The notes below the pieces were generated by a model. It was given only the letters and a program-made list of their open reading frames with translations, had not been told where the DNA came from and did no database searches. Of a stretch of 38,648 nt of DNA, positions 1 through 38,648 are shown piece after piece. The stretch covers positions 1 to 38,648 of the forward strand of contig NZ_JACJPY010000038.1 of the NCBI RefSeq assembly GCF_014696345.1, in the 5' to 3' direction. The stretch's first letter is position 1; each line of letters opens with the position of its first letter. The translations under genes were made by a program, and so were the position numbers. Source of the DNA: Pseudanabaena cinerea FACHB-1277. Its GTDB lineage: Bacteria > Cyanobacteriota > Cyanobacteriia > Pseudanabaenales > Pseudanabaenaceae.

Positions 1-174
1 ATTGTCTTGAAAACATTCTTTCTTTTGCTCGATAAATCTTTCTTCTCAAACTGGTTTTCCAAATGCTGCTATTGTACCCCTTAATTCCTCAATAGGCTGT
101 AGCTGTCAAAAAATACATAAAATAACCTCTACGATATAATCAAAACAACAACATCAGTTCAGGAGACAACATCA

Positions 175-825
175 ATGGTCAGTCAACTGAGTCAAACCGA
201 AATCATCTATCCCGAAAGCGATGGCAAACCCATGGCTGACAACACCAAACAATTTGAACTCATCGTTGAGATCAAAAAAGGCTTAGACCTCCTCTTCCTT
301 AATGATCCACAAGTATTCATCGCAGGTGATCTCCTCTGGTATCCCATCCAAGGACAACCCCACATCGTCACCGCCCCCGATGTGATGGTGGCTTTTGGTC
401 GTCCCAAAGGCGATCGCGGCTCATACAAACAATGGGAAGAAAACAACATCGCCCCTCAAGTCGTATTTGAAATACTCTCCCCCAGCAACAGTCGCCTCGA
501 AATGAGCAAAAAGCTCCTTTTCTTCGATCGCCACCAAGTCGAAGAATACTACCTCTACGACCCCGAAACCAACACTCTCGAAGTCTGGATACGCACCACA
601 TCAGGCTTAGAGCCAATTGCCCAACCCGACAATTGGACAAGCCCCCGTCTCGGCACGCGCTTTGATACCACATCTGGCAGACTCCAACTCTACAAACCCG
701 ATGGCACAAAATTTCACACATACATTGAGGTAAATTTGCTACTAGATCAAGAACGCGATCGTGCCAATCAAGCCGAAGCCCTGCTCCAAAAATATCGCGA
801 TCGTTACGGCGAACTACCTAGCTAA
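175..825 (+). CDS. Uma2-family PD-(D/E)XK nuclease-like protein
   Basis: A 216-residue protein of the Uma2 family, a restriction-endonuclease-like fold greatly expanded in cyanobacteria; its biological role is unknown. The core is visible as APDVMVAFG (the D of the PD motif, about residue 69), VVFEILSPSN (the E strand, about 96-105) and a following K-rich helix (MSKKLLFFDRHQVEEYY) leading to YDP, which matches the family's usual LVDP. The C-terminal 35 residues (LLLDQERDRANQAEALLQKYRDRYGELPS region) form a charged helix, a common Uma2 tail. The ATG is preceded by CAGGAGAC (about 161-168), a good ribosome site. It points away from the cas operon and is separated from it by the array, so a link with CRISPR is only positional. 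Confidence 0.85.
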   Translation: MVSQLSQTEIIYPESDGKPMADNTKQFELIVEIKKGLDLLFLNDPQVFIAGDLLWYPIQGQPHIVTAPDVMVAFGRPKGDRGSYKQWEENNIAPQVVFEILSPSNSRLEMSKKLLFFDRHQVEEYYLYDPETNTLEVWIRTTSGLEPIAQPDNWTSPRLGTRFDTTSGRLQLYKPDGTKFHTYIEVNLLLDQERDRANQAEALLQKYRDRYGELPS

Positions 826-922
826 GGCTGATAAATCTAAAGGAGAATGGGGTTGCGAGACATCCGACCCTCTATGGATGTATTTTCCAAGCGATCGCTT
901 CCCTAATGCGAAGGGTAATCTC

Positions 923-944
923 AATCTCTGAGGATTCAGAGATT
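923..944. repeat. Perfect 9-bp inverted repeat beside the CRISPR array
   Basis: AATCTCTGA, a 4-nt loop, then TCAGAGATT lies 10 bp outside the outermost repeat of the array. On the minus strand, the likely transcription direction of the array, it comes just after the last repeat and could end or stabilise the pre-crRNA. It has no T-run, so it is not a textbook terminator. The rest of 826-953 shows no gene. Confidence 0.5.
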
Positions 945-953
945 ATGAAAGGG

Positions 954-3238
954 GGGGCTAGTTGATCGCGTCCCCTAGCGAGTAGGGGATGTAGTTGCTG
1001 CTGTGCGTATTCCTATGTTTATGCCGTTTCCAATTGATCGCGTCCCCTAGCGAGTAGGGGATCTTGAGCAGTTTGTCCAGAGCATTGAATCGGAATAGTT
1101 TCCAATCGATCGCATCCCCTAGCGAGTAGGGGATCGCCCTGCATTACGCAAATCTTGATATCCAAGCGCTAAAGTTTCCAATCGATCGCGTCCCCTAGCG
1201 AGTAGGGGACACCCGTATATGCAGCAGACAAACTCAATCCCGCAAGTTTCCAATCGATCGCGTCCCCTAGCGAGTAGGGGACTAATCAGCGTGGCAGTCT
1301 CTGTAGTGACACTTTTGTTTCCAATTGATCGCGTCCCCTAGCGAGTAGGGGACTAGTAAAAACCTGTCGAGTAATTACCATGAAGAAGTTGTTTCCAATC
1401 GATCGCGTCCCCTAGCGAGTAGGGGACATCGGGCTGAAATGCGATCATTGCGGGTATCACACGTTTCCAATCGATCGCGTCCCCTAGCGAGTAGGGGATT
1501 AACAACCCTGTGAATATGCTACAGGGTGGAGGCACGTTTCCAATCGATCGCGTCCCCTAGCGAGTAGGAGAAATACGGCTCTAACACTACCTCCATTTTT
1601 GTACCTGCGTTTCCAATTGATCGCGTCCCCTAGCGAGTAGGAGACTCACATCATGGACTCCGAAGTTTTATGTCTTCGGGCTGTTTCCAATCGATCACAT
1701 CCCCTAGCGAGTAGGGAACAAAAGGTGAGAACGATGGTTTCAGGCTGGCTAAGTTGTTTCCAATTGATCGCGCCACCTAGCGTGTAGGCGAATGAATTTT
1801 CTGACTTTTTGGGTGAAGTAACGATGTTTCCAATCGATCTCTTCCCCTAGCGAGTAGGAGAGTTGATACTAAGAAAGTATCGGCACTGATTGATGAGGCG
1901 TTTCCAATTGGTCGCATCCCCTAGCGAGTAGGGAAAGTACAAGTATGGATTCCACAATCTGAAGCTGGCAATACATTTCCAATCGATCGCGTCCCCTAGC
2001 AAGTAGGAGATCATCAAACGAGTCCTCTACCTCGATCGTGTTTTCAGGTTTCCAATCGATCACGCCCCCTAGCGAGTAGGGAAGTTGTCTGTGGTTTTTT
2101 GTGTGGGAATACCAAAAGCGGTTTCCAATCGATCGCGTCCCCTAGCGAGTAGGGAACTGATATGTCTGATTACCGTAAGCGCAGTGTGGCTAGTTTCCAA
2201 TCGATCGCGTTCCCTAGCGAGTGGGGACAATCACGATGGTACGATCACAAAACAGATAAGCCATAGTTTCCAATCGATCGCGTCCCCTAGCGAGTAGGAG
2301 ACCAACACAAGCGAGAACCGCCTGACTGGAACCAACGGCAACGGGTTTCCAATTGATCGCGTCCCCTAGCGAGTAGGAGAATGGGGCAAATTTTCTGTCC
2401 TGATATTGTTGGGGCGTTTCCAGTCGATCGCGTCCCCTAACGAGTAGGGAAGTTATTTGGGAAAATGTACGAAATGTGATCGCTAAGTTTCCAATCGATC
2501 GCGTCCCCTAACGAGTAGGAGACTCTGCGGAGAGATTGAAGACTTGATCGACATTCTACGCTTTCCAATCGATCGCGTCCCCTAGCGAGTAGGAGACGCT
2601 TTTTTTTGTCCAATTCGATTAACTTTTTAACGTTTCCAATCGATCGCGTCCCCTAACGAGTAGGGAATGTAGTAGAGGACTACTCAACATGCGAGAGAGA
2701 GGCGTTTCCAATCGATCGCGTCCCCTAGCGAGTAGAGGTAGGGTTTAACAAGCAATCTAATGTCTGTGCTATCTAGTTTTCAATCGATCAAGTCCCCTAG
2801 CAAGTAGGAGAGTTATTGGTTTGTACTGATTTTATTTCCGTGGGTGAAGTCGAAAATAGGGAAAATAAGAGATCGGCTATCTCCTCTTCGTACTCAGGGG
2901 CATCTAGTCCTAGCAATTTAATTTCCTCATCAAATTGTTCCTCGCTTTCAGTTTCGGCGAAAGCTATGACCACAGCTTTTTTCTGTTCGTCTGTCATTTC
3001 ACGCATCCTTGCTTACTATTTCTATTGTCAAGCCATGAATTTAAAGCATCCATACTGATTTGCGGGTTCGCGTCCCCTAACGAGTAGGGGGAATGTTCAG
3101 AGGGCTTCGTCACGTCAAGAGTACATCAAGTTTCCAATTGATCGCATCCCTTAGCGTGCAGGGGATTAATGATTTCGCTCACGATCAAGCAAAGGTTTAC
3201 TGGTTTCCAATTGATCGCGTCCCCTAGCGAGTAGGAGA
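954..3238 (-). CRISPR. CRISPR array, 29 repeats of 36 bp, type III-B-like
   Basis: Twenty-nine 36-bp repeats start at about 954, 1026, 1098, 1174, 1246, 1317, 1391, 1463, 1536, 1609, 1683, 1756, 1826, 1900, 1975, 2048, 2121, 2193, 2266, 2345, 2416, 2487, 2561, 2632, 2704, 2776, 3056, 3130 and 3203. Spacers are about 34-43 bp, except a 244-bp gap at 2812-3055. Plus-strand repeats begin GTTTCCAATCGATCGCG and end CCCCTAGCGAGTAGGGGA. Read on the minus strand, the repeat is a 7-bp hairpin (TCCCCTA, CTCGC loop, TAGGGGA) followed by a tail ending GATTGGAAAC. That end is typical of cyanobacterial crRNA handles, so I assign the minus strand, co-directional with the cas operon. The repeats at 954 and 3056 have decayed outer ends. 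The first eight repeats (954-1498) all end TAGGGGA; later ones are mostly TAGGAGA or TAGGGAA. No cas1 or cas2 is nearby, so the array may be static or supplied in trans. Confidence 0.97.
2797..2997 (-). CDS. Small acidic ORF inside the CRISPR array
   Basis: A 66-residue ORF fills most of the 244-bp gap between repeats 26 and 27. It reads MTDEQKKAVVIAFAETE..., then a strongly acidic stretch (ESEEQFDEEIKLLGLDAPEY, EEEIADLL). The last few residues and the stop codon lie in the repeat starting at 2776. An upstream in-frame ATG at 3006 is also possible; AAGCAAGG lies just before it. The composition is protein-like (regular hydrophobic spacing, no low-complexity run), unlike the repeat-spanning ORFs elsewhere in the array. 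I do not recognise the family. It could be a real small gene, the end of a broken gene, or an over-long spacer captured from a phage or plasmid gene. Confidence 0.4.
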   Translation of the reverse strand: MTDEQKKAVVIAFAETESEEQFDEEIKLLGLDAPEYEEEIADLLFSLFSTSPTEIKSVQTNNSPTC

Positions 3239-3277
3239 CTAATTTTGATACTGCCAAAACTGACAATAACTCATCAG

Positions 3278-4861
3278 CTAATAAGAAGCGATCGCCTTAA
3301 TCACCTCCTCCAAATCCTTATGCACCTGTGACATTAAACTAGCAGATTTTAAGGATACAAAAGACTGACCAGCGACTAAATTTAAACAATCAAGCAAAAT
3401 CTTTGTCCATTGCTCCTGATTCCCTTTACCCCAAGCCTCATAAACCTCTTGGGGAGTCATTCCCCTTAACCGATGAAACAACTCGTTGCGTTCATCCGCT
3501 AACTGTTCCCAAACAATCGAAATTGGATGATCAGTTAACCGTGAATTCGGTTCAAACGTAGATTCAAATAGCGTGTATAGAACTCGCCCATACAAACCAA
3601 GCTTATTACGATTTAAATCATCCTTTTGATTTGGATATTTCAGAGCATTTCCAAATTTAGCATCAATCGTATGTTTTGCAATTGGCGAACCTTCTTTATC
3701 ACCACGATAACGCCTAGAATCATATTCTCGAATTTTACTACCCCTTGCATCAAGCGCAGGATTACCATTGCGATCTAGTTTAATGAAACTGTAGTGAATA
3801 TTAGAACCATGAGTCGCGATCGCCCATTCACAAATCAGCCCCTCGATCGCTCTCACACTATGAAAAAGCGCCTCAGTCGGATCGCCATTTTTCATCCTCA
3901 CCACAGCCAGATAAGCCATCTCATAACCCTTCCACCACCATTCCCTAACTCGAATAGGTGTCACTAATCCCATCCTGTTAGCAAACTCATCAAACTTAGC
4001 CGCATTCCACAACTTCGCCAGTTCCAGTAAATGCTCCAACTTCACCTTTAGCACAGAATCTTCTAACTCTAGACTTTGCACAACACTAGCAACCCCAGCA
4101 TAATCATCCCTTGCCAGCAAATCCTCTAACTTCTTAAATTGCAACGTCTCAAAATAGGACGACCCCTTTAAAAACTTAGTCCTATCTGGCGCTAACTCAC
4201 TACTAACCAGAAATTCCACCTTTTTACCAAAGCGAATCAAACAAGTTAACTGCACCGCCGAAGAAATTGCAGGAGTCCCCGCCTGATGACTCACAATCAC
4301 GCGATCGCTTTTAGAAATCCACTTGTTTTCCTCCCACCTCGCCAACTCCAACCTTACTAGCGTCAATGTCGCATCCCAATCATCTAACCCATCCGCCCCC
4401 TGTTGCGGTTTCAAAACCGAAAATTCAATCTTTTCATTGGCAAACTTTTCACCGAACGCTTGCGTAAAATAATGCTTCAAAATTGGCTGAAGCGTATATG
4501 TATCCTGCCAATAAGGACAAGCAGCATCACCGCGACTGTAATCATCAAAAATTGCCTCCTGATCGGTCAGCAAAACAATAATGCGATCGGGCTTATTCTT
4601 TTTATCAGTCTTAAACTCCTGACAAAAGCCATCCAACAAAGGAAAAGTCAAACGCTCCCAATATGTCTCAATTGCATCACCATAGGCAATTCCCATTACC
4701 CTTGCTGGCAAAGTCAACAAATCACTATTACTCTCTTCTGTTGGAGAAAATCCACAGGAATATAATTGCTCAATTTTTTTAATCCGCAAATGTCCCCAGC
4801 CAGTATCATCTGTCAGCTTGACATCACTATTACCCGTCGTCACAATCCAAACTACAGACAT
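3278..4861 (-). CDS. CARF-HEPN ribonuclease of the Csm6/Csx1 type
   Basis: A 527-residue ancillary RNase of type III CRISPR systems. In this family the N-terminal CARF domain binds cyclic oligoadenylate made by Cas10, and the C-terminal HEPN domain then degrades RNA non-specifically. CARF signs are WIVTTGNSDVKL at residues 5-16 and SHQAGTPAISSAVQL at 191-205 (the nucleotide-binding GTPA loop). The HEPN catalytic motif is RNELFH, R458 to H463 (Rx4H). It is the last gene of the cmr operon and ends only 39 bp before the first CRISPR repeat. Its ATG lies 37 bp after the upstream Uma2 gene. The GGDD motif of the operon's Cas10 fits a cyclic-oligoadenylate signalling pair. I cannot decide between the Csm6, Csx1 and TIGR02710-like subfamilies by eye. 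Confidence 0.85.
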   Translation of the reverse strand: MSVVWIVTTGNSDVKLTDDTGWGHLRIKKIEQLYSCGFSPTEESNSDLLTLPARVMGIAYGDAIETYWERLTFPLLDGFCQEFKTDKKNKPDRIIVLLTDQEAIFDDYSRGDAACPYWQDTYTLQPILKHYFTQAFGEKFANEKIEFSVLKPQQGADGLDDWDATLTLVRLELARWEENKWISKSDRVIVSHQAGTPAISSAVQLTCLIRFGKKVEFLVSSELAPDRTKFLKGSSYFETLQFKKLEDLLARDDYAGVASVVQSLELEDSVLKVKLEHLLELAKLWNAAKFDEFANRMGLVTPIRVREWWWKGYEMAYLAVVRMKNGDPTEALFHSVRAIEGLICEWAIATHGSNIHYSFIKLDRNGNPALDARGSKIREYDSRRYRGDKEGSPIAKHTIDAKFGNALKYPNQKDDLNRNKLGLYGRVLYTLFESTFEPNSRLTDHPISIVWEQLADERNELFHRLRGMTPQEVYEAWGKGNQEQWTKILLDCLNLVAGQSFVSLKSASLMSQVHKDLEEVIKAIASY

Positions 4862-4898
4862 CTCGATTACGCTCCCAAAGAAATACTACTCAATGCGA

Positions 4899-5474
4899 TC
4901 AAATTCCTGCTTTTACAAAAAACTGCTCAACCGTCACCGCCAACTCTGGAAATAACTCATCAGTCAATAGGCGATCGCCCCGATAAGTCTCAGGAGCGCG
5001 ATCGGGATAAAAAACAGTCAAGGTTCTACTCAACGGATCGATTACCCACACCCGCAAAATCCCCGCATTCAGATAGTCTCCAGCCTTCACTACAAACTCG
5101 CGAAAAGTCTGCCCTTCTGACATAATCTCAATCACCAACTCAGGCGACACAGGACACATCTCATTACCCACATCCGTAGGCAAACGCTCTAACGAGATAT
5201 AGGTCAAATCAGGCACAGGACACCAATCCTGACCATTACGAGTCAACACAATTCCCCATTCAGGATAAACAAAACCCTTACCCTCAAATAGATCGCCCAA
5301 GTACCGATATAAAACACCCTGAAGGGCTGCATGAAATCTTTTTGGAGACACTTTTTTCACCATTTGACCATCAACAAACTCATAGCGATCGCCCGACTCA
5401 GGGCTAGCCAAAAACTCAGCCAGTGATATTTTCTGACCCAGAGCCTTTTCCAATACCCGTTCTACAGCAATCAC
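4899..5474 (-). CDS. Uma2-family nuclease-like protein within the cmr operon
   Basis: A 191-residue Uma2-family protein with a near-complete core: DRYEFVDGQMV (about 29-39), CPVPDLTYISL (PD motif, about 85-95), PELVIEIMSEGQTFREFVVKA (E strand and helix) and LRVWVIDPLSRTLTVF. The usual K/Y pair after the E strand appears as VVKAGDYLNAG. The start is GTG, supported by GAGAGG 8-10 nt upstream. It sits between the PD-(D/E)XK-like gene and the CARF-HEPN gene, 37 bp from the latter and in the same direction, so it is probably co-transcribed with cas genes. Uma2 genes are so common in cyanobacteria that insertion by chance is possible. It belongs to a different Uma2 subgroup from the copy at 175-825. 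Confidence 0.85.
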   Translation of the reverse strand: MIAVERVLEKALGQKISLAEFLASPESGDRYEFVDGQMVKKVSPKRFHAALQGVLYRYLGDLFEGKGFVYPEWGIVLTRNGQDWCPVPDLTYISLERLPTDVGNEMCPVSPELVIEIMSEGQTFREFVVKAGDYLNAGILRVWVIDPLSRTLTVFYPDRAPETYRGDRLLTDELFPELAVTVEQFFVKAGI

Positions 5475-5530
5475 TATTTTTTCCTCTCTAACTGCAATCG
5501 TTACATTATGACTTAAGACATTGAATCAAA

Positions 5531-6136
5531 TTATAAAAACTCCCTCACGATTGTATTAAAACAACTCAAAATCCGATCAAGCTCATTGAGATAGAAAACA
5601 TTACGATCAAGGATCAGCAACTTATTTTCTAACTTCAAAAACTGCCATAAATTGCCAGTCGTCACACATCCATAAACCTTATCCAAGGTCTCACCATGCT
5701 TTTGGTTATAGCGAATTGCCCCATACATTTGAGCAGCACATTGCCCTAACCCATTCTCTAAGTTATCGCGCTTCGCCTCAACGATCGCCATAATTGGCGT
5801 GCTAATAAAAGTTGCCGTCGAACCCTTACCAAGAATAAAATCACATTCTCCTACCAGTCCCGCCTCGCGATCGCTATCAAGGTTTTTACCCGAATAAATA
5901 GCCAACTGTGTCGAAAAATGTGCCTCTACCTCTAACAAAATTGGTGCAATAATAAACTCAGATTTCGCCTTTTCACTACTAGTCGTAAGAGCAAACTTCT
6001 TACCTTTCGCAAGAGTTTCCAATAACCAACTACTAACCTGAATCGTACTTTCTTGAGATGCAAACAAGTCCTGCTCAATAAAATCAAGAGAGAACTTATC
6101 TATAATCTGTTCAACCGTAAAATCACTGTAAGCCAT
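5531..6136 (-). CDS. PD-(D/E)XK nuclease-like protein in the cmr operon
   Basis: A 201-residue protein. From the ATG chosen here (MAYSDFTVEQIIDKF) it has SEKAKSEFIIAPILLEVE (acidic helix), GECDFILGKG (D strand), PIMAIVEAKRDN (ExK strand) and GQCAAQMYGAI (Q helix), in the order expected for the PD-(D/E)XK fold. A TTG 11 codons upstream (6169) would lengthen it but lacks a clear ribosome site. It lies 77 bp downstream of the double-RAMP cmr gene and 56 bp upstream of Uma2, all leftward. It could be an ancillary nuclease of the CRISPR operon or a passenger; similar stand-alone proteins are common in cyanobacteria. The nuclease fold is inferred from motifs only. Confidence 0.6.
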   Translation of the reverse strand: MAYSDFTVEQIIDKFSLDFIEQDLFASQESTIQVSSWLLETLAKGKKFALTTSSEKAKSEFIIAPILLEVEAHFSTQLAIYSGKNLDSDREAGLVGECDFILGKGSTATFISTPIMAIVEAKRDNLENGLGQCAAQMYGAIRYNQKHGETLDKVYGCVTTGNLWQFLKLENKLLILDRNVFYLNELDRILSCFNTIVREFL

Positions 6137-6171
6137 AGTCTTAATTCTTGCATCATAGAAGTGAATCAACC

Positions 6172-6202
6172 GTAGGATGGGTTAGCGACAGCGTAACCCA
6201 TC
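6172..6202. repeat. REP-like palindrome between operon genes
   Basis: GATGGGTTA and TAACCCATC form a perfect 9-bp inverted repeat around GCGACAGCG, preceded by CGTAG. This is a familiar dispersed palindrome in cyanobacterial and other bacterial genomes. Here it separates the core cmr genes from the accessory genes of the operon and may act as an RNA processing or attenuation point. Confidence 0.6.
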
Positions 6203-6213
6203 ATCTTCATCAA

Positions 6214-7944
6214 CTATTCTATTTCCCAAGGCTTTCCCCATAACTGTTTAAACTGTCCATCATCTGCAAGAAAATTAAGAAAATTCAAACAATCATCAGA
6301 ACCATCTGGAAAGATCGTTAATAACTCAAGATAACTAGCAGTTGGTTTAGGAATCTTTTTTGCTGGATCATTAGGATCAGGCTCCAACTTCATCAAAGGA
6401 TACATCCTATGCCACAGCCGCCCAATCTGTCCCACCCTTCCAGTTACCGAAGATTTATAAATGGATAGTTCAGAAATCTGGGCTTTATTGTCCCTCTTTT
6501 GATAAGCCCCATGTAACCATTGAATTGCCTCAGAACTTTCTCTATTAATCGAAATTCTGCCCCAAACCTGCACTTTGTCAGGATGCCAAGCCTCTCGCCA
6601 ACCAGTCGCATAACTTGCAGTCAACTTAACATTTTGCAGTTGTAACCAAGCTCTAGCCGCCTCCTGCAATTTATCTAGAAAACCTGCTACATATTTTGGG
6701 CTATAAACCTTAACATCGCGAGCAAAACGCCCTTTTTTCCATTGCCAATGACAACCAATTAGCGGCTTCCTGTAGTTATTCTCTTCGTAATATTCCTCAT
6801 AAAATAAACGATGATCGGCTCTGCGCCACGACTTACCAAATCCACCAAAAATCATCGCAAACTGATTCAGATGCAAAATCAGATTTTTTAAAGCCGCCTT
6901 AGGTTCTTCTGAAATATCTTGCGACAATAGCCAACCAAGTTCGCCTTCTACCTTATAGCTAGGCACTTCCCATTGACCATTACCAAATAATTTCTCATCA
7001 AGGCTGGTTGTGACAAAGTTCATCATCAATAAGCCCCATACACCATGCCCTGAAACACCACCAAAAATTCTCTCGACTTCTCGCTTTGCTGTCTCCGCAT
7101 CTGTCAAACCACCAAAAATCCGCAACGCATGACCACGAATCGCCGCCCGAAAAATATTTGGGCGAAACTCGCCAGATTCATCTAAGCGCTTTGATGCCAT
7201 CCCCTGCCCTTTCAACAGATGCGGCGGATACAACAACTCACCCTTTAACTGATCGCGATGACCATAACCTGCGGAAACCCGACAACCAATCCCACGACCC
7301 AGCGCCGCTTCCCAAATTTGCCAGATCTCATCCCACTCAGACCCCTCAAGCTCCTCCGAAGCCGAAATTCCAAACTGAATTGTAGGTTGATAGAGCGAAA
7401 TTTGGATTTTGGCTCCTTCTTTTTCACTATTCATCACCTGTAACTTTTGCTGCGGATGAATGAGATCAACTAACCCATCAGTCCAACTGCTATCTACAGG
7501 ATAACCACCATGAAAGCGCAAAATTCCTGGAGAGAAATCCCCTTTAGAAATCTCCTGTCCGCAATATTTACCAAGGCGATCGCTAAATAACCGATTGCAA
7601 GCCTGACGAAAAGCTCCCTTCATACTCGAACCTGGGTAAAAGGGATAGCCAGACGCACCAATGACAGGACGAATCACGCCATCATCCTGACCTGAATTCG
7701 TCACAAATCGCCAACTAATCGTATATTCTTGCGTTTTGACTGGTTCCTCAAATATCGGCGCAACAGGATAAGTTTCACTTGTCCACTCTTCACACCAGAT
7801 CTCAGCATCTTGAGACTCTCTAGGTTTATTGTGTTTGGGATCTGCTTTACGGGCTTGATCGAGAAACTGTAATTGACACCGACCTTTAGTCTGTGCCTGA
7901 AACATCATCGGCACTTTTTTATAAGCATCGGGAATATTTGACAT
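6214..7944 (-). CDS. cmr6: Double-RAMP Cmr protein, Cmr6 with a Cmr1-like second half
   Basis: A 576-residue RAMP protein of the type III-B effector complex, much longer than ordinary Cmr6 (about 200-350). The first half has the RAMP signature PGSSMKGAFRQAC (residues 104-116) and a glycine-rich loop GRGIGCRVSAGYG (216-228), as in Cmr6. The second half has NIFRAAIRGHALRIF (273-287) and VERIFGG (290-296), resembling the lRgalRf...E..lFG pattern of Cmr1. No separate cmr1 is present, so I infer a Cmr6-Cmr1 fusion capping the complex near the crRNA 3' end. It starts 18 nt after cmr5 and has TAGGGAC as ribosome site. The RAMP assignment is firm; the fusion is inference. Confidence 0.85.
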   Translation of the reverse strand: MSNIPDAYKKVPMMFQAQTKGRCQLQFLDQARKADPKHNKPRESQDAEIWCEEWTSETYPVAPIFEEPVKTQEYTISWRFVTNSGQDDGVIRPVIGASGYPFYPGSSMKGAFRQACNRLFSDRLGKYCGQEISKGDFSPGILRFHGGYPVDSSWTDGLVDLIHPQQKLQVMNSEKEGAKIQISLYQPTIQFGISASEELEGSEWDEIWQIWEAALGRGIGCRVSAGYGHRDQLKGELLYPPHLLKGQGMASKRLDESGEFRPNIFRAAIRGHALRIFGGLTDAETAKREVERIFGGVSGHGVWGLLMMNFVTTSLDEKLFGNGQWEVPSYKVEGELGWLLSQDISEEPKAALKNLILHLNQFAMIFGGFGKSWRRADHRLFYEEYYEENNYRKPLIGCHWQWKKGRFARDVKVYSPKYVAGFLDKLQEAARAWLQLQNVKLTASYATGWREAWHPDKVQVWGRISINRESSEAIQWLHGAYQKRDNKAQISELSIYKSSVTGRVGQIGRLWHRMYPLMKLEPDPNDPAKKIPKPTASYLELLTIFPDGSDDCLNFLNFLADDGQFKQLWGKPWEIE

Positions 7945-7962
7945 TTTTTTAGTCCCTAAAAA

Positions 7963-8367
7963 CTATTTTTTCTTATAGCGCTGAGTCCACCAAACCAAAC
8001 AGTCGCAAAGCTGCGTCAGCACAGCGATCGCCACCCGTTGATCTTGAATGTCTATCTGCCAAAGTTTTTCTGCCATAGACCTTACAGCTTTCTCATTGTC
8101 TGATTGCACAGGATCGTTGGGTATTTTTACCCCAGCTTTTAGCATCACTGCCACAAGCTGATCCCAAGTCTCTTTCCAATACTTAGCTTTATACTCATCT
8201 GCTTTCTTACCTTGCAAGCGTAAATGCTCACCCCAGAAACGCTCCAAGCCATAAGCCACGGCGACACGCATCTTAAAGGCTTGCCCCAAAGAATCCTTAT
8301 CACGTTCTTTCGCATCTAGAACCAATCTTTGAGCAATGCGATCCAAATCATAGGTTTTCCAAGCCAT
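7963..8367 (-). CDS. cmr5: Cmr5, small helical subunit of the type III-B complex
   Basis: A 134-residue, mostly helical, basic protein. In III-B complexes several copies of Cmr5 line the inner filament facing the target RNA. The C-terminus VLTQLCDCLVWWTQRYKKK and the N-terminal DLDRIAQRLVLDA look like cyanobacterial Cmr5. Its ATG overlaps the cmr4 stop by one base (TAATG), which indicates translational coupling. Its identity rests on size, helix content and the fixed operon order cas10-cmr3-cmr4-cmr5-cmr6; the sequence itself is weakly conserved in this family. Confidence 0.85.
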   Translation of the reverse strand: MAWKTYDLDRIAQRLVLDAKERDKDSLGQAFKMRVAVAYGLERFWGEHLRLQGKKADEYKAKYWKETWDQLVAVMLKAGVKIPNDPVQSDNEKAVRSMAEKLWQIDIQDQRVAIAVLTQLCDCLVWWTQRYKKK

Positions 8368-9197
8368 TACTGATACTCTCCTGCAAGTGTGACATTACAA
8401 CGACCAAAGCCAACCGACTCCAAACCACCAAAATACATATCCTGTGAAGCGCGATCGCCAAAAGGTTTCCAGCCTAATTCCTTCAAAGCGATCGGAAATA
8501 TTAAAACGCTTCCCTCTGGCAAAGCCTCCACATTAAAAAAGGCTCCTCCATCCACCTTTTTCATATCGTCCATCATCTTGATGCGACTCTGGCGATACAA
8601 AGCCATGTCATGCAACATCGCAATATCGTTATCGCCAACCACCACCAAACTCTCAACCGCCAGATCTACACCTTTAGGAATCCATTTCTGCATTGCTTCA
8701 GCTTCGATTTGATGCTCGATTTCCATAAATCCAAGGTTGAAAAATAGGATTTGTTTAGCAGTACCGCGATCGCTAATTTGACGACCCCGCAGAGTTTTCG
8801 CCGATGTGTAAGGTTTTGGGATAGCGTCTGTAGATCCCGTAATCAATTTGTATCGCTTAAGCAATCTTGGGCAACTAATCCAAACTACAGGCTGTCCTGG
8901 ACAAAATACAGGCAACCAAACCAGCGAAGCATATTCAAATTTGACGATCGCTTCCGTAGTCCCGCCATCAGGTCTACCCTCCACAGATTCATGTCCATAC
9001 CATGTATTCTCTGAACCCTTATCCGCCTCGCGCATATCTGCCCGAAAGCGTCCACGAATCGAACTACCAGCAATAATCCCCGTCTGCGTAAATTGATCGC
9101 GAAAAATCAAATTGAGATTACCAGACTCCTCACCTGCGGCAGCGCCAACATGCAGAGGTGCTAGGGTTTCAATAATTCCATAGGCTTTTTTGTACAT
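8367..9197 (-). CDS. cmr4: Cmr4, backbone RAMP subunit
   Basis: A 276-residue RAMP that forms the crRNA-binding backbone of the complex and normally cuts target RNA at 6-nt steps. The RAMP signature is GIIAGSSIRGRFRADM (residues 40-55) with IETLAPLHVGAAAG (9-22) at the N-terminus and MYFGGLESVGFGRCNV near the C-terminus. In Cmr4/Csm3 the catalytic Asp lies in a D-N/L-P-I-x-R pattern. The corresponding stretch here is LNLIFRD, with Leu28 at the Asp position, so slicing activity may be lost. The start overlaps the cmr3 stop by one base (TAATG). Confidence 0.93.
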   Translation of the reverse strand: MYKKAYGIIETLAPLHVGAAAGEESGNLNLIFRDQFTQTGIIAGSSIRGRFRADMREADKGSENTWYGHESVEGRPDGGTTEAIVKFEYASLVWLPVFCPGQPVVWISCPRLLKRYKLITGSTDAIPKPYTSAKTLRGRQISDRGTAKQILFFNLGFMEIEHQIEAEAMQKWIPKGVDLAVESLVVVGDNDIAMLHDMALYRQSRIKMMDDMKKVDGGAFFNVEALPEGSVLIFPIALKELGWKPFGDRASQDMYFGGLESVGFGRCNVTLAGEYQ

Positions 9198-10282
9198 TAA
9201 TCCTCTCCTTTTTGTGTAATTTTTTGGTCAGCTTTCGGCTCAGCTTTAGGCTCGATTTTGATTTCCACAGGTAAGCACAAACCACAACCAAACTGCCGCA
9301 ACGGTAGCCCCTCACCCGATGCAAACCACTCAGGCGGGAAGTCCCACCAAGTGAGATCGAGGGGATGTTTGACCACATAAACCGTTCCCGCAGGCACAGC
9401 ATAGCGACCAATGCTCAACTTACTGGCGCGTTTATTTTGTGCCTCACCTTTACCCACACGATAACGCCAAGGTTCAGGGCGATCAGTCAGCATCTCAGGA
9501 CGCTTATTGCTAAAGCGCACATCGTTAGGATAGCGAGTTGAGAGATTATTGCTTCCCCACACCGCAGGCGTAATCAGTGCAAAACTCCGCCCGATTTTTT
9601 GCTTCAGTAGTTTGCAGATGGAACTATGCTCTGTAATTGCCTGACTGGTGATTTCGACAATGTGATTTTCACCACCAAAGCGATACCAACCATCAGGCAA
9701 TTTATGCGTCGAGAGATATACCAAACAGCTATCTTCCCTTATCTGCACAGCGTTCTCTAAAAACAATCCATCGCGATCGCGGACATGTTTCTCATCATCC
9801 TTGAGATAGGGATGCAAAATCGGCATGAATTCCCAAGGAGTTTTGCCAACATCATTCAACTTGCCTTTTTCAGGGCGCTTTAGCTGTGGGGTTTGCTTAT
9901 GCCAAGAATTAATACTCTGCCATTGATATTCAGGATCAAGATCGGGATGTTGACGCTCCCATTTGTTATTGATTAGCGTCCACTCATCAAAATCCTTATT
10001 CTTCTCACCCACAATGCGCGATCGCGGAATCGGCACAAAGAAGTTTTCAGGATGATCTGACTCCGCCCAAAAAGCTCCAGCTACAGCCAGATTAGTTTTT
10101 AGCTCTTGATGATCGCTAAACTTCTGCTCTTGATTTGTCGCCAAAATCAACCCCGAAAGCGTTCCCGCATCAGGTGGAAATTTTGCGCCAGAGCGTCCAA
10201 CTAAGTTTGCAGGAGAGAGAAATGCGCCAGCACTGCCATAGAGCAAGCCCAACGGACGTATCACAATTAGGAATTTGAACAT
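9197..10282 (-). CDS. cmr3: Cmr3, crRNA 5'-handle RAMP subunit
   Basis: A 361-residue Cmr3, which together with Cas10 binds the crRNA 5' handle. Family signs are FKFLIVIRPLGLLYGSAGAF (residues 2-21, the LxPLxxLxxxxGxF start), FPPDAGTLSGLILA (36-49 region) and the C-terminal PLRQFGCGLCLPVEI. I chose the ATG at 10282, preceded by GGGGTGG; a GTG three codons earlier is possible. It overlaps the end of cas10 by 16 bp and couples to cmr4 by TAATG. A long polar tail (KPEAEP/KADQK type) follows the RAMP core. Confidence 0.93.
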   Translation of the reverse strand: MFKFLIVIRPLGLLYGSAGAFLSPANLVGRSGAKFPPDAGTLSGLILATNQEQKFSDHQELKTNLAVAGAFWAESDHPENFFVPIPRSRIVGEKNKDFDEWTLINNKWERQHPDLDPEYQWQSINSWHKQTPQLKRPEKGKLNDVGKTPWEFMPILHPYLKDDEKHVRDRDGLFLENAVQIREDSCLVYLSTHKLPDGWYRFGGENHIVEITSQAITEHSSICKLLKQKIGRSFALITPAVWGSNNLSTRYPNDVRFSNKRPEMLTDRPEPWRYRVGKGEAQNKRASKLSIGRYAVPAGTVYVVKHPLDLTWWDFPPEWFASGEGLPLRQFGCGLCLPVEIKIEPKAEPKADQKITQKGED

Positions 10283-11847
10283 AACTGCCACCCCACTTTA
10301 ATCATGCCATCAATCCATTCAATCATCGATTTGGGATCTTCAGATCCTGTAATTTTTCCACGCTGTTGAGAGAGAATTTCCTGCTTGTCTTCACCGAAAT
10401 ACAACCCAAACAACTCAAGCGCGATCACATCACTTGCTTTGTCATCCGTCGCAGGTGGAATCGCATGACGAGCCTTGAGTTGTGCCAGATCGGTGTATAC
10501 ATGGCTCCATTTCGCATCTTTGCCAGTATCGTCATTGCGATCGCGATAATCTGCTAACCAAGCTAAATATTCCCAAGGCGTAGTCCATTGCACAAATTGA
10601 CCATTGTTAAACAGAACCCGAATTGTCACGCGATCGCGACCTAAATTCTTAGCCAGCTTCTCAGCCTCACGGCAATGCTGCAACACATCACGCTGCGGCA
10701 CACTATGCCCCGCCCACACAAACCCAACACTGAGAGAAATTCCCAAATTGCCAGATTGCCAATCTTCACGCAAACCTATCAACCAGTCAATCGCATCTGT
10801 CCCGTTAAGATGTACTCCTTTAGTGTCGCTATACATCACACCAAAAAAATCATCACCTCCCGCATAAACAACTCGCCCTCGCCTCTCTCGTTCAAATCTA
10901 TCTTGAAAGCCACTACCCCAAGTTCTTAGCTTATCGCTAAATTCTGTTACTGCCTCAGCATCATGAGGGATAGGAAGAGCAGACAACTTTTTAAGATATT
11001 TGCCAACTTCATCACCATCACCCATAAACCATCCTGTCCAATAACCTGATTTATCATCTTTGCGAAGCATTTCTCGAAAGCTGGGAGAGTAAAGTTCAGG
11101 ATGGATTTTATTAGCGATCGCTCTATAGGTGATTAAACGCTTAATCAGTTCAGGAATACTAAGCCGTTCATTTTCATTAATATAAGCACGATCATTTGGT
11201 TCTCCATTAGGATCGAGAACCTCGGCAAGTTGACTATAAAAGTTTTTAACCTCTTCGTCATTTAAACCCAAGCTATCCATATTTGGATGCGCGATCGCAT
11301 CATAGCCAGATAAACTAGAACTCTCACCATTCCAGTTTGGTACTATCCAATCGCGGCGGAGTTTACGAGTTTCCAGATCGCGCATTGCCTCATCAATCGT
11401 CTTGCCAGTACCACAAAATAATTCCCACGCATGATTCTTCCATCGCGTCCAAGAACTTATCCATCCAACTTCTGAGATTTGTAAATTCTCTGTAAGCCAG
11501 TTGTGACATTCAGTGACGATTTCTTTCCAACCTTCGGCAAGTGCGCTGTTCACATATCCTTGCAAAAAATCACCTTGAATTAAGATACGGTTTGGCATCC
11601 CTTGGATTATGTTTGCATTACCCGCCACACCATTATTAGCAGGTGAGATAACCCTAAACCCTGAATCTTCAGCACGTTTAACGATCTTCCAGCTTAGGTA
11701 CGAAAGAATTTTTGAAGCACCATCAAGATCGCGCAACTTACGAGACTTCTCGATAAAACCTTGCACAGGCGCAAAGGTAATCACCGTATATTTGGCGATT
11801 TTTGGCTCTTGTGTTTGTGGCTTTTCACTAATTTGTAATGCTGTCAT
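10267..11847 (-). CDS. cas10: Cas10/Cmr2, cyclase subunit without an HD domain
   Basis: A 526-residue large subunit of the III-B complex. The active Palm domain carries VVYAGGDDFFGVM with GGDD near residues 330-333, and a second Palm-like segment FMGDGDEVGKYLKKL lies near 274-288. It begins directly with the Cmr2-specific domain YTVITFAPVQGFIEKSRKLRD, so the N-terminal HD nuclease domain of many Cas10 proteins is absent, as is a histidine-aspartate pair. An intact GGDD predicts cyclic oligoadenylate synthesis on target binding, matching the CARF-HEPN gene downstream. Start: ATG at 11847 with GAGAGG 8 nt upstream; GTG at 11850 is adjacent. It is the first gene of the leftward operon and is divergent from the WYL regulator. 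Confidence 0.95.
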   Translation of the reverse strand: MTALQISEKPQTQEPKIAKYTVITFAPVQGFIEKSRKLRDLDGASKILSYLSWKIVKRAEDSGFRVISPANNGVAGNANIIQGMPNRILIQGDFLQGYVNSALAEGWKEIVTECHNWLTENLQISEVGWISSWTRWKNHAWELFCGTGKTIDEAMRDLETRKLRRDWIVPNWNGESSSLSGYDAIAHPNMDSLGLNDEEVKNFYSQLAEVLDPNGEPNDRAYINENERLSIPELIKRLITYRAIANKIHPELYSPSFREMLRKDDKSGYWTGWFMGDGDEVGKYLKKLSALPIPHDAEAVTEFSDKLRTWGSGFQDRFERERRGRVVYAGGDDFFGVMYSDTKGVHLNGTDAIDWLIGLREDWQSGNLGISLSVGFVWAGHSVPQRDVLQHCREAEKLAKNLGRDRVTIRVLFNNGQFVQWTTPWEYLAWLADYRDRNDDTGKDAKWSHVYTDLAQLKARHAIPPATDDKASDVIALELFGLYFGEDKQEILSQQRGKITGSEDPKSMIEWIDGMIKVGWQLCSNS

Positions 11848-11860
11848 CACGATCGCCTCT

Positions 11861-11889
11861 CACGCATCTATTTGACACGCATCTATTGA
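11861..11889. promoter_or_regulatory. Tandem CACGCATCTATT direct repeat upstream of cas10
   Basis: CACGCATCTATTTGA (11861-11875) is followed directly by CACGCATCTATTGA (11876-11889). The pair lies 14 bp upstream of the cas10 start, in the 5' leader or promoter of the cmr operon. Two copies at a 15-bp step suggest a regulator site, possibly for the divergent WYL protein. The function is inferred from position. Confidence 0.45.
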
Positions 11890-11896
11890 TATGAGC

Positions 11897-11926
11897 AATC
11901 TAGCAGTAAACTCCACAAACAAGCAA
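11897..11926 (-). promoter_or_regulatory. Possible sigma70-type promoter of the cmr operon
   Basis: On the minus strand TTGCTT (11926-11921) and TAGATT (11902-11897) are spaced by 18 bp, about 50 bp upstream of the cas10 ATG. The -35 and -10 are imperfect, so this is only the best candidate in the region. Confidence 0.3.
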
Positions 11927-12016
11927 ATAAATAAGAATATTTTTACAATTAATTTACACAGCCCAAATCAAGCTTATACAAACACTTACAGCTAGGTTTA
12001 TGAACTTTAATAAATA

Positions 12017-12034
12017 TTGTCAATAACTTGACAA
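12017..12034. promoter_or_regulatory. Perfect palindrome in front of the WYL gene, likely operator
   Basis: TTGTCAA-TAAC-TTGACAA is a perfect inverted repeat with 7-bp arms, ending 9 bp before the ATG of the WYL regulator. The position suits an autoregulatory operator for a dimeric winged-helix protein. No copy is evident near cas10, where a different direct repeat is found. Confidence 0.5.
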
Positions 12035-12043
12035 AAAGCCATC

Positions 12044-13225
12044 ATGCCTAAATTTTCACAAACCCATCCCTACAGCGATCGCCAAGCATTCGAGCGATTA
12101 ATGTTGCTGATAGCAACTTTTTTACAAAATCCTAGCATCGGCAGTCCTGAAGCATCGCCTCAAAATGACGATCAACCCCATAATGCCCTCGTAGCCGTAA
12201 AACAACAACTCGAACAACTCGCCCAAGAAATGGGTATCACTATTAATAACATTGCCATTCCCACCCTTCGCAAAGACCTCGTAACCCTCCGTAAATATGG
12301 CATCTTAAACAATCGCATCTATCGCTGGGGCTATTACCTCGGCACAGGTGTGATGACCAAACAAGAACTGAATGTCGCCCTCAATGCCCTAGCCTCCCTA
12401 GCCGAATATCAGCGATCGCCGAATATTATTAGAATCTATGAATCCCTAGTCAAACGATTACAGGGACTAGATGCCGAAGAAAATAGCAAACTGCTTTATC
12501 CCGTGCGATCGCAAATCAATCATCTCATCGTCACCACCGACCTCGAAGATCGCATCAAGAAAAAACAAGCCCAAAATCGCCATACCCTATTTGACAGCCT
12601 CTCCACCGTCGAGCAAGCAATTCTTAACGGACAAGCGATCGAAATTTACCGACATACCGATCCCTATGCCGATAATACTGGGGCGGTAACAGTCTATCCA
12701 TTACAACTTATTTATCACGACATTGCTTGGTACTTACTCTATGAGAACTGCGAAAACTCTCACTTTATGATCGTGCGCGTCGATCGCCTAACCGATAAAT
12801 GCCTAGAAATTCCATTGCAAACTCGCAGCTTACAAACCCAAAAACAAAGCCTAGATCTAGCGCACCAGCTTCTCGCTAACGGTTGGGGCTTAAACATGGG
12901 CGAACTAGAAGAACAAATGCAAGAGCGCCAAATGGAATTAGAATTTAAGAAAGTCACCGTGCGATTTTTTGCCCCCGTCATTCAATTCATCGAAGAAGGA
13001 ACCTATCGTCACCCTTCTCAAAAAATTGACTCAAGACGCAAACCAGAATCTATTGATTTACATCTAACATTGCCACCGCGATCGCTAAATGAATTTAGTC
13101 GCTGGGTCAATCGCTTTATGGATCGGGCGATCATACTTGCTCCAGAAAGTTTAATGATACAGCAAGCTAAATCTGCCCAGAAACTCGCCGATCTCTATAG
13201 ACAGCAAATTATAAACAAGCCCTAA
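12044..13225 (+). CDS. WYL-domain transcriptional regulator
   Basis: A 393-residue regulator with an N-terminal winged-helix region (NIAIPTLRKDLVTLRKYGIL and YRWGYYLG, about residues 68-100) and a WYL ligand-binding domain containing VYPLQLIYHDIAWYLLYE (about 217-234) and FMIVRVDRLT. WYL proteins often control defence loci; in Synechocystis 6803 the WYL protein Sll7009 represses a CRISPR array. Here the gene is divergent from cas10 with a 197-bp shared control region containing a palindrome near its own start. I infer control of the cmr operon, probably as a repressor that also regulates itself. The C-terminal WCX-like part (RSLNEFSRWVNRFMDRAIIL) is present, so the protein looks complete. Confidence 0.85.
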   Translation: MPKFSQTHPYSDRQAFERLMLLIATFLQNPSIGSPEASPQNDDQPHNALVAVKQQLEQLAQEMGITINNIAIPTLRKDLVTLRKYGILNNRIYRWGYYLGTGVMTKQELNVALNALASLAEYQRSPNIIRIYESLVKRLQGLDAEENSKLLYPVRSQINHLIVTTDLEDRIKKKQAQNRHTLFDSLSTVEQAILNGQAIEIYRHTDPYADNTGAVTVYPLQLIYHDIAWYLLYENCENSHFMIVRVDRLTDKCLEIPLQTRSLQTQKQSLDLAHQLLANGWGLNMGELEEQMQERQMELEFKKVTVRFFAPVIQFIEEGTYRHPSQKIDSRRKPESIDLHLTLPPRSLNEFSRWVNRFMDRAIILAPESLMIQQAKSAQKLADLYRQQIINKP

Positions 13226-13235
13226 GTACAGGGCA

Positions 13236-13271
13236 GAAAGAAATGGGATGCAAATGCATCCCACTTCTTTT
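13236..13271. terminator. Bidirectional-looking terminator after the WYL gene
   Basis: TGGGATGCA (13244-13252), loop AA, TGCATCCCA (13255-13263), extended by AAGAA and TTCTT, then TTTAATT. It lies just after the WYL stop codon and before a convergent gene, so it could serve both strands. Confidence 0.75.
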
Positions 13272-13309
13272 AATTATCAACACAAAAAACTTTTAATTAC
13301 CCCAGTGAA

Positions 13310-13765
13310 TTACCACAAAGCAGGGACAGGTGCAGGTGCAGGTGCTACTGCGGGAGGTTGCACCCTTGGCATAGGCACTGCGGGTGCAGGCTCTTCCACT
13401 GCTGCACAAGCATTGTAACCCTCGCTTAGCAAAGAGGAGCAGTAAGAACTAGGCAAATCACGGGTGCGAATTGTCGGATCGCTCATGGTTTGCAAGTCCA
13501 TCATCTCGCGATTTATGGCTCTAAAAGCCGCCGTTTGGCGTTCAATCCATTGATCCCTATAAGTGTATTGAAAATAGGGATCGGGCAAATTAGGATCAGC
13601 AGACATATCCAAGACTTTATTCTGAACCTGTGGATAGGTTGCAGGGAAGTTTCGAGGAAATTGATCTTGATCCGTGAGTGCTGGGTCAGCAAAGGCTGCA
13701 CCACTAGCTAATAGCGTTACGGCTGTAGCCAATGACGAAGCTAACCAAGAGAACCTGTTACTCAT
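13310..13765 (-). CDS. Small exported protein with a Pro/Ala-rich tail
   Basis: A 151-residue protein from the ATG at 13765 (MSNRFSWLASSLATAVTLLASGAAFADPA). The N-terminus is a signal peptide with probable cleavage after AFA. The middle (FPRNFPATYPQVQNKVLDM, YFQYTYRDQWIERQTAAF, REMMDLQTMSDPTIRTRDL) looks like a conserved cyanobacterial region that I cannot name. It has two Cys (YCSSLL, YNACAA) and ends in a low-complexity Pro/Ala/Val tail. GAGG lies 12 nt before this ATG; longer starts up to 13873 would put extra residues before the signal peptide and are unlikely. It is convergent with the WYL gene. Function unknown. Confidence 0.7.
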   Translation of the reverse strand: MSNRFSWLASSLATAVTLLASGAAFADPALTDQDQFPRNFPATYPQVQNKVLDMSADPNLPDPYFQYTYRDQWIERQTAAFRAINREMMDLQTMSDPTIRTRDLPSSYCSSLLSEGYNACAAVEEPAPAVPMPRVQPPAVAPAPAPVPALW

Positions 13766-13919
13766 ATAAATACGCATCCTCACAGTTGGACGGTGAATAA
13801 TGTAACAGATCCAGTCATGAGTTGTGTTGTTTATTGGCAAAATCCATAAATAAAGTGTAGCTTTGCCGCGCATTACAATTTTTTCTAGATTTTAATTCAG
13901 CACAAAACACGGTATTGCC

Positions 13920-14525
13920 TTGATAATAAGACTTACTGAATTTTATAGATCAACTAAACCTGTGGAACACCCAAATCGTCAAAAGTTACTAGATTTAATT
14001 TGTCGCCTTGCCTACAAGAGTGGCGACTTTACTCTCTCCTCTGGACAAAAAAGCACCTACTACATCAACGGAAAATTAGTGACGCTTCATCCTTTTGGGG
14101 CATTGTGGACTGGGCAGGTACTGCTATCGATGTTGCCAAGGGATACGGGGGCTGTGGGCGGATTAACCTTGGGCGCTGATCCAATTGTGAGTGCGGTGAG
14201 TGTGGTTTCTGCCTATGAAAATCAGCCGATTCCAGCATTGATCATTCGCAAGCAACCCAAGGGACATGGTACGGCGGCTTGGATTGAGGGACCTGAACTG
14301 GCAGAAGGCACTCACGTTGTGGTTTTAGAAGATGTGGTGACAACTGGTCAGTCAGCTTTATTTGCGGTGGAGAAATTACGCAATGCGGGATATGTAGTTA
14401 CTGAGATATTAACGTTAGTCGATCGCCGCCAAGGTGGTGCGGAGCTATATGCTAAGGAGGGATTAGGATTTAAGGCTGTATTTACGATTGATGAAATTCA
14501 AAACTATGCTCAGGCGAGCCAGTAA
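13920..14525 (+). CDS. pyrE: Orotate phosphoribosyltransferase
   Basis: A 201-residue enzyme that joins orotate and PRPP to give OMP in pyrimidine synthesis, in the cytoplasm. The PRPP loop is VVVLEDVVTTGQS (about residues 132-144). Also visible are SSGQKSTYYINGKLVTLHP (40-58) and GGLTLGADPIVSAV (79-92), both typical of cyanobacterial PyrE. The start is uncertain: TTG at 13920 gives the usual family length before LLDLICRLAY; GTG at 13962 would shorten it by 14 residues. Neither has a strong ribosome site. A 27-bp sequence just upstream (13890-13916) recurs in similar form downstream of the gene (from 14572). Confidence 0.95.
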   Translation: MIIRLTEFYRSTKPVEHPNRQKLLDLICRLAYKSGDFTLSSGQKSTYYINGKLVTLHPFGALWTGQVLLSMLPRDTGAVGGLTLGADPIVSAVSVVSAYENQPIPALIIRKQPKGHGTAAWIEGPELAEGTHVVVLEDVVTTGQSALFAVEKLRNAGYVVTEILTLVDRRQGGAELYAKEGLGFKAVFTIDEIQNYAQASQ

Positions 14526-14527
14526 CC

Positions 14528-14560
14528 TTGAAAAAGTGCGGCTAAGCTGTGCTTTTTCAA
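14528..14560 (+). terminator. Stem-loop after pyrE
   Basis: TTGAAAAAG (14528-14536) pairs with CTTTTTCAA (14552-14560), beginning 3 bp after the pyrE stop. It is A/T-rich at its base and lacks a long T-run afterwards, so it could be a weak terminator or 3'-end stabiliser. Confidence 0.5.
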
Positions 14561-14659
14561 AGTTATTTAGGTTTTAATTCAGCGCAAAGCACTGTAATTT
14601 ATAAAGTTAGATGTAAGATTTTTTCTTTTGTTTTAAAAAAATCAAAAAAATTAAAAAGT

Positions 14660-15385
14660 ATGTTTAGCAATATATTCACAGCCTTTAAAACGATGTTTCT
14701 GGCTGTCTCCTTAGGGGCGATCGCTTTGGTATTTAGTGGCAGCTTGTTTGTGGGCAGTGCTTGGGCTTTGCAGGTAGCTGACATCCCTAGTCTCAATGAG
14801 ATCAAAGAATTGAATGGTCAGACATGGGTAATCGATGATTCTGAAACGCTAAGTACTAATACCCAAAATACGATCGCGGGTAAAGCCGCAGCCTTGGCAG
14901 AAGCGACAGGGATAGAGGTGCGGGTAGTGGCAATCAAGCGCATTGATATGGGTCAGCCTGCTGCCGAGTTTGCGGCGGAGCTATTTGATCAATGGTTTCC
15001 CAATGATGAGGCAAAGGCAAATCAAGTTTTGCTCTTTTTGGCAACAGAGGATCATCGCACGGCGATCCAAACTGGTGCAAAAGCGAAAGAAATTTTACCC
15101 GATGCGATCGCTGTCAGTATTGCCGATGAGACAATGCTTTATCCTGCTCGCAAAGCTAACTACAATCAAGCAGTAAATGAGGGGATGGCTAGGCTGGAGG
15201 CAGTATTGAAGGGAAATCCTGATCCAGGCGCACCCTTGTTGGTAGTTGAAGAGGCAGAAACAAGCAACTATGCCACTCGCGAAGAAACTGAGGCTAGTTC
15301 TTCGACAGTGGTGGTGGTCATCCTATTAATTCTGGCTACACTTTTGCCAATGGCAACCTACTACTGGCTGCAAAGTCAGTCTTAG
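14660..15385 (+). CDS. TPM-domain (Psb32-like) membrane-anchored protein
   Basis: A 241-residue protein from the ATG at 14660 (MFSNIFTAFKTMFLAVSLG). It has an N-terminal signal or anchor helix (about 10-35), a TPM domain (NGQTWVIDDSETLSTNTQ, IEVRVVAIKRIDMGQPAAEF, NQVLLFLATEDHRTAIQTG) and a C-terminal TM helix (VVVVILLILATLLPMATYYW). In cyanobacteria and plants TPM proteins of this layout (Psb32, TLP18.3) lie in the thylakoid lumen and help photosystem II repair. The domain order fits, so I infer a similar role, without proof of orthology. The ORF could extend back to 14549, but that would place 37 extra basic residues before the signal helix. Confidence 0.8.
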   Translation: MFSNIFTAFKTMFLAVSLGAIALVFSGSLFVGSAWALQVADIPSLNEIKELNGQTWVIDDSETLSTNTQNTIAGKAAALAEATGIEVRVVAIKRIDMGQPAAEFAAELFDQWFPNDEAKANQVLLFLATEDHRTAIQTGAKAKEILPDAIAVSIADETMLYPARKANYNQAVNEGMARLEAVLKGNPDPGAPLLVVEEAETSNYATREETEASSSTVVVVILLILATLLPMATYYWLQSQS

Positions 15386-15396
15386 AAATGCATTAG

Positions 15397-15445
15397 AATA
15401 AAAACCTTGAAAGCTTTGCTTAGCAATATTTTCAAGGTTTTTATT
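15397..15445. terminator. Strong bidirectional terminator
   Basis: A 16-bp perfect stem, AATAAAAACCTTGAAA (15397-15412) and TTTCAAGGTTTTTATT (15430-15445), with A-runs on one side and T-runs on the other. It lies between two convergent genes and can terminate both. Confidence 0.85.
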
Positions 15446-15475
15446 TGTTTGGACTTAAGTGCAACCTACATTCTT

Positions 15476-18247
15476 CTAGGATCTATTTTCTAATAGCCCT
15501 TTAAGGCGACCGCTTTCTAACTCTAAAACCTTCAAAGCTAAACCACGATCGCGCTCCATCAAATCATCAAACGTATCAACAGGAATCGCCAAAACCCTAG
15601 TTGGGGAAGATTTAGCGGTGATTGTGCCTGTTAAGTTGGTATGGGTTAATACCTCTAGCTCATCTAGCACCTTTCCTGATACAAGATGAGACACTGTTTC
15701 TGATTGATCGGCATGGATGATCCTGATTTCCACATTGCCCTCAATGAGTAGCAGCAATTCGCGGCAAGTATCGCCCGCCTCAGTAATATGTTCATTTTCT
15801 GAGTAGGATTTCACATAGGCGCGATCGCATAGCTCCATTAAAATCTCATTATCGAGGGATTGGAAGAAGTCACTATTGAAGAGATATACCACTCGTTCTA
15901 ATTTCTCAAAATTTGCCAAAGGCTGGGATTGGGTATTCTTGAGAATTAAGGCGATCGTCTCTTGGACTAGAGTATGTTGGCTCTCGATATCCACCGCATA
16001 AACCCGACTAGCAGCAAAGTCAAGGATTTGTAATAAGTACAAACTCACCGATTGAATCAGTGGATTTGGTTCTAGCAATAGCGGCGTGAGGGTGTCAATT
16101 ACTTCGGAAACGGCGATCGCCACAGAACAGACGCTATTTGCCGATGGTTGATTTAGTAATTCTATTTGGCTAGGCGGAATTTTGGTGAGCCAAGTTCCGT
16201 TTGGCTCTTCAAGGACATCCTGCAAAACCATCGGCGCAAGTTTACCTAGGTTACTGGCGATCTCATTGCCTTCGTGGGGAGGCAGATTGGCGATCGCCTC
16301 TAACAGCGCCAGCACCAAAATTTTCTGTTTACGGCGGATTGCCTCTAATAATAGGGATACGGCTGGACGATGCTCCAATAGGCAGCGCTGATTGAGATTG
16401 TGGTAAGACTGCAATAGTTGAGCAAGGCGATCGAGATAGAAATTGGACTTTTGTTTGAGAGTGGCATCGCGATCAAAGCCTTGAGTGATTTCTCGCTCCT
16501 CCGCAGGGGAAATATTATAGGCTTGCACCAATTGCTGTGAAGCGGTGTCGGTATCAAGATTTTGCAGATAAACCAAACGCTCAAGGGCTTTGCGATAGCC
16601 CGAAATACGGACTAAATTTTCAAGGTTGCGCTGACGATTAGGATCAAGCAGTTGTGGATCTTCCACACCTAATTCTTCGAGCAGATTACGGTGTTCAGTA
16701 TCAGAAATATCTAACTCGGTGCGTAATTGTCGCAATAGTTCCAAACTACTAGCAGAATTAGTGTAGCCTTCTTCCAAGGATTCGCGCAGTACGCCTTTAT
16801 AAGCCTCATAACGCTTTTGCTTGGTAAATCCTGGCAGAACCTTTGCCAAAACATAGACCTCATGGGGATTGAGATCATCGACATCACGATCTTTGAAATA
16901 TTCTTGCAAAGGGAAATTCATCTTTAATAACTGCTTGCGAAATCTACCCGCCAAACCTTCCCTTGCATAGAGTTCGGGTTCGCGTTTGAGGGTACGGGAT
17001 AACCACAGGGTACTAAGCAGTACCACAAGTACATCAATGGTTTCCTGAAAGAAGTTAGGAAGTAACCGAATAAAGGGGCGACCGCCAAAAATAAAGAATA
17101 GGTTAAATGCAATAAAGGTAGTGACACTAAATAAATAATGCCGAACCAATAAATTTGAGGTCTTTTGCTTAGCAAAATTTAAATAGGAACGATAAAGACG
17201 TTCGCTGAGCGTACCAAAAATATAGCCTAAGCCCGTAAACAAGCCCAAGATAAGCGGCACTGCCAAAATTTTGGGAATAGGCAGCGCTTGATTGTATAAA
17301 TAAAGTCCAGAGGACATGAGCTTTTGGAGCGAATTGCTCTCCATCGCCCAAGCCCCTGAGAAATAATAATCCCAACTGCCAGCATAGAGATAGTAATAGA
17401 AGAAATAACCAACGACTAAGCCCAAATAGCAATAATAGAGAAATTGCGATTCAGGTTTCTCAATGCCATCCCAATACGATCGCTCAGAGTCAATATCAAT
17501 ACAAGGATTTTGGCAAGCGACACAGGCACTCTGCTCTTTGCCATCATTGGTAATGGTGCGACACATGGATTGTGTAATCGGTACTTCGCTCATATGCGCT
17601 TTAGTCGCCAATAACGCCGATGGCTCTGCATAGATTTTCTGCACAGGAGCCATCGGACAGAAATAGTTACACCAAGTCTTGCCACCATAGAGATAGCCAA
17701 CTGTAACTGCCGCCGCGATCGTCATCAGTAGCCATAGCCCTAGGGCGATCGCATCACCATTGATAAACAAAATCCGACTGCATAGACCAATAAATAACAG
17801 ACCAAACTGAAGATATAAATAATTTTTGCCTAACCAAGAGTCCTTTTTTACTTTAGGGATTTCGTAACGGACTTTGCCAGTTTTGCTATCGGTTCTTTTG
17901 ATTTGCCTTTGCCATCCCAAGGCACGGGGAATTTGCGATAGGAAGGACAGAGGACAAATGCGCCGCCATAGCTCATGCCCGAATACTAGCAAAATGAAAA
18001 TAGCGCTAGGTACAACCATTCCCCAAAAGATAGGAGCGCCGAGGGGGTAGGGTTGCAGATCTAAACAGACATTCTGCACAGGGATGCAATCTTCGGACCT
18101 AATGCGAAAAGGACTCCAAGTTTGATTTGGGGTCGTAATTAAAGGAGATATCGGATCGTAAAAGAGCGAAGCAATCAGCAGTAACCAAGCGCAGGTTAAA
18201 AGCCAACGCACTTTTCGCATTTGTTGTTCAGAGATGTGGGAAATCAT
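15476..18247 (-). CDS. Polytopic 4Fe-4S membrane protein with cNMP-binding-like C-terminus
   Basis: A 923-residue inner-membrane protein. The N-terminal part has several TM helices (first about 13-30) with NapH/NosR-like cysteine motifs: RRICPLSF (about 95-102), WCNYFCPMAPVQKIY (about 190-204) and CVACQNPC (about 240-247), which suggest one or two Fe-S clusters. A long helical, armadillo-like region follows (about 430-770), and the last 140 residues resemble a cyclic-nucleotide-binding domain (SENEHITEAGDTCRELLLLIEGNVEIRI; GKVLDELEVLTHTNLTGTITA). In that domain the Arg that normally contacts the phosphate is not evident, so cAMP binding is doubtful. It is divergent from nrtA, with a 340-bp gap. 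The electron donor and acceptor are unknown; a redox-linked membrane function is inferred. Confidence 0.75.
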   Translation of the reverse strand: MISHISEQQMRKVRWLLTCAWLLLIASLFYDPISPLITTPNQTWSPFRIRSEDCIPVQNVCLDLQPYPLGAPIFWGMVVPSAIFILLVFGHELWRRICPLSFLSQIPRALGWQRQIKRTDSKTGKVRYEIPKVKKDSWLGKNYLYLQFGLLFIGLCSRILFINGDAIALGLWLLMTIAAAVTVGYLYGGKTWCNYFCPMAPVQKIYAEPSALLATKAHMSEVPITQSMCRTITNDGKEQSACVACQNPCIDIDSERSYWDGIEKPESQFLYYCYLGLVVGYFFYYYLYAGSWDYYFSGAWAMESNSLQKLMSSGLYLYNQALPIPKILAVPLILGLFTGLGYIFGTLSERLYRSYLNFAKQKTSNLLVRHYLFSVTTFIAFNLFFIFGGRPFIRLLPNFFQETIDVLVVLLSTLWLSRTLKREPELYAREGLAGRFRKQLLKMNFPLQEYFKDRDVDDLNPHEVYVLAKVLPGFTKQKRYEAYKGVLRESLEEGYTNSASSLELLRQLRTELDISDTEHRNLLEELGVEDPQLLDPNRQRNLENLVRISGYRKALERLVYLQNLDTDTASQQLVQAYNISPAEEREITQGFDRDATLKQKSNFYLDRLAQLLQSYHNLNQRCLLEHRPAVSLLLEAIRRKQKILVLALLEAIANLPPHEGNEIASNLGKLAPMVLQDVLEEPNGTWLTKIPPSQIELLNQPSANSVCSVAIAVSEVIDTLTPLLLEPNPLIQSVSLYLLQILDFAASRVYAVDIESQHTLVQETIALILKNTQSQPLANFEKLERVVYLFNSDFFQSLDNEILMELCDRAYVKSYSENEHITEAGDTCRELLLLIEGNVEIRIIHADQSETVSHLVSGKVLDELEVLTHTNLTGTITAKSSPTRVLAIPVDTFDDLMERDRGLALKVLELESGRLKGLLENRS

Positions 18248-18332
18248 GGATTTTCGCGATTGATGAGATTAGTTATAAATGCAGCAGACAAGCGGCTTAA
18301 GCTCCTTGTTAGGGATGCTTATAGGTTTCATT

Positions 18333-18368
18333 ATAAATTGATTAAGTTTATTTATATAATCAATTTAT
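18333..18368. promoter_or_regulatory. 11-bp inverted repeat in the divergent nrtA upstream region
   Basis: ATAAATTGATT (18333-18343) and AATCAATTTAT (18358-18368) are perfect inverted copies around a 14-bp AT-rich loop. The 340-bp gap 18248-18587 holds no gene. A smaller CTATAT...ATATAG dyad is present near 18420-18442. I find no clean NtcA site (GTA-N8-TAC) in it, so the repeat is a candidate operator for either neighbour. Confidence 0.4.
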
Positions 18369-18587
18369 GGATATTATGCCTCAAAGCTTTATTTGGTAAG
18401 TATTAGGGCGAAATATAGCTATATCAGGATGATAGCCATATAGTTCAACCTATAGATAGCTTATCAGAAAAATACATAGATAAAACCTTATCTTTATTAT
18501 AAAAATAATAGACTTTACTCTATTCAGCATTCACTCTAAGATAGCATCATCAACCAATCAATCGTTCCTGTAAAACCTTTAGAAGCT

Positions 18588-19934
18588 ATGTCTAGTCTCA
18601 AAACCAATATTTCACGGCGGCGGTTTCTTGCCACAGCAGGGGCAACAGCACTTAGCTCAGTGCTACTAAAGGGCTGTCTTGGCAACCCTCCCGAAGATAC
18701 GCCATTGATAAGTTCTGCTAATGCCACTAAAATCAATCTCCCCCTTGAACAGGTTCCTGAAATTAACACTGCCAGACTTGGCTATTTGCCAATTGTCGAA
18801 GCTGCCCCATTAATCATTGCCAAGGAAAAAGGCTTCTTTACCAAATACGGCATGGATAATGTAGAAATCTCTAAGCAAGCCAATTGGGGAGCCGCCAGAG
18901 ATAACGTTAAAATTGGCTCCTCCGCAGGTGGTATTGATGGTGGTCAGTGGCAAATGCCGATGCCCTATTTAATTTCTGAAGGAATTATTACTGACAGTCT
19001 CAAAGTGCCAATGTATGTGCTGTTGCAGCTAAATACCCATGGTAATGCGATCGCTATAGCAGACAAGCACAAAAACAAAGGGCTAACCCTCAAAATCGAT
19101 AAAGCCAAAGACTTCTTTGAGAAGACCAAATCTGAAGGAGCGAAATTTAAAGCTGCTTACACTTTCCCTAGAGCCAATCAAGAGTTCTGGATTCGTTATT
19201 GGTTAGCTGCCAATGGAGTCGATCCTGATGCTGATATCGAATTGTTAACCGTACCTGCGGCGCAAACTGTCGCCAATATGAAAACTGGCACAATGGATGC
19301 TTTCAGCACGGGCGACCCTTGGCCCTATCGCATTGTTAAAGAGAAGATTGGTTTCATTCCTGCCCTGACTGCGGAGATTTGGAAGGGACATCCTGAAGAA
19401 TATTTAGCCATGCGTGCCGATTGGGTAGATAAAAATCCTAAGGCGACCAAAGCTCTGCTGAAAGGTATAATGGAAGCACAGCAATGGTGTGACAACTTCG
19501 ATAATCGGAAAGAACTTGTCCAAATTCTTGCCACTAAGAACTATTTTGGAGTTGATCCTGAAATCCTTGCCGAACCGATGATGGGCAAGTATGACATGGG
19601 CGATGGGCGCATTATCGATGACAAGACTATGGCTCCTCTCTATTGGAAAGACTCGAAGGGAAATGTCTCCTATCCCTATCAAAGTCACGATCTCTGGTTT
19701 ATTACAGAAAGCGTGCGTTGGGGCTTCTTACCAAAGGAAACCCTAGCAACCGCTAAGGACTTGATTAAGAAGGTCAACCGTGAGGATCTGTGGCGCGAGG
19801 CGGCGAAGGAAGCAGGCTTCTCTGATATTCCCACTAGCACTTCTCGCGGGATTGAGGAATTCTTTGACGGTACAAAGTTCGATCCTGAAAATCCACAGGC
19901 TTATTTAGATGGGTTGAAGATTAAGAAGGTTTAG
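18588..19934 (+). CDS. nrtA: NrtA, nitrate/nitrite-binding lipoprotein
   Basis: A 448-residue periplasmic solute-binding protein of the NrtA/CmpA family, anchored as a lipoprotein. The N-terminus has a twin-arginine motif ([14 protein letters not shown]) followed by a lipobox ending LLKGC. The family core is clear: [76 protein letters not shown] and [16 protein letters not shown]. These match NrtA better than the bicarbonate binder CmpA, so nitrate/nitrite is the likely ligand. It is the first gene of nrtABCD. No nirA or narB is adjacent, unlike in many cyanobacteria. Confidence 0.9.
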
Positions 19935-19987
19935 TTTTTGGCTAAAAGCTATTAGCCATTAGCTATTAGCTTTTAGCTCTTCAAATT

Positions 19988-20135
19988 AGGACTTACGTAA
20001 ATTTACCAAGAACTCAAGTTCTTGGCTCAAAGCTAAAGTCAGCTAAAGCAGACTAAAGATATTTGACGATCAACCTGGCTTAAATGGTTTGAGCTTTCAG
20101 CCCGTAATTTATTACAGGGCTAATGCGTAAGTCCT
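19988..20135. mobile_element. MITE-like element between nrtA and nrtB
   Basis: AGGACTTACG (19988-19997) and CGTAAGTCCT (20126-20135) are perfect 10-bp terminal inverted repeats. Inside are a CCAAGAACT/AGTTCTTGG palindrome and an AGCCC..GGGCT hairpin. The flanks (about 19942-19980 and 20190-20232) are runs of AGCTAAAAGCC-like units, in opposite orientation on the two sides. The whole 319-bp gap has no ORF; the nrtB ribosome site CAGGAG lies at its end. Confidence 0.6.
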
Positions 20136-20253
20136 GCAAATATTAAAGCCAACAATCTCCATATTCTCTAATCAATTTTCAATTAATCAAAAGCTAAAAG
20201 CCAAAAGCTAAAAGCTAACGGCTAAAAGCCAATTAACTCAGGAGTAAAAAATC

Positions 20254-21096
20254 ATGGCAGTAAGTGTTGGTAATCGTAATGGTAGCTTAGGGCGATCGCT
20301 ATCAAAGTTTTGGGAAAAGAATGCTCAAAATTGGGCGCTACCAGTCGTCGGGATATTAGGATTTTTACTAGTTTGGCAAGTTCTCTCTAGTGTTGGCTTG
20401 CTGAAATTGCCTAGTCCCTTTGATATTGTTTCAGAAAAAACTACTCGTAATTTACTGCTTTATCCCTTTTTTGATCGCGGTGGTACGGACAAAGGGCTAT
20501 TCTGGCAGACTCTTGCTAGTTTTGAGCGTGTTGCTAAGGGCTACTCTATGGCGGCGATCGTGGGTATCGGCATGGGGATTTTGGTAGGAACTACCCCTGT
20601 AATTGACAAAGCCCTTGATCCATTGTTCCAGTTTTTGCGGACAGTGCCACCCCTCGCATGGGTTCCCATTGCTCTTGCTGCTCTCCGTCAAAATGAACCA
20701 GCCGCCTTGTTTGTTATCTTTATTACTGCGGTTTGGCCAATCTTGTTAAACACTGCCGTTGGCGTGAAGCAGATTCCGCAAGACTACCGCAACGTTTCGC
20801 GGGTGCTACAACTTTCTCGCCAAAAGTATTTCTTCAAGATTTTGATTCCCTCGGCATTGCCCTATATCTTCACTGGTTTACGCATTTCCATCGGTCTCGC
20901 ATGGCTGGCGATTATTGCTGCGGAAATCATCATGTCAGGTATTGTCGGTATCGGTTTCTTTATCTGGAATTCCTACACCAATGACAAGGTGGGCGAAGTA
21001 ATTTTGGCTCTGGTTTACATCGGTGCTGTGGGATTGTTGCTTGATCGCGCTGTAGCATGGCTGCAAAATGTGATTTTGCCTGAAGAACAGAAGTAG
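20254..21096 (+). CDS. nrtB: NrtB, nitrate ABC transporter permease
   Basis: A 280-residue inner-membrane permease, with about six TM helices, of the NrtB/SsuC type. The ABC-coupling EAA-like loop is NVSRVLQLSRQKYFFKILIPSALPYIFTGL (about 178-207). The TM segments include VVGILGFLLVWQVLSSVG, LFVIFITAVWPILLNTAVG and WLAIIAAEIIMSGIVGIGFF. It forms the channel for NrtA-delivered substrate with ATPases NrtC and NrtD. The ATG has CAGGAGT about 9 nt upstream. It is separated from nrtA by 319 bp of repeat-rich DNA and from nrtC by 243 bp holding two small inverted-repeat elements, unusual for a tight operon. Confidence 0.93.
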   Translation: MAVSVGNRNGSLGRSLSKFWEKNAQNWALPVVGILGFLLVWQVLSSVGLLKLPSPFDIVSEKTTRNLLLYPFFDRGGTDKGLFWQTLASFERVAKGYSMAAIVGIGMGILVGTTPVIDKALDPLFQFLRTVPPLAWVPIALAALRQNEPAALFVIFITAVWPILLNTAVGVKQIPQDYRNVSRVLQLSRQKYFFKILIPSALPYIFTGLRISIGLAWLAIIAAEIIMSGIVGIGFFIWNSYTNDKVGEVILALVYIGAVGLLLDRAVAWLQNVILPEEQK

Positions 21097-21162
21097 GGGT
21101 TGAGCATTTGCGCCACCATTTCCAAAATTCACCACAAAACTTATATCGCAAATGCTCAACCC
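21097..21162. mobile_element. 66-bp MITE-like element, copy 1
   Basis: GGGTTGAGCATTTGCG (21097-21112) and CGCAAATGCTCAACCC (21147-21162) are perfect 16-bp inverted ends. The element begins right after the nrtB stop codon, so it may also form the 3' end of nrtB mRNA. It resembles the GGGGC-AAGCATT family widespread in cyanobacteria. Confidence 0.7.
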
Positions 21163-21227
21163 TTTATGCTATCCACCCGTGAATTATTGCTGCGGCTTGG
21201 CAGTTATCGGCGGTTGTTCAAGGTTAA

Positions 21228-21292
21228 GGGCAAAGCATTAACTAATCAAAGTTATCTGTAATTTTCAAAATTGTGGCGTTAATGCTTTGCCC
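21228..21292. mobile_element. 65-bp MITE-like element, copy 2, opposite orientation
   Basis: GGGCAAAGCATTAAC (21228-21242) and GTTAATGCTTTGCCC (21278-21292) are perfect 15-bp inverted ends. Its reverse complement aligns with copy 1 over the whole length (shared AGCATT, CGCCAC and AAAATT blocks), so the two are diverged members of one family inserted in opposite directions. Confidence 0.7.
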
Positions 21293-21339
21293 CTACGGTT
21301 CTTAAATATTCAAAATGGTTATTAGGGAGAAATTTTAAA

Positions 21340-23337
21340 ATGCAGGATTTTGTTTTAGTCGATCAGGTAGAAAGAACATTCCCATTGGGCGGCGGCAAAG
21401 AATATATTGCCCTCAAAGGGATTGACCTGCAAATAGGAAAAGGTGAATTTATATCCCTTATCGGTCACTCTGGCTGTGGCAAGTCCACCTTGCTCAATAT
21501 GATTGCAGGTTTGGACTTACCCAGTGGCGGCGTAGTCATGCTCGAAGATGAGCGTGTCACTCGTCCAGGGCCCGATCGCATGGTGGTATTTCAAAACTAT
21601 TCGCTACTGCCTTGGCTATCGGTACGGGAAAATGTGGCTCTAGCTGTTGATGAAGTGCTTTCCCATCTGCCCAAGGGTGAACGTCATGATCTAGTGGAGC
21701 GCTATGTAAATATGGTGGGGCTTTCCCACGCGATCGATAAGCCACCCACACAGTTATCGGGTGGGATGCGCCAGAGGGTAGCGATCGCCCGTGCTTTAGC
21801 CGTCCGTCCGAAACTGTTGCTCCTTGATGAACCCTTTGGCGCGTTGGATGCGCTGACCCGTGGCAACCTGCAAGAGAAATTAATGCAGATCTGTAATGAA
21901 GACCAGATCACGGCTGTCATGGTGACACACGACGTTGATGAGGCGGTATTACTCAGCGATCGCATTGTGATGTTGACCAATGGACCCGCCTCGAAAATTG
22001 GTGGCATTTTGGAGGTTGACATTCCTCGTCCTCGTCAACGCATGGAAGCGGTCAATCATCCCAGTTACTACAGCCTTCGCAGTGAAATTATTTACTTCTT
22101 GAACCAGCAAAAGCGCGTCAAGAAATTGAATGCTCGTAAAGTTTCCACTGTGGCTCGTCATGGCTTAGAAAAAGTCAATTTAGAGATCGGCTTCGTTCCC
22201 TTAACCGCCTGTGCGCCGATCGCTGTGGCTAAGGAAAAAGGCTTTTTTCAGAAGCATGGACTCGATGAAGTTTCCCTAGTGCGTGAAACCAGTTGGCGCG
22301 GCATTGTTGACGGTATCGCAGGTGGCTATCTCGATGCAGCGCAAATGCCTTCAGGTTTACCGATGTGGCTCACCCTTGGCGGCAATGGTGCTTGCAAGCC
22401 CATTGTTACGGCTCTAACTATGACCCGCAACGGTAACGCCATTACCCTAGACAAGCATTTCTACGATCGCGGCATTCATACCCTCGCCGATTTCAAAGCG
22501 ATGTTGCAAAGTACTCGCGATCGCACTCACCGCCTGGGTGTAGTCCATCCCTCATCCATGCACAATTTGCTGCTCCGTTACTGGTTGGCGGCTGGAGGCA
22601 TTGACCCCGATATTGATGTGGAACTGAAAACCATTCCACCTGCCCAAATGGTAGTTGACCTCAAGGCAGGCAGTATCGATGGTTTCTGTGTGGGCGAACC
22701 TTGGAACTTCCGCGCCGCTATGGAAAATATTGGCTTCACCGTTGCCACAGATTTAGAAATTTGGAATGGACACCCAGGTAAGGTTCTTGGTGTGCGTGAA
22801 GATTGGGCAAATGCCTATCCAAATACCCATATTGCGCTGGTGAAGGCACTGCTAGAAGCCTGTATGTACTGCGCCGATCTAAATAATGCCGAAGAGATTC
22901 GTCAAATCCTCTCCCGCCGCGCCTATGTCAGCACTAATGTTAATTACATCCATTTGGGAAATCCCGATGATGTCACCTGTGCGCTCGACACTCCCATGCG
23001 TGAACCCGCTCACCACCAGTTCTATGGTGCTAGTATCAACCGTCCGAGCCGTTCGGAGCATCTCTGGCACATTACCCAGATGGCAAGATGGGGCGATGTG
23101 CCTTTCCCTCGCAACTGGGTAGAAGTATTGGAGAAAACCTGTCGCGTGAGCGTATTCAGCACCGCCGCCCGTGAGCTAGGGCTAACGGACATCACCTATA
23201 GCCGTAACGCGATTCAGCTTTTTGATGACATTCCCTTTAATACTGAAGATCCGATCGCCTATCTCAATCAGCTAGATATCAAGCGCAATATCACCATGGC
23301 AGAAATTGCGATGGAATCGATGCGAATGGTGGCTTAA
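21340..23337 (+). CDS. nrtC: NrtC, ATPase fused to an NrtA-like regulatory domain
   Basis: A 665-residue subunit. Residues 1-260 are an ABC ATPase with Walker A GHSGCGKST, signature LSGGMRQRVAIARAL, Walker B LLLLDEPFGALDAL and the H-loop VTHDVDEA. Residues about 280-655 are an NrtA-like domain (VNLEIGFVPLTACAPIAVAKEKGFF, LRYWLAAGGIDPDIDVEL, GSIDGFCVGEPWNF). In cyanobacteria this domain mediates ammonium/nitrate-dependent inhibition of uptake. The fusion is diagnostic for NrtC/CmpC. The start has AGGGAGA 10 nt upstream. It pairs with NrtD as the ATPase dimer. I assign nitrate rather than bicarbonate by analogy with NrtA. Confidence 0.93.
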   Translation: MQDFVLVDQVERTFPLGGGKEYIALKGIDLQIGKGEFISLIGHSGCGKSTLLNMIAGLDLPSGGVVMLEDERVTRPGPDRMVVFQNYSLLPWLSVRENVALAVDEVLSHLPKGERHDLVERYVNMVGLSHAIDKPPTQLSGGMRQRVAIARALAVRPKLLLLDEPFGALDALTRGNLQEKLMQICNEDQITAVMVTHDVDEAVLLSDRIVMLTNGPASKIGGILEVDIPRPRQRMEAVNHPSYYSLRSEIIYFLNQQKRVKKLNARKVSTVARHGLEKVNLEIGFVPLTACAPIAVAKEKGFFQKHGLDEVSLVRETSWRGIVDGIAGGYLDAAQMPSGLPMWLTLGGNGACKPIVTALTMTRNGNAITLDKHFYDRGIHTLADFKAMLQSTRDRTHRLGVVHPSSMHNLLLRYWLAAGGIDPDIDVELKTIPPAQMVVDLKAGSIDGFCVGEPWNFRAAMENIGFTVATDLEIWNGHPGKVLGVREDWANAYPNTHIALVKALLEACMYCADLNNAEEIRQILSRRAYVSTNVNYIHLGNPDDVTCALDTPMREPAHHQFYGASINRPSRSEHLWHITQMARWGDVPFPRNWVEVLEKTCRVSVFSTAARELGLTDITYSRNAIQLFDDIPFNTEDPIAYLNQLDIKRNITMAEIAMESMRMVA

Positions 23338-23341
23338 ATAC

Positions 23342-23425
23342 GATCCCCCTCAATCCCCCTTAAAAAGGGGGAAGAAGAAAACAAATTAATTCTCCCCCCT
23401 TTACAAGGGGGGCTGGGGGGGGATC
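23342..23425. repeat. GC-rich nested palindrome between nrtC and nrtD
   Basis: GATCCCCC at the left and GGGGGATC at the right are inverted ends, and each arm holds its own hairpin (CCCCCTTAAAAAGGGGG; CCCCCCTTTACAAGGGGGG). This is a dispersed cyanobacterial repeat type. It can form a strong RNA structure in the nrt transcript. Confidence 0.7.
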
Positions 23426-23474
23426 ATCACCTCCTTACTTTCACAACCAACTTTTCAAAGAGAGCCGAAAACCA

Positions 23475-24311
23475 ATGACCCAATCAATCCTTGAATACAC
23501 CAACCAAATCGCTCAAATTCCACCCCAAGAATCTTTCCTTCGCATTGAAAATGTTTCTAAAATCTATCCCACGCCCAAAGGTGAATATGTCGTTCTCAAA
23601 GATGTAAATTTACATATTCAAGAAGGTGAGTTTATCTGCTTAATTGGTCACTCAGGCTGCGGTAAATCGACACTCTTAAACATGGTGGGCGGATTCTCCA
23701 AGCCTTCCATCGGCGAAGTGACGGTCAATGGCAAACTGATCACTAAACCAGGTCCCGATCGCATGGTGGTGTTTCAAGGCTATGCCCTCTTACCTTGGCT
23801 AACGGTTTACGAAAATGTCATGCTTGCCGTTGACTCCGTTAACCCCAACCTCTCTAAGAGCGAGAAAAATGATATTGTGCGCCATCACCTAGCAATGGTG
23901 GGACTAAGTGAATCTGCCGAGAAGAAGCCCACCCAAATATCTGGGGGCATGAAGCAGCGCGTATCGATCGCCCGTGCCTTGGCAATTCGTCCTGAAGTTT
24001 TGATCCTTGACGAACCCTTCGGTGCGTTAGACGCAATCACCAAAGAGGAACTGCAAGAGGAACTATTACAGATCTGGACAGAACATCGCTGTACGGTATT
24101 AATGATTACCCACGATATTGATGAGGCTCTATTCTTAGCCGATCGCTTAGTCATGATGACCAATGGTCCTGCCGCTAATATTGGCGAAATTATGACCATT
24201 CCTTTCGCGCGTCCCCGCGATCGCGCCCAAATTATGGAAGATCCGCTATATTACGACCTGCGTAACAATGCCCTCGACTTCCTGTATAACCGCTTTGCCC
24301 ATGATGAGTAA
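23475..24311 (+). CDS. nrtD: NrtD, nitrate ABC transporter ATPase
   Basis: A 278-residue cytoplasmic ATPase, the partner of NrtC. Walker A is LIGHSGCGKSTLLN, signature ISGGMKQRVSIARAL, Walker B VLILDEPFGALDAI and H-loop MITHDIDEALFLADR. The N-terminal 18 residues (MTQSILEYTNQIAQIPPQ) precede the ABC core. There is no NrtA-like extension, which separates it from NrtC. It ends the nrt cluster, and its stop lies 10 bp from the end of a convergent gene with no terminator hairpin between them. Confidence 0.94.
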   Translation: MTQSILEYTNQIAQIPPQESFLRIENVSKIYPTPKGEYVVLKDVNLHIQEGEFICLIGHSGCGKSTLLNMVGGFSKPSIGEVTVNGKLITKPGPDRMVVFQGYALLPWLTVYENVMLAVDSVNPNLSKSEKNDIVRHHLAMVGLSESAEKKPTQISGGMKQRVSIARALAIRPEVLILDEPFGALDAITKEELQEELLQIWTEHRCTVLMITHDIDEALFLADRLVMMTNGPAANIGEIMTIPFARPRDRAQIMEDPLYYDLRNNALDFLYNRFAHDE

Positions 24312-24321
24312 GTAACTCGGC

Positions 24322-25050
24322 TTACAGATAAGGCTTGTAGATTGTATGGGATGGCGCGATCGCCTGTATTAATTTTTGGGTGATGCTAATTAAATAGATT
24401 CTTGTTTGAGCGAGATCGGCACTTACACCGAAAATGCGGCATTGACAGTAAAAATCTAAGAATGCGGTAATTAGCGATCGCCTAAGTTTGCGAGTCATTC
24501 GCCATGTTTGAATGCTAGGACTTTGCAAATAATCGGCGATCGCCAAATTCTGTAATAGCAGCGCGATCGCCGCAGGTTCATCGTCAAACTGATGAGAACA
24601 GAGATGCGGTGAGCCTAGTCTGGCTTGAGCAGCTAATCTCAGCAACCCATGACAACGGGCATAGACATAAGCCCCATCATCCAGATCCCCAGAGTAGGGA
24701 ATGTTCTGCGGCTCTGGAATCCAATGATCAAGATTTACTATTGTCTCCAATCGATAACTCGCGGTCATGGAAATATGCAGCCAGCCTTTACCCAGAGCCG
24801 TTATCATAAATTTGTTGGCAAAGTCTTGATCCTGTGAACAATATTGAGCGATCGCCTTGGCAATGGGGAAGGGACTTGTAGATAATGAGCTTGCTAATCC
24901 TAGGGCGATCGCACAGGTATAGTCGGCAGCATATTTGGGATAGGCAATGTTTACTAAAACCTGATTGGGAACTAGATCGGTTTTAAATAACTGGATAATT
25001 GCAGTGGCGATCGCGATTTGGATCTGTTGAATCGGCGTATTAAAGTGCAT
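24322..25050 (-). CDS. ArgRS-like protein reduced to DALR/tRNA-binding domains
   Basis: A 242-residue protein. The C-terminal half (YVYARCHGLLRLAAQAR, AIALLLQNLAIADYL, LRRSLITAFLDFYCQCRIF, RIYLISITQKLIQAI) is the DALR anticodon-binding domain of class Ia synthetases, closest to arginyl-tRNA synthetase. The N-terminus (IQQIQIAIATAIIQLF, VLVNIAYPKYAADYTCAIALGLA) resembles the ArgRS Add-1 domain. The catalytic HIGH/KMSKS core between them is missing, so it cannot charge tRNA. It may bind tRNA or have taken another role. It is convergent with nrtD and 12 bp from the channel gene, which runs in the same direction and could be co-transcribed. Confidence 0.65.
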   Translation of the reverse strand: MHFNTPIQQIQIAIATAIIQLFKTDLVPNQVLVNIAYPKYAADYTCAIALGLASSLSTSPFPIAKAIAQYCSQDQDFANKFMITALGKGWLHISMTASYRLETIVNLDHWIPEPQNIPYSGDLDDGAYVYARCHGLLRLAAQARLGSPHLCSHQFDDEPAAIALLLQNLAIADYLQSPSIQTWRMTRKLRRSLITAFLDFYCQCRIFGVSADLAQTRIYLISITQKLIQAIAPSHTIYKPYL

Positions 25051-25062
25051 GACTGAAGAAAC

Positions 25063-26166
25063 TTAAGAATGCTGGCGCGGTATCCGAATCAATTGCGGTT
25101 TACTGAGAGGGCTAAGCAACTGATTCAGCGCCCTTAACTGCTCAGGGGTTCCCATGCAGATCAACACATCACCCTCGACAATTTCCGTATTCCCATCAGG
25201 ACCTGCGATCAATTCGCCATCGGCGCGGCGAATCGCTAGGACTAATACCCCAGTTTGCACCCTTAGGCTAGCCTTCTTGAGTGATAGCCCCGCTAAAGCG
25301 GGATTATCAATGCGATATTCTTCAATATAAAAGGAACGGTTAGAACCCGCAATAATGCCATCGACAAAATCCATCACCTGAGGGCGCAAAGCTACGGCTG
25401 CCATACGTTTTCCCCCTGTGATATAGGGTGAGATTACCTCATCGGCTCCGCCACGCCGCAACTTTTGCATCGCCTCTTCATTGCTTGCCCTCGCGATCGC
25501 CCGAATGTCAGGATTAAGGCTCTTTGCCGACAGCACCGTATAGAGATTTTCAGCATCGGACGGCAGCGCAGACACAATACAGATCGCCCTTTCAATTCTT
25601 GCCATATGCAATGTACTGTCTAGCGCCGCATCGCCAACGATGGTCAAATAGCCCAACTGCTCGGCGGCAGCAATGGCGATCGGATCGCTATCCACCACCA
25701 CAAAATCAACTCCACCCTCCACCATAAACTCCGATGCAATCTGTCGCCCTGTGCGCCCAAACCCACAAACAATGTAATGTTTATCTAATGAATTCATGAT
25801 TTTCTTTTGCTTCCTTGCTTGCCAAATATCGGCAAAATGCCCGTTAACGATCGCGTTTGTAAATTGAGTGGCAATGTAACTGAGACTCAAGACTCCCATG
25901 CCAATCAAAACCACCGTAAATACTCGCCCCCATAAATGTAATGGATTGGTCTCACCATAACCAATCGTTGCAAGAGTAATTACGGTCATATAAAGTGCGT
26001 CAAACCATGACCAACCTTCGATCAAGCGATATCCTAATGTACCAATAACGATTAATCCTCCAAGGATACAAATATTCGTAATTAGGGTACGCTGGTATTG
26101 GAGTAACTCACGTTCTAGGAAGTAAGGTTGTAGATTTTGATAAGAATTTGATCGAGGGTAATTCAT
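25063..26166 (-). CDS. Two-TM potassium channel with RCK (TrkA-N/TrkA-C) domains
   Basis: A 367-residue ion channel from the ATG at 26166; a GTG seven codons earlier is possible, and neither has a strong ribosome site. TM1 is ITNICILGGLIVIGTLGYRL, the pore loop MTVITLATIGYGETNP carries the TIGYGE selectivity filter, and TM2 is VFTVVLIGMGVLSLSYIATQF. The cytoplasmic RCK domain starts HYIVCGFGRTGRQIASEF (GxGxxG nucleotide fold), followed by a TrkA-C domain (NPALAGLSLKKASLRV...EGDVLICMGTPEQL). It is probably a ligand-gated K+ channel of the MthK/Kch type. It precedes the DALR gene by 12 bp. Confidence 0.9.
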   Translation of the reverse strand: MNYPRSNSYQNLQPYFLERELLQYQRTLITNICILGGLIVIGTLGYRLIEGWSWFDALYMTVITLATIGYGETNPLHLWGRVFTVVLIGMGVLSLSYIATQFTNAIVNGHFADIWQARKQKKIMNSLDKHYIVCGFGRTGRQIASEFMVEGGVDFVVVDSDPIAIAAAEQLGYLTIVGDAALDSTLHMARIERAICIVSALPSDAENLYTVLSAKSLNPDIRAIARASNEEAMQKLRRGGADEVISPYITGGKRMAAVALRPQVMDFVDGIIAGSNRSFYIEEYRIDNPALAGLSLKKASLRVQTGVLVLAIRRADGELIAGPDGNTEIVEGDVLICMGTPEQLRALNQLLSPLSKPQLIRIPRQHS

Positions 26167-26286
26167 TTTAAGAATAGGATTGATCACAAACTACGATGAG
26201 TTAGCAAGATTGATCGTAAACTTGATCATATACATTAAAGTTTGCGACAGTGCGTTTTTACGATTACTGTCATCCACGAGACAAGT

Positions 26287-26829
26287 ATGAACCCAGAGCC
26301 GATCTCAGAAAACACGATCATTAACCGCGCCATATCTTCGCCCTATCGTTCGGCTGTCGACATCAATGACGACAACTTGGAAAGATTTCATGTTTGGACT
26401 GGTTACAATACCCATACGGATATGAGTAGTAATACTAAGTTTCAAATGCGGGATTTTCACATCGATTTGGGGATGGCGGTAATTGGTTTTGGTGTGCTTT
26501 GTGGTTGGGAAGTGCGATCGCGCAAGATTGAATTTAAGGGCAAAACCCATATTATTTATGAGCTAAGGGGTGATAGTGATCCGCAGCCAGTGCCGATGCT
26601 GCGCCAAAACTGTAGTGATGAAATGGCAATATTTTTGCATAGCCGCCTGATTAGAACCCTCGATTTTCTACGCTCCTGCTCCAAGTTTTCAGGTATTCCC
26701 CATGTGCATATTATCTCGATCCGCAATCATTATGTGATGAGTGCCGTGTGGCGACCTTACCAAAATAAGATTTGGATGATTCCCATTGATCAAATCGAAG
26801 GTTTATCTTTTTCTAATCATTTAATTTAG
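26287..26829 (+). CDS. Conserved hypothetical protein
   Basis: A 180-residue soluble protein from the ATG at 26287 (MNPEPISENT), with GAG 6 nt upstream; an in-frame start 45 bp earlier has no ribosome site. It contains ERFHVWTGYNTH, FHIDLGMAVIGFGVLCGWEVR and a C-terminal HYVMSAVWRPYQNKIWMIP. No signal peptide, TM helix or recognised catalytic motif. I do not recognise the family. It lies 20 bp upstream of rsmD in the same direction, so the two may be co-transcribed. Confidence 0.65.
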   Translation: MNPEPISENTIINRAISSPYRSAVDINDDNLERFHVWTGYNTHTDMSSNTKFQMRDFHIDLGMAVIGFGVLCGWEVRSRKIEFKGKTHIIYELRGDSDPQPVPMLRQNCSDEMAIFLHSRLIRTLDFLRSCSKFSGIPHVHIISIRNHYVMSAVWRPYQNKIWMIPIDQIEGLSFSNHLI

Positions 26830-26849
26830 GTTTATTTAGGTAGCCGATC

Positions 26850-27410
26850 GTGTCAATCAGAATTAAAGGCGATCGCCCACTCAAAACCCCATCAGGACTT
26901 GCCACCCGTCCCACGCCTAGCAAGGTCAGAGCCGCCGTGTTTAATATTTTGCAGGGGCGCACCTATGGCGCAAAGTGGTTAGATATTTGTGCAGGTTCGG
27001 GCGCAATGGGAGCCGAAGCCTTAGTACGTGGCGCAAGGGAGGTAATTGGCATCGAGTTATCAGCGATCGCCTGTCGCATTATTCAAGATAATTGGCAAAG
27101 GATCGCTAAGCCTGAGCAGATCACCCAAGTGATTAAGGGCGATGTGATCAAACTTTTGCCGAAGCTATCTGAGCAATTTCCGCAGGCTTTTGATCTCGTC
27201 TATTTTGATCCGCCCTATCAAAGCGATCTCTATCAGCCTGTGCTAAAAGCATTGCCAGCATTACTCAATGACGATGCAATCGTGATTGCCGAATGCGATC
27301 GCCTGCTGCCCTTAGATGATGCCATCGGTGAGTTAGTATGTGGCGATCGCCGCCAATATGGTCAGACCGCATTGTTTTTCTACAAAATGAAAGCTGCTAC
27401 AAAAACATAG
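26850..27410 (+). CDS. rsmD: 16S rRNA m2G966 methyltransferase
   Basis: A 186-residue SAM-dependent methyltransferase that modifies G966 of 16S rRNA. Motifs: PTPSKVRAAVFNIL (about 22-35, family hallmark), WLDICAGSGAMGAEALVRG (SAM-binding loop, about 43-61), VIGIELS, and the catalytic DLVYFDPPYQSDLY (DPPY, about 114-127). The start is GTG with AGG 9 nt upstream. Length matches the family. The gap to the large STAND-WD40 gene is 31 bp. Confidence 0.92.
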   Translation: MSIRIKGDRPLKTPSGLATRPTPSKVRAAVFNILQGRTYGAKWLDICAGSGAMGAEALVRGAREVIGIELSAIACRIIQDNWQRIAKPEQITQVIKGDVIKLLPKLSEQFPQAFDLVYFDPPYQSDLYQPVLKALPALLNDDAIVIAECDRLLPLDDAIGELVCGDRRQYGQTALFFYKMKAATKT

Positions 27411-27441
27411 TCAAACATAGCCAAACATAGTCATAGATGCA

Positions 27442-30400
27442 ATGAACATATCTCCAGAGGCTAAAGATACGTTAGAAGAGCTTTCGATGGCTCTGGACTT
27501 GTATGAGGGTGAATTTAAACTAATATTGGCAAGGTGCAATTATCGAGATTTGCGCGATCGCTTGATTACTGAACTTCAAAACATTCATCCACAAGCAATT
27601 CATCAAATCCAACTGCCGCGATCGCGTAAAGATATCTATACGTATGTTATTGATCAAATTCCTGACCCGTCACCCTCTGCCGTTTCAATTTCTGGGCTAG
27701 ACGAAATCGCGGATCTGCACGCAGCTTTGTTAGATGTCAATATTAATCGTGAGACTTTTCGGAATAACTGCCCCTATCCCATAGTTTGGTGGATTAGCGA
27801 TCGCACCCATCGGCAAATTATTCGCACTGCCCCTGATTTTGAGAGTTGGACAACTACCCTTGAGTTTGCGATCGCCACGGATGAATTATTAACTTCCCTA
27901 GGGGATGGCAGCGAATCGCTCTTTAGTCATGTGCTTGCGCCCAGTGAGATTCCCTTTTTTAAAAAATTAAACCAGATCAATGCCCTCGGTACAATTCAGG
28001 TCGCAGAGATAGAAACGGCTCTCAAGGATTTAGGCGATCGGGGTTTGAATATTGAGCCAAGGCTGCAAGCAAATATTGATTTTATTCGCGGTTTAGACAC
28101 ATTGCCGCCTAATAATTCCCCTGAAAAGGCTCTGCAATATTTGCAAGCGAGTTTTGACTATTGGCAAAAAATTCAAGATATTGAGCGCTGCGGTCTATTA
28201 ATCAATCAAATTGGACAGGTAAATTACACAATTGCGGATGCTGAGAAATATCGTGTGCCTAATTGGGAATTAGCGCGATCAGGTTTTCAATCGGCTGTTG
28301 ACTTTTTTGAAAAGATCAACCGTTCTGATTTGGTCGTAAATGTAATTATTCGCCTTTTTGTGACTGCCTATCGGATGTCTGATTGGGATGCGGTTGAGGC
28401 GATCGTCCAAAAAGCATTGCCTTTACATCAGCAGTTTCAGGAACCCTATCATCTCTCCTTAGACTATCGCTATCTCGCAGAGGTCGCGCTCCAAAAACAA
28501 GAATGGGAAACTGCCAGAAATCACGGAAAAATGGCGCTTGATTTTTTGGATCAAGCTCCTCAAGATTATCAAAAATGGCGCAATTTATATTTATTTATCA
28601 TTGCTCAAGCGGAAGTCAACCTCGAAAATTATCAAGAGGGTTTAAAGTTACTCCTTGAAGCAAAAGCGTTAGGAGATACTGGACATCCGCAGATTTATAT
28701 CAAGCTTTTAATAGAACTGCGATCGCTTTACACTAGACAAAAGCAATATCTTGAAGCCTATGTCACGAAGCAGGAACAATATGCGATCGAGCAGCAATAT
28801 GGCTATCGCGCCTTTATCGGGGCGGGACGTTTGCAGGGCAAGAAGGCGGTTGGCAAGTCACAAACCGATGTGGCAACGGAAATCGCAGCTTCGGGACGTA
28901 AGCAGGATCTTGATGAGTTGATTACGCGCATCGCTAAGCCTAGTTATAAATTGATCGTGCTGTATGGCAAGTCGGGCGTGGGTAAGAGTTCGCTAATGAA
29001 TGCGGGCTTGATTCCGCAGTTAGAGCATACATCTTTTGAGGGGAAAGATGTGGCGGCGATCGCTATGCGGGTATATACCAATTGGGAAGAGGAGTTGGAA
29101 AAGGCTTTAAAGACCCTCACCCCCCAGCCCCCTCTCCCAATGGGAGAGGGGGAGTCAAGAGTCTTGCTCCCCTCGCCCTCTGGGGGAGGGGCTGGGGGTG
29201 AGGGAATAATCTCGAAACTACGAGAAAAGGAATCACAAAATAAACGCATTGTTTTAATTTTCGATCAATTTGAGGAGTTCTTTTTTGTTTATTACAATCA
29301 ACCCACTGAACGGCGGCACTTTTTTGAGTTTATTGGAAGTTTGTTAAATGATTCGCAAAATCTTTCTTCGCTGAAGGTGATTTTGTCCTTGCGGGAGGAC
29401 TATCTGCATTATTTGCTGGAATGTAATCAGATTGCGAGTATGGCGGCGATCGATCAGGATATTCTTAGTAAGAATGTGCTGTATCGGGTGGGCAATCTCA
29501 CGGTGGCGGCGGCTAAGGCTTTGATTCAAACGCTTACAGCAAAGTCGCGGTTTTATTTGGAGCCTGAGTTGGTTGAGGCGATCGCTGATGACTTAAAAGA
29601 CGATCTTAATGAGGTACGCCCAATTGAGTTGCAAGTAGTGGGGGCGCAGTTGCAGCAGGAGGGAATTAAGACTTTGGCAAACTATCGGCAGTTGGGAGAA
29701 AATCCTAAGGCGATATTGGTGGAGCGCTATTTGAATGATGTGATTGTGGATTGTGGGGAAGAGAATCAGCGCTTAGCTAAGTTTTTGTTGTTTATGTTGA
29801 CTGATGAGCGGGGGACTCGTCCGTTAAAGACTCGTGTGGAGTTAGAAAAGGATTTGCAAGATTTGCTGACCGAGATGCAGGGAGATCCATCGGCGTTGGA
29901 TTTGGTGTTGGAGATTTTTGTGCGATCGGGTTTGGTGGTGTTAATTCCTGAGTCGCCTTTGGATCGCTATCAGTTGGTGCATGATTATTTGGCGGAGTTT
30001 ATTCGTGCATCGCAGTCACCTGAGATGGCGAAGTTGCAAAGGGAATTAGCGGAGACAAAGGAGAAATTGGGCGAAACGGTGGAAATGTTGCGGAGTTCGC
30101 TCAAGGAGGAGGAAGCGGCGAAAATCAAGGCAAAGAAGCGGAGTCGGTTGGCTGTGGGTGTGGGGATTGTGGCGAGTGTGATGGCTGTGGGTGCTGGGGT
30201 TGCGGGGTTATGGGCTTGGCGCAGTAGTGATGAGGTGTGGAAGGCTAAGGTTGATGCTGAGTTTGTTTCTGCTAGTTACAAGATGACTTCGCTACTAAAT
30301 TCTGATCTGCAACTTGAGGCTTTGGTTGAGGCGGTTGAGACGGGAAGTAAGTTGCGAGAGCAAGCCAATAATATTACTTCTGCTGATGCGAAGATCCGTG

Positions 30401-32430
30401 TGATTACATCGATGCAAGAGGTGATATATGCCATAAAAGAAAAAAATCGCTTACTTGGGCATAGCGGTGGTGTTACGAGTGTTGCTTTTAGTCCTGATGG
30501 CAAGATGATTGTCACTGCCAGTCTAGACAGCACTATTAAACTTTGGAATTTGGCAGGTCAAGAGATTCAATCATTTAAAGGGCATAGCTCTATTGTCAGT
30601 AGCGTAGCCTTTAGTCCTGATGGCAAGACTATTGCCACTAGTAGTGTAGATAATACGGTCAAATTGTGGAATCTGGCAGGCAAAGAACTCCAATCATTTA
30701 AAGGGCATAGCTCTATTGTCAGTAGCGTAGCTTTTAGTCCTGATGGTAAGACCATTGCCACTGGCAGTGTGGACAGCGCCGTTAAATTATGGAATCTGGA
30801 AGGCAAAGAACTTCAAACTTTTAAAGGACATAGCGATGGTGTCAATAGCGTAGCCTTTAGCCCTGATGGTAAGACCATTGCCACTGGCAGTGTGGATAGC
30901 ACCGTTAAATTATGGAATCTGGAAGGCAAAGAACTCCAATTATTTAAGGGGCATAGTTATGGAGTCTGGAGTGTAGTCTTTAGCCCTGATGGTAAGACTA
31001 TTGCCACTGGCAGCGCTGACAGTACCGTCAAATTGTGGGATCTGGAAGGAAAAGAACTCCAAACTTTTAAAGGTCATAGCGATCGCGTCAAGAGTGTCGC
31101 CTTTAGTCCTGATGGCAAGGTGATCGCCACTAGCAGCTTTGATAACACTGTCAAATTATGGAGTCTGGAAGGCAAAGAACTCCAAACTTTTAAAGGTCAT
31201 AGCGGAGGAGTCTGGAGTGTCGCCTTTAGTCCTGATGGCAAGACCATTGCCACTGGCAGTGGGAATATGACCGTTGAATTGTGGAACCTGAAAAGTAAAC
31301 AGATCCAAACCTTAGCAGGGCATCGCGATTGGATTAGTAGCATAGCTTTTAGTCCTGATGGCAAGGTGCTTGCTTCTGGCAGTGGCGATAATACCGCCAA
31401 ATTGTGGGATTTAGCGGGTAAGGAACTCCTTACCTTGACAGGGCATAGTCATTGGGTTTTGAGCGTAGCTTTTAGTCCCACTTACGCAGCGCCTCCGCTA
31501 GAAACGAGCAAGACAATTGCCACTGGCAGTTATGACAAAACTGTCAAATTGTGGAATTCGGAAGGTAAAGAACTCCAAACTTTTAAGGAGCATAGCGATC
31601 GCGTAAATAGTGTGGTGTTTAGTCCTGATGGCAAAGCTGTCGCCACTAGCAGCTTGAACAACAACATCACGTTGTCGGATCTAGAAGGCAAAGAACTCCA
31701 ATCATTCAAAGGGCATAGCGATCTGGTCTATAGCGTAGCTTTTAGTCCCGATGGCAAGACTATTGCTTCTGGCAGTGCTGACAAAACCGTTAAATTGTGG
31801 AATTTGAATGGCAAAGAAATCCAAACTTTTTCAGGTCATAGCAATGGTGTAAATAGTGTCGCTTTTAGTCCTGACGGCAAAGCGATCGCCACCGCTAGTG
31901 GGGATAACACCATCAAATTATGGAATCTCAAAGGCAGAGAACTCCAATCATTTAAAGGGCATAGCGCTAGTGTTTGGAGTGTTGCCTTTAGTCCAGATGG
32001 CAAGACGCTCGCATCTGGGAGCGCTGATAATACTATTAAATTATGGAACCTGAATGGCAAAGAACTGCAAACCTTTAGCGGTCATGGCGGTGGGGTTTTG
32101 AGCATTGCCTTTAGTCCTGATGGTAAGTCTATTGCTTCTGGTAGTGCCGACAGCACCATAAAAATATGGAGTTTGGATTTAGATCGCCAATTGGGATTGG
32201 CTTGTCATTGGCTGCAAGACTACATTGCAACACAACCAGAATTGCAGCAAAGATTGGCAATTTGCCAAGATCCACAGATATTGAAAGCAGCCGCACCTGC
32301 TCTTGTCGCAGAGGCGAGAACAAAGCTGATGAGCAGTCAAAAAGATGATGCGATTTTGCTATTTAAAGAAGCCAAAAAACTCGATCGCGAACTTGTTCTT
32401 GATGCAGAAATAGAAAATATGATCAAATAG
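27442..32430 (+). CDS. STAND NTPase with 14 WD40 blades
   Basis: A 1662-residue signalling ATPase. Residues 1-170 resemble the P-loop-less N-terminal domain of cyanobacterial TPR proteins (NCPYPIVWWISDRTHRQII, APDFESWTT). About 230-480 is helical, TPR-like. The STAND domain has Walker A LYGKSGVGKSS (about 507-517) and Walker B IVLIFDQFEEFF (about 603). After a coiled coil comes one TM helix (SRLAVGVGIVASVMAVGAG, about 900-925). Then 14 WD40 repeats (about 1000-1577), enough for two seven-blade propellers, and a C-terminal LACHWLQDYI helical tail. Such proteins sense ligands by the propeller and oligomerise; defence or regulated signalling is possible but unproven. A palindromic repeat interrupts the NTPase domain and blade 9 has an inserted segment, yet the frame stays open. 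Confidence 0.9.
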   Translation: MNISPEAKDTLEELSMALDLYEGEFKLILARCNYRDLRDRLITELQNIHPQAIHQIQLPRSRKDIYTYVIDQIPDPSPSAVSISGLDEIADLHAALLDVNINRETFRNNCPYPIVWWISDRTHRQIIRTAPDFESWTTTLEFAIATDELLTSLGDGSESLFSHVLAPSEIPFFKKLNQINALGTIQVAEIETALKDLGDRGLNIEPRLQANIDFIRGLDTLPPNNSPEKALQYLQASFDYWQKIQDIERCGLLINQIGQVNYTIADAEKYRVPNWELARSGFQSAVDFFEKINRSDLVVNVIIRLFVTAYRMSDWDAVEAIVQKALPLHQQFQEPYHLSLDYRYLAEVALQKQEWETARNHGKMALDFLDQAPQDYQKWRNLYLFIIAQAEVNLENYQEGLKLLLEAKALGDTGHPQIYIKLLIELRSLYTRQKQYLEAYVTKQEQYAIEQQYGYRAFIGAGRLQGKKAVGKSQTDVATEIAASGRKQDLDELITRIAKPSYKLIVLYGKSGVGKSSLMNAGLIPQLEHTSFEGKDVAAIAMRVYTNWEEELEKALKTLTPQPPLPMGEGESRVLLPSPSGGGAGGEGIISKLREKESQNKRIVLIFDQFEEFFFVYYNQPTERRHFFEFIGSLLNDSQNLSSLKVILSLREDYLHYLLECNQIASMAAIDQDILSKNVLYRVGNLTVAAAKALIQTLTAKSRFYLEPELVEAIADDLKDDLNEVRPIELQVVGAQLQQEGIKTLANYRQLGENPKAILVERYLNDVIVDCGEENQRLAKFLLFMLTDERGTRPLKTRVELEKDLQDLLTEMQGDPSALDLVLEIFVRSGLVVLIPESPLDRYQLVHDYLAEFIRASQSPEMAKLQRELAETKEKLGETVEMLRSSLKEEEAAKIKAKKRSRLAVGVGIVASVMAVGAGVAGLWAWRSSDEVWKAKVDAEFVSASYKMTSLLNSDLQLEALVEAVETGSKLREQANNITSADAKIRVITSMQEVIYAIKEKNRLLGHSGGVTSVAFSPDGKMIVTASLDSTIKLWNLAGQEIQSFKGHSSIVSSVAFSPDGKTIATSSVDNTVKLWNLAGKELQSFKGHSSIVSSVAFSPDGKTIATGSVDSAVKLWNLEGKELQTFKGHSDGVNSVAFSPDGKTIATGSVDSTVKLWNLEGKELQLFKGHSYGVWSVVFSPDGKTIATGSADSTVKLWDLEGKELQTFKGHSDRVKSVAFSPDGKVIATSSFDNTVKLWSLEGKELQTFKGHSGGVWSVAFSPDGKTIATGSGNMTVELWNLKSKQIQTLAGHRDWISSIAFSPDGKVLASGSGDNTAKLWDLAGKELLTLTGHSHWVLSVAFSPTYAAPPLETSKTIATGSYDKTVKLWNSEGKELQTFKEHSDRVNSVVFSPDGKAVATSSLNNNITLSDLEGKELQSFKGHSDLVYSVAFSPDGKTIASGSADKTVKLWNLNGKEIQTFSGHSNGVNSVAFSPDGKAIATASGDNTIKLWNLKGRELQSFKGHSASVWSVAFSPDGKTLASGSADNTIKLWNLNGKELQTFSGHGGGVLSIAFSPDGKSIASGSADSTIKIWSLDLDRQLGLACHWLQDYIATQPELQQRLAICQDPQILKAAAPALVAEARTKLMSSQKDDAILLFKEAKKLDRELVLDAEIENMIK
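29114..29204. repeat. Palindromic repeat inserted in frame in the STAND domain
   Basis: Inverted ends CCCTCACCCCCCAGCCCC and GGGGCTGGGGGTGAGGG frame further hairpins (CCCTCTCCC/GGGAGAGGG; CCCTC/GAGGG). The segment codes for a Pro/Gly-rich linker (TPQPPLPMGEGES..., PSPSGGGAGGEG) between Walker A and Walker B. This dispersed repeat family also occurs in intergenic DNA; here translation reads through it. Confidence 0.8.
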
Positions 32431-32443
32431 CATCCCAGATCCC

Positions 32444-32495
32444 CGACTTTTTCTCTGCCATCAAAAGTAATTTTTTAAGCTCACCAAAAAAGTCG
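32444..32495 (+). terminator. Weak stem-loop after the STAND-WD40 gene
   Basis: CGACTTTTT (32444-32452) pairs with AAAAAGTCG (32487-32495) across a 34-nt loop containing a T-run. It may stop transcription of the large gene, but the loop is long. Confidence 0.35.
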
Positions 32496-32581
32496 AGTGT
32501 CTTAATCTTTGCTTTTTAAGTTTTCTTATGCCTAACTACTTAAATGTAACGGAATGTCAAGATTTATTGCTCAAGGACAAT

Positions 32582-32603
32582 CTTTCCGTTTTCTTTACAA
32601 TTT
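32582..32603 (+). promoter_or_regulatory. Tandem G-box, likely CcaR binding site
   Basis: CTTTCCGTTTT (32582-32592) and CTTTACAATTT (32593-32603) lie directly end to end. The second matches the G-box CTTTNCNATTT exactly and the first with one mismatch. This direct repeat is the known target of the response regulator CcaR, which activates rod-linker genes in green light. It lies 176 bp before the cpeC-like ATG, with AT-rich -10 candidates (near 32626-32638) behind it. The 349-bp gap 32431-32779 holds no gene. Confidence 0.75.
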
Positions 32604-32710
32604 CCTGACCAGTTTCCTTACTTTTGATATGGGATTATCAAGGCTCATTGTGAAAAAGGCTTGTTTGTCATCATCACTTCTATTTATAAAAGCAACTTTT
32701 AATTCTTGAA

Positions 32711-32746
32711 ATTAGGGCTTACGAGCCAAAAACTCACAGTCCTAAT
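32711..32746. repeat. Small inverted repeat in the cpeC 5' leader
   Basis: ATTAGGGCT (32711-32719) and AGTCCTAAT (32738-32746) pair with one G-U. The left end followed by TACG matches the terminus of the nrtA-nrtB element, so this may be a deleted relative. It lies about 35 bp before the cpeC start. Confidence 0.4.
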
Positions 32747-32779
32747 GTTTAGCCAACACTTTAAATTTGGAGGATTTCA

Positions 32780-33535
32780 ATGGGTAGTATCGTCATCAAT
32801 GCTAGTCCTGTGGAGCTATGTTCCGCAGATGATATTCAGGCTGTAATTCGCGCTGTTTACAAGCAGGTGCTGGGCAACCCCCATGTAATGGACAGTGAGC
32901 GTTTTATCAAGGCTGAGTCACAATTGTGCGATCGCAAAACATCGGTACGCGAATTTGTGCGAGCGATTGGCAAATCAGAATTTTATCGCGATCGCTACTT
33001 CACCTCATGCGCTCCTTACCGCTTTGTAGAACTGAACTTCATGCATTTCCTTGGTCGTCCGCCCCAGTCTCAGGCTGAAATTTCTGAACATATTGTGCGT
33101 TGTGTGACCGAAGGCTATGATGCAGAAATTGATTCTTACATTGATAGCGATGAATATCAGAATGCTTTTGGCGAAAATGTAGTTCCTTTTATCCGCAGCA
33201 ATACGCAATCTGGACAAAGCCAAGTGACATTTAACCGTATGTATGCGCTCAATCGTGGTAATTCGCAAATTAGCAGCGCTGTCAAATCTTCGCAGTTGGT
33301 TTTTGAGGTTGCCACCAACAGCAGCAACAAAATCACACCCGCCAGTATTAGTTTTGGTGGTTCTGGTGAAGCCAACAAGAAGAAGTTCAAGATTTTGGTT
33401 CAAGGTTCTAAATTTGATACTCGTCGTCGTGTCAGCACCAGCACCTACTTAGTAGCGGGAGACAACATGACTGCACAAATCCAACGGATTAATCGTACTT
33501 CTGGCAAGATTATCAGCATTACTGAGGTCGCTTAA
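32780..33535 (+). CDS. cpeC: Phycobilisome rod linker, CpeC-like
   Basis: A 251-residue rod linker. The PBS-linker domain covers about 15-150 (AVYKQVLGNPHVMDSERF, SVREFVRAIGKSEFYRDRYF, RFVELNFMHFLGRPPQSQAE, YIDSDEYQNAFGENVVPFIR), and the C-terminus is a CpcD domain (KFKILVQGSKFDTRRRVSTSTYLVAG...ISITEV). It joins biliprotein hexamers in the rod. CpcC, CpeC, CpeD and CpeE share this layout; I favour CpeC because a cpeR-like and a cpcL gene follow, matching the known cpeC-cpcG2-cpeR1 unit under CcaS/CcaR control. The ATG has a strong GGAGG 6 nt upstream. The call as linker is certain, the letter is not. Confidence 0.85.
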   Translation: MGSIVINASPVELCSADDIQAVIRAVYKQVLGNPHVMDSERFIKAESQLCDRKTSVREFVRAIGKSEFYRDRYFTSCAPYRFVELNFMHFLGRPPQSQAEISEHIVRCVTEGYDAEIDSYIDSDEYQNAFGENVVPFIRSNTQSGQSQVTFNRMYALNRGNSQISSAVKSSQLVFEVATNSSNKITPASISFGGSGEANKKKFKILVQGSKFDTRRRVSTSTYLVAGDNMTAQIQRINRTSGKIISITEVA

Positions 33536-33610
33536 TCCCATCCTATAGCGGCTGACGAATGAGTGCTTACGCATTTGAAAGCAAAGATCCAATCCCAGTA
33601 AGAGTTTTGA

Positions 33611-33641
33611 GTTTTCATTTTGCCGTAGGCAAAATGAAAAC
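33611..33641 (+). repeat. Perfect 14-bp hairpin between cpeC and cpeR
   Basis: GTTTTCATTTTGCC, loop GTA, GGCAAAATGAAAAC. Outer TATAGC and GCTATA (about 33544 and 33643) extend the symmetry, so it may be a small mobile repeat. In the transcript it could act as a partial terminator or processing site that sets cpeC above cpeR levels. Confidence 0.65.
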
Positions 33642-33694
33642 TGCTATAAGTCCTCATATTTTTCCAGTCCAGGTGTTCCAAACTCTGATCGCTT

Positions 33695-34033
33695 ATGAGC
33701 CTTTTGATTGCTACTTCTCCTGTGAGCATATTGCCGCCCATCGCTGAAAAGAAAATACAATCTTGGATTCGTAGTCGTCATGTCATTTGTTCGGGGAACT
33801 TTTTTGTCTTTGAAACAGTTGATTATGCGGCTCTTGAGAGATTTAACGAATCGATTAAGTCCTTAGGCGGAACTGTCGTTTCTATAGCTGCAATCGGTAA
33901 AATTTGGATTGGAGGACATCGCCAAGTTGTTTTATATCGGGCGCGGGCAAGCTTGCATACACCCCACCATAATTTAAAACACTACTGGATAAAATACGGC
34001 AACTTCAAAACCAGATTTCAAGTAATTGATTAG
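33695..34033 (+). CDS. cpeR: CpeR-like phycoerythrin operon activator
   Basis: A 112-residue protein with IQSWIRSRHVICSGNFFVFE (about 21-40), LERFNESIKSLGGTVVSI, IGKIWIGGHRQVVLYRARAS and LHTPHHNLKHYWIKYG. I recognise this as the CpeR family: a small activator needed for phycoerythrin gene expression in chromatically acclimating cyanobacteria. The first ten residues are variable, and the ATG has no clear ribosome site; GTG at 33722 or TTG at 33731 could be the true start. It lies between two rod-linker genes, as expected for a green-light unit. Recognition is from memory of the family. Confidence 0.75.
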   Translation: MSLLIATSPVSILPPIAEKKIQSWIRSRHVICSGNFFVFETVDYAALERFNESIKSLGGTVVSIAAIGKIWIGGHRQVVLYRARASLHTPHHNLKHYWIKYGNFKTRFQVID

Positions 34034-34055
34034 TTGAATCCTTGATTTTAGAAAA

Positions 34056-34107
34056 GAACTTTACAAGAGAACTTTACAAGAGAACTTTACAAGAGAACTT
34101 TACAAGA
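34056..34107 (+). repeat. Four perfect 13-bp tandem repeats before cpcL
   Basis: GAACTTTACAAGA is repeated four times without change (34056, 34069, 34082, 34095), ending 8 bp before the cpcL ATG. Each unit contains CTTTACAA, the first eight positions of the CcaR G-box CTTTNCNATTT, and AAGAGAA, which can serve as a ribosome site. Copy number may vary by slippage. Confidence 0.85.
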
Positions 34108-34115
34108 GAATATTT

Positions 34116-34853
34116 ATGCCACTTCCTTTATTAGCATACAAGCCCCTATCCCAAAATCAGCGCGTAAATGGGTTTGAAGTCGCAGGTGATGAGCAGCCTC
34201 GGATTTTCAGCACTGATAGCTTACTGTCCAGTGTTGAGCTAGATTTCTTGATTGCTGCTGCCTATCGTCAAATCTATAATGAACAGCAAATGCTAGAAAA
34301 TCACCGTCAAGTAACCCTAGAATCGCAATTGCGATCGGGGCAGATTACGGTGAGAGGATTTATTCGCGGCTTAGCATTGTCCGACTCCTTCAGACGGTTA
34401 ACCTTCGACTGCAACAATAACTATCGCTTTGCAGAGATTTGCATTCAGCGAATTCTGGGGCGTAATGTCTATAGCGATCGCGAAAAGATTGCTTGGTCGA
34501 TTGTAATTGCCACTAAGGGCATCCAAGCTTTTGTGGATGAACTGCTCAATAGTGAAGAATATCTCAATAATTTTGGTGATAGCATCGTTCCTTACCAACG
34601 GCGGCGGATCTTGCCTCAGCGCACTAAGGGAGAAATTACTTTTGCTCATATGCCGAGGTATGGCGCAGACTATCGCGATCGCTTGCCCAAACAAGTCTAT
34701 AAGGGCGATTGGGGGGCGGCAAAATTGGATTATGTCCTTTGGGAATGGCAAAAGAACCCACCCGCAATTGTCGGCAAAATTGGCGCAGGGATTACCTATG
34801 CTGGGGCTGGATTTATTGGTTTACTGATATTGGCAGTTTTACTTGGGTTGTAG
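34116..34853 (+). CDS. cpcL: CpcL (CpcG2), membrane-anchored rod linker
   Basis: A 245-residue linker with a PBS-linker domain (AAAYRQIYNEQQMLENHR, TVRGFIRGLALSDSFRRL, RFAEICIQRILGRNVYS, LLNSEEYLNNFGDSIVPYQ; about 45-165) and a C-terminal hydrophobic helix (IGAGITYAGAGFIGLLILAVLLGL, about 221-245). The TM tail separates CpcL from CpcG1, which links rods to the core. CpcL builds rod-only phycobilisomes that sit on the thylakoid membrane and favour photosystem I. It follows cpeR by 82 bp containing four tandem 13-bp repeats, and ends before a clear terminator. Confidence 0.92.
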   Translation: MPLPLLAYKPLSQNQRVNGFEVAGDEQPRIFSTDSLLSSVELDFLIAAAYRQIYNEQQMLENHRQVTLESQLRSGQITVRGFIRGLALSDSFRRLTFDCNNNYRFAEICIQRILGRNVYSDREKIAWSIVIATKGIQAFVDELLNSEEYLNNFGDSIVPYQRRRILPQRTKGEITFAHMPRYGADYRDRLPKQVYKGDWGAAKLDYVLWEWQKNPPAIVGKIGAGITYAGAGFIGLLILAVLLGL

Positions 34854-34876
34854 ATCTTATAATTCTAAATAATCCT

Positions 34877-34904
34877 AAAAAAGCCTTGCATTGCAAGGCT
34901 TTTT
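34877..34904 (+). terminator. Rho-independent terminator after cpcL
   Basis: AAAAGCCTTGC (from 34877), loop ATT, GCAAGGCTTTT: a GC-rich stem with A-run before and T-run after. It closes the cpeC-cpeR-cpcL unit. Confidence 0.9.
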
Positions 34905-34967
34905 AACAGTATTTGGGTTTAGGTTAGCCCGTTGTCACTACATCCTAAAATTGCGATAGTTGAAAAT

Positions 34968-37583
34968 ATGACCAGTTTGTATGTGATTGGAATTTGCCTT
35001 AACTTTCTGGTTGTGTTGATCGGTTATTTCTTCTGGAGCAAAGAGGGCATTCGCCGTCTTCAGACAGAGAAATTATTACGCAAGCAAAGCGATCGCGAAA
35101 GACTGGTTACGCAAATTGCCCATCAAATTCGCCAGTCCCTCAATCTCGATCAAGTCCTTGCCACGACCGTTAAAGAAGTTCAACTATTTCTGCAAGCCGA
35201 TCGCGTCTTAATCTATCGTCTCTGGGATGATGGCACTGGTAGCGCCATTCATGAAACTGTTTTATCGCCCTATCCCAGCATTTTAGGGCAGGTGTTTCCC
35301 GAAGAAGTTTTTCCTAAGCAATATCATCAGGCTTACTCCTTGGGCAAAGCTCGCTCTATTGGCAATATCGAACAGGCTGATATAGAATCCTGTCTAGCGG
35401 ATTTTGTGAAACAATTTGGCGTTCAAGCGAAGCTAGTTGTACCAATCATTCAAGAAAATCGCCAAAGCGAGCATTCACAAAACTCACAGCCCTATCTTTG
35501 GGGGCTTTTGATTGCCCATCAATGCGATCGCCCCCGTCAATGGGAAAATTGGGAAGTGGAACTAATGAAGCAACTCGCCACCCAAGTTGCGATCGCCATT
35601 CAACAATCAGAACTTTATCGGCAGTTGCAACATCTCAATACGCAACTAGAAGAGCGTGTCCAACAGCGCACCACTGAACTCGCCACCGCTAACCTGTCCC
35701 TAAGAGCAGAAATTTCTGAGCGTCAGCGTACTGAAATTGCGCTACGCCATACCAATGAGACATTGCAAGCCCTTGTTAGTGCTTCCCCTCGTGCAATTTT
35801 TATGCTGGATTTAGAAGGGAAAGTTAAGATCTGGAATCCAACGGCTGAACAAATGTTTGGCTGGACAGAAGCAGAAGTAATTGATCGCCCCTGTCCAATT
35901 TTATTAGACGATCGACTAGAAGATTTGACAACTCTGCAAAGTAGTTTGCTGCAAGGTAAAACCTATACTAGGGTGGAAATGACGCGCCAAAGAAAAGACG
36001 GATCGGCGATCGATATCGTCTTCTCAGCAGCACCTTTACCCGATAACCATGGACAGATCAATGGCATTGTGGCGGTGGTCGCCGATATCACCGAACAAAA
36101 ACTGCAAGCTGCACAAGTGCGGTTACTGCAATCGGTTGTGGTCAATACCAATGATGCGATCATTGTCACTGAAGCGGAACCAACCGAGGGGTTAGGACAT
36201 CGGATTATCTATGTAAATGAGGCATTTACAAGTATTACTGGCTATCAACCCCACGAAGTATTAGGACAAACCCCCAAAATTTTGCAAGGTGTCAAGACCT
36301 GTCAAGCAGAACTTCAGAAAGTCCGTCAAGCTCTGTCTATTTGGGAATCTGTCACCGTTGAAGTCATCAATTACCGCAAAGATGGTTCAGAATTTTGGAA
36401 CGAGTTTAGTTTAGTGCCAGTGGCTGATGCGAAGGGCTGGTATACCCATTGGATTGCAGTGCAGCGAGATACAACTGAGCGCAAAAAGGTCGAGCAGGCG
36501 CTGCGTCAAAGTGAAGAACGCTTCCGATCGCTAATCGAAAATGCCTTAGATATCATCATGATTTTGGAGATTAATGGCACAATCAGTTATGTTAGTCCAT
36601 CGGTTGTCAAGGTCTTGGGTTATGGTGTTACTGACCTCGTGGGTGCAAATATACAGGCATTTATCCATGGCGATGACTGGGTACTTGCAATCGAACGCTT
36701 GACTAATATCGCATCACAGGAATTGCAACTTCCCATTGAATTTCGCCATCGGCATCAAGATGGAACTTGGCGCATTCTGGAAGCCATCAGTCAACCCTTT
36801 GTCGATAGTACTGATGTCATGCAGATGATGGTGAATGCTCGCGATATTACCGAACGCAAACGTCTAGATGAAATTCGGCTTGCCTTGGAACGCGAAAAGG
36901 AACTAAGTGCCTTAAAAACAAGATTTTTCTCAATGGCTTCCCATGAGTTTCGCACGCCGTTAAGTACAGCATTAGCAGCAGCGCAAGTTCTCGAAAATTC
37001 GCAGCAGGAATGGGACAATACGGAAAAGCGATTACGCAATTTACATCGCATTCAAGATGCGGTGAGGAATATGGTGCAGTTGCTGGATGATATTTTGACC
37101 ATCAATCGCGCTGAAACGGGCAAACTTGCCTTTAATCCTAAACCCATTGCTCTAGAAGCATATTGCCGTCATTTTATGGAGGAAATGCAACTCAATGCGG
37201 GTAATCAACACCAGCTTACTTTTAATTGTCATGGGAAGTCGCAGCACGTATGTCTGGACGAAAAATTATTGCGATCGATGCTCTCTAACTTACTTTCCAA
37301 TGCGATTAAATATTCGCCACAGGGGGGTAATATTTCCCTTTCTCTAGAGTTTGAATTAGAGCATCTGAGTCTCGAAGTGCAAGATCAAGGGATTGGGATT
37401 TTATTAGAAGATCAAAAGCAATTGTTTGAGCCATTTCATCGGGGTAAAAATGTCAAGACTATCTCTGGTACTGGATTGGGTTTAGTTGTTGTTAAAAAAT
37501 GTGTGGACTTACATCAAGGCAAAATTTCGATCCAGAGCGCCGTGGGATTGGGAACGACTTGCATTGTCACAATTCCCTTGTGA
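34968..37583 (+). CDS. Membrane GAF-PAS-PAS-PAS sensor histidine kinase
   Basis: An 871-residue kinase from the ATG at 34968; TTG at 34932 is an alternative. One N-terminal TM helix (LYVIGICLNFLVVLIGYFFW), a GAF domain (about 45-215) with ADIESCLADFV, VQAKLVVPI and LWGLLIAHQCDRPRQWE, a coiled coil (LEERVQQRTTELATA), three PAS domains (about 260-640), HisKA with FSMASHEFRTPLS and HATPase with SNAIKYSP, DQGIGI and GTGLGLVV. The GAF resembles bilin-binding cyanobacteriochrome GAFs; the Cys in ESCLADF sits where the chromophore Cys lies. The TM-GAF-PAS-HK layout and the place behind cpcL recall CcaS, but I cannot confirm a bilin or green/red type, and no ccaR-like gene is in the window. Confidence 0.85.
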   Translation: MTSLYVIGICLNFLVVLIGYFFWSKEGIRRLQTEKLLRKQSDRERLVTQIAHQIRQSLNLDQVLATTVKEVQLFLQADRVLIYRLWDDGTGSAIHETVLSPYPSILGQVFPEEVFPKQYHQAYSLGKARSIGNIEQADIESCLADFVKQFGVQAKLVVPIIQENRQSEHSQNSQPYLWGLLIAHQCDRPRQWENWEVELMKQLATQVAIAIQQSELYRQLQHLNTQLEERVQQRTTELATANLSLRAEISERQRTEIALRHTNETLQALVSASPRAIFMLDLEGKVKIWNPTAEQMFGWTEAEVIDRPCPILLDDRLEDLTTLQSSLLQGKTYTRVEMTRQRKDGSAIDIVFSAAPLPDNHGQINGIVAVVADITEQKLQAAQVRLLQSVVVNTNDAIIVTEAEPTEGLGHRIIYVNEAFTSITGYQPHEVLGQTPKILQGVKTCQAELQKVRQALSIWESVTVEVINYRKDGSEFWNEFSLVPVADAKGWYTHWIAVQRDTTERKKVEQALRQSEERFRSLIENALDIIMILEINGTISYVSPSVVKVLGYGVTDLVGANIQAFIHGDDWVLAIERLTNIASQELQLPIEFRHRHQDGTWRILEAISQPFVDSTDVMQMMVNARDITERKRLDEIRLALEREKELSALKTRFFSMASHEFRTPLSTALAAAQVLENSQQEWDNTEKRLRNLHRIQDAVRNMVQLLDDILTINRAETGKLAFNPKPIALEAYCRHFMEEMQLNAGNQHQLTFNCHGKSQHVCLDEKLLRSMLSNLLSNAIKYSPQGGNISLSLEFELEHLSLEVQDQGIGILLEDQKQLFEPFHRGKNVKTISGTGLGLVVVKKCVDLHQGKISIQSAVGLGTTCIVTIPL

Positions 37584-37607
37584 GTGCAAAGCATTGTAAA
37601 AAGATAC

Positions 37608-37700
37608 AAAAGGTACTCACTAGCTTTATCGAAATATGGGCAAGAAAAGAAAGAATGGTTGAAGACATTCTTGGAATTAGCCAATGGCATACCATCAGTT
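37608..37700 (+). pseudogene. Fragment of an ISAs1-family transposase
   Basis: The translated segment YSLALSKYGQEKKEWLKTFL followed by ELANGIPS matches the N-terminal region of ISAs1 transposases (typically ...EFGKAKEEWLKTFLELPNGIPSH). Only about 30 codons remain; the rest, including the DDE core, is absent, and the frame runs on into unrelated sequence. No inverted ends are visible. It lies between the histidine kinase stop and a convergent gene. Confidence 0.7.
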
Positions 37701-37733
37701 TTTGTTAAGAAGCGTGTGCGGTTGCCCTGTAAT

Positions 37734-38648
37734 CTATCCCCGAATCACCGTAATCACCCTGCCGTCAGGACTCTGAGCAATTTCGGTCGTGGTGCGATCG
37801 CTGACTGGCGGCAAATTGGGGCGGCGATCAAAAATTACTAGCCAACCCGTATCCAAATTCAATCCCGATAGATATTTATCCAATTGCTTTAGTCCTTCCG
37901 CTAACGGATCGGGTCTGCCCTCGCGCCATACCTTTAGTTCCATTCCCAAAATCACATCACCATAGCGTAAACAAATATCCATCCGCCCAGAACCGATCGC
38001 ATATTCTCTCTCTAACGTACCGCCACCATTCACCACGCGATGCAAAAAAGCCATTAATACTAAATGGGGCGCAATCTCAGGATAGGGCGTACTTTTAAAT
38101 AAAGGTTCTCCATGTTGCCGCCAAAAGTCGAGAAAAGAATCTAGTAATCTCTCAGGTAAGAATTTACCAGTATTACTTAACCAAATCGGTTGAATATAGC
38201 CAATTGAGGCGGAAGTCGTGTAAGTTAGGACTCTTGGCAAGACTTCTTGATAGATGGGATTGGCAATTTGTAATCCATGCTGATTGGTACAAAGCCCTAA
38301 ATCTAATACATAGCGAATATCATCCTGCGGCACATCGGTTAATTCTGAACCTGCTAGAATTGGCTGTATAATTGCCCTGACACGATCTTCTCTTAATCTC
38401 TCGGCAAGACTATCCAAATGAGTGTCTTGTCTCTGAATCAGAATCTCTTTGGCTTGATTGATTAGCTCCACCGTAATCGGAATCGCGGGATCGGGAGCCA
38501 TATATTCGGTAATTTCCTTAGCGATCGCATTGACTAGCCAAGGTTGCCCTTGTGTTAAATGGAATGCTAAGTTAACCGCTTCTTCCGTAAATATTTGTCC
38601 AGTAGCTTCAGTATGTTGATGATAAAGTCTTCTCACTTCATCTTGATT
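37734..38648 (-). CDS. AAA-like ATPase with nuclease-like C-terminus, 5' end outside window
   Basis: The 3' part (more than 300 codons) of a leftward gene that stays open to the window edge; upstream codons read NQDE before VRRLYHQHTEATG. The visible part includes the lid region of an AAA-type ATPase (FTEEAVNLAFHLTQGQPWLVNAIAKEITEYM) and a C-terminal PD-(D/E)XK-like module: RMDICLRYGDVILGMELKVWR (D, then ExK) with QLDKYLSGLNLDTGWLVIFDRR. Such ATPase-nuclease proteins are common in cyanobacteria and often thought to be defence- or mobile-element-related, without proof. The P-loop lies beyond the window. The GTG at 38636 should not be taken as a real start. Confidence 0.75.
   Translation of the reverse strand, partial: NQDEVRRLYHQHTEATGQIFTEEAVNLAFHLTQGQPWLVNAIAKEITEYMAPDPAIPITVELINQAKEILIQRQDTHLDSLAERLREDRVRAIIQPILAGSELTDVPQDDIRYVLDLGLCTNQHGLQIANPIYQEVLPRVLTYTTSASIGYIQPIWLSNTGKFLPERLLDSFLDFWRQHGEPLFKSTPYPEIAPHLVLMAFLHRVVNGGGTLEREYAIGSGRMDICLRYGDVILGMELKVWREGRPDPLAEGLKQLDKYLSGLNLDTGWLVIFDRRPNLPPVSDRTTTEIAQSPDGRVITVIRG

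Follow-up and report, generated by a model that had tools for sequence, protein, structure and literature searches.

Orientation and stem variation of a CRISPR3-related repeat array beside a type III-B operon in Pseudanabaena cinerea FACHB-1277

The described system closest to the locus studied here is CRISPR3 of Synechocystis sp. PCC 6803, a type III-Bv array for which the CRISPR3 passages of Scholz 2013 (PMC3575380) report RNA-seq-mapped crRNAs, a repeat of sequence GTCTCCACTCGTAGGAGAAATTAATTGATTGGAAAC, a 13-nt tag (AUUGAUUGGAAAC), a start site 1 nt before the first repeat and an accumulation that was unaffected by three cas6 knock-outs. RNase E is described as recognizing the CRISPR3 stem-loop and cleaving downstream of it (PMC10989914), a role attributed to Behler 2018 as cited in PMC7283877 and in PMC10989914. 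In its treatment of repeat stems, Kunin 2007 (PMC1896005) took compensatory and G:U changes as evidence for an RNA intermediate, and orientation tools, as outlined in PMC12638026, make use of both repeat mutations and structure. The structured repeat clusters of Kunin 2007 were compared between organisms, in contrast to the repeats within one array that are considered here. Two further loci, the III-B locus of Leptolyngbya boryana plasmid pLBX (L157) and an array of Pseudanabaena biceps PCC 7429 (L075), are compared below. In the literature on Pseudanabaena and CRISPR, no title among the matches listed named the present array.

The window analyzed, that is, the whole stretch of 38,648 nucleotides, is the entire contig C112 of the 4.77-Mb genome of P. 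cinerea FACHB-1277. To the right of the array, it carries a minus-strand type III-B operon of cmr2, cmr3, cmr4, a small gene, a large RAMP gene, two accessory genes and a CARF-HEPN gene, with the following features.

3278..4861, minus strand: CARF-HEPN (Csm6/Csx1-like) gene, R-x4-H at residue 458
4899..5474, minus strand: Uma2-family gene (putative endonuclease) within the operon
5531..6169, minus strand: conserved gene, 212 aa, 94-96% identical in three relatives
6214..7944, minus strand: large RAMP protein, Pfam RAMPs 21.5 bits, just under the cut-off of 22.1
7963..8367, minus strand: small gene at the Cmr5 position, 134 aa; Leptolyngbya pLBX has a small gene at the same place
8367..9197, minus strand: cmr4, Pfam RAMPs above cut-off, NCBIfam TIGR02580 72.5 bits, below the cut-off of 87
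9197..10291, minus strand: cmr3, Pfam Cas_Cmr3 above cut-off
10267..11850, minus strand: cas10/cmr2, GGDD at residue 331, Pfam Cmr2_N and Cas10-Cmr2_palm2 above cut-off
12044..13225, plus strand: divergent WYL-domain regulator; a WYL gene is likewise divergent beside cmr2 in Leptolyngbya pLBX

The locus thus has the components by which type III-Bv is recognized, a Cas10/Cmr2 with palm domain and GGDD motif as well as Cmr3, Cmr4 and RAMP subunits in one operon, although the NCBIfam Cmr2 model scored 61.9 bits, below its cut-off of 79.4. The CARF-HEPN protein is 35% identical to its positional counterpart in Leptolyngbya pLBX and scored 22 bits with NCBIfam cas_csm6, far below the cut-off of 150. 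Relatives of the large RAMP protein are found on plasmids, some of them annotated as RAMP superfamily, and the 134-aa protein at the Cmr5 position had no family match in Pfam or NCBIfam. No Cas6 match was found among the ten locus proteins scanned, and the two Cas6 matches of the genome lie on other contigs. Like Synechocystis CRISPR3, as described in the passages cited above, the locus has a hairpin repeat with an ACTCG loop and a ATTGATTGGAAAC end, a Cmr2-containing operon without its own cas6, and a leader that is very short or absent, but the stem differs in sequence and length, and the window has the small gene at the cmr5 position and the CARF-HEPN gene. It shares with Leptolyngbya pLBX the order WYL-cmr2-cmr3-cmr4-small gene-RAMP-CARF followed by the array, with operon and arrays on one strand, whereas pLBX has another stem and loop and has kept csx18-cas1-cas2 after the array, with a second array beyond. 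The P. biceps array belongs to the same repeat family and lies downstream of an orthologous operon, but there ~260 nt separate the CARF gene from the array, and the repeats are near-uniform and fixed for a U-G form.

The array itself comprises 29 repeats of 36 nt at 954-3238, spaced ~73 nt apart and divided into two groups, three beside the cas operon (3056, 3130, 3203) and 26 beyond (954-2776), with a gap of 244 bp.

954..2811, minus strand (crRNA strand, as inferred below): array segment B, 26 repeats of 36 nt
1191..1209, minus strand: example 7-bp hairpin, UCCCCUA-CUCGC-UAGGGGA, in the consensus repeat 1174-1209
2812..3055, no strand: repeat-free 244 bp between the segments, holding a minus-strand 65-codon ORF
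3056..3238, minus strand: array segment A, repeats 3056 (truncated), 3130 and 3203, adjoining the cas operon
3239..3277, minus strand: junction of 39 nt from the CARF gene stop to the first repeat

Similar junctions were present in G007, G011, G014, G017 and G019, with no long leader. Both groups terminate in a repeat that is degenerate at the plus-strand 5′ side, repeats 954 and 3056 being truncated at that end, so that the terminal repeat 954 is degenerate at the crRNA 3′ side. The piece at 2812-3055 is possibly a former trailer flank, and it had no match in the other related loci compared. A different piece, 356 bp with a 100-codon ORF, lies inside the G019 array (L068 11364-11719) and, at 95% identity, in the trailer flank of the G014 array (L066 9918-10273); because of this match, arrays of this kind have probably fused. 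The seven full-length repeats at 1026-1463 all have GGGGA (P = 4e-5 under random order, in a post hoc test), and this uniform block sits at the operon-distal end, the opposite of what polarized acquisition predicts.

Taken as a whole, we hold with good confidence that this is a type III-B(v) locus related to CRISPR3, with a minus-strand precursor in line with the operon, a repeat of hairpin plus tail, and repeats that are decaying. In the mechanism we propose, a crRNA precursor would be read from the minus strand along the cas operon, and each repeat would fold into a hairpin with a single-stranded tail behind it that ends AUYGAUUGGAAAC. On the model of CRISPR3, RNase E may recognize the hairpin and cut the tail, leaving a 13-nt tag. 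The locus would have lost, or never had, csx18-cas1-cas2, so that the array would probably gain no more spacers and its repeats would drift, with conservation of the inner stem and of most tag positions.

The crRNA is very likely made from the minus strand, given the homologous Synechocystis CRISPR3, the co-orientation with the operon and the array ends. On this strand, the repeat end is ...GATTGGAAAC, like that of Synechocystis CRISPR3; it terminates ATCGATTGGAAAC, and its last 13 nt are identical to the CRISPR3 tag at 12 of 13 positions. The strand ending in GGAAAC was the operon coding strand in all 14 loci counted (the window and 13 related), of which eight, the window included, are from Pseudanabaena and are not independent, the others being G031, G053, G097, G282, Leptolyngbya pLBX and TIOX110. 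TIOX110 and Leptolyngbya were counted despite their differing loops, and TIOX110 also has repeats of another type on the same strand. Three loci were left out of the 14, namely, a Synechocystis B12 plasmid (L156), whose related operon is accompanied by an oppositely oriented array with repeats of another type, a Gloeothece plasmid (L159) with a related operon and a co-oriented array of another repeat type upstream, and G174, with an array on the same strand upstream of a weak cmr2 match. That the plus strand instead makes the crRNAs seems to us extremely improbable. The most uniform repeats do lie at the low-coordinate end, where a plus-strand leader would sit, and the consensus folds equally well either way (predicted −10.2 kcal/mol for the minus-strand and −10.8 kcal/mol for the plus-strand form of the example hairpin), but the CRISPR3 homologue is transcribed from the GATTGGAAAC-ending strand, the 14 operon-array pairs are all co-oriented the other way, and the low-end repeat is truncated like trailer repeats.

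Searches for targets and signals were also made. Phage records searched with whole arrays (window, L062, L065) gave no match for the window and only weak gut-phage matches otherwise, and among plasmid records, the window array matched a Pseudanabaena plasmid that carries a copy of the repeat and, weakly, one from Planktothrix, with no usable protospacer. Pieces of 22 nt from 4 of the window's 27 spacers had no match in viral contigs, Rfam at gathering scores gave nothing in the window, and a promoter/terminator scan (8 vs 7.7 and 6 vs 4.8 in shuffles) gave no excess.

The original prediction had proposed that repeat variants keep the hairpin through G-U pairs on the minus strand only, and the pairing within the array is as it described. 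TAGGAGA occurs ten times (1536, 1609, 1826, 1975, 2266, 2345, 2487, 2561, 2776, 3203) and TAGGGAA six times (1683, 1900, 2048, 2121, 2416, 2632), and repeat 1756 keeps all seven minus-strand pairs, two of them as G-U. Over the 27 full-length repeats, with the truncated 954 and 3056 excluded, the minus strand has 21 G-U cells and 4 mismatch cells, the latter in three rows (2193, 2704, 3130), whereas on the plus strand 2 cells are G-U and 23 are mismatches, the latter spread over 20 of the 27 rows. Those three rows are the ones already named as breaking a pair; the estimate of two or three is nevertheless slightly low, since the truncated repeat 3056, whose final base G breaks a minus-strand pair, brings the number to 4 of 29. 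Judging from its letters, repeat 2193 may carry a one-base deletion instead of substitutions.

Whether this bias reveals selection on a minus-strand RNA, as had been argued, is a separate matter: a minus-strand crRNA is very likely on the other evidence given above, but the within-array wobble bias is weak proof of it. Compared with a neutral model, the expected excess of compatible changes appeared when each repeat was counted, with 21 stem transitions compatible with the minus strand and 3 with the plus strand (binomial p = 0.0003) and 13:11 for non-stem transitions (Fisher p = 0.024), but not with columns as units (p = 0.13) or arrays as units. For the latter, six degenerate Pseudanabaena arrays with 140 repeats were pooled, 24 of 306 repeats, including 954 and 3056 of the window, having been dropped before the counts for more than five differences or an inverted loop. 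By rows, the pooled stem ratio was 113:10 against 76:46 outside the stem; with each change counted once per array, it was 18:9 against 30:20 (Fisher p = 0.63). In eleven arrays counted once per array, the stem ratio of 24:9 (binomial p = 0.014) stood against 36:24 outside (Fisher p = 0.26). The stem excess rests on two columns, 34 and 35, because without them the once-per-array ratio falls to 7:9. The column 34 variant occurs in all six degenerate arrays and the column 35 variant in five, and with such recurrence the two may be alleles that the arrays share. Because column rates differ widely, we rejected a mutation model with one uniform rate.

We propose that U-G is tolerated in place of C-G at the outer pairs of columns 34 and 35 while the inner stem is kept, a tolerance that would give the observed wobble pattern. 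The rival reading, to which we give somewhat less than an even chance, is that these columns hold two old alleles or mutation-prone edges that happen to be G to A and drift, with no signal of selection, in an array that has stopped gaining spacers. It draws on the confinement of 17 of the 21 minus-compatible transitions to the two columns, on the array incidences and the 7:9 ratio above, on column tests of p = 0.13 and 0.24, and on G097, where the first two bases vary widely over 48 repeats, so that an edge can be unconstrained. Covariation over 92 distinct Pseudanabaena repeats hardly beats shuffles either (26/500), and slid structures give as many both-side changes. Variants are clustered, like copied alleles, in G007 (p = 0.008) and in G005 L061 (0.03), but five degenerate arrays have no clustering (p = 0.10 to 0.83), which fits repeated independent change better. 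Against this reading also stand the direction of change, 104 G to A vs 3 others at columns 34-35 compared with 71 vs 24 at non-stem G columns (rows, six arrays), the pooled row counts of stem and non-stem, the conservation of the inner stem pairs and the occurrence of both variants in one repeat only once. Strand-biased cytosine deamination on a transcribed locus, acting without RNA structure, would likewise make a plus-strand G to A excess and is to our mind improbable. Non-stem changes do lean to G to A (25 vs 17 C to T array incidences, in 7 and 6 columns), and columns 10 and 15 are among the most variable non-stem columns, but the tendency is weak (p = 0.77 and 0.62 in the column tests), and the commonest non-stem change of all, C10T in 29 of 140 rows, would arise on the opposite strand. 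With so little bias in the non-stem columns, we rejected strand-biased mutation as the chief cause. As an indication of the coding strand, single-array wobble counts are weak unless the non-independence of repeats is handled.

G097 was considered as a counterexample, with C opposite A on the crRNA strand, and was rejected as such: the first two bases of its repeat are free to vary, so that no pair exists there. The G001 array is fixed for the U-G form in 25 of 25 rows. One spacer is common to the window (1826-1935) and G019 (L068 10813-10922), with 37 of 38 positions identical; the repeats flanking it differ at 6 of 72 positions, against 1 of 38 in the spacer, and are not visibly more constrained. 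The repeat that follows this spacer is of the GA form in the window, and G019 has the AG form there. Changes at columns 10 and 15 (seen, for example, at window 1026-1061 and 1683-1718), C10T and the 21 of 140 rows with G15A/T, are among the commonest. The passage on M.Ssp6803I of Synechocystis in PMC6604393 describes m5C at CGATCG sites, and by analogy, columns 10 and 15 would be both cytosines that such an enzyme methylates in CGATCG, making deamination a possible cause.

Selection on the hairpin does appear in two other places, in compensation across genera and in the contrast between a conserved inner stem and a drifting loop. With a covariance model of the repeat (R1), 40 of the 388 genomes of the class gave matches, and the CRISPR3-type family features, a 5′-side hairpin and a conserved ATTGGAAAC-type 3′ end, are present. 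An alignment of 18 sequences (A3), from 13 outside genomes and five Pseudanabaena forms, contained full compensations at pair 2 (U-A/C-G), pair 3 (C-G/G-C/U-A) and pair 6 (U-A/C-G); three of the outside rows (G368, G029, G027) rest on one copy each, some Pseudanabaena rows were picked for varying, and the row named G071 was read from the G097 locus L115, which has the same letters. It had 16 both-side-changed cells against 5.8 when shuffled (0/500), a test in which related sequences can beat shuffles without structure, and at most 3 in slid controls. In all, 91.3% of stem cells were paired and the final TGGAAAC was invariant, while the outermost pair was formed in 7 of the 18 and unpaired in 11. 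Within the six degenerate arrays, 12 of 1260 inner-stem cells had changed, compared with 44 of 700 in the loop and 56 of 560 in the linker; by array, this amounts to 11/54 for the inner stem vs 22/30 for the loop (p = 0.0004), and in the window alone to 5/243 vs 7/135 (p = 0.13). These cross-genus and inner-stem tests support the hairpin and not the strand, and homologous repeats of other genera are a much stronger test of the hairpin than within-array wobble. The window array belongs to ordinary cyanobacterial CRISPR immune memory, with a hairpin that is conserved across genera.

The two wobble variants avoid each other. In 35 pairs of common variants over the 140 repeats, only G34A/G35A was strongly associated (p = 9e-7, the next being 0.008), the single repeat with both comparing with 8.8 expected from within-array shuffles, 0 of 20000 of which were as low. 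In the predicted fold of the double form, the hairpin is lost to pairing of the 5′ UUUCC with the tag. A tentative and rather doubtful idea, based on this modelling, is that in spacer-static arrays selection on the crRNA precursor would allow one U-G, at column 34 or 35, and never both, because the double form would let the 5′ UUUCC pair with the tag GGAAA and misfold. A neutral reading remains alongside it, as the fourth combination would also be absent if adjacent sites carried three old haplotypes. If the one-wobble limit is true, repeat decay would be a readout of memories still in use.

The decay of the repeats was compared with the presence of the adaptation module. The genes csx18-cas1-cas2 adjoin the array in G005, G006, G031, G053, G097, G282 and Leptolyngbya pLBX. 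Neither the window nor the examined stretches of G001, G007, G011, G014, G017, G019 and G022 yielded them, an absence that holds within these stretches, as the window ends at the contig ends and the stretches of the relatives are limited. The genome of the window has only two cas1 matches, both beside arrays with other repeats and 29-30% identical to the Leptolyngbya cas1, compared with 57-67% for cas1 genes beside this repeat family. Of the marks of an active array, an adjacent cas1-cas2 and a leader, the window has neither, the 39-nt junction being all that precedes the first repeat. Its repeats differ from their own consensus by a mean of 2.15 positions, similar to G011, G014, G017 and G019 (1.56-2.24), while the mean is 0.22 in G005 (L062), 0 in G006, G031, G053 and G282, and 0.94 in G097, which also has cas1 and falls to 0 from position 3 on, its first two bases varying. 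The zero-difference counts favor uniformity because this set was filtered to GGAAA-ended repeats with good stems and some loci overlap; G054 gave none. The mean was 0.6 in G022, with five repeats only. The degenerate repeats fit an array that is no longer adding copies, and loss of the module is a likely, not a proven, cause; the match of cas1 loss with repeat decay is imperfect because G001 (0.32) and G007 (0.25) are homogeneous with no cas1 in the examined stretch. Among the Pseudanabaena loci, arrays that adjoin cas1-cas2 can naturally be compared with arrays that do not, and repeat constraint could tell there whether an array that is unable to learn is still used.

Of 26 genomes of the window's genus, 20 matched the repeat core at least once, and in named genome records, 11 of the 12 stretches with the core were from Pseudanabaena and one was from Elainella saxicola. 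The otherwise uniform G006 array (L155 6850-7898) contains a 1049-bp insertion with a 303-codon ORF that, from its sequence, looks like a transposase. The genome of the window has two other long arrays with other repeats (L152, L153, L154; C79, C98), near cas1 and cas6, one of 107 repeats and one of 112 and 43 in two stretches. Lone repeat copies lie outside arrays at L024 1501-1519 (own genome, C13) and in L097 (contig C3 of G004). In single repeats at L062 9228-9263 (plus-orientation repeat 980) and L066 11368-11403, the hairpin core is seemingly inverted, the loop CTCGC (or ATCGC) replacing GCGAG on the strand that starts with GTTTCC, which looks as if it arose by inversion between the palindromic arms.
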